Of a stretch of DNA of 64,000 nucleotides, positions 1-64,000 are shown piece after piece. Location of the stretch: positions 1-64,000 of the forward strand of contig NZ_SWJZ01000064.1 of assembly GCF_005144475.1 (NCBI RefSeq). Direction: 5' to 3'. Under the pieces are notes generated by a model, which ran no database searches, was not told the origin of the DNA, and saw only the letters and a program-made list of their open reading frames with translations. The DNA is from Rhodobacter capsulatus. Lineage in GTDB: Bacteria > Pseudomonadota > Alphaproteobacteria > Rhodobacterales > Rhodobacteraceae. Made by a program: the position numbers and the translations under genes. The stretch's first letter is position 1. The number at the start of each line of letters is the position of its first letter.

Positions 1-74
<74 letters not shown>

Positions 75-75
75 G

Positions 76-99
76 TCGCCTCGGGCTTGCCCGAGGCGA
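76..99 (-). terminator. hairpin terminator after bdhA
   Basis: A perfect 11-bp inverted repeat (TCGCCTCGGGC, loop TT, GCCCGAGGCGA) lies seven bases beyond the bdhA stop codon on the minus strand. It is followed on that strand by the G-tract rather than a T-run, so it is a strong stem but not a textbook intrinsic terminator. Confidence 0.55.
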
Positions 100-105
100 A
101 ATCCC

Positions 106-879
106 TCACAGCGCCGTCCAGCCGCCATCCACCGAAATCGTCGTGCCGGTGATCTGCGCCGCCGCTTCGGAACACAGGAACACCGTCGTTCCCCCCAGCT
201 GCTCGACCGTCGCGAATTGCTTCGAGGGCTGGCGCGTCAGCATCACCTCGCGGATCACCGTCTCGCGGTCCATCCCGTGCACCTTCATCTGATCGGGGAT
301 CTGCGCCTCGACCAGCGGCGTCAGCACATAGCCCGGGCAGATCGCATTGCAGGTGATCGGCTCCTCGGCGGTTTCCAGCGCCACCGTCTTCGTCAGCCCC
401 ACGATGCCGTGCTTGGCCGCCACATAGGCGGATTTGAACGGCGAGGCGGTCAGCCCATGCGCCGAGGCGATGTTGACCACCCTGCCCCAACCCGCCGCCC
501 GCATCATCGGCAGCGCCGCCGCCGTGGTGTGAAACGCCGAGGACAGGTTGATCGCCAGAATCGCATCCCATTTCTCGACCGGGAACTGATCCACCGGCGC
601 CACATGCTGGATCCCCGCATTGTTCACCAGAATGTCGCAGCGCCCCGCCTGCGCCACCAGCGCCCGACACTCCGCGCCTTGCGACATGTCCGCCCGGATG
701 TAGCGCGCCGTCACCCCGAATTCGGCGCCAAGCTGCGCGGCCAGGGCGTGATCCTCGGGACGATCGGTGAACGAGTTCAGCACCACATCGGCCCCGGCCC
801 GTGCCAGTTCCCGCGCCACCCCAAGCCCGATCCCCGAATTGGATCCGGTCACGACCGCCGTCTTGCCCTTCAGGCTCAT
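106..879 (-). CDS. bdhA: 3-hydroxybutyrate dehydrogenase (short-chain dehydrogenase)
   Basis: This 257-residue short-chain dehydrogenase is most like D-3-hydroxybutyrate dehydrogenases, which interconvert 3-hydroxybutyrate and acetoacetate with NAD in the cytoplasm during polyhydroxybutyrate turnover. The cofactor-binding TGSNSGIG lies at residues 11-18 and NNAG at 86-89. The catalytic triad is Ser139, Tyr152 (YxxxK) and Lys156, and the C terminus has the family-typical TGTTISVDGGWTAL ending. The start at MSLKGK is preferred over an upstream in-frame codon because GGAGGGAACC directly precedes it. A hairpin follows the stop. Substrate assignment within the large SDR family rests on overall similarity. 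Confidence 0.87.
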   Translation of the reverse strand: MSLKGKTAVVTGSNSGIGLGVARELARAGADVVLNSFTDRPEDHALAAQLGAEFGVTARYIRADMSQGAECRALVAQAGRCDILVNNAGIQHVAPVDQFPVEKWDAILAINLSSAFHTTAAALPMMRAAGWGRVVNIASAHGLTASPFKSAYVAAKHGIVGLTKTVALETAEEPITCNAICPGYVLTPLVEAQIPDQMKVHGMDRETVIREVMLTRQPSKQFATVEQLGGTTVFLCSEAAAQITGTTISVDGGWTAL

Positions 880-954
880 GGTTCCCTCCTCCAGCTGTTG
901 CGCAGAAAGAAGTAACCCCATCGCGCGGTTCCGCAACTGCGAAGAGAGGTGCCA

Positions 955-986
955 AAAGAAAAAGACGCCCGCGCAAGGCGGGCGTC
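955..986 (-). terminator. intrinsic terminator of an unassigned minus-strand transcript
   Basis: GACGCCCGC, loop GCAAG, GCGGGCGTC forms a perfect 9-bp stem at 964-986. On the minus strand it is followed by TCTTTTTCTTTTGG, a good intrinsic terminator. No minus-strand gene ends just upstream of it, because the solute-binding protein gene runs the other way. The transcript it ends would be a short untranslated RNA or a leader of bdhA. Confidence 0.6.
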
Positions 987-1142
987 AAGTCATGAGGCAG
1001 GTTTCATACAGGCAAGAAACCTATCGAGCAGTGATCTCTTTATAGACCCGCACGGCGCTGCTTCCAAGGGAAAAGTTTGCCTGGCCCTGCGGCAGGCGTT
1101 AGCTTGGCGCCTGAAAAGACAGGCAAACGGGAGATTGTTGCG

Positions 1143-2966
1143 ATGCAGGGATCGGTGTTTTTCCGCGCTCTCGCCCTTGTGATATTGGCTTTTGGCGGGG
1201 TTTTGGCAGGCTTTTCGGTGCAGGCCGGGCCGATGCGCGGAATCGCCATGCAGGGGCAGCCCGCGCTGGATCCCGGGCGGATGCACCTGCCCTATGCCGA
1301 CCCGCAAGCGCCTTTCGGCGGGCGGATGCGGATGGGCGAATCGGGAAGTTTCGATTCGCTCAACCCCTGGATCCTGCAGGGACGCCCCGCGCAGGGGATT
1401 TCGGGCTATGTCACCGAATCGCTGATGCTGCGCAGTTTCGACGAGCCCTTCAGCCTGTACGGGCTCTTGGCCGAAACCATCGAGACCGACGAGAGCCGCT
1501 CCTGGGTCGCCTTTACCCTGCGCGCGCAGGCGCGGTTTTCCGATGGCAGCCCGGTCACCGTCGAGGATGTGATCTGGTCCTTCGAGACGATCGGCACCGC
1601 GGGCGGACCGCGCTATCAGACCGCCTGGAAAAAGGTGAAATCGATCCGCCAGACCGGGCCACACAGCCTGCGCATCGACTTCACCGAACCGAACCGGGAA
1701 CTGGTGCTGCTGATGGGCCTGCGCCCCGTCTTGTCGAAGAAGCAGTGGCAAGGCCATGATTTCGCGTCTGAAATGCAGATGATCCCGGTGGGCTCGGGGC
1801 CCTATGTCGTCGAAAAGGTCGACATGGGCCGGTCGATCACGCTCAGGCGCAATCCGGACTGGTGGGGCAAGGATCTGCCGATCACCCAGGGGCTGCATCA
1901 TCTCGATCAGCTGCGCTGGGAATATTTCGGCGATCAGAACGTGATGTTCGAGGCCTTCAAGGCGGGCGAGATCGACCTTTACCGCGAGCTCAATGCCGTG
2001 AACTGGGCTGGCGACTATGATTTCCCGGCCGCGACCGCGGGGCGGATCGTCAAGGACGAGATCGCCCATCACCAGCCCTCGGGGATCAAGGGGCTGGTGA
2101 TGAACACCAGAAAGCCGCTTTTCGCCGATTGGCGGGTGCGGCAGGCGATGATCCTCGCCTTCAACTTCGAATTCGTGAACAAGACGCTGACCGGTGGCCG
2201 TGAGCCGCGGATTTCCTCTTATTTCGCCAATTCGGCGCTGGCGATGCCGCCCGGTCCCGCGACGGGCAAGGTGGCGGAGCTGCTCGCCCCCTTTGCGCCG
2301 GATCTTCTGCCCGGCACGCTGGAAGGCTATGCGCTGCCGGTCGCCGATGGCACGGCGCCAAACCGGCGCAACATGCGCGCGGCGTCGAAATTGCTGGAGG
2401 AAGCGGGCTGGACCGCGGGCGATGACGGCGTCTTGAAGAACGCCGCGGGCATGCCTTTCCGCTTCGAGATCGTGCTGCAGCAGGGCGCGGCCGAATCGCA
2501 CGCCGTGGTCGACATCTATATCGAGGCGCTGCGGCGGCTGGGCATCTTTCCACGGGTGACGGTGGTCGATGACGCGCAGTTTCAGGCGCGCAAGACCGAT
2601 TACGATTTCGACATGACCTGGATGTTCGTCGCCACCTCGCTCTCGCCCGGCAACGAGCAATATCTTTACTGGGGCGCGCAGGGCGCCGACGCGCCCGGCT
2701 CGCGCAACCTGATGGGGATGCATGACCCGGCCGCCGATGCGATGATCGCGGCGCTGCTGGGCGCGCAGACACCCGAGGATTACACCGCCGCGGTGCAGGC
2801 GCTCGATCGCGTGCTGACGGCGGGGCGCTATGTGATTCCGATCTGGTATGCGCCGGTCATGCGGGTCGCGCACAGTCGTGAGCTTCACTTTCCGGCCCGG
2901 GTTCCGCTATACGGGGATTGGCCGGGCGTGACGCCCGATGCATGGTGGCATGAGGCGAAGAAATGA
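1143..2966 (+). CDS. ABC transporter substrate-binding protein, family 5 (YejA/peptide type)
   Basis: This 607-residue periplasmic binding protein belongs to the family 5 (OppA/DppA/YejA) group that captures oligopeptides and related solutes. Residues 1-28 form a Sec signal peptide ending in VQA. The mature part has the family arrangement, with ESGSFDSLNPW near the start, RFSDGSPVTVEDVIWSFE in the middle and the RNPDWWGK segment. Its opening resembles YejA, the microcin C importer component. The ATG at 1143 was chosen because GGGAG precedes it and the signal peptide begins there; an upstream TTG is in frame. No permease or ATPase genes follow. The gene overlaps a tiny lipoprotein gene by ATGA. 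Confidence 0.88.
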   Translation: MQGSVFFRALALVILAFGGVLAGFSVQAGPMRGIAMQGQPALDPGRMHLPYADPQAPFGGRMRMGESGSFDSLNPWILQGRPAQGISGYVTESLMLRSFDEPFSLYGLLAETIETDESRSWVAFTLRAQARFSDGSPVTVEDVIWSFETIGTAGGPRYQTAWKKVKSIRQTGPHSLRIDFTEPNRELVLLMGLRPVLSKKQWQGHDFASEMQMIPVGSGPYVVEKVDMGRSITLRRNPDWWGKDLPITQGLHHLDQLRWEYFGDQNVMFEAFKAGEIDLYRELNAVNWAGDYDFPAATAGRIVKDEIAHHQPSGIKGLVMNTRKPLFADWRVRQAMILAFNFEFVNKTLTGGREPRISSYFANSALAMPPGPATGKVAELLAPFAPDLLPGTLEGYALPVADGTAPNRRNMRAASKLLEEAGWTAGDDGVLKNAAGMPFRFEIVLQQGAAESHAVVDIYIEALRRLGIFPRVTVVDDAQFQARKTDYDFDMTWMFVATSLSPGNEQYLYWGAQGADAPGSRNLMGMHDPAADAMIAALLGAQTPEDYTAAVQALDRVLTAGRYVIPIWYAPVMRVAHSRELHFPARVPLYGDWPGVTPDAWWHEAKK

Positions 2967-3079
2967 CGAAAGCGATCCTTGTGATGGTGCTGGCCGCGGC
3001 GCTTGCGGGGTGCAACACGGTTGCGGGCGTCGGCGCCGACGTGACCGATGGCGCCCACAAGGTGCAAAGCTGGTTCTGA
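2963..3079 (+). CDS. entericidin-like small lipoprotein
   Basis: This 38-codon gene is translationally coupled (ATGA) to the solute-binding protein gene. The peptide starts MTKAILVMVLAAALAGC, a lipoprotein signal peptide with lipobox LAGC and Cys17 as lipidation site. A short mature tail, NTVAGVGADVTDGAHKVQSW plus a final F, follows. Length, lipobox and the NTVxGxGxD core match entericidin A/B-type peptides, which are membrane lipoproteins linked to a toxin-antidote pair in enterobacteria. No partner gene is adjacent here, so only the family resemblance is supported. It is too short to appear in ordinary gene calls. Confidence 0.75.
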   Translation: MTKAILVMVLAAALAGCNTVAGVGADVTDGAHKVQSWF

Positions 3080-3176
3080 TCCGCCCTTCGTGGCGCAGGC
3101 AGAAGTTTCCCTTTTCAGACCGCGATTTGCGGCGCAAGATCGAGACCTGCGGAGGGGCTCGGAGACGGAGGTCGAG

Positions 3177-3494
3177 ATGAAGTGGCATCATGTGCAGGAC
3201 AACTGGCCTGCCTTCTTCGAGGCGATCATCGACCGTTGGCCCGCGGCCGACGAGGCCGAGCTTGACGAGATCGACGGCGATCAGCGCGCCTTCATCGCCT
3301 ATATCATCGAGCTGACCGGGCAAGAGCCCGAGGAAGCCCGGGCCGAGATCCGCGAATGGCTGACCGGGGAATTGCCGTCGGACGTGGTGATGGATCCGCG
3401 GCACGACAATCACTCGATCTCCTTGTCGAAGAAATTCGTGCCCGAGGGCGAGGACGAATACGACGACGATTCGCGCTTCGGCGACGAGGAATGA
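3177..3494 (+). CDS. CsbD-like small acidic protein
   Basis: This 105-residue acidic protein begins with MKWHHVQDNWPAFFEAIIDRW. It has the layout of CsbD/YjbJ stress-response proteins (MNWDxIxGxWxxF, then LDxIxGxxxxxxxxIxxxxG). About 40 extra residues follow, ending in a very acidic, low-complexity tail (residues about 92-105, mostly Asp and Glu). The start codon is preceded by GGAGACGGAG. A longer in-frame reading upstream was rejected because it lacks a ribosome site and runs into the lipoprotein gene. Function is unknown; the family is associated with general stress. Confidence 0.7.
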   Translation: MKWHHVQDNWPAFFEAIIDRWPAADEAELDEIDGDQRAFIAYIIELTGQEPEEARAEIREWLTGELPSDVVMDPRHDNHSISLSKKFVPEGEDEYDDDSRFGDEE

Positions 3495-3559
3495 TCCGGC
3501 ACACGGCAAGCTGATCCCGCACCGCTTGCAACCGCAGGCGGCGCGGCTTAGCAAGGCGC

Positions 3560-5098
3560 ATGCTGTCGATCCATTGCTCCACACCGCTCGCCGCCCCGCC
3601 TGCCGCCTTCAACATGGCGGCGCATGTGCTTGCCTGCGCCGATCAGCTGGCTGATCGCTCGGCGCTGCAGATCGTCGGCCCTTCCGGGGCCGAACGCTGG
3701 TCTTTCGGCCGTCTGGCCGCGGCGGTGCGGGGCACGGGGACCGGGCTTTTGCGCGCAGGGCTCGTGCCCGGCGATCGCGTGCTCTTGCGGCTCGGCAACA
3801 CCCCCGAATTTCCGGTGGCCTTTCTGGGGGCGATTGCCGCGGGTCTGATCCCGGTGCCGACCTCGGCGCAGCTGACCGGGGAAGAGATCACGAAGATGGC
3901 GGCACAAATCGCCCCGGCCGCCGTGGTGGCCGGCGCGGGCGTTTCGCTTCCCGACAATCCGCCGATGATCCTGACTGAGGCAGATCTGAAGCGGTTCGAG
4001 GCCTTGCCGCCTTGCGATTATGAGACGGGCCCGGCCGATCGGCTCGCTTATATCGTCTTCACCTCCGGCACTTCGGGGTCGGCGCGGGCGGTGTGTCATG
4101 CCCATCGCGCGATCTGGGCACGGCAGATGATGCACGAGGGTTGGTATGGGCTGACCGGCTCGGATCGGCTGCTGCATGCCGGGGCGTTCAACTGGACCTA
4201 TACGCTTGGCACCGGGCTGATGGATCCCTGGACGGTCGGGGCCACCGCGCTCATTCCCGCGCCCGGCGTCGATCCCGCCATGCTTCCCTTGTTGCTGCGG
4301 CGCTTCGATGTGACGATTTTCGCTGCTGTGCCAGGCGTTTACCGGCAGCTTTTGAAGCAACATGCGAAACTTGACCTGCCGCGTCTGCGCCATGGCCTGT
4401 CGGCGGGCGAAGCGCTGCCGCGGCTGACCCGGCAGCATTGGACCGAGGCCAGCGGCACCCCGATCTTCGAGGCGCTGGGCATGTCGGAATGCTCGACCTT
4501 CATTTCCTCCTGCCCGGCAAACCCGGCTCCGGAGGGGACGATGGGCTGGCCGCAACCCGGCAGGCAGATCGCGGTGCTGTCGCCCGAGGGCGCCCCGGTG
4601 CCCCGGGGCGAGCCGGGCGAGCTTTCGGTGCATCGCAGCGATCCGGGGCTTTTCCTTGGCTATTGGGGCGCCGAAGCCGAGGCGCGGGCGAAGTTCACCG
4701 CAGATGGGGACTGGTTCCGCACCGGCGACGTCGTGCGGATGACCGAGGCTGGCGCCATCGCCTATCAGGGCCGCGGTGACGACATGATGAACGCGGGCGG
4801 CTTCCGGGTCAGCCCGCTCGAAGTCGAAGCCGCCATGGTCAGCTGTCCCGAAGCGGGCGAGGTGGCCGCGATCGAGCTGCGCCTGTCGGAGGAGACCAGC
4901 CTGATCGCCCTGGCCCATACGGGATCGGCCTCGGCCGAGGTGCTTGCCGCGCATGCCAGCGCACATCTGGCGCGGTACAAGCAGCCCCGGATCTACCAGC
5001 ATTTTCCGGCCCTGCCGCGCAACCGTAACGGCAAGATCGACCGAAAGGCCCTGCGCCAGCTGTGGCCGCCACTTGCAGACAGAGCCTCAACCAAATGA
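3560..5098 (+). CDS. AMP-dependent acyl-CoA synthetase/ligase
   Basis: This 512-residue adenylate-forming enzyme would activate a carboxylic acid to acyl-AMP and then acyl-CoA. The phosphate loop TSGTSGSAR lies at residues 168-176, where the usual GxPK is replaced by GSAR. The adenine-binding region (ALGMSECS), the hinge motif (WFRTGD) and the C-terminal catalytic Lys in NGKIDRK are present. The overall arrangement is closest to benzoate and short-chain acyl-CoA ligases. The stop codon overlaps the start of the DsbA-like gene (ATGA), so the two are probably co-transcribed. The substrate cannot be deduced. Confidence 0.82.
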   Translation: MLSIHCSTPLAAPPAAFNMAAHVLACADQLADRSALQIVGPSGAERWSFGRLAAAVRGTGTGLLRAGLVPGDRVLLRLGNTPEFPVAFLGAIAAGLIPVPTSAQLTGEEITKMAAQIAPAAVVAGAGVSLPDNPPMILTEADLKRFEALPPCDYETGPADRLAYIVFTSGTSGSARAVCHAHRAIWARQMMHEGWYGLTGSDRLLHAGAFNWTYTLGTGLMDPWTVGATALIPAPGVDPAMLPLLLRRFDVTIFAAVPGVYRQLLKQHAKLDLPRLRHGLSAGEALPRLTRQHWTEASGTPIFEALGMSECSTFISSCPANPAPEGTMGWPQPGRQIAVLSPEGAPVPRGEPGELSVHRSDPGLFLGYWGAEAEARAKFTADGDWFRTGDVVRMTEAGAIAYQGRGDDMMNAGGFRVSPLEVEAAMVSCPEAGEVAAIELRLSEETSLIALAHTGSASAEVLAAHASAHLARYKQPRIYQHFPALPRNRNGKIDRKALRQLWPPLADRASTK

Positions 5099-5718
5099 TC
5101 ACGCTTGATATTTTCGCAGACCCGACGTGTCCGTGGTGTTATCTTGCCAAAGCGCAACTGGACCGTGCGCTGGAAGCACGTCCTGGTCACCCGTTTCTGA
5201 TCTCCTGGCATCCGTTTCAGCTCAACCCGACCCTGCCTTCCGAGGGCATGGACCGCGGTGCCTGGTTGCGCGCGCGGTTCGGTGCGCAAGCAGATCAGGC
5301 CGACCTGCCCGTGCTTGAAGCCGCCCGGACCGCCGGGGTTGCGTTGAACCTGCCAATAATCGCCCGCGTGCCCAATACGCTGAACGCCCATCGCCTGCTG
5401 CATTGGGCCGGGATCGAGGGCGCGCAGACCGCCGTCATGGCCGGTTTGCTGCGCGCTTATTGGCGGGATGGGCAGGATATCGGGCAGACCGAAAGCCTTG
5501 TGAAGATCGCCGCCGATGCCGGGCTGGAGCCGACCGTGATCCGTCGTCTGCTCGCCACCGATGCGGATATCGACACCATCAGCTCCCGCGCGGCCCATGC
5601 GCGCGAGCGCGGCATTGCCTCGGTTCCGACGTTCATTCTTGACACCGCCCATGTGATCACGGGCGCCCAGCCCGCCAAGCTCTGGATGCAGATCATCGAC
5701 GAGATCGCCGCGGCGTAG
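5095..5718 (+). CDS. DsbA-family oxidoreductase (FrnE/HCCA isomerase-like)
   Basis: This 207-residue protein has a thioredoxin fold with the active-site motif CPWC at residues 12-15 and the FADPTCPWCYLAK context of FrnE-like proteins. There is no signal peptide, so it acts in the cytoplasm, unlike periplasmic DsbA. The helical insertion (residues about 45-150) and the cis-Pro loop (GIASVPTFIL) match the group. The start overlaps the stop of the acyl-CoA ligase gene, which suggests a shared transcript and perhaps a joint detoxification or catabolic role. It terminates with TAG. Confidence 0.85.
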   Translation: MITLDIFADPTCPWCYLAKAQLDRALEARPGHPFLISWHPFQLNPTLPSEGMDRGAWLRARFGAQADQADLPVLEAARTAGVALNLPIIARVPNTLNAHRLLHWAGIEGAQTAVMAGLLRAYWRDGQDIGQTESLVKIAADAGLEPTVIRRLLATDADIDTISSRAAHARERGIASVPTFILDTAHVITGAQPAKLWMQIIDEIAAA

Positions 5719-5809
5719 CTGCGCAATCCTGCACGGCAATGTGCTGGACTGCGCTCTGGTTTTCGGCGCGCAGTCGGCTATGGTTCTGCGCAACCTTGAA
5801 AGGCTGTGC

Positions 5810-7027
5810 ATGTTTGACCCTCACGCATCTGCGGCGCCCGCCCGCATTCCCGTCTTCGAATTCACCGCGCTCATGGCGCTTCTGGCGGCCACGGTCGCTT
5901 TCTCGATCGATGCCATGTTGCCCGCGCTGCCCGAGATCGCGGCCAAGCTTTCTCCCGAAGCGATCAACCGCGCACAACTGGTCCTGACCTTCTTCGTCCT
6001 TGGCATCGGCGTCGGCACCTTCGTCGCCGGTCCGCTTTCGGATGCGATCGGGCGCAAGCGGACGATCGTCGTCGGCGTGAGCATCTTCGTGATCGGGGCC
6101 GTCATCGGGGCCCAGGCGCAAAGTCTCGAAGTGCTGCTGGCGGCGCGATTCGTTCAGGGCCTTGGCGCCGCCGCCCCGCGGATCGTGCCGATGGCGCTGG
6201 TGCGCGACATGTATTCCGGGCGCGAGATGGCCAAGGTGACCGCCTTCATCATGATGGTCTTCATCCTTGTCCCGGCGCTCGCCCCCTCGGCCGGACAACT
6301 GATCATCGGGGTCGCGGGATGGCGCGGCGTGTTCTATGCCTTCATCCTGTTTGCACTGATCGGCCTCGCCTGGCTCAGCCTGCGTCAACCCGAGACCCTG
6401 ACGCCCGAGCGGCGCCGCCCGCTGCGGGCGGCCTTGCTTTGGGCGGGGACCAAGGAGGTCCTCGGCGATCGCGACGTGCGGCTTTACATCCTGACGATGA
6501 CACTTGGCTTCGGACAGATGTTCGCGCTGCTTTCCTCGTCACAACAATTGTTTGCGGCCTTCGGTGCAGTTGAGAGCTTCCCGAAATGGTTCGCTTTGAT
6601 GGCGATTTTGGCGGGCTCCGGCACGGCTTTCAACGCGCTCTTCGTGATGCGTCTTGGGATGCGCAAGATGGTGCGGGGAACCTATATGATGCAGGTCGTC
6701 TCCTCGGGCGCGATGCTGGCGCTGGTGCTTGGCGGCGCGGTGACACCGCCGCACGGCTTCGTCTTCCTGTTTGCCTGGACGGTCACGGTCTTCATGATGG
6801 CAGGGATCACCTTTGGCAACCTGAACGCGCTGGCGATGCAGCGGATGGGCCATCTGGCCGGTCTGGCGGCCTCGGTCGTCTCGGCGCTCTCGACGATGGG
6901 CGCGGTGCTGATCGCCGCCCCGGTCGGGCTGATGTTCGACGGCACGGCCCTGCCGATCGTCGTCGCGACGCTGACCTGCTCGAGCCTTGCGGTGATCCTG
7001 ATGGGCCTCGTGCGCGAGAACGCCTAG
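5810..7027 (+). CDS. Bcr/CflA-type multidrug efflux MFS transporter
   Basis: This 405-residue major facilitator has about 12 hydrophobic segments and belongs to the DHA1 Bcr/CflA drug:proton antiporters. It carries the family signature between helices 2 and 3 (GPLSDAIGRKRTIV) and the opening PVFEFTALMALLAATVAFSIDAM characteristic of this group. The ATG at 5810 was chosen because it has GAAAGG upstream and starts just before the first helix; two upstream in-frame starts exist at 5741 and 5780. It converges with mfd, and the two stops are only a few bases apart. It ends with TAG. The exported compound is unknown. Confidence 0.85.
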   Translation: MFDPHASAAPARIPVFEFTALMALLAATVAFSIDAMLPALPEIAAKLSPEAINRAQLVLTFFVLGIGVGTFVAGPLSDAIGRKRTIVVGVSIFVIGAVIGAQAQSLEVLLAARFVQGLGAAAPRIVPMALVRDMYSGREMAKVTAFIMMVFILVPALAPSAGQLIIGVAGWRGVFYAFILFALIGLAWLSLRQPETLTPERRRPLRAALLWAGTKEVLGDRDVRLYILTMTLGFGQMFALLSSSQQLFAAFGAVESFPKWFALMAILAGSGTAFNALFVMRLGMRKMVRGTYMMQVVSSGAMLALVLGGAVTPPHGFVFLFAWTVTVFMMAGITFGNLNALAMQRMGHLAGLAASVVSALSTMGAVLIAAPVGLMFDGTALPIVVATLTCSSLAVILMGLVRENA

Positions 7028-7033
7028 GGGGCG

Positions 7034-10480
<3,447 letters not shown>

Positions 10481-10518
10481 GGGCGAGAGGTATCGGAACG
10501 CGCGGACCTGTCAAGGCC

Positions 10519-11052
10519 TCAGCCGAAGGGCGACAGCTGCAGGTTCTGGAACATGCCCCAAAGCGCAGTGAAACAGATCGAGCCCATCCCGATCGCCTGC
10601 ACCGAAACCCGATGCCGCAACAGGATCCGCGCCACCACATCCACCTCGGGCGTCTCGGCCAGAACCGGCTCCAGCCGCGCCGCGGTGCGCAGGCTCAAAA
10701 GCCCGACCCCGCTCAGCGGCACCAGGATCAGCGCCACGGCCTGGGCGAATTCGATCCGGAACACGAAGCCAAGCCCCAGGATCAGGCTGATCAGGAACGA
10801 GGCGACCAGCGTCAGCATCACCCCCGCCTCGCGGCCGATCGACAGCAACCGGCGCACGTTCACCGCGGTCAGCATCAGCATGTCCTCGGCCACGGGGCCG
10901 CCCCTGCGCCGCGCCCGCACGATCAGATCGAAGGGCACGCCCAGAACGTAATGCGAGGCGGTGGACCAGGTCACCGCCAGCGCGATCCAGTACCAGAGGT
11001 TCGAAAACGACCGCATGTCGATCAGGTCGAAGATCGTTTGCAGAATGTCCAA
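10519..11052 (-). CDS. small integral membrane protein of a Rhodobacterales family
   Basis: A protein of 177 residues (165 if the internal ATG at 11016 is used) with about four hydrophobic segments. The conserved-looking core FDLIDMRSFSNLWYWIALAV is, from memory, shared by many Rhodobacterales proteins labelled loosely as a SufBCD-associated component; I know of no experimental support. I prefer the TTG start at 11052 because homologues I recall extend upstream of MRSF, but neither start has a clear ribosome-binding site. It lies upstream of mfd on the same strand and is divergent from hemB. Confidence 0.6.
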   Translation of the reverse strand: MDILQTIFDLIDMRSFSNLWYWIALAVTWSTASHYVLGVPFDLIVRARRRGGPVAEDMLMLTAVNVRRLLSIGREAGVMLTLVASFLISLILGLGFVFRIEFAQAVALILVPLSGVGLLSLRTAARLEPVLAETPEVDVVARILLRHRVSVQAIGMGSICFTALWGMFQNLQLSPFG

Positions 11053-11191
11053 GGTCTTGCCCGCGCGTTGCCTGACCCCGGTTTCGCGCATCGGCGGCGT
11101 GGTTGCAAGCGCGCCTTCGCGCGGGCGCGACAATGCGGGTCTTGAGCCGGTCTGCGATCCGTGGCACCCACGGCGACGAAGGAGACCGCCC

Positions 11192-12190
11192 ATGACCCTG
11201 ATCACCCCCCCCTTTCCCACCAATCGCCTGCGCCGGATGCGCCGCACCGAAGCCCTGCGCGATCTCGCGCAGGAAAACCGCTTGTCGGTCAAGGACTTGA
11301 TCTGGCCGATCTTCATCACCGACGTGCCCGGCGCCGATGTCGAGATCTCCTCGATGCCGGGCGTCGTCCGCCGCACCATGGACGGCGCGCTGAAAGCGGC
11401 CGAGGAAGCCGCGACGCTTGGCATTCCCGCGATCTGTCTCTTCCCCTTCACCGATCCGGCGGTGAAGACCGAGACCTGCGAGATGGCCTGGCAGCATGAC
11501 AATTTCGTCAACCGGGTCATTGCGGCGATGAAGCAGGCGGTGCCCGAGGTCGCGATCATGACCGATATCGCGCTCGATCCCTATAACGCGAACGGCCACG
11601 ATGGTCTGGTGCGCGACGGCATCATCCTGAACGACGAAACCACCGAGGCGCTGGTGAAGATGGCGCTTGCCCAGGCCGAGGCCGGGGCCGACATCCTCGG
11701 GCCCTCCGACATGATGGATGGCCGCGTCGGTGCGATCCGGCAGGCGATGGAGGCCGCCGGTCACAAGGATATCGCCATCCTGAGTTACGCCGCGAAATAT
11801 GCCTCGGCCTTCTATGGCCCGTTCCGCGATGCGGTCGGTGCCTCGGGCGCGCTCAAGGGCGACAAGAAGACCTATCAGATGAACCCCGCCAACAGCGCCG
11901 AGGCCCTGCGCAATGTCGCCCGCGACATCGCCGAGGGCGCCGACATGGTGATGGTGAAGCCGGGCATGCCCTATCTGGACATCTGCCGCCAGGTGAAGGA
12001 CGCCTTCGGGATGCCGACCTATGCCTATCAGGTCTCGGGCGAATATGCGATGCTGATGGCGGCGGTGCAGAACGGCTGGCTCAACCATGACAAGGTGATG
12101 CTGGAAAGCCTGATGGCCTTCCGTCGTGCCGGCTGCGATGGCGTTCTGACCTATTTCGCCCCCGCCGCGGCGAAGCTGATCGGCGCCTGA
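11192..12190 (+). CDS. hemB: porphobilinogen synthase (delta-aminolevulinate dehydratase)
   Basis: This 332-residue enzyme condenses two 5-aminolevulinates to porphobilinogen in tetrapyrrole synthesis, which feeds heme, bacteriochlorophyll and cobalamin. The two active-site lysines are Lys202 (SYAAKYASAFYGPF) and Lys256 (MVKPGMPYLD). The zinc-binding cysteine cluster of the E. coli and yeast type is replaced by TDIALDPYNANGHDG (residues 124-138), so this belongs to the cysteine-free class. The R. capsulatus enzyme is reported to work without a metal. GAAGGAG precedes the ATG. An inverted repeat follows the stop. Confidence 0.96.
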   Translation: MTLITPPFPTNRLRRMRRTEALRDLAQENRLSVKDLIWPIFITDVPGADVEISSMPGVVRRTMDGALKAAEEAATLGIPAICLFPFTDPAVKTETCEMAWQHDNFVNRVIAAMKQAVPEVAIMTDIALDPYNANGHDGLVRDGIILNDETTEALVKMALAQAEAGADILGPSDMMDGRVGAIRQAMEAAGHKDIAILSYAAKYASAFYGPFRDAVGASGALKGDKKTYQMNPANSAEALRNVARDIAEGADMVMVKPGMPYLDICRQVKDAFGMPTYAYQVSGEYAMLMAAVQNGWLNHDKVMLESLMAFRRAGCDGVLTYFAPAAAKLIGA

Positions 12191-12211
12191 CCGCGCATCG
12201 GTTGCCCTTGG

Positions 12212-12240
12212 CCGCGGGCGCAAGTGACAAGCGCCCGCGG
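12212..12240 (+). terminator. hairpin after hemB
   Basis: A perfect 10-bp inverted repeat, CCGCGGGCGC and GCGCCCGCGG, surrounds a 9-base loop 22 bases after the hemB stop. No T-run follows, so termination efficiency is uncertain. Confidence 0.5.
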
Positions 12241-12298
12241 CTGCGCTAATCTCGCTTCAACCGGCCCGTTCAGGCCCGGAAAGACACGGAGCGAGCAG

Positions 12299-12856
12299 AT
12301 GACAGAACTTTCCAGACGGTCCCTTCTCGTGCTCGGCGGTGCCAGCCTTGGTCTGGCCGCCTGCGGCAATGGCGTGGGCTCGAACGGCGGCACCACAATC
12401 GATGCACGGGTCAATGCCACGCGCGACTACATGTTGCGCAGCTTCCCCTCGACGCAGCAATTGATGAGCAAATCGGTCGGCGTGCTTTACATGCCCCTGA
12501 TGACCGAGGCGAGTTTCGGCTTCGGCGGCGCCTTCGGCCGCGGCGCGCTGCGGATCAACGATGTCACGGTGGATTACTATTCCGCCGCCTCGGCCTCGGT
12601 CGGCTTTCAGATCGGGGCGCAGCAATATGCCCATGCGCTGTTCTTCATGACCGAAAAGGCGCTCGCCGATTTCCGCCGCGCCGATGGCTGGGAACTGGGC
12701 GCCGATGCCCGCTACGCCCTGCCCGACGGCGGTGCCGCGATCGGCACCGACACCACCACGACGCTCGCGCCGGTGGTGGTGCAGGTCTTCGGCCAGTCCG
12801 GCCTGATCGTCGGCGCCTCGCTGGCCGGGACGAAATACACCCGCATCATTCCCTGA
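12299..12856 (+). CDS. YSC84/SYLF-domain lipoprotein
   Basis: This 185-residue exported protein has a signal peptide with a twin-arginine-like pair (SRRSLL, residues 5-10) and a lipobox ending at Cys22 (LGLAACG), so it is probably a lipoprotein. The mature part (residues 30-185) has the features of the SYLF/YSC84 lipid-binding domain, including the SVGVLYMP, GFGGAFGRGAL and SVGFQIGAQQYAH segments. Bacterial members are poorly characterised envelope proteins. It is a single-gene unit flanked by the hemB hairpin and a strong bidirectional terminator. Confidence 0.8.
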   Translation: MTELSRRSLLVLGGASLGLAACGNGVGSNGGTTIDARVNATRDYMLRSFPSTQQLMSKSVGVLYMPLMTEASFGFGGAFGRGALRINDVTVDYYSAASASVGFQIGAQQYAHALFFMTEKALADFRRADGWELGADARYALPDGGAAIGTDTTTTLAPVVVQVFGQSGLIVGASLAGTKYTRIIP

Positions 12857-12877
12857 AGACGATCCTCCAAAAACTTG

Positions 12878-12904
12878 AAAGGCGCGGAATTTTCCGCGCC
12901 TTTT
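12878..12904. terminator. bidirectional intrinsic terminator
   Basis: AAAGGCGCGGAA and TTCCGCGCCTTT form a 12-bp stem with A- and T-runs on opposite sides. It lies between two convergent genes and can end transcription from either direction. Confidence 0.85.
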
Positions 12905-12932
12905 CATTTGGATGCAGGTCGAAGCTAAGACG

Positions 12933-13553
12933 TCAGCCGCCGTAGACGACCTTGACGTAATTCGTCGTCTCTTCGTAATTCGGCACGCCATCGGCCTTGT
13001 CTACCGCCTCGGGCCCGGCGTTATAGGCGGCCAAGGCCAGACGCCAGTCGCCGAAACGGTCATACATCATCCGCAGATAGCGCGCGCCGCCGTCAAGGTT
13101 CTCGAGCGGATCGGTCGCATCGACGCCCAGAAGCTGCGCCGTGCCCGGCATCAGCTGCGCCAGCCCCGTCGCCCCTTTCGGCGAGACCGCCCCGGGATTC
13201 CAGCCGCTTTCCTGCTGCACAAGGCGCAGGAAAAGATCCTCCGGCACGCCATGCCGCGCCGCCGCCGCCTTGGCATGGGCCAGATATTCGCCCTTGTAGC
13301 GGCCACTGTAGCGCGGCACCGTCCCCGAGGGCTCAAGCCCGCCCTTCGGCGCATCGGGGCGCAGCCGAACCGAATTGTCATATTGACCGGAAAGCCGACC
13401 ATCCAGCAGCGCAAACTGATTGCGCCGCACGGTCGATTGCGCCTTCGACGAGGCCCGCCCCAGCACCAGCCCCTCGGCATCGGCCTTGGTGACGACAGCC
13501 GGGCTGACCGTCACCGCCATCGCAAGCCCAACCGCTGCAACGATTTTTCGCAT
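12933..13553 (-). CDS. lytic transglycosylase (SLT domain)
   Basis: This 206-residue secreted peptidoglycan lyase cleaves the MurNAc-GlcNAc bond to give anhydro-muropeptides. Residues 1-27 form a Sec signal peptide (ends ADA). The Slt70-like catalytic domain carries catalytic Glu115 in QQESGWNPGA, the GATGLAQLMPGTA motif at 127-139 and the LALAAYNAGPEAV motif near the C terminus. The ATG at 13553 has GCAGGG upstream; a TTG two codons earlier is in frame. The protein ends about a dozen residues after the NYV motif, making it a compact family member. Confidence 0.9.
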   Translation of the reverse strand: MRKIVAAVGLAMAVTVSPAVVTKADAEGLVLGRASSKAQSTVRRNQFALLDGRLSGQYDNSVRLRPDAPKGGLEPSGTVPRYSGRYKGEYLAHAKAAAARHGVPEDLFLRLVQQESGWNPGAVSPKGATGLAQLMPGTAQLLGVDATDPLENLDGGARYLRMMYDRFGDWRLALAAYNAGPEAVDKADGVPNYEETTNYVKVVYGG

Positions 13554-13658
13554 AAACAACCCTGCAGGTGCCCTCTTCGGCCGGAACTATAGGCGCAATC
13601 GCTCCGCCTGCCTAGCGTCTTGCGCCGCGGCCCGATTTATGGGCAAAGTATTGCCGAC

Positions 13659-13700
13659 GCCCCCAAACGGGGCCGCCTCATCGCGGCCCCGTTTGGGGGC
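13659..13700. repeat. perfect 18-bp inverted repeat upstream of ssb
   Basis: GCCCCCAAACGGGGCCGC (13659-13676), loop CTCATC, then the exact reverse complement (13683-13700). It sits in the 190-bp spacer between the divergent lytic transglycosylase and ssb genes, 46 bases before the ssb ATG. It has no T-run on either side, so it is unlikely to be a simple terminator. Confidence 0.75.
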
Positions 13701-13745
13701 ATTTCGGACAATCGCCGGATCACTCCGGCCACTACGGAGAGTTTC

Positions 13746-14279
13746 ATGGCAGGATCGGTGAACAAGGTCATTCTGGTGGGCAACCTCGGGCGCGACCCGG
13801 AGGTGCGCAGCTTCGCCAATGGCGGCAAGGTCTGCAACCTGCGCATCGCCACCTCGGAAACCTGGCGCGACAAGCAATCGGGCGAGCGCAAGGAGCGCAC
13901 CGAATGGCATTCCGTCGCGATCTTCAACGAGGCTCTGGCGAAGATCGCCGAGCAATATCTGCGCAAGGGCTCGACCGTCTACATCGAGGGCCAGCTGGAA
14001 ACCCGCAAATGGACCGACCAGCAGGGCCAGGAACGCTACACGACCGAGGTGGTGCTGCGCCCCTACACGGGCAACCTGACGCTGCTCGGCGGCCGGGACG
14101 GCGGCGGCTCGGGCGGTGGCGGCGGTGGCAATTACGGCGGCGGCGCACAGGGCGGCGGCTATGGCGGCGGTTACGACGACGGCCCGAGCTACGGCGGTGG
14201 TGGCGGTGGCGGATCCTCGGCCCCCTCGGGCGGCGGTGGCGGCGGCCGGTCGGACTTCGACGACGACATTCCGTTCTGA
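13746..14279 (+). CDS. ssb: single-stranded DNA-binding protein
   Basis: This 177-residue SSB coats single-stranded DNA during replication, recombination and repair. The OB fold occupies residues about 1-110 ([20 protein letters not shown], then [10 protein letters not shown] and WHSVAIFN). A glycine-rich linker follows (about 120-168, runs of up to seven Gly). The acidic tip DDDIPF recruits partner proteins. ACGGAGAG precedes the ATG. The spacer upstream holds a striking 18-bp palindrome, and an intrinsic terminator follows. Confidence 0.97.
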
Positions 14280-14283
14280 CGAC

Positions 14284-14310
14284 AAGGGGGGCCGCAAGGC
14301 CCCCTTCTTC
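14284..14310 (+). terminator. intrinsic terminator of ssb
   Basis: AAGGGGGGCC, loop GCAA, GGCCCCCTT then CTTCTT, starting five bases after the ssb stop. One G in the left arm is bulged. Confidence 0.75.
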
Positions 14311-14339
14311 TTGCGGCCCGGTCTTCGGCTGACCGCGCC

Positions 14340-14456
14340 GGGGGCGCTGCCCCCGCCCCCCCGAGGTCTTTGCGGCAAGATGAAGGAAAACCCGTTGCGG
14401 CTTTCACCTTGGCGCAAATATCCCGGGGGGCGGCGAAGCCGGGGGGCAGAGCCCCC
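14340..14456. repeat. dispersed palindromic element, copy 1
   Basis: A GGGGGCGCTGCCCCC mini-hairpin is followed by a long imperfect palindrome. Its left arm contains CGAGGTCTTTGCGGCAAGAT, and its right arm contains TTTCACCTTGGCGCAAATAT followed by CCCGGGGGG. The element ends with a GGGGGGCAGAGCCCCCC hairpin. It fills the gap between the convergent ends of ssb and the dehydrogenase gene. Copies occur near 17.9, 33.9, 38.2 and 40.3 kb. Confidence 0.7.
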
Positions 14457-14463
14457 CTCGCGC

Positions 14464-15336
14464 TCAGCCCAAAGCGCGCAGCCGCGCGATCAGGCTGGAC
14501 GTATCCCAGCGCCCGCCGCCCAGCTTCTGCACATCCTTGTAGAACTGATCGACCAGCGCCGTCACCGGCAGGCTTGCCCCGGTCTCGTTCGCGGTCGCCA
14601 GACAGATCCCCAGATCCTTGCGCATCCAGTCGACGGCAAAGCCGAAATCGAAGCGGTTCTCGGCCATCGTCTGCGAGCGGTTCGTCATCTGCCAGCTGCC
14701 CGCCGCGCCCTGCGAAATCACCTCGACCAGGGCCCCGGCATCAAGCCCGGCCTTTTCGGCGAAATGCAGCGACTCGGCCAGCCCCTGCACCAGACCGGCA
14801 ATCGCGATCTGGTTGCACATCTTCGCCAGCTGTCCCGCGCCGCTTTCGCCCAGCCGCCGACAGATCCGGGCATAGGCCGCAATCACCGGCTCGGCCGCGG
14901 CATAATCCGCCTCTGTGCCGCCGCACATCACCGAAAGCACGCCATTCTCGGCCCCCGCCTGCCCGCCCGACACCGGCGCATCGACGAAGCCAAGCCCCTT
15001 CTCGGAGGCCAGCGCCGCCAGCTCTCGCGTCACCTGCGCCGAAACCGTGGTGTGATCGACGAAAATCGCCCCCGGCGCCATTCCGGCGAAGGCCCCGGTC
15101 GCGCCCAGACAGACCTGACGCAGGTCGTCGTCATTGCCGACACAGGCCAGGACGAATTCCGCCCCCGAAGCCGCCTCGGCCGCCGTCGCCGCGCGGCTGC
15201 CCGCGTGCTTGCTGACCCAGGCCTCGGCCTTGGCGGCGGTGCGGTTCCACACCGTCACCGCATGGCCGCGCGCCGCCAGATGGCCCGCCATCGGAAAGCC
15301 CATCACCCCCAAGCCCAGAAACGCCACCTTGGCCAT
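14464..15336 (-). CDS. NAD(P)-dependent beta-hydroxyacid dehydrogenase (3-hydroxyisobutyrate dehydrogenase family)
   Basis: This 290-residue member of the 3-hydroxyisobutyrate/6-phosphogluconate dehydrogenase superfamily oxidises a beta-hydroxy acid to its semialdehyde. It has the Rossmann motif GLGVMGFPMAGHLA at residues 7-20, the substrate-binding DAPVSGGQAGAENG segment, and a catalytic lysine in GAGQLAKMCNQI. The ATG was chosen because GGAGGGAGGGG precedes it. Valine catabolism (mmsB-like) or tartronate semialdehyde reduction are both possible; no pathway genes flank it. Confidence 0.83.
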   Translation of the reverse strand: MAKVAFLGLGVMGFPMAGHLAARGHAVTVWNRTAAKAEAWVSKHAGSRAATAAEAASGAEFVLACVGNDDDLRQVCLGATGAFAGMAPGAIFVDHTTVSAQVTRELAALASEKGLGFVDAPVSGGQAGAENGVLSVMCGGTEADYAAAEPVIAAYARICRRLGESGAGQLAKMCNQIAIAGLVQGLAESLHFAEKAGLDAGALVEVISQGAAGSWQMTNRSQTMAENRFDFGFAVDWMRKDLGICLATANETGASLPVTALVDQFYKDVQKLGGGRWDTSSLIARLRALG

Positions 15337-15448
15337 CGCCCCTCCCTCCGCACGCGTTTGCGCGTTGAACATTGCCTGCCCGTGACTTAGTAACGCCCCC
15401 GCCTGCCCCGTCAATTCTTCGCGTCAAATCCCGGTCAAAGGTCCTCGC

Positions 15449-17923
15449 ATGTATCGGCTGTTCACCTGGTTGGTCCGCATCGTTTCGACCTTGCTTGCCT
15501 GTGCCGTCCTTGCGGCTTTCGGGGTCTGGTATTTCGCCACCCGCTCGCTGCCCGATTACGATGCCACCTACCAGATGGAGGGGCTCTCGGCCCCGGTCGA
15601 GATCGTGCGGACGACCGAGGATGTGCCGCATATCTTCGGCAAGACCGATGCCGATGTCTATTTCGCGCTGGGGCTGGCCCATGCGCAGGACCGGCTGTGG
15701 CAGATGACGATGGCGCGGCGCACGGTGCAGGGCCGGCTCAGCGAGGTCTTTGGCGACAAGACCCTGAAGACCGACGAGCTGATGCGCCGGCTTGATCTTT
15801 ACGGCGCGGCGCAGGCCTCGGTCGCGGCGCAGGATCCGGTGACCGCCTCGGCGCTTGACGCCTATGCGCGCGGCGTGAACGCCTGGATCGAGGAGGTGAA
15901 CCGCGCCGCGCTGGGCCGGGGGGCGCCCGAATTCTTCCTCTTCGATGCCGAGATCGCCTATTGGACCCCCGCCGATTCGATCGCGCTGCTGAAACTGCTG
16001 GCAGTGCAGACCTCCACCCAGATCGATACCGAGGTGCTGCGTGCCCAGCTTTCGATGCTGGGTCAGGGCTGGGCGCGCGATCTGATGCCCGAGGTTTCCG
16101 GCCCCGGCACCATCGCCCTGCCGCGCTATTCCGACCTGTTCCCCGATCTTGCCCCCGCGCAGGTGCAGACCGCGGCCGACAGGGAAGACCCGCTTTCCCC
16201 CTTTGCAAGCCGCGATTTCGGCGCCGCGTCGAATGCCTTCGCCGCCGCCCCCGCCCGCTCGGCCGCGGGCGGATCGCTTTTGGCCAATGACCCGCATGCG
16301 GCCTTTTCCGCGCCCTCGCAATGGTATCTGGCCCGGCTCGAGCTTTCGACCGGCGGCGTGATCGGCGCGACCATCCCCGGCATTCCCGCGATCCTGACCG
16401 GACGCAGCGACCTGCTTGGCTGGGGGATCACCGCCGCCTTTGCCGATGACGAGGACCTTTTCGTCGAGGAGCTTGATCCGAAAACGCCCGAGCGCTACCG
16501 CAGCCCCGAGGGTTGGGCCGAATTCACCACCCGCAAGGTGATCGTCACCGTCAAGGACGCCGCGCCGATCACGCTCACGCTGCGCTGGACCGAGAACGGC
16601 CCGGTGCTGCCCTCGGGTCACTTCGATCTGGGCAAGATCACCCCGCCCGGCCATGTGATCAGCCTGGGCTGGTCGGCGCTCTCGCCCGCCGATACCTCGA
16701 TGAGCGCGGCGCTGAAGATCATGACCTCGAAGACCGTGCCCGAGGCGGTGGCGGCGGGCGAAGGCTTCCTCGCCCCCGCGGTCAATCTGACGCTGGCCGA
16801 TGCGACCTCGGTCGGGCTGGTGACGCTCGGCGCGCTGCCGCTGCGCGATCCGGCCAATGCGACCGAGGGGCGGATGCCGCAGCCGGGCTGGCTGTTGGCG
16901 AACCGCTGGCATGGGCGGCTGCCCTATGACAGCAATCCCCGCCTGCTCGACCCCGAGGGCGGGATCGTGGTGAACACCAACAACAAGCTGATCGACCGGC
17001 CGTTTCCGCTGCATGTCAGCTACGATTGGGGCGACAGCCAGCGCGTCGCCCGCCTGACCCGGCTGATGGGTGAGCGCGAGGTGCATTCGCGCGAAAGCTT
17101 CATCGCGGTGCAGACCGACACGGTTTCCCCGGCGGCGCGCGGGCTTTTGCCGCTTGTGGGCGCCGATCTGTGGTTCACCGGCACCCCCGCGCCCGAGGGC
17201 ACGCCCGAGCGGTTCCGCCAACGCGCGCTGGAACTTCTGGCCGCCTGGGACGGCGACATGAACGAACACCTGCCCGAGCCGCTGATCTATGCCGCCTGGA
17301 TGCGGGAATTTCAGGACCGGCTGATCCGCGACGAGCTGGGCCCGGAACTCGCCGCGAAATTCCTCCATATCGAGCCGCTCTTTCTGGAAAAGGTGCTGCG
17401 CAACGTCGAAGGCGCCGCGCGCTGGTGCGACGTGCTGCAATCGGCGCCCTCGGAAACCTGCACCGACATCGCCCGCGTCGCGCTTGATGCGGCGCTTCTG
17501 GATCTGAAGGAAAAATACGGGCCGCAGATCGAAAGCTGGCGCTGGGGCGACGCGCATGAGGCCCGCCACGATCACGCGGTTCTGGGGCGCAATCCGCTGC
17601 TGGGCTGGCTGATGAACATCCGGCAATCGACCTCGGGGGGGGATTTCACCCTCAACCGTGGTTTGACCGCGGGCACCGGCCCCGAGCCCTTCGCCAATGT
17701 CCACGGCGCGGGCTATCGCGGCGTCTATGATTTCGCCGACCCGGATTCCTCGGTTTTCATCATCGCCACCGGGCAATCGGGCCATCCGTTCTCGGCCCAT
17801 TATGACGATCTGGCCGATCTGTGGCGGCGCGGCGAATATATCCCGATGTCGCTCGATCCGGCCCTCGCCCGGGCCGCCGCCGCCGGGATCACCCGGCTGG
17901 AGCCCCTCGGCCCCTCGGATTGA
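15449..17923 (+). CDS. penicillin acylase-family N-terminal nucleophile hydrolase
   Basis: An 824-residue precursor of the Ntn-hydrolase group that includes penicillin G acylase, cephalosporin acylase and N-acyl-homoserine lactone acylases such as PvdQ. Residues 8-30 form one hydrophobic segment that would export or anchor it in the periplasm. The alpha region starts with VPHIFGKTDADVYFALGLAHAQDRLWQM. The self-processing site is GAASNAF with Ser261 as the new N-terminal nucleophile, followed by ANDPH. The protein should be cut after residue 260 into alpha and beta chains. The substrate is unknown; a quorum-signal acylase is an inference only. Confidence 0.87.
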   Translation: MYRLFTWLVRIVSTLLACAVLAAFGVWYFATRSLPDYDATYQMEGLSAPVEIVRTTEDVPHIFGKTDADVYFALGLAHAQDRLWQMTMARRTVQGRLSEVFGDKTLKTDELMRRLDLYGAAQASVAAQDPVTASALDAYARGVNAWIEEVNRAALGRGAPEFFLFDAEIAYWTPADSIALLKLLAVQTSTQIDTEVLRAQLSMLGQGWARDLMPEVSGPGTIALPRYSDLFPDLAPAQVQTAADREDPLSPFASRDFGAASNAFAAAPARSAAGGSLLANDPHAAFSAPSQWYLARLELSTGGVIGATIPGIPAILTGRSDLLGWGITAAFADDEDLFVEELDPKTPERYRSPEGWAEFTTRKVIVTVKDAAPITLTLRWTENGPVLPSGHFDLGKITPPGHVISLGWSALSPADTSMSAALKIMTSKTVPEAVAAGEGFLAPAVNLTLADATSVGLVTLGALPLRDPANATEGRMPQPGWLLANRWHGRLPYDSNPRLLDPEGGIVVNTNNKLIDRPFPLHVSYDWGDSQRVARLTRLMGEREVHSRESFIAVQTDTVSPAARGLLPLVGADLWFTGTPAPEGTPERFRQRALELLAAWDGDMNEHLPEPLIYAAWMREFQDRLIRDELGPELAAKFLHIEPLFLEKVLRNVEGAARWCDVLQSAPSETCTDIARVALDAALLDLKEKYGPQIESWRWGDAHEARHDHAVLGRNPLLGWLMNIRQSTSGGDFTLNRGLTAGTGPEPFANVHGAGYRGVYDFADPDSSVFIIATGQSGHPFSAHYDDLADLWRRGEYIPMSLDPALARAAAAGITRLEPLGPSD

Positions 17924-17930
17924 GGGCGAC

Positions 17931-17990
17931 AAGGGCGTATTTGGACCAAGAAGAAACCGCAGCTTCTTCTTGGCTTAAATACGCCCTTTT
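17931..17990. repeat. dispersed palindromic element, copy 2 (bidirectional 3'-end hairpin)
   Basis: The left arm is AAGGGCGTATTTGG-ACC-AAGAAGAA and the right arm TTCTTCTTGGCTTAAATACG then CCCTTTT, around ACCGCAGC. The arms span about 25 bases each with few mismatches. It lies between the convergent ends of the acylase gene and hflX, only 8 bases after the acylase stop, and has a T-run on the plus strand. Confidence 0.8.
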
Positions 17991-18010
17991 CAAAGGCTTG
18001 CGCAGCAAAG

Positions 18011-19249
18011 CTAAAGTGCGGCGAACTTCGACTTCTGCGCCTCGGTCCAGCGCAGACGCAGCTGCCAGCCGTCTTCGCCCTGCAGCTCGTCGCGGATCAC
18101 GCCCTGCGCATGCAGCCAGGCATGTTCCTTGCCCGCGGTGAAGGGCAGATCCAGATCTTCCTCGATCCAGGCCTCGCCCAGACGCGTCTCGATCGCCGCC
18201 ACCAGCGCGCCGATCCCCTCGCCCGACAGCGCCGAGACCGCCTGCACATCGAAGCGCCGCGCGTCCTGTGCGAGCAGACCTTGCCGCACCGCTTCGGACA
18301 GGGCGTCGATCTTGTTCCAGACCTCGATCAGCGCCACATCTTCGGCCACGCCCAGAGATTCGAGGATCTCGCCGACATCCTCGGCCTGTTCCTCGGTCTC
18401 GGGGTGCGAGACGTCGCGCACATGCAAGATCAGATCGGCTTCCAGCACCTCCTCGAGCGTCGCGCGGAAGGCCGCCACCAGCTCATGCGGCAGGTCCGAG
18501 ATGAAACCCACGGTGTCGGAGAGGATGATCCGCCGCCCCGAGGGCAGCACAAGGCCGCGCATCGTGGGATCGAGCGTGGCGAAAAGCATGTCCTTGGCCA
18601 GCACTTCGGCCCCGGTCATGCGATTGAAAAGCGTGGATTTTCCGGCGTTCGTATAGCCCACGAGCGCGACGATGGGAAACGGCACCTTGCGCCGCGCCGC
18701 GCGGTGCAATTCGCGCGTTTTCACCACCTTTGCCAGCTGCCGCTTCAGCCGGATCACCTGATCGTCGATCGCCCGCCGGTCGGCCTCGATCTGGGTTTCG
18801 CCGGGACCGCCGACGAAACCAAAGCCGCCGCGCTGACGTTCAAGGTGGGTCCAGGCCCGCACCAGCCGGGTGCGCTGATAGGACAGCGCCGCAAGGTCCA
18901 CCTGCAGCACGCCCTCGCGCGTGCGCGCCCGGTCGGCAAAGATTTCCAGGATCAACCCGGTCCGGTCCAGAAGCTTGACGCCCCATTCCTTTTCCAGATT
19001 GCGTTGCTGGATCGGCGAAACCGGCCCATCGACCAGCACCAGATCGACCTCGGCGGCCTGCAGACGTTCCTTCAGCTCGGCCATCTTGCCGGTGCCGAAC
19101 AGATGCCCCGCATGGGGTTTCGGCAGGCGCACGATCTCGTGGCCCATGATCTGCAGATCGGGAAGCGCGGCCGCCAGCGACACCGCCTCGGCCAGACGCA
19201 ATTCCGGCTCGCGCCGGGCATCGACCGCCTTCAGGTCCGGGTGCAGCAC
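18011..19249 (-). CDS. hflX: ribosome-associated GTPase HflX
   Basis: This GTPase of the Obg-HflX family binds the large ribosomal subunit and splits stalled ribosomes. It has the N-terminal HflX domain (HLFGTGKMAEL, then VDLVLVDGPVSPIQQRNLEKE), the middle region LVRAWTHLERQRGGFGFVGG, and the G domain with GYTNAGKSTL, DTVGFISDLP and NKID. The first standard start codon gives 412 residues (GTG at 19249). The reading frame stays open upstream to a CTG at 19294 that overlaps the hfq stop and follows GAGGGCGA, and the added residues (DRPTRVWVLHPD) look family-like. The true start may therefore be non-standard. Confidence 0.93.
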   Translation of the reverse strand: MLHPDLKAVDARREPELRLAEAVSLAAALPDLQIMGHEIVRLPKPHAGHLFGTGKMAELKERLQAAEVDLVLVDGPVSPIQQRNLEKEWGVKLLDRTGLILEIFADRARTREGVLQVDLAALSYQRTRLVRAWTHLERQRGGFGFVGGPGETQIEADRRAIDDQVIRLKRQLAKVVKTRELHRAARRKVPFPIVALVGYTNAGKSTLFNRMTGAEVLAKDMLFATLDPTMRGLVLPSGRRIILSDTVGFISDLPHELVAAFRATLEEVLEADLILHVRDVSHPETEEQAEDVGEILESLGVAEDVALIEVWNKIDALSEAVRQGLLAQDARRFDVQAVSALSGEGIGALVAAIETRLGEAWIEEDLDLPFTAGKEHAWLHAQGVIRDELQGEDGWQLRLRWTEAQKSKFAAL

Positions 19250-19290
19250 CCAGACGCGGGTCGGACGGTCTTTCGAAAGGATGGGATCGC

Positions 19291-19524
19291 TCAGTCTTCG
19301 CCCTCGTACAGAGAGATCGGCGAGCCGGGCATGATCGTCGAAATCGCGTGTTTGTAGACCAGCTGCGATTGGCCGTCGCGGCGCAAAAGCACGCAGAAGT
19401 TGTCAAACCAGGTGATCACGCCCTGCAATTTCACCCCGTTGATGAGAAAGATCGTGACCGGAACCTTGGTCTTGCGGACGTGGTTGAGGAAGGCGTCCTG
19501 AAGGTTCTGTTTGTCGGCAGCCAT
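19291..19524 (-). CDS. hfq: RNA chaperone Hfq
   Basis: This 77-residue Sm-like protein forms a hexamer that pairs small RNAs with mRNAs. The Sm1 region ([20 protein letters not shown], then LINGVKLQG) and the Sm2 motif ([10 protein letters not shown]) are intact. The C terminus is very short ([11 protein letters not shown]), as usual in alphaproteobacteria. In this group Hfq (also called NrfA) affects nif gene expression, which fits its position after ntrX. hflX follows directly with overlapping reading. Confidence 0.97.
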
Positions 19525-19711
19525 TTTTTCTTATGCCTTTTTTTCTGTCTTGTCCTGTCGCGCGGGGCCGGTTTCGGTCTCCCTGCGCAAGTATGCGCAA
19601 AGGTGCAAGAGATTCCAGCCAAAAAGCAGAGACTTGCGCCCGGGGCACGGAAATTGACGTTTCCTGTCGCCCGCGGGGCGCAGTCGGGGGCCAATCGGTG
19701 GCCTTGCGGCC

Positions 19712-21142
19712 TCAGACCTCGTCGCCCGCGGTCTCGATGTCGTCCTCTTCGGCCTCGTCGAAGCCCGCCCCGCCGCGCCCCGATTTCGCCGAGGTGACGA
19801 CGCCGAGCGATTTCAGCTTGCGGTGCAGCGCCGAGCGTTCCATGCCGACAAAGGCCGCCGTGCGCGAGATGTTGCCGCCAAAGCGGTTGATCTGCGTCAG
19901 CAGATATTCGCGTTCGAACAGCTCGCGCGCCTCGCGCAGCGGCAGCGACGCGAGCTGACCGCCGAGCACGATCCGCCCCTCTTCGGGCAGGGCTGCATTG
20001 CCCGGCAGCTCGCGTGCCTCGATCGGCCCGGTGCCATCGCCCAGGATCAGCACCCGCTCGATCACGTTGCGCAATTCGCGGATGTTGCCCGGCCAGTCCA
20101 TCGTCTGCAGGCTGGCCACCGCTTCCTCGGACAGCGGCCGCAGCGCCAGGCCCTGGGTGCGGTTGAACACCTCGATGAAATGACCCGCGACCAGCGGCAC
20201 ATCCTCGCGCCGCTCGGAGAGCGAGGGCACGGCGATCGGCACCACATTGAGCCGGTCGTAAAGTTCCTGCCGGAACCGCCCGGCGGCGATTTCGGCGGTC
20301 AGGTTGCGCGTGGTCGAGGAAATCACCCGCAGATCGACCCGCACCTTGTCGGAGCCGCCGACGCGGGTGAACTGCTGTTCCGTCAGCACGCGCAGGATCT
20401 TCGATTGCGTGCCCAAGGGCATCTCGGCCACTTCGTCGAAATAGATTACCCCGCCATGGGCTTGTTCCAGAAGGCCTTTTTCAATTCCGCGTTCCGGGGT
20501 TTCGCGGCCGAACAGCACCTCTTCCATGCGCTCGGGGGCGATCGTCGCGGAATTCACCGTCACGAAAGCCGCCGCCGCCCGGGTCGAATGCTGGTGGATG
20601 TAACGCGCCGCCGATTCCTTGCCCGAGCCGGGATCGCCCGTCAGCATCACCCGCCCGTTCGATTTCGTCACCTTGTCGAGCTGGTCCTTCAGCCGCCGGA
20701 ACGCCGCGGAATTGCCGATCATCTCGCCCGAATGCAGATCCCGCCGCCGCAGGCTGGAATTTTCCCGCCGCAACCGGCTGGTTTCCATCGCCCGCGAGAT
20801 CACCACCATCAGCTGGTCGATGTTGAAGGGCTTCGAGATGAAATCATAGGCGCCCTGCTTGATCGCGGCGACCGCGATCTCGATGTTGCCATGCCCCGAG
20901 ATGATGATGATCGGAATGTCCGGGTTGTCGCGTTTCACCGTCTTCAGGATGTCGATGCCGTCCATCCGGCTGTCCTTCAGCCAGATGTCGAGGATCATCA
21001 GCGCCGGGGCCTCGGCGTTGATCGCCTCCATGCAGGCGTCGGAATTGGCCGCCGTCCGTGTCGCATAGCCCTCGTCCTTGAGGATGTCGGCGATCAGGTC
21101 GCGGATGTCCTTTTCGTCATCGACGATGAGAATGTCGCTCAT
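19712..21142 (-). CDS. ntrX: nitrogen assimilation response regulator NtrX
   Basis: This 476-residue NtrC-family regulator pairs with the membrane kinase NtrY. The receiver (residues 1-120) has phosphoacceptor Asp52 in LMILDIW. The AAA+ domain starts near 140, with Walker A GDPGSGKE at 169-176 and Walker B in VIYFDEVAE. A Fis-type HTH (RTAAFVGMERSALHRKLKSL) lies at the C terminus. The GAFTGA loop that contacts sigma-54 should fall near residues 213-222 but is replaced by RETPERGIEK, so ordinary sigma-54 activation is unlikely. It overlaps the ntrY stop by ATGA. Confidence 0.95.
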   Translation of the reverse strand: MSDILIVDDEKDIRDLIADILKDEGYATRTAANSDACMEAINAEAPALMILDIWLKDSRMDGIDILKTVKRDNPDIPIIIISGHGNIEIAVAAIKQGAYDFISKPFNIDQLMVVISRAMETSRLRRENSSLRRRDLHSGEMIGNSAAFRRLKDQLDKVTKSNGRVMLTGDPGSGKESAARYIHQHSTRAAAAFVTVNSATIAPERMEEVLFGRETPERGIEKGLLEQAHGGVIYFDEVAEMPLGTQSKILRVLTEQQFTRVGGSDKVRVDLRVISSTTRNLTAEIAAGRFRQELYDRLNVVPIAVPSLSERREDVPLVAGHFIEVFNRTQGLALRPLSEEAVASLQTMDWPGNIRELRNVIERVLILGDGTGPIEARELPGNAALPEEGRIVLGGQLASLPLREARELFEREYLLTQINRFGGNISRTAAFVGMERSALHRKLKSLGVVTSAKSGRGGAGFDEAEEDDIETAGDEV

Positions 21143-23388
21143 GGCTCACTATCCTTGATGGCGCGCAGCCCGGATCGGGCGCGGGGCAGTCTGATTTCGG
21201 CACAGGCGCCCGGACGGGCGCCCTCGGCAAAGGCGGGCGCATCGGTCAGAGCCAACATGCCGCCGTGTTCCTCGATGATCTTCTTGACGATCGACAGGCC
21301 AAGCCCGGTGCCCTTGGCGCGGGTCGTGACATAGGGCTCGAAGAGCCGCGCCCGGTCGGGCGGCAGGCCGATGCCATTGTCCATGATCCGGATCTCGACC
21401 GCCTCGGGCTCGACCCTCAGGCTGACGCGGACCTGCGGCGCGTAGCCCTCGGGGGCGCCCTTCTCGATCAGGCTTTCGATCGCCTCGCCGGCGTTCTTGA
21501 TCAGATTGGTCAGCGCCTGGGAAATCATCGTCGCATCGAGTTCGACCACCACCGGCGCCTCGGGCAGATCGGCGGTCAGCTTCGCCCCGTGCAGCGAGCC
21601 TTCCTGCAACAGCACCGCATCGCGGGTCAGGGCCACGATGTCATGATCGCGCCGGTCGGGTTCCGGCATCCGGGCAAAGCGCGAAAATTCATCGACGATC
21701 CGGCGCAGATCGTCGGTCTGGCGGATGATCACCCCGGTCAGTTGCGCCAGCGCCTCGGCCTCTTCGGGGGCGATCTGCCGGGTGAACTTGCGCTTGATCC
21801 GCTCGGCCGAAAGCTGGATCGGCGTCAGCGGGTTCTTGATCTCATGCGCGATCCGCCGCGCCACGTCGCCCCAGGCCGCCATCCTTTGCGCCGAGACCAG
21901 CTCGGTCACGTCGTCAAAGGCCACCACATAGCCCTCGCGCTGCCCCGAGGCCCGCCGCTCGGCCATCCGCACCAGCAGGCTTTCCAGCCGCCCCTCGCGG
22001 GAAACCCGCACCTCTTCTTGCACGACCGCATGCAGACCGTCCTGCAACTTCTGGAAAAGAGAGGCGAATTCCGGAACGGCCTCGGCCAGCGGACGATCGG
22101 TGTCGCGCGCGGCGGCCAGCTTCAGGATCCGCACCGCCGAGGGGTTGAGAAAGTCGATCCGCCCCTCGGCATCCAGCCCGATCACCCCCGAAGTGACCGA
22201 GGAGAGCACGGAATCGAACATCCGGCGCTGCTCGTCGGTTTCGCGGTGCGAGGCCACCAGTTCGGCGCGCTGCCCCTTGAGCTGGCCGGTCATCCGGTTG
22301 AAGACCTGCCCCAGCGTGGCGATTTCGTCATCGCCCTCTTCCTCGATCACCCGCGCGTCCAGATCGCCCGCGCCGACGCGCTCGGCCGCCGCCGCCAACC
22401 GCCCGATCGGCCGCGACAGACGTTCGGCAAACCACAGCCCCGCCCAGATCGCCGCCAGGATCAGGATCAGCGCGAAACCGACATAGATCAGCCCGAATTC
22501 GAACAGCACCCGCCCGCGCGAGGTCTCAAGCTGTTGATAAAGATGGACAGTTTCGCGCGTATTGTCGAGCAGCGACAGGATCTGGCCATCGACCGCGCGC
22601 GAGACATAGAGATAGCGGTCGACATAGGCATCGAGCTTGATCAGCGCCCGGAATTCCGAATTCGACCAATCCTCGATCAGGACGGTGTCGCCCTTGGCCG
22701 CCGCGACCACCTTTTCCGGCGCCGGGGTTTCATAGTCGAAAAGATAAGAGCGATCGCCGCGGGCGATGATCGCGGCGCCGCCATCGATCACATAGGCTTC
22801 CTTCAGCCCGCGCTGAATCCCCTGCTGCCCCGCCACCAGCCATTCGCGCAGATCGCCGTCATCGGCAAAGGTCGCCGCCTGACGGCGCAGGTTGAGAAAC
22901 CCGGCCAGCGCCCCGGCATCCTGCACCAGATCGTGGCGGTGTTCCTCCTGATAGGCTTCGGCGGCCGACAGCGAGGTGCCGACGACCGAGCGCACCCGGT
23001 CGGAAAACCAGCCTTCAAGCCCGATATTGACGGTCAGCCCGGCAAACAGCGCCACCAGCACGGTCGGCACCAGCGCGATCCCGGCAAAGACCCCGGTCAG
23101 CCGCAATGTCAGCCGCGAGCCCGTCGCCCGCACCCGCCGCGCCGCCATCATCTGCGTCAGCCGCAGCAGAATCAGCCCGGCCAGAACGAGGAAGTAGATG
23201 AAGTCGCCCAAAAGCGTCAGCCGCAGCGCGATGCTGTCGGCGCCCTGCCCCAAAGGCCCCAGCACGACAAAGGTGATGATCGCCAGCGCCGGGCCCAGCA
23301 CCGCAAGGCCAAAGACGAAGCCGCTTTGCACCCGGCGCTGGCGCCGCAGCCGCGCCAGCTTCTCCCAAGCTGAGCCACTCCTCGTCAT
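21139..23388 (-). CDS. ntrY: sensor histidine kinase NtrY
   Basis: This 749-residue membrane kinase is the partner of NtrX. It has about three N-terminal hydrophobic segments (residues about 25-115), a large periplasmic sensor region, another transmembrane helix (LILAAIWAGLWFAERLSRP), a HAMP domain, a PAS domain (SGVIGLDAEGRIDFLNPSA), the H-box RIAHEIKNPLTPIQLSAERI and a HATPase with NLIKNAGEAIES and DNGIGLPPD. The ATG at 23388 is preferred; a GTG two codons upstream (23394) has GGGGGA at a comparable distance and cannot be excluded. It is translationally coupled to ntrX. Confidence 0.95.
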   Translation of the reverse strand: MTRSGSAWEKLARLRRQRRVQSGFVFGLAVLGPALAIITFVVLGPLGQGADSIALRLTLLGDFIYFLVLAGLILLRLTQMMAARRVRATGSRLTLRLTGVFAGIALVPTVLVALFAGLTVNIGLEGWFSDRVRSVVGTSLSAAEAYQEEHRHDLVQDAGALAGFLNLRRQAATFADDGDLREWLVAGQQGIQRGLKEAYVIDGGAAIIARGDRSYLFDYETPAPEKVVAAAKGDTVLIEDWSNSEFRALIKLDAYVDRYLYVSRAVDGQILSLLDNTRETVHLYQQLETSRGRVLFEFGLIYVGFALILILAAIWAGLWFAERLSRPIGRLAAAAERVGAGDLDARVIEEEGDDEIATLGQVFNRMTGQLKGQRAELVASHRETDEQRRMFDSVLSSVTSGVIGLDAEGRIDFLNPSAVRILKLAAARDTDRPLAEAVPEFASLFQKLQDGLHAVVQEEVRVSREGRLESLLVRMAERRASGQREGYVVAFDDVTELVSAQRMAAWGDVARRIAHEIKNPLTPIQLSAERIKRKFTRQIAPEEAEALAQLTGVIIRQTDDLRRIVDEFSRFARMPEPDRRDHDIVALTRDAVLLQEGSLHGAKLTADLPEAPVVVELDATMISQALTNLIKNAGEAIESLIEKGAPEGYAPQVRVSLRVEPEAVEIRIMDNGIGLPPDRARLFEPYVTTRAKGTGLGLSIVKKIIEEHGGMLALTDAPAFAEGARPGACAEIRLPRARSGLRAIKDSEP

Positions 23389-23464
23389 GGACACGACGGG
23401 TCCCCCGGTTCTCCGCCGCGGCGAATCCCGTGAGGTGGATTTGCCACAATTACCTGTGGCCTAT

Positions 23465-24841
23465 TTACATCAGTTTGCGCCGCCTTGTCACCTGAATATC
23501 CAGATCGGTGATCTTTTTGCGCAAGGTATTGCGGTTGATCCCCAAAAGATCGGCACATTTGGCCTGGTTGCCGCCGGTGGCATCCAGCGCGATCTCGATC
23601 AGCGGCGCTTCCATCTCCGCCAGAATCCGGTCGTAAAGCCCGGGCGGCGGCAGGTTGCCGCCATGCAGATCGAAGTAGCGCCGCAGATGCCGGGCGATCG
23701 AGGCGGAGAGTTTCTCGCCCTCGCCGCCCGCGCCGCGCAGCGGCTCGACCGCGGGCTGGTTGCCCAGAACGAATTCCACCTCGGCGCGGGTGATCTCCTC
23801 CTCGGACGCCGTCACGACGAGCCGCCGCACGGTGTTTTCCAGCTGGCGCACATTGCCCGGCCAGGCATAGGCGCGCACCAGCCCCATCGCCTCGACCGAG
23901 AAGCGGCGCATGCCCAGACCGTCGCGCTCGGCCCGGCCCAGGAAATGTTCGGCCAGAAGCGGAATGTCCTCGACCCGCTCGCGCAGCGCGGGCACGGCCA
24001 GCGTCACCCCGCCCAGACGGTAGTAAAGATCCTGCCGGAACCGGCCCGCCTCCATCAGCGCGCCCAGATCGACCTGGGTCGTCGCCATGATCCGCGGCGC
24101 GGGATCGGGCAGCGCATCGAGCATCCGCACGATCCGGCCCTGGGTCTCGTCGTCGTAATCGCCGACCTCGTCGAAGACGAGCGAGCCGCCCTTGACGCGC
24201 GCCAAAAGGCTGGAGGGCCCGTCCGCCCCCAGCAGATCGGCCGCCTGCGCCACCACGAAGGGCAGCGTGCGACGGTCGGAGAAATCGTGAATCGCCTTTG
24301 CGATCAGGGATTTGCCGGTGCCGGATTCGCCCATGATCATCACCGGCAGATCGGCATTCATCACCCGCGCCACCAGCCGGTAAAGCGCCTGCATCGCCGC
24401 CGTGCGCCCGACCAGCGGCAGATCGGTGCCCTCGGGGCGCGAGGTCTCGATCACCTTCGGCACCACCTGCGCGCGGCGTTTCAGTTCCAGCGCGCGCGCC
24501 GCCCGTTTCATCAGATCGGGCAGATCGAAGGGCTTGGGCAGATAGTCGTAAGCGTCGGCCTCGGCCGCCTGAATCGCCGTCATGATGGTGTTTTGCGCCG
24601 AGATCACGATCACCGGCAGGCCCGGCCGTTCCCGCGCGATCCGCGGCAGCGCCTCGAGCCCGTTGCCGTCGGGCATGACCACATCCGAGATCACCAGATC
24701 GCCCTTGCCCTCCTCGACCCAGCGCATCAGCGTCATCAGGGACGCCGTCGCATGGACCTTGCAGCCGGCGCGGGTCAGCGCCTGGGTCAGAACGGTGCGG
24801 ATCGTGCGGTCGTCATCGGCGACGAGAACGGTGCCATCCAT
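23465..24841 (-). CDS. ntrC: nitrogen regulator NtrC (NifR1), sigma-70-type activator
   Basis: This 458-residue response regulator activates nif and other nitrogen genes under nitrogen limitation. Phosphorylation site Asp53 is in [11 protein letters not shown]. Walker A is GESGTGKS. The C-terminal HTH ends ...[21 protein letters not shown]. The central domain has no GAFTGA sequence: the stretch after the second strand reads [25 protein letters not shown]. This deletion is known for R. capsulatus NtrC, which works with sigma-70 RNA polymerase. It lies 3 bases beyond ntrB and 76 bases before ntrY on the same strand. Confidence 0.97.
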
Positions 24842-24844
24842 CTG

Positions 24845-25912
24845 TCAAAGCTCCTTCGGGGCGACGGGCAAGGAAATGCGGAACAGGGTGCGGCCAGGGG
24901 CGCTTTCGACGCTGACCCAGCCGTTGTGTTCGGAGATGATCTTCGACACGAGCGCCAGGCCAAGGCCGGTGCCGTTCTCGCGTCCGGAAACAAAGGGCTC
25001 AAAGATCGAGCTGGCAAGATCGGCGGGAATGCCCGGACCGTCGTCGATCACCTCGACCTGCAGCGGCAGCCGCTGCCCGCCGCCATCGGGCCGCCGCAGC
25101 CGCAGCGCATAATCGTAAAAGGTGCGCAGCCGGATCGTGCCTTGCCCCTTCGCGGCCTCAGAGGCGTTCTTCAGAAGGTTCAGGAACACCTGTGTCAGCT
25201 GATCGGCATCGCCGAGCGTCGGCGGCAGCGAGGGGTCGTAATCCTCGACGATCAGCATATGCGCGCCAAAGCCGACGCCCGCAGATTTCCGTGCCCGATC
25301 AAGCACATCGTGGACGTTCACCGGTTTCATCTCGGGCGGGCGGACATTGCCGAACTGCTCGACCTGTTCCAGCAGTTTCACGATGCGGCGGGTTTCATCG
25401 ACGATCAGATCGGTCAGCTCCAGATCCTCGCCCGACAGCCCCATCGACAGAAGCTGCGCCGCCCCGGCAATCCCCGCCAGCGGGTTCTTGATCTCATGCG
25501 CCAGCATCTCGGCCATGCCGATCGCCGAGCGCGCGGCCGATTTCACCATGCTGGCGCGGCCCAGCCGATCGGCGATTTCGCGCGGCGAAATCAGCAGCAG
25601 CACCGTTTCCGGATCATCGGCGATCGGCGCGGCCTGCAGGTTGCACTGCACCGGCGCGCGTTCGCCCGTGGTCAGATCGACATCGTTGACGAACAATGCC
25701 GAGCGGTTCTTGCGCACGCGGGCGAAAATCTCTTCCAGCGGCGCGGAAATCGCCAGCCGCTCGCCCAGGGCCTGGCCCTTGAGCGCGCGGGCCGAAAGGT
25801 TGAGGAAAAGTTCCGCCGCCGGGTTGATCTCGATGACCCGGTCGTTGACGTCAAGCATCAGCGCGGGCAGCGGCAGCGAGTTCCAGATGATGCCGGGCGG
25901 GGGCAGGTTCAT
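24845..25912 (-). CDS. ntrB: nitrogen sensor kinase NtrB (NifR2)
   Basis: This 355-residue cytoplasmic histidine kinase/phosphatase controls NtrC in response to PII. It has an N-terminal PAS domain (residues about 8-115, ALMLDVNDRVIEINPAAE), the H-box with phospho-His139 (LAHEIKNPLAGIAG), the N-box NLLKNASEAA and the G-boxes DDGPGIP and GTGLGLALV. There is no membrane segment. The start overlaps the nifR3 stop by ATGA, giving tight coupling in the nifR3-ntrB-ntrC operon. Confidence 0.97.
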   Translation of the reverse strand: MNLPPPGIIWNSLPLPALMLDVNDRVIEINPAAELFLNLSARALKGQALGERLAISAPLEEIFARVRKNRSALFVNDVDLTTGERAPVQCNLQAAPIADDPETVLLLISPREIADRLGRASMVKSAARSAIGMAEMLAHEIKNPLAGIAGAAQLLSMGLSGEDLELTDLIVDETRRIVKLLEQVEQFGNVRPPEMKPVNVHDVLDRARKSAGVGFGAHMLIVEDYDPSLPPTLGDADQLTQVFLNLLKNASEAAKGQGTIRLRTFYDYALRLRRPDGGGQRLPLQVEVIDDGPGIPADLASSIFEPFVSGRENGTGLGLALVSKIISEHNGWVSVESAPGRTLFRISLPVAPKEL

Positions 25913-26883
25913 GCGGCCTCCCTGTCGGAAAAGGCGCTGCGGATCAGCGCGAGCGTGGCGGCGGGATCGGTTGCGCGCATCATCTCGGCGCGCAGCGGCG
26001 CGGCGGCGGCCTCGGCATACCAGCCCAGATGCTTGCGCGCGATGCGCAAGCCCAGATCGCGGCCGTAAAAACTGAGGATCGCCTCGTAATGCTCTGACAC
26101 GAAGTCGGAAAATTCGGATCCCACCGGAAGCTTCGGAACCGCCGTGCCAAACAGCGCCGCGGCGATCTGCGCCAAGCGCCAAGGTGCCCCCTGCGCGCCG
26201 CGCCCCACCATGACACCCGCCGCCCCGCTGTGATCGAGCGCCGCCCGCGCCGAGGCGGCATCGACGATATCGCCATTCGCCACCACCGGCACCGAGACCG
26301 CCTGCCGGATCGCGGCAATCGCCCGCCAATCCGCCGCACCGGTGTAAAACTGCATCCGCGTGCGGCCGTGAATGACGATCATCTTCACCCCCGCAGCTTC
26401 GGCCCGGGCGGCGATCTCGGCCGCGTTCAGCTGATCGCTGTCCCAACCCAGCCGCATTTTCAGCGTCACCGGCAGATCGACCGCGCCCACCACCGCCTCG
26501 ATCAGCCGCAGCGCGTGATCGGGATTGCGCATCAGCGCCGCGCCCGAAAGCCCGCCCGTCACCTTTTTCGCCGGACAGCCCATGTTGATGTCGATGAGTT
26601 CCGCGCCCATGTCGGCGACGATCTTCGCCGCCTCGGCCATCGGCGCCGCCTCGCGGCCCGCCAGCTGCACCGAGGTCGGCAGCCCCGCCGTCAGTTCCGC
26701 CTGCGCCTTCGCCCGGACCGAGGGCTTGGCGGTCAGCATCTCTCCGCTTGCGACCATCTCGGAGACGACGAGCCCGGCGCCGAACCGCGCCACCATGCGC
26801 CGGAACGGCAGATCGGTGATGCCGGCCATCGGCGCCAGAAGCACCGGAGGGTCGAGGCGAAGGCTGTCGAGGCGGATCGTCAC
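25909..26883 (-). CDS. nifR3: tRNA-dihydrouridine synthase (DusB-like, NifR3)
   Basis: This 324-residue flavoenzyme reduces uridine to dihydrouridine in tRNA. It begins with the GTG of MTIRLDSLRLDPPVLLAPMA (a longer reading to 26937 has no better start and would place extra residues before the barrel). The FMN-barrel motifs are APMAGITDLPFR, INMGCPAKK with catalytic Cys103, LKMRLGW, HGRTR and NGDI. In R. capsulatus this gene was named for being first in the ntrBC operon; its product is not known to regulate nitrogen genes. Confidence 0.95.
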   Translation of the reverse strand: MTIRLDSLRLDPPVLLAPMAGITDLPFRRMVARFGAGLVVSEMVASGEMLTAKPSVRAKAQAELTAGLPTSVQLAGREAAPMAEAAKIVADMGAELIDINMGCPAKKVTGGLSGAALMRNPDHALRLIEAVVGAVDLPVTLKMRLGWDSDQLNAAEIAARAEAAGVKMIVIHGRTRMQFYTGAADWRAIAAIRQAVSVPVVANGDIVDAASARAALDHSGAAGVMVGRGAQGAPWRLAQIAAALFGTAVPKLPVGSEFSDFVSEHYEAILSFYGRDLGLRIARKHLGWYAEAAAAPLRAEMMRATDPAATLALIRSAFSDREAA

Positions 26884-27020
26884 TTGGTCTCTCTCTTGCA
26901 ACTGCTCAAGGAAGTAGCGACCGGCGGCGGGAATCACAATTGCGTCCGGTGATCTGACCCATCACAGGGGCGGGAAAATCGGCAGTTGCACAAATTAAAG
27001 GCAATCAGCTGCGGCTCTGT

Positions 27021-27031
27021 GTGCATTGCAC
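27021..27031. promoter_or_regulatory. 11-bp dyad in the nifR3-ispDF divergent spacer
   Basis: GTGCATTGCAC, a perfect dyad with a central T, lies in the 192-bp spacer that must hold the promoters of the nifR3-ntrB-ntrC operon and of ispDF. It is a candidate regulator site only; no known binding consensus was matched. Confidence 0.3.
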
Positions 27032-27075
27032 CCGCGCGGCGCATGTCCTAAGCCTTTGGCAAGCAAGGAGGCATC

Positions 27076-28215
27076 ATGGCGGTTGCGGTGATCATCGTCG
27101 CGGCGGGTCGCGGCACGCGGGCGGGCGAAGGCCTGCCGAAACAATGGCGCGAGCTGGCCGGGCGGCCGGTTCTGGCGCAGACGGTTGCGGCTTTCGCCGG
27201 GCTGGGCCGGATTCTGGTGGTGCTGCATCCCGACGACATGGGGCTTGGCATGGATCTGCTGGGCGGCTCGGTCGTGCTGGTCGCGGGGGGCGCGACGCGG
27301 TCGGAAAGCGTGAAGAACGCGCTGGAGGCGCTGGAAGGCTCGGATGTGACGCGCGTCCTGATCCATGACGGCGCAAGGCCGCTGGTTCCGGCTTCTGTGA
27401 CCGCGGCGGTTCTCTCGGCGCTCGACACCACGCCGGGGGCTGCGCCCGCGCTGGCGGTGACCGATGCGCTTTGGCGCGGCGAGGCCGGTCTGGTGGCGGG
27501 CACGCAGGATCGCGAGGGGCTTTACCGCGCCCAGACGCCGCAGGGCTTCCGTTTCCCCGAGATTCTGGCCGCGCACCGGGCCCATCCGGGCGGTGCCGCC
27601 GATGATGTCGAGGTCGCCCGTCACGCGGGGCTTTCCGTGGCGATCGTTCCGGGGCATGAAGACAATCTGAAGATCACCTATGCGCCGGATTTCGCCCGCG
27701 CCGAGGCGATCCTGCGCGAAAGAAAGGGGCTGACGATGGATGTGCGACTGGGCAACGGCTATGATGTGCACGCCTTTTGCGAGGGCGATCATGTGGTGCT
27801 GTGCGGGGTGAAGGTGCCGCATGTGAAAGCGCTTCTGGGTCATTCCGACGCCGATGTCGGCATGCATGCGCTGACCGACGCGATCTATGGCGCGCTGGCC
27901 GAGGGCGATATCGGCCGTCACTTCCCGCCCTCCGATCCGCAATGGAAAGGCGCGGCGAGCTGGATCTTTCTGGATCACGCCGCGAAACTGGCGAAGTCGC
28001 GCGGCTTCCGCATCGGCAATGCCGATGTGACGCTGATCTGCGAACGACCCAAGGTCGGTCCGCATGCGGGCGCGATGGCGGCGGAACTTGCCCGGATCAT
28101 GGAGATCGAGCCCTCGCGCGTGTCGGTCAAGGCCACGACCTCGGAGCGGCTGGGCTTCACCGGGCGCGAGGAAGGCATCGCCTCGATCGCCACCGTGACG
28201 CTGATCGGCGCGTGA
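27076..28215 (+). CDS. ispDF: bifunctional IspD/IspF isoprenoid enzyme
   Basis: A 379-residue fusion catalysing two steps of the methylerythritol phosphate pathway. The IspD cytidylyltransferase (residues 1-215) opens with [20 protein letters not shown] and has IHDGARPLV. The IspF 2,4-cyclodiphosphate synthase (residues 221-379) has the metal ligands in NGYDVHAF and [18 protein letters not shown]. An internal ATG begins the IspF half. The fusion is typical of alphaproteobacteria, and its products supply carotenoid, quinone and bacteriochlorophyll side chains. AAGGAGG precedes the ATG. pgpA starts one base after its stop. Confidence 0.97.
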
Positions 28216-28216
28216 G

Positions 28217-28711
28217 ATGACAGCCCGCTGGCTGCAGGCCATCACCACCTTCGGCTTCGTCGGCCGGTTGCGCCCGGCGCCGGGCACCTGGGGCACGGCG
28301 GCGGGTCTTGCGCTGCTTTGGGCGGTCGAGCGCTTTGCCGGATTTGGCCCGCTTGTGGCGGCAACGGCTGTGATCACGGCCTTGGGCTTTTGGGCGGTGG
28401 CGCGTGAACTGCGCGACCGCCCGGGCGAGGACCCGTCGGAAATCGTCATCGACGAGGTGGCGGGCATCGGCGTCGCGCTGATCTTCCCCGCCGCCGGGTT
28501 CTGGATGCGGGACATGTCGATGGTCTGGCCGGGTCCGGTGGCGGCCTTCCTGTTCTTCCGGCTGTTCGACATCTGGAAGCCCTGGCTTGTCGGCCGCGCC
28601 GACCGTCGCGGCGATGCGGCGGGGGTGATGCTCGACGATCTCTGGGCGGGGCTTTTTGCGGGCATCTGCACCGTGATCGCGGCCGGTCTCTGGCACGGGT
28701 TCCTCCGATGA
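28217..28711 (+). CDS. pgpA: phosphatidylglycerophosphatase A
   Basis: This 164-residue inner-membrane phosphatase removes phosphate from phosphatidylglycerophosphate to make phosphatidylglycerol. It has the family opening TFGFVGRLRPAPGTWGTAAG, the acidic motif EIVIDEVAGIG, and RLFDIWKPW. There are about four hydrophobic segments. It sits one base after ispDF and overlaps pncC by ATGA, so the three genes form an operon. Confidence 0.94.
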   Translation: MTARWLQAITTFGFVGRLRPAPGTWGTAAGLALLWAVERFAGFGPLVAATAVITALGFWAVARELRDRPGEDPSEIVIDEVAGIGVALIFPAAGFWMRDMSMVWPGPVAAFLFFRLFDIWKPWLVGRADRRGDAAGVMLDDLWAGLFAGICTVIAAGLWHGFLR

Positions 28712-29175
28712 TCGCCGTGGAAGTGCTTGATATGGCGCGTGAAAAGGGAATTCGCATTGCCGCGGCCGAAAGCTGCACCGGCGGCATGGTCGCCGTGGCC
28801 TTGACCGAGATCCCCGGATCGTCAAGCGTCTTCGAGCGCGGTTTTGTCACCTATTCGAACGCCGCCAAGGTCGAGATGCTGGGGGTCCTGCCCGCAACGC
28901 TGGACGCCTTTGGCGCGGTTTCCGAGCAGGTCGCCCGCGAAATGGCCGAAGGTGCGCTTGCCCGTTCCGCCGCCGATCTCGCCGTGTCGATCACCGGCAT
29001 CGCAGGCCCCGGCGGCTCGGACTTCAAACCCGAGGGCCGGGTCTGTTTCGGCCTTGCCCGGCGCGGCGGTGAGACGCGGACCGAAACCCAGGAGTTCGGT
29101 GCCCTTGGCCGGTCCGCGGTCCGCGCGAAATCCCGCGATCACGCCCTGTCGCTGCTGGCCGCGGCACTTTCGTAA
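28708..29175 (+). CDS. pncC: nicotinamide-nucleotide amidohydrolase (CinA C-terminal domain)
   Basis: This 155-residue stand-alone CinA C-terminal domain deamidates nicotinamide mononucleotide to nicotinate mononucleotide in pyridine nucleotide recycling. It carries AAESCTGGMVAVALTEIPGS, VTYSNAAKVEMLGV and the SITGIAGPGG motif. It is translationally coupled to pgpA. The N-terminal MoaB-like domain of full CinA is absent. Confidence 0.93.
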   Translation: MIAVEVLDMAREKGIRIAAAESCTGGMVAVALTEIPGSSSVFERGFVTYSNAAKVEMLGVLPATLDAFGAVSEQVAREMAEGALARSAADLAVSITGIAGPGGSDFKPEGRVCFGLARRGGETRTETQEFGALGRSAVRAKSRDHALSLLAAALS

Positions 29176-29194
29176 CCTGCCGCAAATCACGGCT

Positions 29195-29210
29195 TGGCGC
29201 AACAATTGCG
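29195..29210 (+). promoter_or_regulatory. candidate sigma-54 promoter of the ammonium transporter
   Basis: TGGCGCAACAATTGCG has GG at 29196-29197 and GC at 29208-29209, separated by exactly 10 bases as required for the -24/-12 elements. It matches TGGCAC-N5-TTGC except at one position of the -24 box. The same stretch is also a dyad (GGCGCAA, 3 bases, TTGCGCC). It lies about 120 bases before the transporter ATG. Confidence 0.5.
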
Positions 29211-29329
29211 CCCAATCCTTCAGCAACAAGAATACGCCCATGAATTAAGCGCATATCGCCGCCACGCGCGCCTTTTCACGGCGGTTTCGGCATGCTTCGC
29301 CGCTGCCAAACCGACGAGGAGGATTCGGG

Positions 29330-30508
29330 ATGAACGGGGCAGATACCGCCTGGGTCAGCATGGCGACGGCACTCGTGCTGTTGATGACGCTGCCGGGCCT
29401 TGCGCTTTTCTATGGCGGGCTGGTGCGGGCCCGCAGTGTGCTGTCAATTTTCATGCAGTGCTTCGCGCTCGCGGCGGCGATGAGCCTTCTGTGGCTGCTG
29501 GCAGGGTATTCGATCGCCTTTGGCGATGTCGGCGGCGTCTGGGGCGGCCTGTCGCGTCTGGGGATGATCGGCGTCACGGCCGACAGCCTGCGCGGCACCC
29601 TGCCCGAGATTCTGTTCTTCGCCTTCCAGATGACCTTTGCTGTGATCACACCGGCGTTGATCCTTGGCGCCTTTGTCGAGCGGGTGAATTTCTGGTGGGT
29701 CTTCACCTTTTCGGCGGTCTGGATGCTGCTGGTCTATGCGCCGGTCGCGCATTGGATCTGGGGGGCGGGCTTTCTGTCGGATGGCGGGATCTTCGGCGAC
29801 AAGGGCACGCGGGATTTTGCGGGCGGCATCGTCGTGCATGAAACCGCCGCTTTGGCGGCCCTGCTGCTGGCCGTGATGATCGGGCCGCGCCGCAACCGCC
29901 ACACCCCGCCGCACAACCCCGGCATGGTCGCGATTGGCGCGGGGCTTCTTTGGGTCGGCTGGTTCGGCTTCAACGGCGGCTCGGAACTGGCCGCCGACGG
30001 CACGGCCGCCATGGCGATCACCGCCACGCATCTGAGCGCCGCCGCCGCCTCGCTGTCGTGGATGTTCTGGGAGCGGATCAAGTTCGGCCGTGCCTCGCTT
30101 GTGGGCATCGTCACCGGCGCGATCGCCGGCCTTGCCTCGGTGACACCCGCTTCGGGCTATGTCTCGCCGCTGCAGGCGGTGATTATCGGCACGGTTGCGG
30201 GGATTCTGTGCCAGGAATCGGTGCTGATCGTGCGCGAACGGCTGAAACTGGACGATTCTCTCGATGTCTTCGCCGTGCATGGCGTCGGCGGCATCTTCGG
30301 GACGATCATGGTGGCGGTTTATGGTGCAGCAAGTTTTACCGCACAGTTCGGGGCGCTCATCATCGTCGGCCTTTATACGATCGCGCTGACCTGGGGCATC
30401 GCCCGTGCGGTGGCGCTAGTCTTTCCGATGCGCGTCGACAAGGAATCAGAGACCAACGGTCTGGACATCTCGACCCATGGCGAGCGCGCCTACGACTTGA
30501 ACTCCTGA
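29330..30508 (+). CDS. amtY: ammonium transporter (Amt family, probably AmtY)
   Basis: A 392-residue channel of the Amt/MEP/Rh family with 11 predicted membrane segments, conducting ammonium or ammonia across the inner membrane. The twin pore histidines are in GGIVVHETAALAAL and FAVHGVGGIFG, and the N-terminal ALFYGGLVRARS motif is present. No glnK/glnB is adjacent. This suggests AmtY, the second R. capsulatus transporter, rather than the GlnK-linked AmtB. GACGAGGAGG precedes the ATG, and a sigma-54-like element lies upstream. An intrinsic terminator follows. Confidence 0.85.
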   Translation: MNGADTAWVSMATALVLLMTLPGLALFYGGLVRARSVLSIFMQCFALAAAMSLLWLLAGYSIAFGDVGGVWGGLSRLGMIGVTADSLRGTLPEILFFAFQMTFAVITPALILGAFVERVNFWWVFTFSAVWMLLVYAPVAHWIWGAGFLSDGGIFGDKGTRDFAGGIVVHETAALAALLLAVMIGPRRNRHTPPHNPGMVAIGAGLLWVGWFGFNGGSELAADGTAAMAITATHLSAAAASLSWMFWERIKFGRASLVGIVTGAIAGLASVTPASGYVSPLQAVIIGTVAGILCQESVLIVRERLKLDDSLDVFAVHGVGGIFGTIMVAVYGAASFTAQFGALIIVGLYTIALTWGIARAVALVFPMRVDKESETNGLDISTHGERAYDLNS

Positions 30509-30530
30509 TCGCAAGCCCTTGTAAAAAAAG

Positions 30531-30555
30531 AAAGGCCGCCAAGAGCGGCCTTTTT
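30531..30555 (+). terminator. intrinsic terminator of the ammonium transporter gene
   Basis: AAAGGCCGC, loop CAAGA, GCGGCCTTT then TT, 22 bases after the stop. Confidence 0.88.
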
Positions 30556-30577
30556 CATCAACCTGCGTCACACAGGC

Positions 30578-31048
30578 TCAGCTCTGCACGCGTCCGGACC
30601 AGCCGTAAAGCGCGATGGCCCGATCTTCGAAGGCCTTCACGATCATCCGCATCGCCTGATCGAAGACGATCCCGATAACCCCCTGCAGCAGCGCGTTCTT
30701 GAATTCGAAATCGACGAAGAAATCGACCTCGCAGCCGCCCGGCCGATCCGAGAACTGCCACCAGGAATGCATGTGCTTGAACGGCCCGTCGAGATATTGC
30801 GTATCGACGCGGAAGTTGTCGGGGTCCAGCACGACGCGCGAGCCGAAGCGCTCGCGGAACACCTTGAACGAGATCACCAGATCCGCTTCCATCAATTCGG
30901 TGCCCGGACGCGGTCCGGGTTTGCGGGCGCGGATGCGGGCCGCGGAATTCCAGGGCAAGAACTCGGGATAGCGCGCGACATCGGCCACAAGCGCATACAT
31001 CTGCGCCGCCGAATAGGGCATCATACGCTGTTCGGTGTGCCGCGGCAT
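30578..31048 (-). CDS. Coq10/RatA-like START-domain protein
   Basis: This 156-residue protein belongs to the polyketide cyclase/START group that includes Coq10, a ubiquinone-binding factor, and RatA. It has [24 protein letters not shown] near the N terminus, the [15 protein letters not shown] segment, and a C-terminal helix. No signal or membrane segment is seen. It is divergent from hpt. In a Rhodobacter a role in quinone delivery is plausible, but the toxin name RatA is only a label for E. coli. Confidence 0.84.
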
Positions 31049-31129
31049 CGTGCCCGTCTCCCTTTTCCCGCGCTTCTTCTTGCGATAAAGCAACCGAATT
31101 GCAAGGGCCGAGAGGCCGCAGGAGGAACG

Positions 31130-31678
31130 ATGTCGCAAGACGGTTACGTAATCGACCAGATGATCTCGGCCAAAGCCATCGCGGCCCGGGTCGAGGCGCT
31201 TGGCGCCGAAATCACCGAGGCCTTCAAGGACACCGACCGTCTGGTGGTGGTGGGGCTGTTGCGCGGCTCCTTCGTCTTCATCGCCGATCTGATCCGCGAG
31301 ATCGGCGTGCCCTGCGAGGTCGATTTCCTCGAAGCCTCAAGCTATGGGAATGAAACGACTTCCACCAGAGAGGTTCGCGTTCTCAAGGACTTGCGCGGCA
31401 CAATTGGCGGGCGTGACGTGCTGGTCGTGGAAGATATCGTCGACACAGGGCATACGATTTCGAAGGTGATGGAAATGCTGCGCGCCCGCGCGCCGCGGCG
31501 GATCGAATGCTGTGCCATGCTCGACAAGCCGTCGCGACGCGAGGTCGATGTGAAAGCGCGCTGGACCGGCTTCGACATCCCCGACGAATTCGTCGTCGGC
31601 TACGGGCTCGATTATGCGCAAAACCACCGCAACCTGCCGTTCATCGGCACGGTCCGTTTCACGGATCCGCAGAAGTGA
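31130..31678 (+). CDS. hpt: hypoxanthine phosphoribosyltransferase
   Basis: This 182-residue purine salvage enzyme converts hypoxanthine or guanine with PRPP to the nucleotide. The PRPP-binding loop [13 protein letters not shown] is complete, with [15 protein letters not shown] upstream and the FVVGYGLDY motif near the C terminus. GGAGGAACG precedes the ATG. It converges with the hel operon. Confidence 0.95.
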
Positions 31679-31711
31679 TCACAGCCCGGCGGCAATCCGG
31701 GCGCCTGCACC

Positions 31712-32242
31712 TCATTCCCCCGCGCCAGCGAGGAGCGGGTCTATCTTGCTTGTGATCACATCCTCGGTCAGCGGCCCGGCGATGCGGGTCAGGATACGTC
31801 CCGCGCCATCGACCAGAAAGGTTTCCGGAACGCCCGCCACGCCCCAGTCCAGCCCCATCCGGTTGCCGGGATCGGCGCCAAGCTTCGTATAGGGACTGCC
31901 CATCTCGGCCAGGAACCCCTGTGCCTTGTCGGGTGTATCCTTCCAGTTCACACCCATAATCTCGACCCCGTCCTGTTTCAGGCCGATCAGATTCGGATGT
32001 TCGACCCGACAGGGCGCACACCAGGAGGCCCAGAAGTTCACCAGCTTGATCTTGCCATCGCGCAGATCGGCATCGGTGAAGGGCACCTCCGCGCCCAGGG
32101 GCTGCAGCTGAACTGCGGGCGCCTCCTTGCCGGCAAGCGCGGTGGGCATGGCATTCGGGTCATTTTGCTGCATCGCAAAGAATCCCGCGCCCACAAAGCC
32201 CGCCATCACCAGCAGCGGCAGAAACATCAAGGGCTTAGCCAT
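31712..32242 (-). CDS. helX: periplasmic thioredoxin for cytochrome c maturation (HelX/CcmG)
   Basis: This 176-residue membrane-anchored thioredoxin reduces apocytochrome c or CcmH in the periplasm before heme attachment. An N-terminal anchor (residues about 5-23) precedes the thioredoxin fold with WCAPC (Cys75, Cys78) and the GVPETFLVDGAG cis-Pro loop. The start overlaps the end of helD by 8 bases. It is the last gene of helABCDX, needed for all c-type cytochromes in R. capsulatus. Confidence 0.95.
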   Translation of the reverse strand: MAKPLMFLPLLVMAGFVGAGFFAMQQNDPNAMPTALAGKEAPAVQLQPLGAEVPFTDADLRDGKIKLVNFWASWCAPCRVEHPNLIGLKQDGVEIMGVNWKDTPDKAQGFLAEMGSPYTKLGADPGNRMGLDWGVAGVPETFLVDGAGRILTRIAGPLTEDVITSKIDPLLAGAGE

Positions 32243-32393
32243 CGTTCTTCATCCGTTCTTCCTGCGCCTTCAGCGCCCGTTTCACCTGCGCGCCGCGGAT
32301 CAGCGTGGCCGCGATCAGCCCCGCCAACAGCACCAGCGTCACCCCCCAGGAGGCAAGGATGGTGACAGCGTATTTTCCGAACTCCGGCATCAT
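32235..32393 (-). CDS. helD: heme exporter protein D (HelD/CcmD)
   Basis: This 52-residue single-helix membrane protein (residues 9-32 hydrophobic) has a basic cytoplasmic tail (RGAQVKRALKAQEERMKNDG), the CcmD pattern. CcmD helps release holo-CcmE from the ABC complex. It starts at the ATGATG that overlaps the helC stop codon. It is too short to stand out among overlapping frames, but length and location fix the identity. Confidence 0.92.
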   Translation of the reverse strand: MMPEFGKYAVTILASWGVTLVLLAGLIAATLIRGAQVKRALKAQEERMKNDG

Positions 32394-33118
32394 GCCATGC
32401 GCTCCCTCTGCTCCAATGCCTTGAGACGACGGGCCCGAATCTCGGTGCGGGTGCGCAACAGCAGCAGCGTCACGAACAAAAGCCCGAACCCGATGATCGA
32501 AAGCACCAGGGGCTGCCAATAAACATCCGCAATGTGCTCTTCCTTGTCGAGGCTGAGTGTCGAACCCTGATGCAAACCCTGATTCCAGAAGATTGCCGCA
32601 TAGCGCGAGAGCACCGCAAAGACCGAGCCCACAAGACACAACACCCCGGTCAGATCGGCCGCGGTATCGGGCGTGTCGATCGCTTCCCACAGCGCCATGT
32701 AGCCCAGATAGAACAGGAACAGAATCAGGAACGAGGTCAGCCGCGGGTCCCATTCCCACCACGTCCCCCACATCGGCTGGCCCCAGAACGCGCCGGTGAT
32801 CAGCGCGATCAGCGTCATCACCATGCCGATCGGTGCCGCGGCCCTCGCGGCCAGCGCCGAGACATGATGACGCCGGATCAGCCAGATCAGCGAGGCGACA
32901 AGCATCATCACCCAGATGTTGATCGCCAGCGTCGCCGCCGGAACATGGACATAGATCACCTTCACCGTCGCGCCGAACTCGGCTGCGACCGGGGTGAAGA
33001 AGAACCCCCAGACGAGCCCCGGCACCAGTGTCAGAACCGTGGCCCCCACGACCCAGGGCAAAAGCCGGCCCGAAGTCTGCATGAACTTGACCGGGTTTGC
33101 ATAGTCCCAGATCGACAT
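32390..33118 (-). CDS. helC: heme-handling membrane protein HelC (CcmC)
   Basis: This 242-residue protein has six membrane segments and delivers heme to the chaperone CcmE. The tryptophan-rich heme-binding motif WGTWWEWDPRLT lies at residues 117-128, and the flanking periplasmic histidines are His58 (YVHVP) and the one in KEEHIADVYW. The start was set at MSIWDYANP because GGGAGGAGAG precedes it. It is followed by overlapping helD. Confidence 0.95.
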   Translation of the reverse strand: MSIWDYANPVKFMQTSGRLLPWVVGATVLTLVPGLVWGFFFTPVAAEFGATVKVIYVHVPAATLAINIWVMMLVASLIWLIRRHHVSALAARAAAPIGMVMTLIALITGAFWGQPMWGTWWEWDPRLTSFLILFLFYLGYMALWEAIDTPDTAADLTGVLCLVGSVFAVLSRYAAIFWNQGLHQGSTLSLDKEEHIADVYWQPLVLSIIGFGLLFVTLLLLRTRTEIRARRLKALEQRERMA

Positions 33119-33201
33119 CGGCTCTCCTCCCTCTCGCGTCCCGTCGGACATGTCACGCTTTGCCACGGCGCGGATTGACTCGCATCAAGCTGGACTACGT
33201 C

Positions 33202-33858
33202 TCACCGCAAATTGACCCGGATCGCCGCCGCCGAGGCAAAGGGCACCAAAGCCACCGTGGCCGCCGTGATCCCCGCCAGCATCGCCAGCGGCACCTGCGT
33301 CGCCATGCCCTCGGCGCCGCGCCGCACCAGCTCGGCGCCAAAGATCAGCGTCGGCACATAAAGCGGCAGCACCAGCAGCGACAACAGCAACCCGCCGCGC
33401 TTCAGCCCCACCGTCAGCGCCGCGCCGAAGGTGCCCAGCACCGACAGCGCCGGGGTGCCCAGAAGCAGCGACACCTCGAGCCAGAGATAGGCGGGCGCGG
33501 GCAGATGCAGCAGCACGGCAAAAAGCGGCGCCGCCAGAACCAGCGGCAGGCCGGTGGTGATCCAATGCGCCAAGGCCTTGATCGTCACCACCGCTTCCAG
33601 CGGGATCGGCGCGGTGGCCAGCAGATCGAGCGAGCCATCCTCGAAATCGAGCGCGAAGATCCGGTCCAGCGACAGCAGACAGGCCAGCAAGGCGCCAAGC
33701 CAGAGGATGCCGCTGGCAATCCGGGCGAGAATCTCCCCCTGCGGACCGACACCGAACGGCACCAGCGTCACCACGATCAGGAAAAACGCCAGCCCGAGCC
33801 CGAAGCCGCCCCCGGCGCGGATCGCCAGCCGCAGATCCCGCGACAAAAGCGCCCTCAT
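33202..33858 (-). CDS. helB: heme exporter membrane protein HelB (CcmB)
   Basis: This 218-residue protein with six membrane segments is the permease-like subunit of the CcmAB ABC complex that powers release of CcmE. The opening MRALLSRDLRLAIRAGGG and the DFEDGSLDLLATAPIPLEAVV cytoplasmic loop are typical of CcmB. An element of the dispersed palindrome family separates it from helA, which is unusual inside an operon. Confidence 0.94.
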   Translation of the reverse strand: MRALLSRDLRLAIRAGGGFGLGLAFFLIVVTLVPFGVGPQGEILARIASGILWLGALLACLLSLDRIFALDFEDGSLDLLATAPIPLEAVVTIKALAHWITTGLPLVLAAPLFAVLLHLPAPAYLWLEVSLLLGTPALSVLGTFGAALTVGLKRGGLLLSLLVLPLYVPTLIFGAELVRRGAEGMATQVPLAMLAGITAATVALVPFASAAAIRVNLR

Positions 33859-33890
33859 GGCGAAACCCTCCGCCCGCGGCCGATGTCGGC

Positions 33891-33950
33891 AAGCGCGTAT
33901 TTGACCCAAGAAAAAGCCATGCGGTTTCTTCTTGGCGCAAATACGCCCTG
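33891..33950. repeat. dispersed palindromic element, copy 3, between helA and helB
   Basis: The left arm is GCGTATTTGACCCAAGAAAA and the right arm is TTTCTTCTTGGCGCAAATAC then GCCC, matching copy 2 closely. It lies 26 bases beyond the helA stop (minus strand) and 32 bases before the helB start, so any terminator activity would reduce helBCDX relative to helA. Confidence 0.78.
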
Positions 33951-33976
33951 ACGCGGCAGGATCCGGGGGCCACGGC

Positions 33977-34621
33977 TCACAGGAAGGCCCCGTCAAAGTC
34001 ATGATCGAAGGCGCTGCGATGGCCGCCCGCCTCGGGCGGACGCGCCTTGAACGGCGCAAGATCCAGAACCTTGGCCTCGGACAGGCCCAGATCGATATGC
34101 GTCGCCATCAGCGCCGCCCCGCCCGTCCCCAGATGCGCCCGCACCGCTTCGGCAAAAAGCGCGACCGAGGCCGCATCCAGCGACACCGTCGGTTCATCCA
34201 GCACCCAGACCGGACGCCCGGTGACCAGAAGCCGCGCCAGACCCAGCCGACGCTTCTGCCCGGCCGAAAGGCTTGCGGCGGTGCGGTGTTCGAGCGCGCG
34301 CAGATTCATCTGCGCCAGCGCCGTCTCGACGCTCTCGGTCGCGTAGATCGCGGCCCAGAACTGCAGGTTTTCGCGCACCGACAGCGTCGCCTTCAGCCCG
34401 TCGGCATGGGCCGCATAGGCCATCGACTCGGGCGGCATCGAGATCCGACCGGCCAGAGGCGGCTGCAGACCGGCCAGCGTGCGCAGAAGCGTCGTCTTGC
34501 CGATCCCGTTCGGGCCGCGCAGCACCAGCGCATGGCCCGAAGCCAGCGAAAAGCTCACCCCCTCCAGCACGGCAAGACCGCCCCGGCTGACAGTGAGCTG
34601 ATCGACGGCGAGCAGCGTCAT
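33977..34621 (-). CDS. helA: heme exporter ATP-binding protein HelA (CcmA)
   Basis: This 214-residue ABC ATPase works with HelB. It has Walker [18 protein letters not shown], the signature [15 protein letters not shown] and Walker [13 protein letters not shown], with the H-loop MATHIDLGL. The start overlaps the orf124 stop by ATGA. It is the first hel gene and was studied in R. capsulatus. Confidence 0.95.
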
Positions 34622-34992
34622 GCCGTCGGCACCGTGCCCGGCATCGGCAAAAGGGCGGCGCCGACGCGGCGGCCCTCGGACAGAAGCACATTGTAGTGGC
34701 GCGCCGCAGAGGGCGTGGACATCGGTTCGGCCATCACCCCGAGCGCTTCAAGGTCAACCTGCAAGCCCTTGGGAAGATGGGCGATATCCGCGCCCATCCC
34801 GCACAGCAGCAGATCCACCTGCCCCGCCAGCGCGCGCAGCGCGTCAAGATCGTCGAAGCCGGTCCAGAGCGTCGCCGCCTCGGCGCGGATCAGAAGGCCG
34901 CCCCGATGCACCGCCCCGGCGATGCGGAAAAAGCCCGGCCCGTAACCGTCGATCGGCAGCGCCGATCCGAAGCCCGCCTCACGGCTTTGCAT
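34618..34992 (-). CDS. Mth938-like domain protein (orf124)
   Basis: A 124-residue small soluble protein resembling the Mth938/COG3737 family, with [20 protein letters not shown] and [16 protein letters not shown]. It overlaps the end of secF by 14 bases and helA by ATGA, so it links the sec and hel genes into one transcript. A 124-codon gene at this place is known in R. capsulatus. Human NDUFAF3 is a distant relative, but no bacterial function is established. Confidence 0.82.
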
Positions 34993-35980
34993 CTTGCGCC
35001 CCGCCGGAGAAGAACTTGTCCGAAGGGTCCTTCTTTTCCTTGTTCCGGTCGAGACCGATGAACAGCACGATGTTCTTCGCCACATAGACCGAGGAATAGG
35101 TGCCGGTGAACACCCCCCAGACCATGGCGAAGACGAAGCCGCGGATCACGTCGCCGCCCCAGATCAGCATCGGCACCAGCGCCAGAAGCGTCGTCATGCC
35201 AGTCATCACGGTGCGCGAGAGGGTTTCGTTGACCGACAGGTTCATCACGTCGCGCAGCGGCATCGTCTTGTATTTGATCAGGTTTTCGCGCAGCCGGTCA
35301 AAGACGACAACGGTGTCGTTGATCGAATAGCCGGTGATCGTCAAAAGCGCCGCCACCGTGGTCAGGTCGAACTTCAGCTGCAGCACGGCGAAAAGCCCGA
35401 CGGTCAGCAGCACGTCATGCACCAGCGCCACCACGGCGCCGAGCGCGAATTGCCATTCGAACCGGACCCAGATGTAGAACATGATCACCACGGTCGCCGC
35501 CAAAAGCGACCAGACCGCGGTCCAGACCAGCTCGCCCGAGACCTTGGGGCCGACGGATTCAAACGAGGTGATCTTCAGCGCCGGATCGACCGAGGTCAGC
35601 GCGGTCTCGACCTTGTTCACCAGCTCCTGGCCCTGCGCGCCCTGCCCCTCGGCGCCCTGACCATCCCCCTGCATCTGGATGCGGATCATCGCCACATGCT
35701 GATCGGCGCGGAAGCTGGGATCGCGCACCTCGGAGATGATCACGTCGCCCAGATCCAGCGGCTCCAGCGCGGCGCGATAGACGCCGACATCGACCGCCGT
35801 CGTGGATTCGGTGCGGATCGTCGTGCCGCCCTTGAAATCGATGCCGAAGTTCAGCCCGATCACCAGCGGCAGGATCACCGAGGCGATCATCAGCACGACG
35901 GCGGCGCCGAAGGTCGCCCATTGCCAGCGGAAAAAGTCGAAGTTGGTCTTTTCGGGAACCAGTTTCAGACGGAAAGCCAT
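34979..35980 (-). CDS. secF: protein translocase subunit SecF
   Basis: This 333-residue membrane protein with six transmembrane segments works with SecD and YajC to drive late steps of protein export using proton force. It has the RND-type signature GIDFKGGTTIR after the first helix and the C-terminal VVVFDRLREN motif. It lies 13 bases after secD. Confidence 0.96.
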   Translation of the reverse strand: MAFRLKLVPEKTNFDFFRWQWATFGAAVVLMIASVILPLVIGLNFGIDFKGGTTIRTESTTAVDVGVYRAALEPLDLGDVIISEVRDPSFRADQHVAMIRIQMQGDGQGAEGQGAQGQELVNKVETALTSVDPALKITSFESVGPKVSGELVWTAVWSLLAATVVIMFYIWVRFEWQFALGAVVALVHDVLLTVGLFAVLQLKFDLTTVAALLTITGYSINDTVVVFDRLRENLIKYKTMPLRDVMNLSVNETLSRTVMTGMTTLLALVPMLIWGGDVIRGFVFAMVWGVFTGTYSSVYVAKNIVLFIGLDRNKEKKDPSDKFFSGGAQDAKP

Positions 35981-35993
35981 GGATGGTTCCTCC

Positions 35994-37658
35994 TCAGATG
36001 ACGATGGTCTTGGGACGACGCCAGCCGTACCAGATGACGATCATCAGCCGGACCACCCAGATCGCGGTGAAGATCGAGGCGGCGATGCCGATCATCGTGG
36101 TCACGGCGAAGCCGCGCACCGGCCCGGCCCCCAGCACGAACAGGATCGCCGAGGACAGGAACGAGGTGACGTTCGCGTCGATGATCGCCGACATCGCCTT
36201 GTCGAAGCCCAGCTCGATCGCGCGCACGGGCGATTTCCCGGCGCGGATTTCCTCGCGCATGCGTTCGTAGATCAGCACGTTGGCATCGACCGAGGTGCCG
36301 ATGGTCAGCACGATCCCGGCGATCCCGGGCAGGGTCATCGTGCCGCCGATCGCGCCCATCACGGCGAAGATGAAGGCGATGTTGATGAACAGCGCCACCG
36401 AGGAAAAGAAGCCGAACAGCCCGTAGGAGGCGATCATGTAGGCCACGACCGCGACGAAGCCGATCACCGAGGCGACCATCCCCGCCTTGACGCTGTCGGC
36501 GCCCAGTTCCGGCCCGATCGTGCGTTCCTCAAGGAACGTCATGCCCGCGGGCAGTGCGCCTGCCCGCAAAAGCAGCGCCAGATCGGTGGCTTCCTCGATG
36601 CTGAAACGGCCGGTGATGATCCCCGATCCGCCCGCGATATGCGCCTGGATCGTCGGCGCCGAAATCACCTTGCCGTCCAGCACGATGGCGAAGGGCTCGC
36701 CGATATGGCTGGCGGTGTAATCGCCAAAGGCCCGCGCGCCGCTGACGTTGAAGCGGAACGACACCGCCGGGGCGCCGTTGTCGTCGGTGGTCGGGCGCGC
36801 ATCGGTCAGATCATCGCCCGTCACCACCGGAACTTCGTCGAGCAGGTGGTAAAGCCCCTGCCGTTCGGCATCGGGCAGAAGTTCGTTGCCCGAGGCGACC
36901 GGCGCATTCGGGTTCGAGGTCGTGCTCAGCACCGGATGGAAGGTCAGCTTGGCAGTGGTGCCGATCAGATCCTTCAGCTCCTGCGCCGAGCCGATGCCGG
37001 GCACTTCGATCAGGATGCGGTCGGTGCCTTCGCGCATGATCGTCGGTTCGCGCGTGCCCGCCGCGTCGACGCGACGACGCACGATTTCCAGCGATTGCTG
37101 CATGGTGCGGTCATCGGTGGCTTTCTGTTCCGCCTCCGAGAGCCGGAAGACGACGGTGTCGCCCTCGGCCGTCACCTCGTAGTCGGACTGGCCGACCCCG
37201 GTCAGACTGACCACCGGGCTGGCCAGCGTCCGGGCGGCTTCGACGGCGCGGGCGATCTGCGCGCGCTCGCCGATCTGGATGCGCAATTCCCCCTCGGGCG
37301 AGGGCACGCGCCGAATCGCGCCGATGCTGGCGCGTTCGGCCGCCAGAACCTTGCGCGCCTCGGGCCAAAGCGCATCCATCCGGGCCTTGTGGACCTCGCC
37401 CAGATGCACCTCGGCCAGAAGATGCGCGCCGCCGCGCAGATCGAGCCCCAGATTGACCAGCGCCGAGGGCGCCCAATCGGGCCAGGCGGCCTTGGCGGCC
37501 TCCTGGGTCTCGGTCATCGCCCCGGTCTTTTCGAAGGCGGCAACGGCGTCGTTATGCCCTTCGACCCGGGCATAGAACATGTTGGGCGCCGCCGTGATCA
37601 ATGCCGCAAGGCACAGACCCAGAATGACAAGACGCTTCCAAAGCGAAATCTGCAGCAT
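35994..37658 (-). CDS. secD: protein translocase subunit SecD
   Basis: This 554-residue protein has a first membrane helix, a large periplasmic domain (LGLDLRGGAHLLAEV early, then IEVPGIGSAQELKDLIG) and five more helices with GTSVDANVLIYERMREE. It forms the SecDF complex. Order and direction (yajC downstream on the chromosome, but read first) give the transcript yajC-secD-secF-orf124-helABCDX. Confidence 0.97.
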   Translation of the reverse strand: MLQISLWKRLVILGLCLAALITAAPNMFYARVEGHNDAVAAFEKTGAMTETQEAAKAAWPDWAPSALVNLGLDLRGGAHLLAEVHLGEVHKARMDALWPEARKVLAAERASIGAIRRVPSPEGELRIQIGERAQIARAVEAARTLASPVVSLTGVGQSDYEVTAEGDTVVFRLSEAEQKATDDRTMQQSLEIVRRRVDAAGTREPTIMREGTDRILIEVPGIGSAQELKDLIGTTAKLTFHPVLSTTSNPNAPVASGNELLPDAERQGLYHLLDEVPVVTGDDLTDARPTTDDNGAPAVSFRFNVSGARAFGDYTASHIGEPFAIVLDGKVISAPTIQAHIAGGSGIITGRFSIEEATDLALLLRAGALPAGMTFLEERTIGPELGADSVKAGMVASVIGFVAVVAYMIASYGLFGFFSSVALFINIAFIFAVMGAIGGTMTLPGIAGIVLTIGTSVDANVLIYERMREEIRAGKSPVRAIELGFDKAMSAIIDANVTSFLSSAILFVLGAGPVRGFAVTTMIGIAASIFTAIWVVRLMIVIWYGWRRPKTIVI

Positions 37659-37681
37659 GGCGGCGCGGCCCCGGATTCAGG

Positions 37682-38017
37682 TCAGGTATTGGCGGCCGGT
37701 TCGGTCTTCGACAGAACCTGCACGACGGCGCTGCGGATCATCCGCACCTTCATGTCCTTGGCGATCTCGACTTCGACTTCGCCGTCTTCGCGCAGATGCA
37801 CGATCTTGCCGATGATGCCGGCCTGGGTCAGCACCATGTCTCCGCGGCGCAGCGCGTCGACCATCGCCTTGTGCTCCTTGGCTTTCTTTTGCTGCGGGCG
37901 GATCAGCAGGAAATACATGATCACGAAGATCAGGATCAGCGGCACGAATTGGCCGAAGGCGGCCAGGCCACCAGCGGCGGCAGAGGCATCCTGAGCATAG
38001 GCGGGAGAGACGAACAT
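37682..38017 (-). CDS. yajC: Sec translocase accessory protein YajC
   Basis: This 111-residue single-pass membrane protein has the hydrophobic segment FVPLILIFVIMYFLLIRPQQKK (residues 24-45, given in part) followed by the KEHKAMVDALRRGDMVLTQAGIIGKI domain. It binds SecDF. It is first in the sec-hel gene string. Confidence 0.95.
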   Translation of the reverse strand: MFVSPAYAQDASAAAGGLAAFGQFVPLILIFVIMYFLLIRPQQKKAKEHKAMVDALRRGDMVLTQAGIIGKIVHLREDGEVEVEIAKDMKVRMIRSAVVQVLSKTEPAANT

Positions 38018-38146
38018 GGCATGGTCCTTTCGTTAGGGCCGTGGGGGCGATGCCCCGGTTTTCGGCGCGCACCCTAGCCGCGCCCCCCCGCAATGGCAAG
38101 GCAGTCGCGGCGGCGCAGGGGGGTGCTCACGGTTGTGTCAGGCAAA

Positions 38147-38283
38147 GGGGGCGCTGCCCCCTCTTCGGCTGCGCCGAATTCACCCCCGGGATATTTGGAC
38201 CAAGGTGAAAGGGAACGGATTGGATTTCACCTTGGCGCAAATATCCCGGGGCCGCCGCTTGCGGACGGGGGCAGAGCCCCCGG
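38147..38283. repeat. dispersed palindromic element, copy 4 (fullest copy)
   Basis: It is built like a nested hairpin. An outer GGGGGCGCTGCCCCC mini-hairpin (38147-38161) starts it. The central palindrome spans 38184-38251, with CCCCGGGATATTTGGACCAA and GGTGAAA on the left and TTTCACCTTGG, CGCAAATATCCCGGGG on the right. A closing GGGGGCAGAGCCCCC hairpin (38267-38281) ends it. It lies directly beyond the stop of the M20 amidohydrolase gene. It fills most of the 270-base gap to yajC. Confidence 0.8.
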
Positions 38284-38286
38284 GCC

Positions 38287-39450
38287 TCAGCGGGCCGGAA
38301 GCGCGCGCTCGACCAGCCGGGCGAAGAAGCTCGCGCCGATCGGGGCCGCCTCGTCGTTGAAATCGAAGGCCGGATGGTGCAGCCCCGCCCCCGGCCCGGT
38401 GCCAAGGAACAGATAGGCGCCCGGCCGTGCCTCGAGCATGTAGGAAAAATCCTCGGCGCCCATTTCGCGCCCGGCATCATCCTTCACCGCCTCGGGGCCG
38501 GACACTTCGCGCGCCACTTCGGCGGCAAAGCGGGCCTTGTCGCCATCGTTGATGGTCGGCGGATAGCCCTTGTCGTAGCGAATCTCGACGTTGACGCCAA
38601 AGGCCGCCGCCGTGCCCTCGACGATCTCGTGGAAGCGGCGCTCGACCATGGCGCGGACATCGGGGGTGAAGGAACGGATCGTGGCGCAGAACCAGCCGGT
38701 TTCGGGGATGATGTTGTTCGCCGTGCCGACATGGATCTGCGTCACGGAAACGACCAGCTCGTCCATCGCGAAAAGGTTGCGGCTGACGATCGTCTGCAGC
38801 GATCCGACCATCGCGGTGATCGCCGGGATCGGGTCGATGCATTCATGCGGCGTGGCCCCATGCCCGCCGCGGCCCGTCACCGTGACCCAGGCGGTGTCGA
38901 CCGCGGCCATCAGCGCGCCCTGGGTGGTGTGGAAATGGCCAAAGGGCAGATTGGGCGCATTGTGGATGCCGTAAACCTCGGTGATGGCGAAACGGTCCAT
39001 CACGCCTTCGCGCACCATCACCTCGCCGCCGCCGCCATCTTCCTCGGCGGGCTGAAAGAGCAGCGCCACCGTGCCCGCGAAATTCCGCGTCTCGGCCAGA
39101 TACTTGGCCGCGCCCAGCAGCATCGCCGTATGGCCGTCATGGCCGCAGGCATGCATCTTGCCTTCGTGTTCCGAGGCATAATCGACCCCGGTGATCTCGT
39201 CGATCGGCAGCGCATCCATGTCGGCGCGCAGCCCGATCACGGGCCCGTCCTGACGGCCCTTGATCAGCGCCACGATCCCCGTGGTGGCGATGCCTTCGTG
39301 GATCTCGTCCACGCCGATTTCGCGCAGCCGCTCGGCCACGAAAGCGGCGGTCTTCGGCAGCTTGAATTCCAGTTCGGGGTGACGGTGCAGCCAGTGCCGC
39401 CATTCCTTCATCTCGGGGGCAAGGGCGGCGATGCGGTTGATCACGGGCAT
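38287..39450 (-). CDS. M20 family amidohydrolase (hippurate hydrolase-like)
   Basis: This 387-residue metallopeptidase of the M20D group hydrolyses N-acyl amino acids or related amides. The metal-binding residues are in MHACGHDGHTAMLLGAAKYL (Cys102, His104), the acidic pair is in QPAEEDGGGGE, and RADMDALPI precedes them. The C-terminal AEDFSYMLEARPGAYLFLG motif is complete. There is no signal peptide. It is divergent from mazG. Substrate unknown (HipO, AmaA and IAA-amide hydrolases all look alike). Confidence 0.88.
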   Translation of the reverse strand: MPVINRIAALAPEMKEWRHWLHRHPELEFKLPKTAAFVAERLREIGVDEIHEGIATTGIVALIKGRQDGPVIGLRADMDALPIDEITGVDYASEHEGKMHACGHDGHTAMLLGAAKYLAETRNFAGTVALLFQPAEEDGGGGEVMVREGVMDRFAITEVYGIHNAPNLPFGHFHTTQGALMAAVDTAWVTVTGRGGHGATPHECIDPIPAITAMVGSLQTIVSRNLFAMDELVVSVTQIHVGTANNIIPETGWFCATIRSFTPDVRAMVERRFHEIVEGTAAAFGVNVEIRYDKGYPPTINDGDKARFAAEVAREVSGPEAVKDDAGREMGAEDFSYMLEARPGAYLFLGTGPGAGLHHPAFDFNDEAAPIGASFFARLVERALPAR

Positions 39451-39512
39451 GGTGGACTCTGGGTTTTGGAAAGCGATACTGGATTAGATGGACCTGCAGG
39501 GGGCAAGAGGCA

Positions 39513-40343
39513 ATGGCGAAACCGACCGATCCGGGGATCTTCGTGCAAACCGACAGCGTGGGGGCGGAAACCGAGCGGCTGGCGGCGATCATGGCCTGTC
39601 TGCGCGATCCCGAGAGCGGCTGCCCCTGGGATATCGCGCAGGATTTCGCCACCATCGCCCCCTATACGATCGAGGAGGCGCACGAGGTCGCCGATGCGAT
39701 CGCGCGCCAAGCCTGGGGCGAATTGTCGGGCGAATTGGGCGATCTGGCGTTGCAGGTGGTCTATCATGCGCAGATGGCGGCCGAAGCCGGACATTTTTCG
39801 CTGCTTGAGGTGCTGCGCGGGATCAACGCGAAGATGATCGCGCGGCATCCGCATGTCTTCGGCGATGAAAGCCGTGTGAAGAGCGCCGCGCAACAGACGG
39901 AAGATTGGGAGAAAATCAAATCCGCCGAGCGCGCGGCCAAGGCCGAGACCGGGGTGCTCGACGGCGTCGCGCTGGGGCTTCCGGCGCTGACGCGGGCGCT
40001 GAAGCTGCAAAAGCGCGCGGCGCGGGTGGGGTTTGACTGGCCCTCCACCGCCGAGGTGGTGGCGAAGATCGTGGAAGAGGCGCAGGAGCTGGTCGAGGCC
40101 CGGGATACGCTTGGCCCCGAGGAAATCGCCGAGGAATACGGCGATCTGATGTTCGTGATGGTGAACCTTGGGCGCCATCTGGGGCTGGAGGCGGAAGCCT
40201 GTCTGCGCGCGGCGAATGGCAAGTTCACCCGGCGGTTCGCGTTTATCGAAGCGGAACTGGCGAAGGCGGGCAAGCGGCCGGCCGACAGCGATCTGGCCGA
40301 GATGGATGCGCTTTGGGACGCGGCCAAACGTTCGGGGCTTTAA
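39513..40343 (+). CDS. mazG: nucleoside triphosphate pyrophosphohydrolase MazG
   Basis: This 276-residue enzyme hydrolyses nucleoside triphosphates to monophosphate and pyrophosphate. Both MazG domains are present: the first with CPWDIAQDFATIAPYTIEEA, HEVADAI and ELGDLALQVVYHAQMA; the second with KIVEEAQELVEA and EYGDLMFVMVNLGRHLGL. Length fits the two-domain E. coli type. It converges with the TauE-like gene across a short repeat copy. Confidence 0.95.
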   Translation: MAKPTDPGIFVQTDSVGAETERLAAIMACLRDPESGCPWDIAQDFATIAPYTIEEAHEVADAIARQAWGELSGELGDLALQVVYHAQMAAEAGHFSLLEVLRGINAKMIARHPHVFGDESRVKSAAQQTEDWEKIKSAERAAKAETGVLDGVALGLPALTRALKLQKRAARVGFDWPSTAEVVAKIVEEAQELVEARDTLGPEEIAEEYGDLMFVMVNLGRHLGLEAEACLRAANGKFTRRFAFIEAELAKAGKRPADSDLAEMDALWDAAKRSGL

Positions 40344-40344
40344 G

Positions 40345-40388
40345 CTGGGCGCTGCCCCGCACCCCGAGGTATTTTTCGCAAGATGACG
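40345..40388. repeat. dispersed palindromic element, copy 5 (half copy)
   Basis: GGGCGCTGCCCCGCACCCCG then AGGTATTTTTCGCAAGATGA resembles the left half of copies 1 and 4 (GCGCTGCCCC, CGAGGTATTT, CAAGATGA). The right arm is missing. It lies between the convergent stops of mazG and the TauE-like gene. Confidence 0.6.
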
Positions 40389-41204
40389 TCAGAACAGGGC
40401 TTTGCGCAGCATGTTCAGCGCGACAAGCATCAGAAAGCCCGCGAAGATGCGTTTGAGCGGTTTCGGGTCGAGCCGATGCGCGAGCGCCGCGCCCCAGGCG
40501 GCAGTCACAGCCGTGGTGGCGCCGATCACGATCAGCGCGGGCAGGTTGATCGCGCCCACCGTATAGGGCGGCGCGTTTTCGACCGGGGTCATGAGGAAGG
40601 CCACCGTCGAGGGCACCGCCATGATCACACCGAAACCCGCCGAGGTGGCGACGGCGCGATGGATCGGGATGCCGTGCAGCGTCTGCATCGGCGTCGAGAT
40701 CGAGCCGCCGCCGATGCCCAGAAGCACGGAAATCGCCCCCATCAGCGGCCCGAACCAGATCCGGAAACCGCGCCCCGGCATGCCCTCGGCGAGGCGCCAG
40801 CTTTGCTTGCCAAAGGCCATGTAAAGCGCGATCGCCAGCACCAGCGTGCCGAAGATGACTGTCAGGGCATGGGTGTTCAGATGCGACACCAGAAGGACGC
40901 CGATCAGCGCGCCGCTGGCCACAAAGGGGGCCCAATCGCGCAGAAGCTGCCAATCGACCGCGCCCTTGCGGGCATGGGCGGTGACGGAACGTGTCGAGGT
41001 GATGATGATCGTCGCCATCGAGGTCGCGACGCAGACCTGCATCACCCCGTCCGCGCCATAGCCCAGACCGCTGAAAAGATAGAAGAAAGCGGGGACGAGA
41101 ACGATGCCGCCGCCGACACCGAGAAGCCCCGCCAGCACCCCGGCGAAAGCGCCGACCGCCAGCAGGATCGCCAGCAGCGGCAGGACTGCGGTCAGATGCT
41201 CCAT
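40389..41204 (-). CDS. sulfite exporter TauE/SafE-family permease
   Basis: A 271-residue membrane protein with about eight hydrophobic segments in two repeats. Each repeat starts with the TauE/SafE glycine motif (GVLAGLLGVGGGIVLVPAFF and, in the second half, LGIGGGSISTPMQTLHGI). The family exports or imports small sulfur- or carbon-containing anions. The ATG at 41204 overlaps no gene and lies one base from the dusA stop, so dusA and this gene may be co-transcribed. Substrate unknown. Confidence 0.86.
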   Translation of the reverse strand: MEHLTAVLPLLAILLAVGAFAGVLAGLLGVGGGIVLVPAFFYLFSGLGYGADGVMQVCVATSMATIIITSTRSVTAHARKGAVDWQLLRDWAPFVASGALIGVLLVSHLNTHALTVIFGTLVLAIALYMAFGKQSWRLAEGMPGRGFRIWFGPLMGAISVLLGIGGGSISTPMQTLHGIPIHRAVATSAGFGVIMAVPSTVAFLMTPVENAPPYTVGAINLPALIVIGATTAVTAAWGAALAHRLDPKPLKRIFAGFLMLVALNMLRKALF

Positions 41205-41205
41205 C

Positions 41206-42210
41206 TTACGCCCCTTGCGCCACTTCGGCCAGCGCCAGATCGTAAAGCGCCAGGCCCGCCCCCGGCCGTGTTGCCCCTTCCGACAGCACCCGCCGCCAGC
41301 CGCGCGCGCCGGGGCGGCCGTGAAACAGGCCCAGCATGTGCCGGGTGATCTGATGCAGCCGCCCGCCCGCCGCCAGATGCTGCGCAATATAGGGCTTCAT
41401 CGCTTCGGCCACCGCCATCGCCGAAAGCGCCTCGCCCCGGCCCCACAGCGCCACATCGGCACCGGCCAGAACCTGCATCGGCTCCTGATAGGCGGCGCGG
41501 CCGACCATCACCCCGTCCATGCCCGCGGCCAGATGCGCCTCGACCTGGGCCAGCGTCGTCACGCCGCCGTTCAGGCTCAGGTGCAGATGCGGGAACGCGC
41601 GCTTCATCGCATGCACCAGCGGATAGTCAAGCGGCGGGATTTCCCGGTTTTCCTTGGGCGACAACCCCTGCAGCCAGGCCTTGCGGGCATGCAGCGTGAA
41701 GCGGCTGACCCCGGCCTCGGACACGGTTTTCAGAAAGGCGGGAAGCACCTCCTCGGGGATCTGATCATCGACGCCGATCCGGCATTTCACCGTCACCTCG
41801 ACCGCGGCGGCGGTCTGCATCGCCTCGACGCAACGGGCGACCAGATCGGGCGTTTTCATCAAGACCGCCCCGAAGGCCCCCGATTGCACCCGGTCCGAGG
41901 GGCAGCCGACATTCAGGTTGATCTCGTCATAGCCCCAGTCGCGCGCGATCCGCGTGGCCTCGGCCAGCTCGGCCGGATCGGAGCCGCCCAGTTGCAGCGC
42001 CAGCGGGTGTTCGACGGCGCTGAAATCAAGCAGCTGCGCCCGCTTGCCATGGATCACCGCCGGGGCGGTGACCATCTCGGTGTAAAGCAGCGCGTGGCGC
42101 GAGATCATCCGGTGAAAGACCCGGCAATGCCGATCCGTCCAGTCGAGCATCGGCGCAACCGACAGACGCGCATGTGAGGAAACCCCCGCAGAGCCTTGTT
42201 TCGTATTCAT
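41206..42210 (-). CDS. dusA: tRNA-dihydrouridine(20/20a) synthase DusA
   Basis: This 334-residue flavoenzyme makes dihydrouridine at position 20/20a of tRNA. It has LSVAPMLDWTDRHCRVFHR at the N terminus, NLNVGCPSDRVQSGAFGA with catalytic Cys103, TVKCRIGVDD, FTLHARKAWLQGLSPKENR, and SLNGGV and MVGRAAY in the barrel end. The ATG at 42210 is used; another in-frame ATG at 42246 is possible and neither has a strong ribosome site. A second Dus (NifR3) is encoded near 26 kb, as expected for different tRNA positions. Confidence 0.93.
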   Translation of the reverse strand: MNTKQGSAGVSSHARLSVAPMLDWTDRHCRVFHRMISRHALLYTEMVTAPAVIHGKRAQLLDFSAVEHPLALQLGGSDPAELAEATRIARDWGYDEINLNVGCPSDRVQSGAFGAVLMKTPDLVARCVEAMQTAAAVEVTVKCRIGVDDQIPEEVLPAFLKTVSEAGVSRFTLHARKAWLQGLSPKENREIPPLDYPLVHAMKRAFPHLHLSLNGGVTTLAQVEAHLAAGMDGVMVGRAAYQEPMQVLAGADVALWGRGEALSAMAVAEAMKPYIAQHLAAGGRLHQITRHMLGLFHGRPGARGWRRVLSEGATRPGAGLALYDLALAEVAQGA

Positions 42211-42389
42211 TTTATCAACGGGGTTGAGAGAGGCGCCTGGCTTCATGTGAATGTGTTTTCTGCTTTCGGTGCCGCCGCAGCCCCAAACGGGGCGTGAAAC
42301 GATGCGGAATGTCGACAGGGCAATCGCCCGTCGGTTGTCGATCATAAAGAGGCCCGGAAGGATCGTCCACCGGGATCGGCGCAACGAAA

Positions 42390-42415
42390 ATCCCCCGGGG
42401 GGTCTCCCGGGGGAT
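42390..42415 (-). terminator. intrinsic terminator of the MttB-like gene
   Basis: ATCCCCCGGG and CCCGGGGGAT enclose a 6-base loop. On the minus strand the stem is followed by TTTCG, 37 bases after the stop of the MttB-family gene. Confidence 0.8.
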
Positions 42416-42451
42416 CGTGGCCGTGGCAAGGGGCGTGGTTCCGCCCCGACC

Positions 42452-44011
42452 TTACAGGAAAGCGTCCGGCACGGATGCCTTTTTCCGGGCCACATAGTCG
42501 GCCAGCGCCTCGTTGATGCCCGGATCGATCGCCGGCGCCTGATAATCACCGAGCATCTTCTTCACCCGCACGCTGGCAAGCGTCGCGGTGTCACGCGCGC
42601 CTTCCTCGTCCCAGGTCTCGAAGGGCTTGTAATCAAAGAGATCCGTCTTCCAGAACGCATCCTTGAAGTTGGCCTGCGTATGCCCGCAGCCCAGGAAGTG
42701 ACCGCCCGGGCCAACCTCGCGCAGCGCCTCCATCGCCTGACCGTTCGCGCTCATGTCGATGCCCGCCGCCAAGCGATGCAGCACGCCCAGCTGATCGGCA
42801 TCCATCACATATTTCTCGTAAGACGAGACCAGACCGCCTTCGAGCCAGCCGCAGGCATGCAGCATGAAGTTGACGCCCGCCAGCAACCCGATGTTGAGCG
42901 TGTTCGCCGTTTCATAGGCCGCCTGCGCATCGGGCAGTTTCGAGCCGCAGAACGAGCCCGCCGAGCGGAACGGCAGGCCCATCCGCCGCGCCAGCTGCCC
43001 GGCGCCAAGGGTGATCTGCGCCGCTTCCGGCGTGCCGAAGGTCGGCGCCCCCGAGTTCATGTCGATCGAGGTCACGAAGGCGCCGAAAATCACCGGCGCC
43101 CCCTTGCGGATGATCTGGCTGTAGGCGACGGCCACCATCACCTCGGCCAGCACCTGCGTCAGCGTGCCCGCAACCGTCACCGGCGCCATCGCGCCGCCGA
43201 CGATGAAGGGCGAGACGATGCAGGCCTGGTTCGCGGCGGCGTAAACCTCCAGCGCGTCCATCATGATCGGGTCGAAGGTCAGCGGCGAGTTGATGTTGAC
43301 GAGCGAGGTCATCACCGTGTTCTCGTCGACGAATTTCTCGCCAAAAAGGATCTTCGACATTTCGATCGAATCGACGCAGCGCGAGCGTTCGGTGACAGAC
43401 CCCATGTAGGGCTTGTCCGACAGCGTCATATGCGCGTGCAGCATGTCGAGGTGACGCTTGTTCACCGCCACATCGGTCGGTTCGCAGACGGTGCCGCCGG
43501 AGTGGTGCAGATATTTCGACATCTGCCCGAGTTTGACGAAATTGCGGAAGTCGGCAATCGTTGCATAGCGCCGCCCGCCTTCCAGATCGCGCACGAAGGG
43601 CGGCCCGTAAACCGGCGCCAGCACAAGGCTTTTTCCGCCGATGGTGACGTTGCGGTCGGGGTTGCGGGCATGCTGCACGAAGCTTGCGGGCGCGGTCTTG
43701 CACAGCTCGCGCGCAAGGCCCTTGGGGAAGCGCACGCGCTCGCCCTGCACATCGGCCCCCACTGCGCGCCAGCGATCCAGCGCGGCCGGGTTCTCGACGA
43801 AATTGACGCCGATCTCTTCCAGCACCGTCTCGGCATTGGCTTCGATGAGCGCAAGCGCTTCCTCGTTCAGGATCTCGAGGTTCGGGATGTTGCGCTCGAT
43901 GTATTTCGCGAATTCGACCCGGACCGCGGTGCGCTCGGCCCGCCGGGCCGCCCCGCCGCCGCCGCGCGCCCGCCGTCCGCCGCCTGCCGCCTGTTCGATC
44001 TCTTCGCTCAT
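42452..44011 (-). CDS. trimethylamine methyltransferase family protein (MttB-like, no pyrrolysine)
   Basis: This 519-residue member of the MttB superfamily consists of barrel proteins that transfer a methyl group from a methylated amine to a corrinoid protein. The frame is continuous, with no in-frame TAG, so it belongs to the non-pyrrolysine branch that includes glycine betaine methyltransferases. Recognisable stretches are SGGTVCEPTD, GAMAPVTVAGTLTQ and NFMLHACGWLEGG. Residues 10-30 are a basic, Ala/Gly-rich extension. No corrinoid protein or methyltransferase partner lies nearby. It starts 70 bases after aglK on the same strand and might read through from the agl operon. Confidence 0.85.
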   Translation of the reverse strand: MSEEIEQAAGGGRRARGGGGAARRAERTAVRVEFAKYIERNIPNLEILNEEALALIEANAETVLEEIGVNFVENPAALDRWRAVGADVQGERVRFPKGLARELCKTAPASFVQHARNPDRNVTIGGKSLVLAPVYGPPFVRDLEGGRRYATIADFRNFVKLGQMSKYLHHSGGTVCEPTDVAVNKRHLDMLHAHMTLSDKPYMGSVTERSRCVDSIEMSKILFGEKFVDENTVMTSLVNINSPLTFDPIMMDALEVYAAANQACIVSPFIVGGAMAPVTVAGTLTQVLAEVMVAVAYSQIIRKGAPVIFGAFVTSIDMNSGAPTFGTPEAAQITLGAGQLARRMGLPFRSAGSFCGSKLPDAQAAYETANTLNIGLLAGVNFMLHACGWLEGGLVSSYEKYVMDADQLGVLHRLAAGIDMSANGQAMEALREVGPGGHFLGCGHTQANFKDAFWKTDLFDYKPFETWDEEGARDTATLASVRVKKMLGDYQAPAIDPGINEALADYVARKKASVPDAFL

Positions 44012-44081
44012 CGCGCACCTCCGCTTGGGTCTTTCCCAGTTTTACCTGACGATGGCGCGCCTTCATGCGCGGTTTGCGACA

Positions 44082-45167
44082 TCAGCGATAAAGAAGCGAC
44101 CGACCGGCGTGGAACAGATGCACCTTTTCCGGCGCCGCGGTCAGGCTGACCGTCGCGTGACGCAGCCCGGCATGAATGCCCGGCAGCTTCGCGATCACAT
44201 GCGGCGCCCCCGGCTTTGCCGCAAAGTAAAGCAATGTCACCTCGCCAAGCGCTTCGACGATCTCGACCGCGCCGGTAAAAAGACCGCCTTTTGTGATCAC
44301 GGTCAGATCCTCGGGCCGCACGCCGATATTCACCCGCAACCCCAGGTCTTCCGCCCGCGTCGGCACGGTCGATTCTGCCGTGCCGCCCTCGTCCAGCGTG
44401 ATCACAGTTCGCGCCTCGGCTTCCGTGATCACACCCGGCAGCAGGTTCATCTGCGGCGAACCGATGAATTGCGCGACGAACTCGGTTTCGGGCTTTTCGT
44501 AAAGCGCGAGCGGCGTGCCGACCTGGGCGATGCCCTTGTTCGCCAGCACGACGATCCGGCTGGCCAGCGTCATCGCCTCGACCTGATCATGGGTGACATA
44601 GATCATCGTGCGTTCGGGCATCGCCTCTTTCAACTGCGCGATCTCGATCCGCGTCGCCACCCGCAGCGCGGCGTCAAGGTTCGAGAGCGGTTCGTCGAAC
44701 AGATAGACCTTGGGGTCGCGCACGATCGCCCGCCCGATGGCGACGCGCTGACGCTGCCCGCCCGAAAGCGCTTTCGGCAGCCGGTCGAGATAGGGCGTCA
44801 GCTGCAGGATGCGCGCGGCGTTTTCGACAGCTTTGTCAATCTCTTGCCGGGGCTTCTTCGCAATCTTCAGGGCGAATTCCATGTTCTGCCGCACCGTCAT
44901 GTGCGGATAAAGCGCGTAGCTTTGAAACACCATCGCAATGCCGCGCTGCGCGGGGGGCATGTCGTTCACCCGCAGGCCGTCGATGCGCAATTCGCCCGCG
45001 CTGATCCGCTCAAGCCCCGCGATCATCCGCAGAAGTGTCGATTTTCCACAGCCCGAAGGGCCGACGAAAACGATCAGCTCGCCCGCCTTGATGTCGAGGT
45101 CGATGTCCCTCAGAACATCCACCTCGCCATAGGATTTGCCGACGCCGGTCAGCTTCAGATCAGCCAT
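44082..45167 (-). CDS. aglK: alpha-glucoside ABC transporter ATPase AglK
   Basis: This 361-residue ABC ATPase of the MalK/UgpC group energises the AglEFG importer. It has Walker A GPSGCGKS (residues 36-43), the signature LSGGQRQRV, Walker B VYLFDEPLSNLD and a C-terminal TOBE regulatory domain (VNIGVRPEDL). The start overlaps the aglA stop by 8 bases, so it is the last gene of the agl operon. Gene order E-F-G-A-K matches the Sinorhizobium meliloti agl operon. Confidence 0.9.
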   Translation of the reverse strand: MADLKLTGVGKSYGEVDVLRDIDLDIKAGELIVFVGPSGCGKSTLLRMIAGLERISAGELRIDGLRVNDMPPAQRGIAMVFQSYALYPHMTVRQNMEFALKIAKKPRQEIDKAVENAARILQLTPYLDRLPKALSGGQRQRVAIGRAIVRDPKVYLFDEPLSNLDAALRVATRIEIAQLKEAMPERTMIYVTHDQVEAMTLASRIVVLANKGIAQVGTPLALYEKPETEFVAQFIGSPQMNLLPGVITEAEARTVITLDEGGTAESTVPTRAEDLGLRVNIGVRPEDLTVITKGGLFTGAVEIVEALGEVTLLYFAAKPGAPHVIAKLPGIHAGLRHATVSLTAAPEKVHLFHAGRSLLYR

Positions 45168-46785
45168 GATGCCCTCCGCCCCGACGCAAGATCGCGTGCC
45201 CCCAGGGGCACAGCGCCACCGTGCCCCCGGCCGGCACGGCGCCGTCCAGCGCGGTACAATCCCCGGCACAGATGACAGTTGCCGGATTATCGGTCAGGTT
45301 GAACAGGCAAAGCAGCTCGGTTTCGCCTTCCGAGCGCAGAAACCGCAGCACGCCCGTCTCGGCGGCGATCCCGGTCATCGCCCCCTTTGCCAAAGCCGGA
45401 TGGGCATGGCGCAGCGCAATCGCCCGGCGATAGTGGTGGATCAGCGCCCCGGGATCGCCTTCGACGACATCGGGCGCCAGCGCGCAATGGGACGCCGGAA
45501 CCGGCAACCAGGGCTTTGCCGTCGAAAACCCGCCCTGCGGATCGTTGCCCTGCCAGACCATCGGCGTCCGGCAGCCATCACGCCCCTTGAACTCGGGCCA
45601 GAATTCCTTGCCATAGGGGTCTTGCAGATCCTCATAGGCGATCTCGGCCTCGGGCAGGCCCAGTTCCTCGCCCTGATAGAGGCAGACCGAGCCGCGCAGG
45701 CACATCAGCAGCGTGGTGTAGCACCGCGCCGCCGGGTCGGAGAGCGACCAGCGACTGATGTGGCGCACGACATCGTGGTTGGAATAGGCCCAGCAGGCCC
45801 AGCCTTCGGGGGCGACGGTCTCGACCTTGCGGAAGACCTCGGCGATGTCCTCGGCCCGCAAGGCGGCATGGCCCGAGAGCAGCTCGAAGGCATAGGACAT
45901 CTGCATCGCCTCCGTCCCCGAGGTATACTCGCCAAGGATCTCGAGCCCGCGCTGGCTGTCGCCGATCTCGCCCACTGCGGCGGCCTTGTAGTCATCCATC
46001 AGCTTGCGCAATTTCCGCAGAAAAACAATGTTCTGCGGGTGGTTCTTGTCGTAGATGTGACGCTGGTGGTTGTAGGGATTGACCTTGGGCGCGGTCTGAT
46101 CGTTGCGCTCCTCGGGCGGCAGCGGCGGATTATTGCGCAACTCGGAATCATGCATGTAGAAGTTGATCGTATCAAGCCGGAAGCCGTCGACGCCCCGGTC
46201 AAGCCAGAACTTCGCCACGCCCAGAAGCGCCTCCTGCAGCTCGGGGCAATGAAAGTTCAGGTCGGGCTGCGCAGTCAGGAAGTTGTGCAGATAGTATTGC
46301 TCGCGCCGGGCATCCCAGGCCCAGGCCGGGCCGCCGAAGATCGACAGCCAGTTGTTCGGCGCCGTGCCGTCGGGCTTCGGCTCGGCCCAGACATACCAAT
46401 CGGATTTCGGATTTTCCCGGCTTTGGCGGCTTTCCCGGAACCACGGGTGCTGATCGGACGTATGCGAGAGCACGAGATCGATCAGCACCTTCAGTCCGAG
46501 GTCATGCGCCCGGGCAATCAGCGCGTCGAAATCGGCCAGCGTGCCAAAGAGCGGATCGACATCGCAATAATCGCTGACGTCATAGCCGAAATCCTTCATC
46601 GGCGAGGTGAAAAAGGGCGAAATCCAGATCGCATCGACGCCAAGGCTGGCCACATGATCCAGCCGCCGGGTGATCCCGGGCAGATCGCCGACCCCGTCGC
46701 CATTGGTGTCCTGAAAGCTGCGCGGGTAGATCTGATAGATCACCGCACCGCGCCACCAGTCGGGGGATTTCTCAAGGAAGGTCAT
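45160..46785 (-). CDS. aglA: alpha-glucosidase AglA (GH13)
   Basis: This 541-residue cytoplasmic glycoside hydrolase of family 13 (oligo-1,6-glucosidase/sucrose-hydrolase type) would split imported alpha-glucosides such as sucrose, maltose or trehalose. The barrel has QIYPRSFQDTNGDGVGDLPG, the calcium-type DTNGDGxGD loop, LVLSHTSDQHPWF, nucleophile Asp205 (GFRLDTINFY), acid/base Glu273 (VGEIGDSQRG) and Asp338 (SNHDVVRH). There is no signal peptide. It sits between aglG and aglK. Confidence 0.93.
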   Translation of the reverse strand: MTFLEKSPDWWRGAVIYQIYPRSFQDTNGDGVGDLPGITRRLDHVASLGVDAIWISPFFTSPMKDFGYDVSDYCDVDPLFGTLADFDALIARAHDLGLKVLIDLVLSHTSDQHPWFRESRQSRENPKSDWYVWAEPKPDGTAPNNWLSIFGGPAWAWDARREQYYLHNFLTAQPDLNFHCPELQEALLGVAKFWLDRGVDGFRLDTINFYMHDSELRNNPPLPPEERNDQTAPKVNPYNHQRHIYDKNHPQNIVFLRKLRKLMDDYKAAAVGEIGDSQRGLEILGEYTSGTEAMQMSYAFELLSGHAALRAEDIAEVFRKVETVAPEGWACWAYSNHDVVRHISRWSLSDPAARCYTTLLMCLRGSVCLYQGEELGLPEAEIAYEDLQDPYGKEFWPEFKGRDGCRTPMVWQGNDPQGGFSTAKPWLPVPASHCALAPDVVEGDPGALIHHYRRAIALRHAHPALAKGAMTGIAAETGVLRFLRSEGETELLCLFNLTDNPATVICAGDCTALDGAVPAGGTVALCPWGHAILRRGGGHHG

Positions 46786-47934
46786 TCAGCCACCTTTCAC
46801 CGAGCCGGCCAGCAGGCCGCGCACCAGATATTTCTGCAACGCAAAGAAGACGCAAAGCGGCACCGCGATCGAGACGAAAGCCGAAGCCGCAAGGATTTCC
46901 CAATCGCCGCCGCGCGAGCCCAAAAGCGCGCGCAAAGCCCCGGTCATCACCTGGGTATCTGTGGAATTTCCAAGGAAAACAGTGGCTACGAGGAGGTCGT
47001 TCCAAACCCAGAGGAACTGGAAAATGGCAAAAGACGCCAGCGCCGGGAAGGAGAGCGGCAGCACGATGCGGCGAAAGATCTGGAATTCGGTGGCGCCATC
47101 GACGCGGGCCGACTCGATGATCTCGCGCGGCAGGCCGACCATGTAGTTGCGCAAAAGGTAAATGGCGAGCGGCAGGCCGAAGCCGGTATGGGCAAGCCAG
47201 ATGCCGAGGTAGCTCTGGTTCAGGCCGATCTGATTGTGCAGCTTGAGAAGCGGGATCAGCGCCAGTTGCAAGGGCACCACCAGCAGGCCGACGATCACCG
47301 CCACCAGAAGCGCGCGTCCCGGGAACCGCATCCAGGCCAAAGCATAGGCCGCAAAGGCGGCAATCAGGATCGGGATGATGGTGGCCGGGATCGTCACCGT
47401 CATCGTGTTCAGAAAGGCCCGCCCGATCCCCTCGGCTGTGATCACACGGGCATAATTCTCGGTGGTCAGACGCGGCGGGGCCACGGTGGTGATGAAGATC
47501 CGCATGCCGCGCCCCTCGGCAAAAGCTGTCGGAGAGGTCAGCCGATAATCGCCATTTTCCGCAACCGTCAGACGTTGCCCGTCTTTCAGATCGGCCGTCT
47601 CTCCGGGGGCATAGGCGGCGGGCGCCTTTGACGACACCCCCCAGGATCTCAGCTCAGCTTTCGGCGGCAAGACATTGCCGGATATGACAAAAACATCGCC
47701 CTCCCGGGTCTGGTCCGCAGCCGTTCCGGCGCGCACGAAATCGGTGGCCGTCGCCGAAAACGCCGCCCGCCACCAGCCCGAGGTGATGATCTGATCGCGG
47801 TCCCGGAACGACGACACGAGCAAACCCACCGTCGGGATCGTCCAGAGCAGCACCAGCGCCGCCGCCGCCAGATTGACCGCCCAGACCAGCGCCGCAGACC
47901 TCCCGGCCAGACCTTTTGCGCCCCGTGCCGTCAT
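46786..47934 (-). CDS. aglG: alpha-glucoside ABC transporter permease AglG
   Basis: This 382-residue inner-membrane permease has six helices and a large periplasmic insertion between helices 1 and 2 (residues about 45-155). That extra domain is a hallmark of AglG and related permeases compared with the 280-residue standard. The EAA loop that contacts the ATPase is ESARVDGATEFQIFRRIVLP. The start overlaps the aglF stop by ATGA and the stop abuts aglA. Confidence 0.92.
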   Translation of the reverse strand: MTARGAKGLAGRSAALVWAVNLAAAALVLLWTIPTVGLLVSSFRDRDQIITSGWWRAAFSATATDFVRAGTAADQTREGDVFVISGNVLPPKAELRSWGVSSKAPAAYAPGETADLKDGQRLTVAENGDYRLTSPTAFAEGRGMRIFITTVAPPRLTTENYARVITAEGIGRAFLNTMTVTIPATIIPILIAAFAAYALAWMRFPGRALLVAVIVGLLVVPLQLALIPLLKLHNQIGLNQSYLGIWLAHTGFGLPLAIYLLRNYMVGLPREIIESARVDGATEFQIFRRIVLPLSFPALASFAIFQFLWVWNDLLVATVFLGNSTDTQVMTGALRALLGSRGGDWEILAASAFVSIAVPLCVFFALQKYLVRGLLAGSVKGG

Positions 47935-48941
47935 CCCTGCATCTCCCGGTTCGCAGTGCGGATGTTCCAGACCATGATCGGCGTCACCAAGGCCATGATC
48001 ACCAGCGCCACCGTCGAGGCCCGCCCGGTGTCATTCGCCCGGAACATCCAGTCGAACATCAGGTTCGCCATCACCTGCGTGCCCCATTGCCCGTTCGTCA
48101 TCGTCAGCACGATGTCGAAGACCTTCAGCACGGTGATGGTGATCGTCGTCCAGACAACCGCGATCGTACCCCAGATCTGCGGCACCTTGATGCGGAAAAA
48201 GATCTGCAAGGGCGTCGCCCCGTCAATCGTCGCCGCCTCGAGGGTTTCCTCGGGAATGCCGCGCAGCGCCGCCGACAGGATCACCATCGCAAAGCCGGTC
48301 TGGATCCAGATCAGCACCACCATCAGCAGGAACGAATTCCAGCCCGGCACCGTCAGCCAAGCCCGTGCCGTGCCCCCCAGACTGGTGACCAGCGCCGAGA
48401 GCAGACCGATCTCGGCCTGACCCTCGCCGCGATAGTCATAGACGAATTTCCACACCACCGCGGCGCCGACAAAGGACACTGCCATCGGCATGAAGATCAG
48501 CGATTTCGCGACATTCCCCCAGCGGATGCGGTCGGTCAGCGCGGCCGCGACAAGGCCGAAAAACGTCGCCATAGTCGGCACAACAACGAGCCACAAGGCA
48601 TTGTTGCGCAAGGATTCGTAGAATTTGCCATCAGCCAGAAGCCAGCGGTAGTTGGCAAGCCCCACAAAGGTCTCGCCGCGGCTGTCATGGAAGGACAGCC
48701 AGATCGAGACGAAGATCGGATAGACCAGATAGACGCCAAGCGCGATCAGCGCCGGTCCCAGAAACAGCCAGGGCCGGATCGTCGCCGACAGCGCCAGATT
48801 GCGGCCGATCTTCGGCCCGCGCGGCGGCAGCACCGCATCCAGCGCCAGGTTCGACAGCCAGAACCAGGCGACGCAGCCGAAGACGCCGATCACGATGGTC
48901 GAGAGCGCCGACAGCGCCTGCGCGATCAAGGTCTGATCCAT
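47931..48941 (-). CDS. aglF: alpha-glucoside ABC transporter permease AglF
   Basis: This 336-residue inner-membrane permease forms the transport channel with AglG. An N-terminal extra helix (residues about 8-35) precedes the six core helices, and the EAA loop is EAATIDGATPLQIFFRIKVP. It overlaps aglG by ATGA and follows aglE after 57 bases. Confidence 0.92.
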   Translation of the reverse strand: MDQTLIAQALSALSTIVIGVFGCVAWFWLSNLALDAVLPPRGPKIGRNLALSATIRPWLFLGPALIALGVYLVYPIFVSIWLSFHDSRGETFVGLANYRWLLADGKFYESLRNNALWLVVVPTMATFFGLVAAALTDRIRWGNVAKSLIFMPMAVSFVGAAVVWKFVYDYRGEGQAEIGLLSALVTSLGGTARAWLTVPGWNSFLLMVVLIWIQTGFAMVILSAALRGIPEETLEAATIDGATPLQIFFRIKVPQIWGTIAVVWTTITITVLKVFDIVLTMTNGQWGTQVMANLMFDWMFRANDTGRASTVALVIMALVTPIMVWNIRTANREMQG

Positions 48942-48998
48942 CCGCCCCCTCCCCGAAGCGTTTGAGGCACGCCGTCCGGCATGCCCCGTCGGTTGCGC

Positions 48999-50354
48999 TT
49001 ACTTGATCGCGTCCCAGGATTTCTGGATCTCGGTCGCGACGGTGGCGCTGTCCTTGCCGCCGACGTAATCGACCATGCCGGTCCAGAACGTGCCCGCGCC
49101 CACCGCGCCCGGCATCAGATCCGAGCCGTCAAAGCGGAAGGTCGAGGCATTGAGCAGGATCTGCCCCATCTTCTTCAGCGTCGCATCGCCGTAAACCTCG
49201 GGGTTCACCGTCTTAAGCGGCGTCAGGAAACCCGTCTGCGCCATCCAGATTTCATGCGCGATCGGCGTTTGCAGGAAGTCGAAAAAGGCTTTGGCGGCCG
49301 GGCTTTCCCGCGTCATCACGAAGACCGTGCCCGCGCCCAACACCGGCTTGCCCAGATCCTTGCCCGCATAGGCCGGGAAATAGAAGAAATCGACATCCTC
49401 GCCGATCTGCGTGCCTTCGGGGAAGAAACTCGGGATGAACGAGGCCTGCCGGTGCATGTAGCATTGCGGCGGCGAGGTGAAGAGCCCCTTCGGACTGTCG
49501 CGGAAATCGGTCGCGCCCACGGCCCCCGCGCCCCCGGCCACAAAGGCGTCCGTCTTTGCGAACCAGCCGAAATCGTCGATCGCGGCCCGCACCTTGGGGT
49601 CGGTGAAGGGCAGCGCATTCGTCGTCCAGGCGTCGTAATCGGCGGGCGTGTTGTTGCGCAGCATCATGTCCTCGACCCAATCGGTCGCGGGCCAGCCCGT
49701 CGCGGGCCCCGATCCCAGCCCGATGCACCAGGGCGTGCCGCCGTCCGCCACGATTTTTTCGGTCAGCGCCTTCAGCTCTTCCATCGTCTGCGGCACCTCA
49801 TAGCCCGCATCCTCGAAATTCTCGGGGCTGAACCAGACCAGCGATTTCAGATCGATCTTGTAAAACAGGCCATAAAGCGCCTTCGTGCCATCGGGCCCGG
49901 CATAGCTGCCCAGATCGACCCAGCTTTGCCCGGCGGCGTAATTCGTGGCCAGCCAGCTTTGCGCCTGTGCCCCCAAAGGCACCAGCTTGCCGCGCCGCGC
50001 CAGATCGGCGGCCAGACCGGGCTGCGGCACCACCGCGATATCGGGCGGCGATCCGGCCTCGACATTGACCATGATGCGCTGCTCGAAGCCGTCGCCGCCG
50101 TTATATTCGACACGCGCCCCCGTCGCCGCCTCGAAAGCCGCCAGCACGGTTTCGAACAGGGCCTTGTCAACGCCCCCCCAGGGACCGTCGATCACCAGCT
50201 TCTGCCCCGTCAGGTCGTGGCGCGCCTTGAAGCTGTCGAAACTGTCCCAATGAAACCGGGCATCCTCCCCCGGAGCGAATTTCATCTCGCGCGCAAGCGC
50301 CCCCGAGGTGGCCAGCGCAAGCACCGCCGCGCCCAGCAAAAGATGTTTCGTCAT
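48999..50354 (-). CDS. aglE: alpha-glucoside-binding protein AglE
   Basis: This 451-residue periplasmic solute-binding protein of family 1 has a cleavable signal peptide (residues 1-21, ending GALA). The mature protein has the carbohydrate-binding layout, with VEYNGGDGFEQRIMVNVEAG early and a C-terminal TVATEIQKSWDAIK. GGGAGGACGCA precedes the ATG. It is first in aglEFGAK and is preceded by operator-like sequences shared with aglR. Confidence 0.92.
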   Translation of the reverse strand: MTKHLLLGAAVLALATSGALAREMKFAPGEDARFHWDSFDSFKARHDLTGQKLVIDGPWGGVDKALFETVLAAFEAATGARVEYNGGDGFEQRIMVNVEAGSPPDIAVVPQPGLAADLARRGKLVPLGAQAQSWLATNYAAGQSWVDLGSYAGPDGTKALYGLFYKIDLKSLVWFSPENFEDAGYEVPQTMEELKALTEKIVADGGTPWCIGLGSGPATGWPATDWVEDMMLRNNTPADYDAWTTNALPFTDPKVRAAIDDFGWFAKTDAFVAGGAGAVGATDFRDSPKGLFTSPPQCYMHRQASFIPSFFPEGTQIGEDVDFFYFPAYAGKDLGKPVLGAGTVFVMTRESPAAKAFFDFLQTPIAHEIWMAQTGFLTPLKTVNPEVYGDATLKKMGQILLNASTFRFDGSDLMPGAVGAGTFWTGMVDYVGGKDSATVATEIQKSWDAIK

Positions 50355-50420
50355 TGCGTCCTCCCGAGACCGGGCCCAGGGCCCTTGACCGCTGCGGCCC
50401 GGGGCGGATCCGACTCGACC

Positions 50421-50434
50421 CCAAAGCGCTTTGG
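50421..50434. promoter_or_regulatory. LacI-type operator 1 in the aglE-aglR spacer
   Basis: CCAAAGCGCTTTGG is a perfect 14-base palindrome with the central CG typical of LacI-family operators. It is 67 bases before the aglE start, where AglR repression would block the operon. Confidence 0.65.
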
Positions 50435-50448
50435 ATGCGAAAGCGTCC

Positions 50449-50464
50449 TCCAAAGCGGTTTCAA
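50449..50464. promoter_or_regulatory. LacI-type operator 2 in the aglE-aglR spacer
   Basis: TCCAAAGCGGTTTCAA resembles operator 1 with an imperfect right half. It carries the same CAAAGCGGTTT core that occurs inverted near aglR. Confidence 0.55.
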
Positions 50465-50587
50465 AGTCAACCGCGGCACAAGCTGCAGTTGCAGCATTCA
50501 CGGGGGTTCATGCTGCATCGGCAGCATCAGCCGCCGCGCCACGATCCGATTGACGCCCCCCGGCCGAGAGCGGTAGGCTCGGCCTAT

Positions 50588-50603
50588 CCAAACCGCTTTG
50601 AAC
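50588..50603. promoter_or_regulatory. LacI-type operator 3, next to aglR
   Basis: CCAAACCGCTTTGAAC is the inverted form of operator 2 (AAACCGCTTTG against CAAAGCGGTTT). It is 22 bases before the aglR ATG, which suggests autoregulation. The roughly 140-base spacing to operator 2 would allow looping. Confidence 0.6.
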
Positions 50604-50625
50604 AGCGGTCACACCGGACCCCGCC

Positions 50626-51675
50626 ATGAACCTCAAAGACCTCGCGCAGCATCTGGGGCTTTCGCCGACCACCGTCAGCCGGGCGCTGAACGGCTTTCCC
50701 GAAGTGGCCGAGGCGACGCGGGCCCGGGTCGAGGCGGCGGCGCGGCAGCACAACTACAGGCCGAACACCCAGGCGAAGCGGCTGGCCACCGGCCGGGCGA
50801 TGGCGATCGGCCATGTGATCCCGATTTCGACCCAGCACGAGATCGTCAACCCGGTCTTTGCCGATTTCATCGCCGGCGCCGGCGAGGTCTATGCGCGGGC
50901 GGGCTATGACATGGCTCTGACCCTCGTGCCCGACGCCGATCAGGAGCGCGCCTATCGCGAGATCCGCTCCAAGGGCAATGTCGATGGCATCATCCTGCAC
51001 GGGCCGCGGGCGGGCGATGCGCGGATCGCGCTTCTGCAAGACCTCGGCCTGCCCTTTGTGGTGCATGGCCGCGCTTCGGGGGTCGCGCGGCGCTATGCCT
51101 TTGTCGACGTGAACAATTCCCGCGCCTTTGAACGCGCGACGCGGTTCCTGCTCGACCTTGGCCACCGCCGCATCGCGCTGGTGAACGGCATCGAGACGAT
51201 GGATTTCGCGCTGCGCCGCCGCCGCGGCTTCGAGCGCGCGCTGGCGGCGGCCGATCTGACCGCCGATCCCGGCCTGATGGTGGCGGGCGAGATGACCGAG
51301 GCGCAGGGGCATGATGCAGCCCGCGCGATGCTGCGCCGCGCCGAGCCGCCCACGGCTTTCCTGACCTCCTCGCTGCTCTCGGCGATGGGGGTGCGGCGGG
51401 CACTGTGGGAGGAAGGTCTGGTGATGGGCCGCGATGTCTCGATCGTCACCCATGACGACGAGCTTGGCTATCTGAAGAACGGCGCCGAGGAGCCGATCTT
51501 TACCGCCACCCGCTCTTCGGTGCGCGAGGCCGGGCGACGCTGTGCGGCGATGCTTTTGCGGATGATCGAGGCGCCAGCGCCCGAGCCCGTCTCGGATCTG
51601 CTCGAGGCGGTCCTGGTCGTCGGAAGCTCCACAGGACCGGCCCGCAACCCTCTGGCCTTGAAAGACAATCCATGA
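50626..51675 (+). CDS. aglR: LacI-family transcriptional regulator AglR
   Basis: This 349-residue repressor has an N-terminal HTH (MNLKDLAQHLGLSPTTVSRA) and hinge (NYRPNTQAKRLATGR), followed by a sugar-binding periplasmic-type domain. It is divergent from aglE and overlaps the beta-glucosidase gene by ATGA, so it is read with bgl and glk. The ligand is presumably an alpha-glucoside or a breakdown product, inferred from the neighbours. Confidence 0.9.
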   Translation: MNLKDLAQHLGLSPTTVSRALNGFPEVAEATRARVEAAARQHNYRPNTQAKRLATGRAMAIGHVIPISTQHEIVNPVFADFIAGAGEVYARAGYDMALTLVPDADQERAYREIRSKGNVDGIILHGPRAGDARIALLQDLGLPFVVHGRASGVARRYAFVDVNNSRAFERATRFLLDLGHRRIALVNGIETMDFALRRRRGFERALAAADLTADPGLMVAGEMTEAQGHDAARAMLRRAEPPTAFLTSSLLSAMGVRRALWEEGLVMGRDVSIVTHDDELGYLKNGAEEPIFTATRSSVREAGRRCAAMLLRMIEAPAPEPVSDLLEAVLVVGSSTGPARNPLALKDNP

Positions 51676-53000
51676 CCGCCCTGCCCCCGCGTTCGGCCTT
51701 TCCGCAAGGCTTCCTGTTTGGTGCCGCCACCTCCTCCTATCAGATCGAGGGGCATGGGTTCGGCGGCGCAGGCCCGACGCATTGGGACACTTTCGCCGCC
51801 ACGCCGGGCAATGTGAAGGGGGCGGACACCGGCGCCCGCGCCTGTGATCACTACCACCGCTGGGCCGAGGATCTTGACCTTGTGGCGGCGGCGGGGTTTG
51901 ACTCCTATCGCTTTTCCACCTCCTGGGCCCGCGTCCTGCCCGAGGGCCGCGGCGCGGTGAATGCCGAGGGGCTCGATTTCTACGACCGTCTGGTCGATGG
52001 CATGCTGGAACGCGGGCTGAAACCGGCGCTGACGCTGTACCATTGGGAACTGCCCGCGGCGCTGGCCGATCTGGGCGGCTGGCGCAACCGCGACGTGGCG
52101 CAGTGGTTTGGCGATTTCACCCGGATCATCGCCGGGCGGCTCGGCGACCGGATCTGGTCCGCCGCCCCGATCAACGAGCCCTGGTGCGTGGGGTGGCTCT
52201 CGCATTTCCTTGGCCTGCATGCACCGGGCCTGCGCGACATCCGCGCGACGACCCGGGCGATGCATCACCTCTGCCTGGCGCATGGCACCGCGATCGGCGT
52301 GCTGCGCGCCGAAGGGGTGACGAACCTCGGCGCCGTTTGCAATTTCGAACATGCCCTGCCCGCCGAAGACACCCCGGAATATCACGCCGCAGCAAGGCGT
52401 TACGACGCGATCCTCAATCGCTTCTTCGTCGAGGCGATGTTCCTTGGCCGCTACCCTTCGGAGGTTCTGGAGGGCTTCGCCCCCCATCTGCCCAAGGGCT
52501 GGGAGCAGGATTTCCCCACCATCACCGCGCCGCTCGACTGGTTCGGGATCAACTATTACACCGCCAAACGCATCGGCCCCGCCGCCGGTCCCTGGCCCGG
52601 CACGGCCGAGCTTCCCGGCCCTCTGCCCAAGACCGCCTTGGGCTGGGAAATCTGCCCCGAGGGGCTGAGCCATCTGCTGACCCGGCTGCAGCGCGACTAC
52701 ACCGGCACGACACCGCTTTACATCACCGAAAACGGCATGGCGGCCGAGGACCGGCTGATCAATGGCCGCTGCGTCGACGCAGACCGCATCACCTATCTGG
52801 CCGCGCATCTGCAGGCCTGCCGGGCCGCGATCGCCGCGGGCGTGCCCGTGGCGGGCTATTACGCCTGGTCGCTTCTCGACAATTACGAATGGGCCGAGGG
52901 CTATGCGGGCCGCTTCGGTCTTGTCCATGTCGATTTCGAAAGCTTGCAGCGCACCCCCAAGGCATCCTATCACGCGATCAAGAAGGCCCTGGAGCGCTGA
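51672..53000 (+). CDS. beta-glucosidase (GH1)
   Basis: This 442-residue family 1 glycoside hydrolase cleaves beta-glucosides in the cytoplasm. It has FLFGAATSSYQIEG at the N terminus, acid/base Glu169 in INEPW and nucleophile Glu353 in YITENGMA, both intact. Length matches bacterial BglA/BglB. Coupled to aglR and followed by glucokinase, it adds a beta-glucoside branch to the agl locus. Confidence 0.95.
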   Translation: MTALPPRSAFPQGFLFGAATSSYQIEGHGFGGAGPTHWDTFAATPGNVKGADTGARACDHYHRWAEDLDLVAAAGFDSYRFSTSWARVLPEGRGAVNAEGLDFYDRLVDGMLERGLKPALTLYHWELPAALADLGGWRNRDVAQWFGDFTRIIAGRLGDRIWSAAPINEPWCVGWLSHFLGLHAPGLRDIRATTRAMHHLCLAHGTAIGVLRAEGVTNLGAVCNFEHALPAEDTPEYHAAARRYDAILNRFFVEAMFLGRYPSEVLEGFAPHLPKGWEQDFPTITAPLDWFGINYYTAKRIGPAAGPWPGTAELPGPLPKTALGWEICPEGLSHLLTRLQRDYTGTTPLYITENGMAAEDRLINGRCVDADRITYLAAHLQACRAAIAAGVPVAGYYAWSLLDNYEWAEGYAGRFGLVHVDFESLQRTPKASYHAIKKALER

Positions 53001-53001
53001 G

Positions 53002-53979
53002 ATGATCACTGCCACCCCGAACCGTTACGCGCTTCTGGCCGATATCGGCGGCACCAACACCCGGGTGGCGCTGTCCGAACACGGGCAGCTCCTGCCCGAA
53101 TCGATCCGTCGTTATGCCAATGCCGGGCGGCCCGCGCTGGAGCCGATCCTGGCGGAGTACATGCAGACCGAGGGCGTCACCGATCTGGCGGGCGCCTGCG
53201 TCGCCGCGGCGGGGCCGGTGCGCGATGGCGTGGCGCATATGACCAATCTTTCCTGGGTGATCGAAAGCGCCGCCATCGCCCACGTCACCGGCGCCGAGAC
53301 GGTTGCGGTGCTGAACGACCTGCAGGCGCAGGGCCATGCGCTGGGCCATCTTGCCCCCGGGGCGGTGGCGACCATCCTGCCCGGCCAGCCCGCGCGGCCC
53401 GGCTCGGCGCAGCTTGTCATCGGTGTGGGCACCGGCTTCAACGCCGCCCCCGTGCACGAGGCCCCGGGCGGACGCATCGTCACCGCCTCGGAATGCGGCC
53501 ACATCACCTTGCCCACCGTCACCGACGAAGACATCCGCCTGATGCGCTTTGTCGAGGCGGCGCATGGCTTTGCCGCGGTCGAGGACGTGCTGTCCGGCCG
53601 CGGTCTCGAACGTGTCTTCGCCTTCGCCGCCGCCGAGGCCGGGCAGCCGCAAAGCCGCACCGCCGCCGAGGTGATGGCCGAAATCACCGGCCGCAGCCCG
53701 CTTGGCCTGGAAACCGCCCGCATCTTCGTGCGCCATCTCGGCGCGGTCGTCGGCGATCTGGCGCTGATTCACCTGCCCTTCGGCGGCATCCATCTGTGCG
53801 GCGGCGTCGCCCGCGCCTTCACCCCGCTGCTGGCCGAGTTCGGAATCGCCGCGGCGATGCAGGCCAAGGGCCGGTTTTCCGACTTTCTCGCCGCTTTCCC
53901 GCTGCGGGTGATCGAGGATGATTACGCTGCCCTCGTCGGTTGTGCCGCGCATTTGCACGCCTGCGCCCCGCGGATCTGA
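53002..53979 (+). CDS. glk: glucokinase
   Basis: This 325-residue kinase phosphorylates glucose to glucose 6-phosphate. The phosphate motif ADIGGTNTRVAL (residues 13-24) and the EC-type ATASECGHI-like segment (TASECGHI) mark the non-ROK bacterial glucokinase family. It begins one base after the beta-glucosidase stop and would trap glucose released by AglA and the GH1 enzyme. Confidence 0.9.
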   Translation: MITATPNRYALLADIGGTNTRVALSEHGQLLPESIRRYANAGRPALEPILAEYMQTEGVTDLAGACVAAAGPVRDGVAHMTNLSWVIESAAIAHVTGAETVAVLNDLQAQGHALGHLAPGAVATILPGQPARPGSAQLVIGVGTGFNAAPVHEAPGGRIVTASECGHITLPTVTDEDIRLMRFVEAAHGFAAVEDVLSGRGLERVFAFAAAEAGQPQSRTAAEVMAEITGRSPLGLETARIFVRHLGAVVGDLALIHLPFGGIHLCGGVARAFTPLLAEFGIAAAMQAKGRFSDFLAAFPLRVIEDDYAALVGCAAHLHACAPRI

Positions 53980-54027
53980 CCGAACTCCGTAAAAGGCGAC
54001 AAGATCGCGCGGAAAAACCCTGCGCCG

Positions 54028-54056
54028 TCAAACCTTATTTAACCCGCAGCCGCTAA
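54028..54056 (+). promoter_or_regulatory. weak candidate sigma-28 promoter of the chemotaxis operon
   Basis: TCAA, 17 bases, GCCGCTAA resembles the FliA -10 (GCCGATAA) with a -35-like element at roughly the expected distance, 71 bases before the first gene of the cluster. The match is partial and visual. Confidence 0.3.
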
Positions 54057-54126
54057 TCCTCTTTCATGCAGGAATGAAAGGGGAACACGTGTCCGTTTTC
54101 CAAACCCATATTTTGGCGAGGTCGGA

Positions 54127-54402
54127 ATGACCACGATTGCCCTCGCCTCCCGGCTCGACCTGTCTCAGGTCACACCGCTCGCCACGGCCTTGCGCGGTGC
54201 GGCCGGTGCCGATCTCGTCCTTGATGCCTCGGCCGTCACCCATCTGGGCGGTCTTGCGCTGCAAGTCCTCGCTTCCGCCGCCAAAAGCGCCCGGCAGGCC
54301 GGAACTTCCCTCATCATCACGCCGCGTTCGGAGGCTTTCGACGACGCTCTTGCCGTCTTCGGAGTGACCGCCGCGGATCTTCAAACCGGAGAGGCCGCAT
54401 GA
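54127..54402 (+). CDS. STAS-domain protein of the chemotaxis operon
   Basis: This 91-residue protein has the STAS fold of anti-sigma factor antagonists and MlaB-like proteins (ASRLDLSQVTPLATAL, then LVLDASAVTHLGGLALQVLASA). The usual phosphorylatable Ser after D(A)S is in DASAVTHLGG. It overlaps the next cheY by ATGA, so it is part of the operon. STAS proteins occur in several alphaproteobacterial che operons, but their role there is not established. Confidence 0.8.
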   Translation: MTTIALASRLDLSQVTPLATALRGAAGADLVLDASAVTHLGGLALQVLASAAKSARQAGTSLIITPRSEAFDDALAVFGVTAADLQTGEAA

Positions 54403-54764
54403 GCCTGACTGTTCTGGCGGTCGATGACAGCCGCACCATCCGCGACATGCTGAAACTCGCGCTGACCGACGCGGGGATCACATTGCATCTCGCCGAAGAC
54501 GGGGTCCACGGGCTCGAAGTGCTCGACGGCATCGCCCCCGATGCGATCATTTCCGACATCAACATGCCGCGCCTTGACGGCTTCGGCTTCATCGAGGCGG
54601 TGCGGGCGCAAGACAAGCACCGGGCGACGCCGATCCTCGTGCTGACCACCGAATCCGCCCCGGAACTCAAGGCACGCGCCCGTGCCGCCGGGGCCACCGG
54701 CTGGATCGTGAAGCCTTTCGACCCGCCGAAGCTGGTCAAGGCGCTGCAAATGGTTACCGGCTAA
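54399..54764 (+). CDS. cheY: CheY-type single-domain response regulator (first copy)
   Basis: This 121-residue receiver has the acidic pair Asp9-Asp10, phospho-Asp53 (AIISDINMPRLDG), the conserved Thr (LVLTTE) and Lys in IVKPFD. No output domain is present. It lies between the STAS gene and cheA. It may signal to the flagellar motor or act as a phosphate sink. Confidence 0.88.
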   Translation: MSLTVLAVDDSRTIRDMLKLALTDAGITLHLAEDGVHGLEVLDGIAPDAIISDINMPRLDGFGFIEAVRAQDKHRATPILVLTTESAPELKARARAAGATGWIVKPFDPPKLVKALQMVTG

Positions 54765-54774
54765 GGAGAGCGTG

Positions 54775-56979
54775 ATGGCAACGGACCCGATGGCAGAAAT
54801 CCGGGCCAGTTTCTTCGTCGAATGCGAAGAACTGCTCGAAAGCCTGCAGGATGCCCTGTCCGACATGGACGAGGGCAACCATGACAACGAGACGATCAAC
54901 ATCGTCTTCCGCGCGGTCCATTCCATCAAGGGCGGCGCGGGAGCTTTCGGGCTTGACGCGCTGGTCGGTTTTGCCCACCGCTACGAAACCGTGCTGGACG
55001 AACTGCGCTCGGGCCGGATGACGATCACGCCCGAGGCGATGAAGCTGTTCTTCCAGGCGGCCGACTTCCTGCAAGACCATGTCCGCGCCGCGCGCGATGC
55101 CGCCCCCCCGCCCGATGGCTCGGAGGATTGCCTCGTCGCGCTCGAAGCGCTGATCGGCGGCGGCGCCGGTCCCGCGGTCGAGGAAGACGTGAGCGATTTT
55201 CAACCGATGGGGCTCGCCTTCGATTTCGGCCCTGTCGAAACAGCCACGGCGACCCCGGTCTGGACGGTGCGCTTCCGTCCCGCGGCGGCGCTTTACAGCT
55301 CGGGCAACGAGCCGCTGCACCTGTTGCGCGCGCTTGGCAAGCTGGGCGCTGGCATCACGCGCTGCGATCTGACGCGTCTGCCGACGCTTGAAGCCCTCGA
55401 CCCAGAGAGTTCCTGGCTCGAATGGACGGTCGAAATCACTGGCGACGTGACCGATTTCGACATCCGCGAGGTCTTCGACTTCGTCGAGGATGTCTGCGAA
55501 ATCGAGATCATCAACGGCGCGGCCGACACGGCGCTTTCCGATCCGGGCGGGTTCCCGCTGCCGGAGGTCGACGCCCCCGGGCTGCCCGATCTGCCGCCGC
55601 TGGCGCAGGATCCGCAAGACCCGGTTCCGCTTGCCCCCGCTCCGGCGCCGCAAGCCGAAATCGTCCCGCTGCCGAAGTCCGAACCCCGGGCCGAGGTCAC
55701 TCCGCCCCCTTTTGTCGCGGTTGACCAGGCGGCGGCACCGGCTGGCGGCGCTGCGCCGCGGGAAGCCGCGTCCGAGCCCTCGGCGACGGTGCGGGTCGAT
55801 CTCGACCGCATCGACCGGCTGGTCAACCTTGTTGGCGAGCTGGTGATCAACTAGGCGATGCTGGCGCAAAGCGTGGCCGAGGCCGGGCTGCCGCCGAATT
55901 CGGCGGTGATGACCGGGCTTGAAGCCTTCATGATGCTGACCCGCGACATCCAGGACAGCGTGATGATGATTCGCGCCCAGCCGGTGAAGCCGCTGTTCCA
56001 ACGCATGGCGCGGATCGTGCGCGAAGCCTCGGGCGCGGTCGGCAAGGAGGTGCGTCTGCGCACCGAGGGCGAGGCGACCGAAGTCGACAAGACGGTGATC
56101 GAACGGCTCGCCGATCCGCTCACCCACATGATCCGCAACGCCGTCGATCACGGGCTCGAGCGGCCGGACAAACGCCGCGCCGCGGGCAAGACCGCCGAAG
56201 GGGTGATCACGCTCTCGGCCCAGCATCGCTCGGGCCGGGTGGTGATCGAGGTTGCCGATGACGGCGCCGGGATCAACCGCCCGAAAGTGCGCGAAATCGC
56301 CATCTCCAAGGGGCTGATCCCGCCGGATGCGCAGCTGAGCGACAGCGAGATCGACAACCTGCTGTTCCTGCCCGGTTTTTCGACGGCGGATCAGGTCTCG
56401 GCCCTGTCGGGTCGCGGCGTCGGCATGGATGTCGTGCGCCAGGCGATCCAGTCGCTCGGCGGTCGCATCACCATCCATTCCGAACCCGGCAAGGGCACGC
56501 GCTTCTCGATCTCGCTGCCGCTGACGCTGGCCGTTCTCGATGGCATGGTGGTGAATGTGGCGGGCGAAACCCTTGTCGTGCCGCTCTCGGCGATCCTTGA
56601 AACCGCCACGCTGACCGACGAGGACATCCGGGCGCTTGGCCCGAACACCAACGTGATCCATGTCCGGGGCGCCTTCGTGCCGCTTTACGATCTGGGGGCG
56701 GAACTTGGCTACCGCGCGCCGAAATCCAGCTATGCCGGTGGCATCGTGCTGCTGACGGCGCAGGAAAATGGCACCCGTTCGGCCCTTGTCGTCGATTCGA
56801 TCCTCGAACAGCGGCAAGTGGTGATCAAGGGGCTGCAGCGCAGCTACGGCCATATCCCCGGCGTTGCCGCCGCCACCATCCTTGGCGATGGCCAGATCGC
56901 CCTGATCCTCGACCCGCCCGATCTTGTTCAAAACGCTTCCGGACGTACCCGGAGCCCAGCCTTCGCTCTTGCAGGATGA
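54775..56979 (+). pseudogene. cheA: cheA histidine kinase interrupted by an in-frame amber codon
   Basis: The frame would give a 734-residue CheA. The P1 domain has phospho-His49 (AVHSIKGGAGAF), a middle P2-like region with a Pro-rich linker follows, then the dimerisation helix, HATPase (NAVDHGLERPDKRRA, DDGAGI, GRGVGMDVV) and the CheW-like P5 domain. Codon 360 (55852-55854) is TAG inside LVNLVGELVIN-stop-AMLAQ, where CheA proteins have Gln. CAG to TAG is one C-to-T change. The second half stays open and in frame to 56979, with a possible restart ATG at 55858 that lacks a ribosome site. The truncated product would lack the kinase domain. Confidence 0.85.
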
Positions 56980-57452
56980 CCGCCATGCCCCTGGAAAAAA
57001 GCTCGCAAAATTCCTCCGAAGTCGAACTCCTGTCCTTCCGGCTTGCCGACTAGGAATACAGCGTCGACATCATGTCCGTGCGCGAAATCCGCGGCTGGAC
57101 CCGCGCGACGCCTCTGCCGCATGCGCCGATGCATGTGCGCGGCGTGATCAACCTGCGCGGCACCGTGCTGCCGGTGGTCGATCTGTCGGTCCGGCTCGGC
57201 ATGGAACCGGTGGTGGGCGATGCCCGCAATGTCATCATCGTGGTGCAGGTGGGGTCGCAAACCGCGGGCCTGCTGGTCAACGCCGTCTCCGACATCCTGG
57301 CGCTGCCGCGCACCGAACTGCAGCCGCCGCCGGAACTGGCGGCCGATTGCGCCCACAGCTTCATCGAGGCGCTGACGATCGTCGACGGTCGCATGATCCG
57401 TGTGCTCGACCTCAGCGCGGTGTTGCCGGACGAGAACGCCGAGGCGGCATGA
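56976..57452 (+). pseudogene. cheW: cheW coupling protein interrupted by an in-frame amber codon
   Basis: The frame overlaps the cheA stop (ATGA) and would encode a 158-residue CheW that links receptors to CheA. Codon 26 (57051-57053) is TAG in FRLAD-stop-EYSVDIM, where CheW proteins have Gln or Glu (FRLADQEY). Downstream the frame is open and shows VREIRGWT, GVINLRGTVLPVVDL and QVGSQTAGLLVNAVSDI, all intact. An ATG at 57072 could start a fragment lacking the first strands. As in cheA the defect is one C-to-T change from CAG. Confidence 0.83.
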
Positions 57453-58327
57453 CACAGCATCATCCCCACCTGGCGGTTCCCCCCGCTCCGAGCGAAAGCG
57501 AACTGACGGCGATCGCCCGCGTTCTCTATGAGCAGGCCGGGATCGTCCTTGCACCGGGGAAGACCTCGATGGTGCAGTCGCGGCTTGGCAAACGCCTGCG
57601 CGCTCTCGGCCTGAAGGACTATGGCAGCTACATCCGCCTGATCACGTCGGACGAGGGTCACGAGGAACGCCGTGCGATGGTCTCTGCCCTGACCACGAAT
57701 GTCACGCAATTCTTCCGCGAGAACCATCACTTCGAGACCCTGCGCTCGACCACCCTGCCGCCGTTGATCGAACAGGCGCGTGCGGGCAAGAAAGTCAGGA
57801 TCTGGTCGGCGGGGTGCTCGACCGGGCAGGAAGTGTTCTCGATCGCGATGGTGCTTGCCGACATGGCGCAGGATCTGGCCCGGCTCGACATCCGGTTGCT
57901 GGCCACCGACATCGATCCGCAGATGATCGCCCGCGGTCGCGCGGCGGTCTATGAAGAGAACACCCTCGCGACGATCCCGAAGCCGCTGCAACGCTTTGTC
58001 AGCGTCGAAAGCGACGGCGTGCATATCGTGCCGATGTTGCGCAACCTCGTGTCCTTTCGCGAGCTGAACCTGCACGACACGACCTGGCCGATGCGCGGCC
58101 GGTTCGACGTCGTCTTTTGCCGCAACGTCGTGATCTATTTCAGCCCGGAAGATCAGCTGCGCCTTTGGCGTCGCTTCGAATCGGTGCTCACTCCTGGCGG
58201 ATGGCTCTTCGTCGGTCATTCCGAACGCATCCCGCTCGACCCGCCCTGCCAGCTCTCGACAGCCGGCATCACAACTTACAAGCTTCCCAAAGCGGAAAGC
58301 CCGATCGGAGGCCCGAAATGGCACTGA
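57449..58327 (+). CDS. cheR: chemotaxis protein methyltransferase CheR
   Basis: This 292-residue SAM-dependent enzyme methylates glutamates of chemoreceptors. It has an N-terminal helical domain (TTNVTQFFRENHHFE), the SAM motif WSAGCSTGQEVFSIAM, ATDID, and FDVVFCRNVVIYF. It overlaps cheW by ATGA and the next cheY by 10 bases. The frame is intact despite the two defective genes upstream. Confidence 0.95.
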   Translation: MTQHHPHLAVPPAPSESELTAIARVLYEQAGIVLAPGKTSMVQSRLGKRLRALGLKDYGSYIRLITSDEGHEERRAMVSALTTNVTQFFRENHHFETLRSTTLPPLIEQARAGKKVRIWSAGCSTGQEVFSIAMVLADMAQDLARLDIRLLATDIDPQMIARGRAAVYEENTLATIPKPLQRFVSVESDGVHIVPMLRNLVSFRELNLHDTTWPMRGRFDVVFCRNVVIYFSPEDQLRLWRRFESVLTPGGWLFVGHSERIPLDPPCQLSTAGITTYKLPKAESPIGGPKWH

Positions 58328-58704
58328 GAGATCAATTGAGGGTCATGGTCGTGGACGACATGTCCACCAGCCGAGGTCTGATCACGCAAGCGCTGGACGC
58401 GATGGGCATCCGTCAGGTCGGCTATGCGACCGACGGGCCGGGGGCGCTGCAAATCCTTGAAAAGACACCGGTCCATCTGGTGATCTCCGATTACAACATG
58501 CCCGGAATGGATGGGCTGCAGCTGCTGCACGCGCTGCGCACCAATCCGCGCACCAAGGGGCTCGGCTTCATCCTGATCACCGGCCGCGCCGATCGCGAGA
58601 TCATCGACACCGGCAAGCGTCTCGGGATGAACAACTTCCTGAAAAAGCCGTTCACGCCGCAGGAGCTGCGCAGCTGCATCGAAGCCGTGGTGGGTCGGCT
58701 ATGA
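58318..58704 (+). CDS. cheY: CheY-type single-domain response regulator (second copy)
   Basis: This 128-residue receiver has Asp13-Asp14, phospho-Asp58 (LVISDYNMPGMDG), Thr in FILITG and Lys in FLKKPFTP. It is more typical of motor-binding alphaproteobacterial CheYs than the first copy. It overlaps cheR by 10 bases and the next gene by ATGA. Confidence 0.9.
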   Translation: MALRDQLRVMVVDDMSTSRGLITQALDAMGIRQVGYATDGPGALQILEKTPVHLVISDYNMPGMDGLQLLHALRTNPRTKGLGFILITGRADREIIDTGKRLGMNNFLKKPFTPQELRSCIEAVVGRL

Positions 58705-59090
58705 CTGACCTCCCCAGCATCGCATCCATCCCCATCGAGCGAAGAGATCTTCCGCTTGACGCCCTTGCCGCGCGCATCGGCGATGAACTCGACACGCTCG
58801 CCCGGCTCTCGTCGGAGGTGCAGCGCGCGATCTCGCTGTGCCATTTCGCCGATCACACCGACGCGGCCGCGATCCGCGGCTTGCAGGGGATCGACCGGAT
58901 CACCCAGGCGCTGGAGGATCTCGGCCGTCTGATGTCCGCCGTGTCGACGGAAATGCCGCAAGACGTGAAGCTTCATGCCGTGCCGATCCTGTCGCGCCTG
59001 CGCCTGCACGAGCTGGCCACGAACCTCGACCCCGAGATGCAACGGCACGAGGTCCAGCAAGAAGAACAAGGGGAGATCCAGTGGTTCTGA
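58701..59090 (+). CDS. hypothetical protein at the end of the chemotaxis operon
   Basis: A 129-residue soluble, mostly helical protein I do not recognise. The N-terminal third is unstructured-looking. The middle (residues about 40-80) is a helical heptad region (LARLSSEVQRAISLCHF, then GIDRITQALEDLGRLMSAV), and the C terminus is acidic and ends EIQWF. It is coupled to cheY by ATGA. By position and helical content it could be a CheY phosphatase or scaffold, but no CheZ or CheX motif is visible. Confidence 0.7.
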   Translation: MTDLPSIASIPIERRDLPLDALAARIGDELDTLARLSSEVQRAISLCHFADHTDAAAIRGLQGIDRITQALEDLGRLMSAVSTEMPQDVKLHAVPILSRLRLHELATNLDPEMQRHEVQQEEQGEIQWF

Positions 59091-59174
59091 CGCCTTTCGA
59101 ACCACCGGCTCTTCCCGCTGCGCCGCCGGTCGCCCAGATCGACCGCTGACGTCCCGAACCTGAGCGCCCAAGCG

Positions 59175-59211
59175 CACCGATGTCGACCTGCCGGTCGCGT
59201 CGGTGTTTTTT
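59175..59211 (+). terminator. intrinsic terminator of the plus-strand che operon
   Basis: A two-part stem (CACCGA with TCGGTG outside, CGACC with GGTCG inside) is followed by TTTTTT. Confidence 0.75.
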
Positions 59212-59240
59212 CTTTCTGCCATTCGACCCGGCCGGCATGG

Positions 59241-59270
59241 AAAAGCCCCGGATCGGCGTGGATCCGGGGC
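59241..59270 (-). terminator. intrinsic terminator after cheD
   Basis: GCCCCGGATC, loop GGCGTG, GATCCGGGGC forms a perfect 10-bp stem. On the minus strand it is followed by TTTT, 22 bases after the cheD stop. Confidence 0.85.
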
Positions 59271-59291
59271 CTGTCTTGCCGTAACGGGCGT

Positions 59292-59807
59292 TCAGAACAG
59301 TTCGACGCCGTTGCCCGCCGCCTGCACCGGCGGGGTTTCGACGACGCGGGTCTCGCCCAGCAGCCGCTGCCGCGCCCGGCCGGTTCCGGGCCAGAACTCG
59401 ACCCGGCGCGCCTGCGTCCCGCCCAGGCTCTGCCCGGTGCATTCGATCCCCTCGCGGCGCAGGAAATCGAGCACGAATTCCGCATTCTTCTGCCCGATGT
59501 CGGTCAGGCCCGCGATCATCCGCCCGCCGCCGAACACCTTTGCCTTCAAGCGCTTGCGATTGGCGCCATCCTTGATCAGCGCGTTGATCAGCAATTCCAT
59601 CGCATTGACGCCGAAACGGGCGGAATTGAGCGAGGCCCCCGCGCCATCGGGCAACAGGAAATGGTTCATCCCGCCGACCTGACCGCTCTCGTCATAAAGG
59701 CAGGTCGCCACGCAGGACCCGAGAATGGTCGAGATTGACGCCTCTGCCCCCTTCGCGGTGATGAACTCGCCCTGCGCGATATGGAGGGTTTTATGATGTC
59801 CTGCCAT
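59292..59807 (-). CDS. cheD: chemoreceptor glutamine deamidase CheD
   Basis: This 171-residue enzyme deamidates receptor glutamines. Catalytic Cys32 (ILGSCVATCLYD) and His49 (GGMNHFLLP) are present, along with the FGGGRMIAG segment. It begins two bases from the cheB stop and shares its transcript. It is on the opposite strand to cheA. Confidence 0.94.
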   Translation of the reverse strand: MAGHHKTLHIAQGEFITAKGAEASISTILGSCVATCLYDESGQVGGMNHFLLPDGAGASLNSARFGVNAMELLINALIKDGANRKRLKAKVFGGGRMIAGLTDIGQKNAEFVLDFLRREGIECTGQSLGGTQARRVEFWPGTGRARQRLLGETRVVETPPVQAAGNGVELF

Positions 59808-59809
59808 GG

Positions 59810-60856
59810 TTATTCCCCCCGTGACGATTTGAACTGCATTTGACTGCCGGCACACAATTGCAACACCGACTGGGACATCTTGCCGATCGGCACTGCCTTT
59901 TCGGCGGCCCCGATCTCAAGCGCCGCGCGCGGCATGCCGAAGACGACACAGGTCGCCTCGTCCTGCGCAAGGCAGCGCGCCCCGGCCTGACGCAGGCGCT
60001 TCATCGCTTCCGCACCATCGCGTCCCATCCCGGTGAGCATCACGGACACCACCTTCTGCGCGATCGGCACGGCAGATTCAAACAGCACCTCGACCGAAGG
60101 CCGGTGGCCGTTGCGCTTGTCACTGGCGACAAGCTTGCAGCGCGGCGGATCTGCGGGGCTGACCGCCAGATGGTAATCGCCCCCCGGCGCCAGATAGACC
60201 TTGCCCGGCAAAAGCGGGGCCCCGTCGCGGGCAAGCTCGACCGTGGGCACCATCCGCCCATCCAGACGCCGGGCAAAACTGGCCAGGAAGCCCTCGGGCA
60301 TGTGTTGGGTGATCAGGGTCGGCGGGCAGTTGCGCGGATAGCCCGAAAGCAGCGTTTCCAACGCATCCACCCCGCCGGTCGAAGACCCGATGAGCACGCA
60401 TTTTCCATTCCACTTGAAGTCTTCGGCGGGCGCGATCTGCGCGCGCGGCCCCGGGCTGCGTAACCGCGCATTCGCCGCCGCGACCAGCAGTTCGGCCAGG
60501 TTCAGGAACGTGTCCGAGAGCCGGTCGAAGCTCGGCTTGCCGACGCATTCGACCGCGCCGAGCGACAGCGCTTCCAGCGCCGCGGCCGAGCCCTTCTGGG
60601 TCTCGGTCGAGATCATCACCACCGGCATCGGCCGCAGCCGCATCAGCTTTTCGAGAAATTCGAGCCCGTTCATCCGCGGCATCTCGACGTCAAGCGTCAG
60701 CACGTCGGGGGACAGGGCCTTGATCTTTTCCCGCGCCTCAAAGGGATCGCTCGCCTCGCCGACCACGACGATGCGCGGATCCGCGGCCAGCTTGGTCCGG
60801 ATCAAGGCCCGAATGGTCGGGGAGTCATCGACGATCAGAACGCGTTTCGGTGTCAT
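59810..60856 (-). CDS. cheB: receptor methylesterase/response regulator CheB
   Basis: This 348-residue enzyme removes methyl groups from receptors when phosphorylated. The receiver has phospho-Asp56 (LTLDVEMPRMNG). The esterase has the triad Ser159 (IGSSTGG), His185 (ITQHMP) and the Asp of MLTGMGRDGAEAM. Between mcp and cheD, it forms an adaptation operon on the minus strand. Confidence 0.96.
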   Translation of the reverse strand: MTPKRVLIVDDSPTIRALIRTKLAADPRIVVVGEASDPFEAREKIKALSPDVLTLDVEMPRMNGLEFLEKLMRLRPMPVVMISTETQKGSAAALEALSLGAVECVGKPSFDRLSDTFLNLAELLVAAANARLRSPGPRAQIAPAEDFKWNGKCVLIGSSTGGVDALETLLSGYPRNCPPTLITQHMPEGFLASFARRLDGRMVPTVELARDGAPLLPGKVYLAPGGDYHLAVSPADPPRCKLVASDKRNGHRPSVEVLFESAVPIAQKVVSVMLTGMGRDGAEAMKRLRQAGARCLAQDEATCVVFGMPRAALEIGAAEKAVPIGKMSQSVLQLCAGSQMQFKSSRGE

Positions 60857-60902
60857 TTCATTTCCCGTTTATGGCGACGGTGCGCCCATTTTCGGTTCAG
60901 GT

Positions 60903-63900
60903 TCAAAAGTCGACCCATTCGCTCCCATCTTCGGCAATCGCGAGCGCGCCGCGACTGCGCGGCGGCGCGGAGGCTTTGGGCGGGCGCAGCTTCACGGCGG
61001 GCGCGACGACCGCAGGCGGCGTCACGACCACTTCGGCGGGCTCGGGCGCCCGGAAACGCGCCGTGGTGGCGGTCAGCGCCTGCACCCCGCGGCTGAGCGC
61101 CTGCGCGGCGGCGGTGGTTTCCTCGAACATCGCGGCATTTTGCTGTGTGACCTGATCCAGCTCGATCATCGCGCGGTTGATCTCCGACAGGCCGGTCGAT
61201 TGTTCGCGCGCCGAGGAGGCGATCTTCGAGACCCGCCCGGAAATATCATTGACCGAGACCAGGATGCCATCCAGCGCCTGCCCCGTCTGACCGACCAGAT
61301 CGACCCCGACCTGCACATGATCCGACGAGGCGCTGATCAGGCCGGAAATCTCCTGCGCCGCGGCCGAGGAGCGCTGCGCCAGCGCCCGCACCTCCGAGGC
61401 GACGACGGCAAAGCCGCGTCCGGCCTCGCCCGCCCGGGCGGCTTCGACGCCCGCGTTCAGCGCCAGCAGGTTGGTCTGGAAGGCGATATCTTCGATCACC
61501 CCGATGATGCGCGAAATCTTTTGCGACGATTCGGCGATTTCGCCCATGGCGGAAACCGCCTCCTGCACCACCCGCCCCGAGCTTTCGGCGCCGATCCGGG
61601 CCCGTTCGACCACCTGATCCGCCTCGGAAATGCTCGCCGTGGCGGCGCCGATCGAGGTGGTCAGCTGATCCAACGCGGTCACCGTCTCGGCCAGCGTCGC
61701 CGCCTGCCGTTCGGTGCGCTGGCTCAGATCCGAGGCGGCATTGGTGATCTCGCTCACCTCGCCATCGATGCTTTGCGCATTGTCGATCACCACCAGCATC
61801 GCCGCGCCAAGCGTGGTGGCGGCATTGTTGAAATCGGTCCGCAGCTGTTCGTATTCGGGCGGAAACCCCCGCACGATCCGGCTGCCCAGATCGCCCCGGG
61901 CCAGATCTTCCAGACCGACCCGCAAGGCCTCGACCACGCCGCGCTGCTCGGCCAGCATCGTCTCGTTGCGCGCCCGCGCCAGCTCCAGCGCCGATTGCGC
62001 CTCGGTGATGTCATTGGCGATCAACACGATCTTGAGCATGTTGCCCGCCCGGTCCGGCACCGGCGTGACGCTGCCTTCGGCCACCACACGCGCGCCATCG
62101 GCGCGGATCAGCGTGAACCGGCCGATCACCGGTTCCAGCCGTTCCAGCCGCGCCCAGAACCCGGCCAGCGCCCCCTCGCCCTCGATCAGGCCCGCATGGC
62201 TGCGCCCGGTCAGCGTCGCCTCGGTCTCGCCAAGCGCCGCAAGCAGATTGGCATTGCCGCGCGCCACCCGACCCGCGGGCGAAAATTCGAGCATCAGCTG
62301 CGTGCTGTCGAGCGCGCTCAGCAGCGCCCGGGTCATCCGCAGCTCGGTCACGTCGCGCCATTCGACGACAAAGCCCAGCTGCGCGCCATCGGGGGTGCGA
62401 ATCTCGGAAAAATCGACGCCATAGCGCCCCTCGCCCACCGCGACATCGCGCCGGAACGGCAGTTGCGTCGGATCCTGCAGCCGCGCCTCGATCTCGGCGG
62501 TCAGCGGATAAAGCGCCGCAAGCGATTGCCCTACCAGTGTCCCGGCCTGAAGCTCGGGCTGACGGATACGGAAATCCGTCAGTTTCGCCTCCACCAGCTT
62601 GATCAGCGCCGTATTCACATAGGTGATGGTCAGATCGGAGCCGACCACCATCAGCGCCGCCGAGGAATTGCGAAACGCCGTCCCCTGCACCATCGCCGCG
62701 TGGCGCGTGGCTTCGGAGGCGGCCAGATCACCGCGCAGCGCCTCGACCGCCTGAGCGATCTCGCCGACCTCATCTTGCGATCCCGTCCCGGGCACGCGCA
62801 GCGCATGATCGCCCCGGCTGATCCGATTGACCGCCGCCGCCAGATCGTGCAGCGGACGGCCGATCCCGCGCGCCATCCAGGTCGAGATCGCCGCCAGAAC
62901 GGCAATCAGCAAAGCCGCATTCACGCCAAGCTTCCGCGCCAGTTCCCGCGCCGGGGCGAACAATTCGCGGTCGGATTGTTCGACCACCAGCGCCATCGGA
63001 CGCCCGAAAAGCTGCAACGGCGCATGAACGGCCAGAACGCTGCCACCGTCGACGCCCGTCTGCTCGATCCGCCCGGTTTCGCCCGCCAGCGCGGCCGTCA
63101 CGGCGGGGGTTTGCACCGGCGTTCCGGGCGGGACGGCCGCGCCCGCGCGCAGCTGCGTCTGCAAGATCCCGCTGCCATCGACCAGATAGGCCTGCCCGGT
63201 ATCGCCCAGCGATTGCGGGGCGGTGATCATCTGCAACAGCGGATCCAGTCGCGCCGCAAAGGCCAGAACGCCCAGCGAGACGCCTTCGGCGCTGCGCACC
63301 GTCTGCGCCAGATAGATGACCGGCGCACCGCCCGGCCCGGCAGCGACGAAATCGGAGATCTGCGGCACCTGATCGGGATTGGCCTGCGCCTTTGCGACAA
63401 CCTGGGCCAGCGGGCTTTGCTGCAGCGCCGGATCGGTCAGATCGGCGGCAAATTCCGGCCCCTTGCGCAGCGAATAAAGCACCCGCCCCTTCGGATCGAC
63501 AAAGAACAGATCGGCCAGACCGCGTTCCTTCGACTGCGTCACGAAACCCGGATGCGCGCGCCGGTGAATGATCCCGAAATCATTGATATCGCCTGCGAAA
63601 TCAAGCTTCCAACGCTCTGCCTCGGGGTTCGGGTTGGTCTCGACCCAGGCATGGCGCAGATTGTCGGCCGCGCCCGCGCCAAGCATCTTCCAGGCGCCCG
63701 AAAAATCGCGCATCAACCGCGCGGTCCCCTGATTGCCCGCCATCGCCCGCAGTTCCGACTGCACCTGATCGGCCCAGCCCTGCGCGCCTTGCGTCCGCGT
63801 CTGCAGCGCATGTTCAAGACGCTGGCTGCCCTGCTCCAGCAGCAGGTTGCGCGCCTCACGGTAAGAGGAAACCCCCATCACCGCGAGCGCGCCCACGGCA

Positions 63901-63959
63901 ATCGTCACCAGCATCAGGGGCAGCTTCAAGCGCAGCTTGAGGCTTTTGAGAAAGGGCAT
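60903..63959 (-). CDS. methyl-accepting chemotaxis protein with double-Cache-like sensor and two PAS domains
   Basis: A 1018-residue receptor. Transmembrane helix 1 is at about 13-33, followed by a periplasmic dCache-like sensor (about 40-340), transmembrane helix 2 (about 344-362), HAMP (about 365-417), two PAS domains (about 425-540 and 545-655), a second HAMP-like stretch (about 675-715) and the signalling domain (about 730-965). The hairpin tip is IAFQTNLLALNAGVEAARAG (residues 826-845). The last residues EWVDF fit the aromatic pentapeptide that binds CheR/CheB. The ATG at 63959 was chosen because GGAGATCC precedes it. The gene reads into cheB. Confidence 0.9.
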   Translation of the reverse strand: MPFLKSLKLRLKLPLMLVTIAVGALAVMGVSSYREARNLLLEQGSQRLEHALQTRTQGAQGWADQVQSELRAMAGNQGTARLMRDFSGAWKMLGAGAADNLRHAWVETNPNPEAERWKLDFAGDINDFGIIHRRAHPGFVTQSKERGLADLFFVDPKGRVLYSLRKGPEFAADLTDPALQQSPLAQVVAKAQANPDQVPQISDFVAAGPGGAPVIYLAQTVRSAEGVSLGVLAFAARLDPLLQMITAPQSLGDTGQAYLVDGSGILQTQLRAGAAVPPGTPVQTPAVTAALAGETGRIEQTGVDGGSVLAVHAPLQLFGRPMALVVEQSDRELFAPARELARKLGVNAALLIAVLAAISTWMARGIGRPLHDLAAAVNRISRGDHALRVPGTGSQDEVGEIAQAVEALRGDLAASEATRHAAMVQGTAFRNSSAALMVVGSDLTITYVNTALIKLVEAKLTDFRIRQPELQAGTLVGQSLAALYPLTAEIEARLQDPTQLPFRRDVAVGEGRYGVDFSEIRTPDGAQLGFVVEWRDVTELRMTRALLSALDSTQLMLEFSPAGRVARGNANLLAALGETEATLTGRSHAGLIEGEGALAGFWARLERLEPVIGRFTLIRADGARVVAEGSVTPVPDRAGNMLKIVLIANDITEAQSALELARARNETMLAEQRGVVEALRVGLEDLARGDLGSRIVRGFPPEYEQLRTDFNNAATTLGAAMLVVIDNAQSIDGEVSEITNAASDLSQRTERQAATLAETVTALDQLTTSIGAATASISEADQVVERARIGAESSGRVVQEAVSAMGEIAESSQKISRIIGVIEDIAFQTNLLALNAGVEAARAGEAGRGFAVVASEVRALAQRSSAAAQEISGLISASSDHVQVGVDLVGQTGQALDGILVSVNDISGRVSKIASSAREQSTGLSEINRAMIELDQVTQQNAAMFEETTAAAQALSRGVQALTATTARFRAPEPAEVVVTPPAVVAPAVKLRPPKASAPPRSRGALAIAEDGSEWVDF

Positions 63960-64000
63960 TCCGGATCTCCAGCGCAGCGCCCGGGCGGGCAAAACGAGGC

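Follow-up and report, generated by a model that had tools for sequence, protein, structure and literature searches.

Two adjacent chemotaxis genes in a strain of Rhodobacter capsulatus, a photosynthetic and harmless bacterium, each contain a premature in-frame TAG; the genes are cheA and cheW. Neither stop occurs in any of the relatives examined (88 distinct sequence contexts for cheA, 91 for cheW), and both lie in coding sequence that was under constraint on either side until recently. We consider it probable that the stops have recently, and in a strain-specific manner, inactivated the main kinase complex of chemotaxis, encoded by cheA and cheW.

Results

The window and its nearest relatives

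The window, i.e. the whole 64,000-nucleotide stretch analysed here, is part of contig C134. The draft genome totals 4,224,534 bases, spread over 170 contigs, and belongs to a strain of the R. capsulatus group. Among the 17 other genomes of the genus that were searched, G002 and G003 were the nearest relatives (94% over the che region). The regions compared shared about 92-94% DNA identity with these two, and the window matched G003 at 92-93% across nearly its entire length. The G003 chromosome, which we take to be that of R. capsulatus SB 1003, comprises 3,738,958 bases; L035 is the che locus of R. capsulatus DSM 1710, and G002 was taken as the corresponding genome. At 4.22 Mb, compared to about 3.7 and 3.9 Mb in the two nearest relatives, the draft genome is the larger one, so that several hundred kb of extra DNA may be present.

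cheA and cheW are interrupted within an otherwise open che region

The sequence-only reading had described an in-frame TAG in both cheA and cheW, and this was borne out; each stop is flanked on either side by a long open frame with homology (Table 1). The cheA stop is codon 360 of 734, after which the frame remains open up to the TGA at 56977-56979; the cheW stop is codon 26 of 158, followed by an open frame to the end of the gene. The two genes are also coupled neighbours as had been noted, as the cheW ATG at 56976 overlaps the end of cheA. In CheA, the stop falls within the dimerisation domain PF02895, 24 of whose 68 positions precede it; at an E-value limit of 0.001, PF02895 did not match the downstream fragment. 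The sequence past the cheA stop encodes HATPase_c and CheW-like domains. An ATG is located one codon past the cheA TAG (55858), and another one 18 bases past the cheW TAG (57072).

The surrounding che and receptor genes, encoding two CheY-like regulators, CheR, CheD, CheB and a receptor, are open and match their families almost in full, again in agreement with the earlier description. The intact che operon of DSM 1710 matches the window colinearly at the DNA level from 54399 to 58704 (via G002). Unlike the window strain, DSM 1710 has no stop at either site, and its protein is identical to that of the window strain along the cheA frame past the stop.

Table 1 Features of the che region within the window
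Feature	Coordinates	Strand	Remarks
Small ORF upstream of cheY, open	54127..54402	+	From the ORF list; aligned to relatives; STAS-like by eye
CheY-like response regulator, open	54399..54764	+	PF00072; 0 amino-acid differences to three relatives
cheA N-terminal part, Hpt (P1) and start of dimerisation domain	54775..55854	+	Ends at TAG 55852-55854
Premature TAG, cheA codon 360	55852..55854	+	Gln in relatives
Remaining cheA frame, HATPase_c and CheW-like domains, open	55855..56979	+	ATG at 55858
cheW N-terminal 25 codons	56976..57053	+	Ends at TAG 57051-57053, codon 26
Remaining cheW frame, open	57054..57452	+	ATG at 57072; PF01584 positions 17-136 of 138 from there
cheR, open	57449..58327	+	PF01739 and PF03705
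Second CheY-like regulator, open	58318..58704	+	PF00072
129-aa ORF, no Pfam match, constrained	58701..59090	+	pN/pS 0.04-0.09
cheD, open	59292..59855	-	PF03975
cheB, open	59810..60856	-	PF01339 and PF00072
Methyl-accepting chemotaxis receptor, open	60903..63992	-	dCache, HAMP, PAS and MCP signalling domains

The sequence past both stops is fully constrained

Over the 506 codons past both stops, the window strain and DSM 1710 differ by 48 synonymous and no amino-acid changes (36 synonymous and 0 nonsynonymous differences in cheA; 12 and 0 in cheW). The same was observed in comparison to G003, with 45 (cheA) and 19 (cheW) synonymous and no nonsynonymous differences. Rows of this comparison that were out of frame (ROK/glk), that looked wrongly matched or truncated (cheB-viridis) or that had no match were left out. 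The corresponding upstream/downstream pN/pS values are 0.18/0.00 for cheA and 0.21/0.00 for cheW. Neutrality along the whole of the strain's own branch predicts about 72 amino-acid changes past the stops, of which none was observed. Taking the own branch as half of the pairwise distance, with equal branches assumed, the time without selection amounts to at most about 4% of that branch. Hence, either the stops are very young or the downstream sequence is still used, and any loss of function would be very recent. As a separate observation, cheA is far less conserved before the stop (window 54775-55851) than after it, with 34.5 versus 0 nonsynonymous differences from G003.

The two stops replaced different residues

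Both stops had been described as lying at Gln codons. This holds for cheA, where the site encodes Gln in 87 of the 88 distinct non-own contexts (CAG 68, CAA 19, GAG 1; 105 rows, loci L006-L114), the GAG exception being L034, a distant paralogue with 35% identity. It does not hold for cheW, where the site encodes Glu (or Asp) across the genus; of the 15 genomes in which the gene is present (L006-L020), 7 carry GAG, 6 carry GAA and 2 carry GAT. These 15 remained from the 17 non-own genus genomes searched, as two gave only about 30 matching bases. Gln is dominant at the cheW site only among more distant relatives. The broader tally comprises 91 distinct contexts from 98 rows (L006-L114), with CAG 53, GAA 12, GAG 11, CAA 8, GAT 2, AGC 2 and one each of CAT, GAC and CAC; it counts 18 genus rows, three genomes being counted twice. 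Among the 91 distinct alignments of relatives, a single one, that of L074 (Paracoccaceae bacterium MAG), has an internal stop in cheW.

To judge from these sequences, the ancestral residue near the window strain is Gln in CheA and Glu in CheW. The cheA change is a C-to-T transition, and that in cheW is a G-to-T transversion relative to the nearest relatives. Common C-to-T mutagenesis, which had been proposed for both genes, does not fit this pattern, and a shared C-to-T mutagen was rejected for cheW on the basis of the Glu or Asp at this site in the genus. With differing ancestral residues, the chief argument for one shared cause, such as a tRNA that inserts Gln or mutagenesis from C to T, falls away.

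cheA and cheW are the only well-supported interruptions in the sampled genes

A scan for interruptions by codon usage alone returned 25 candidates, neither che stop being among them, and was replaced by comparison with a relative, in which ORFs called in stretches of G003 were compared with stretches of the window strain. In the first pass, 386,000 bases from G003 were compared with 785,900 bases from the window strain; among 284 genes it yielded 18 stop rows, with TAG only in cheA and cheW. The wider census tested 311 genes, 308 of them with a pN/pS under 0.5 (108,516 codons), from stretches making up about a fifth of the own genome; the coding sequence compared was about 326 kb, or 8%. Its 17 stop rows consisted of the two che genes and 15 non-TAG rows (14 TGA, 1 TAA). 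In 13 of these 15, the upstream pN/pS was 0.7 or more; these rows lie either within the first 82 codons of the called ORF, likely before the true start, or, in three cases, in one likely antisense ORF with a whole-gene pN/pS of 1.04. The other two, at reference codons 20 and 37, fall into alignment gaps and have few codons and upstream pN/pS values of 0.36 and 0.46, and we tentatively read them as start-site differences. Within the 308 constrained genes (about 8% of the genome), cheA and cheW are accordingly the only well-supported mid-gene interruptions with coding support on both sides, and a genome-wide surplus of in-frame TAG where sense codons are conserved, as had been conceived, does not appear in this sample beyond the two che genes.

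In the reverse comparison of own ORFs against G003, the wider set gave 9 rows with one TAG, in an ORF that also has a TGA and whose upstream part is very short, and the first pass gave 9 rows with two TAG. The first pass further showed 9 frame changes in the own genome and 6 in the relative. In contig C109 at about 53,008-53,725 (L166:13008-13725), codons 1-127 of a 255-codon reference gene aligned in one frame and codons 141-255 in another, which may reflect a frameshift in the window strain.

The chance of a second interrupted gene falling beside the first is about 2/307, so that the stop pair points to the chemotaxis pathway. That both stops are TAG is unremarkable; by single-base routes from the DSM 1710 sequence (76 of 134 in cheA, 10 of 26 in cheW), the chance of this is about 0.22.

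UAG appears to be read as a normal stop codon

A tRNA reading UAG as Gln had also been suggested. No tRNA with a CUA anticodon was found by an RNA family search and an ARAGORN reading of the scanned loci. The family search returned 41 tRNA matches in the own genome with an E-value limit of 0.001 and 44 with a limit of 10; this inventory is incomplete, as the search overlooked tRNA-Tyr, and the own loci yielded no tRNA for Ile or Gln(CTG). Since tRNA-Tyr was missing, we added pattern scans based on a standard form of anticodon loop and T arm that matches 38 of 38 distinct tRNAs read. Scanning the own genome for a CUA loop gave two matches, one inside a tRNA-Arg(TCT) and one not called a tRNA, and a GUA loop gave 11, including a tRNA-Tyr with a normal GTA anticodon. 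RF1 (prfA) is intact, with a match of 466.9 bits that is over the cut-off and no internal stop. Of the ORFs called, 43 of 609 end in TAG in the sample from the window strain, possibly including the cheA fragment, versus 23 of 401 in G003. In the window, the TAG triplets previously pointed out as ordinary terminators are present at 5716-5718 and 7025-7027, and the latter ends the ORF 5741-7027.

We therefore rejected UAG suppression or recoding, based on the tRNA results, RF1, terminator use and the lack of further interruptions by TAG among the genes sampled. Beyond the stops themselves, these data lend no support to suppression by a tRNA that reads UAG as Gln, one of the two sites not being Gln to begin with. 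The sequence-only reading had stated that this would be ordinary strain-specific inactivation if suppressor tRNA and other TAG interruptions were lacking and wild isolates had CAG at both sites. The first two are largely what was found within the sample; at cheW, the relatives carry Glu, not CAG.

Flagellar genes and a second chemosensory cluster

Eight flagellar or motor genes were examined in all. Those for FliP, FliN, FliF, FliL and MotA (contig C160, near 105-111 kb) and those for FlhA, FliR and FlhB are open with family matches. A second chemosensory cluster is located on C43 at the contig end (L003:980-2230, L168:13607-19035) and comprises two CheW, CheR, CheB, a receptor and a CheA-like kinase, of which the 417 residues sampled, up to the contig end, are open.

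Discussion

Our findings suggest that the main chemotaxis kinase complex of this strain was lost recently, by two independent single-base nonsense changes that would have inactivated cheA and cheW, one gene and then the other. The cheA stop would spare the Hpt (P1) part of the protein and take away P4 (kinase) and P5 (coupling), so that no phosphate should reach CheY from the CheA kinase. The stop in cheW would leave a peptide of 25 residues and thereby eliminate the coupler between receptor and kinase. A loss of CheA and CheW function is thus suggested by the domains that are lost, and the cell may still be swimming yet not steering through its main che pathway. Two points run counter to such an inactivation. 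Once one protein of the complex is lost, a second change should be neutral, missense being the likelier kind, and two nonsense changes exceed what is needed; in addition, zero amino-acid change downstream would also be expected if readthrough or restart kept the proteins functional.

Loss of genes for motility or chemotaxis in single strains is a known kind of event. The window strain resembles such cases in that a dispensable behaviour would have been inactivated recently by point mutation, and in the open state of the examined apparatus genes, but differs in having two changes in one complex. Selection against chemotaxis in the strain lineage, as envisaged in the sequence-only reading, fits the data as a possible cause. 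Selection on chemotaxis may have been relaxed, or may have turned against it, during cultivation or not long before the strain was isolated; a laboratory origin of the stops is only a guess. Neither of two R. capsulatus genome announcements (PMC3924369, PMC4901235) mentions the stops or the cheA and cheW genes, and no published description of the stops was found among the papers listed in a search by title and start of abstract, the coverage of which excludes most subscription literature.

Three other explanations have to be weighed against this loss of function. A wrong base in the consensus at either or both stops, from sequencing or from assembly, would be compatible with a draft genome of 170 contigs, with differences of a single base each and with the perfect constraint past the stops. 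We consider such an error quite unlikely, as both stops fall into adjacent genes of one complex, where random errors would not cluster, and no further well-supported mid-gene stop was present among 308 genes. A suppressor tRNA or leaky reading of UAG that sustains both proteins at a low level would likewise agree with the perfect constraint, and with the use of TAG at both stops. This is nevertheless extremely improbable: neither family search nor ARAGORN nor pattern scan, on an incomplete inventory, found a tRNA with a CUA anticodon, tRNA-Tyr has a GTA anticodon, RF1 is intact, the share of TAG terminators is similar to that of the relative (43/609 and 23/401), and the residues at the two sites differ in the relatives.

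The third explanation is a split, working kinase. Here, restart at the ATG at 55858 would give a P4 and P5 fragment that phosphorylates the released P1 in trans, and a short CheW would restart at 57072. Both ATGs are suitably close, one codon past the TAG in cheA and 18 bases past that in cheW. The restart frames retain the HATPase_c and CheW-like domains of CheA and positions 17-136 of the 138 of the CheW fold, and they have no amino-acid changes past the stops. There is also precedent in that, according to two publications, the Hpt domain is functional in E. coli when released, and CheA3 and CheA4 form a two-part kinase in R. sphaeroides (PMC10782961, PMC3591291). Still, a split kinase seems quite unlikely. 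The break lies inside the dimerisation domain, the first fragment carrying 24 of its 68 positions, and not in a linker; the restarted CheW would be without its first 32 residues; both ATGs already belong to coding sequence, so no special reason is needed for their presence; and the cheA stop occurs in 0 of 88 distinct contexts of relatives. As in CheA3/CheA4 of Rhodobacter (Cereibacter) sphaeroides, Hpt and kinase are found on separate frames in one operon. CheA3 and CheA4 are described in these sources as two genes, with CheA4 having dimerisation, kinase and CheW domains, whereas in the window strain one gene is cut inside the dimerisation domain by a new stop and the kinase fragment lacks a whole one. 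It is very doubtful that one base substitution has only now divided CheA into a two-piece kinase, restarted at the ATG at 55858 and still in use, with CheW restarted likewise. If it were true, the strain would show, as an example from nature, how split CheA systems like CheA3/CheA4 might originate, and only if the split proteins are made and working would the stop pair matter more.

Under the preferred reading, the recent strain-specific loss of CheA and CheW, the finding is mainly a caution for annotation and for work on behaviour: this genome would be unsuitable as a chemotactic reference for its group. It also illustrates that paired nonsense changes are no evidence of recoding where the ancestral residues in the relatives differ.
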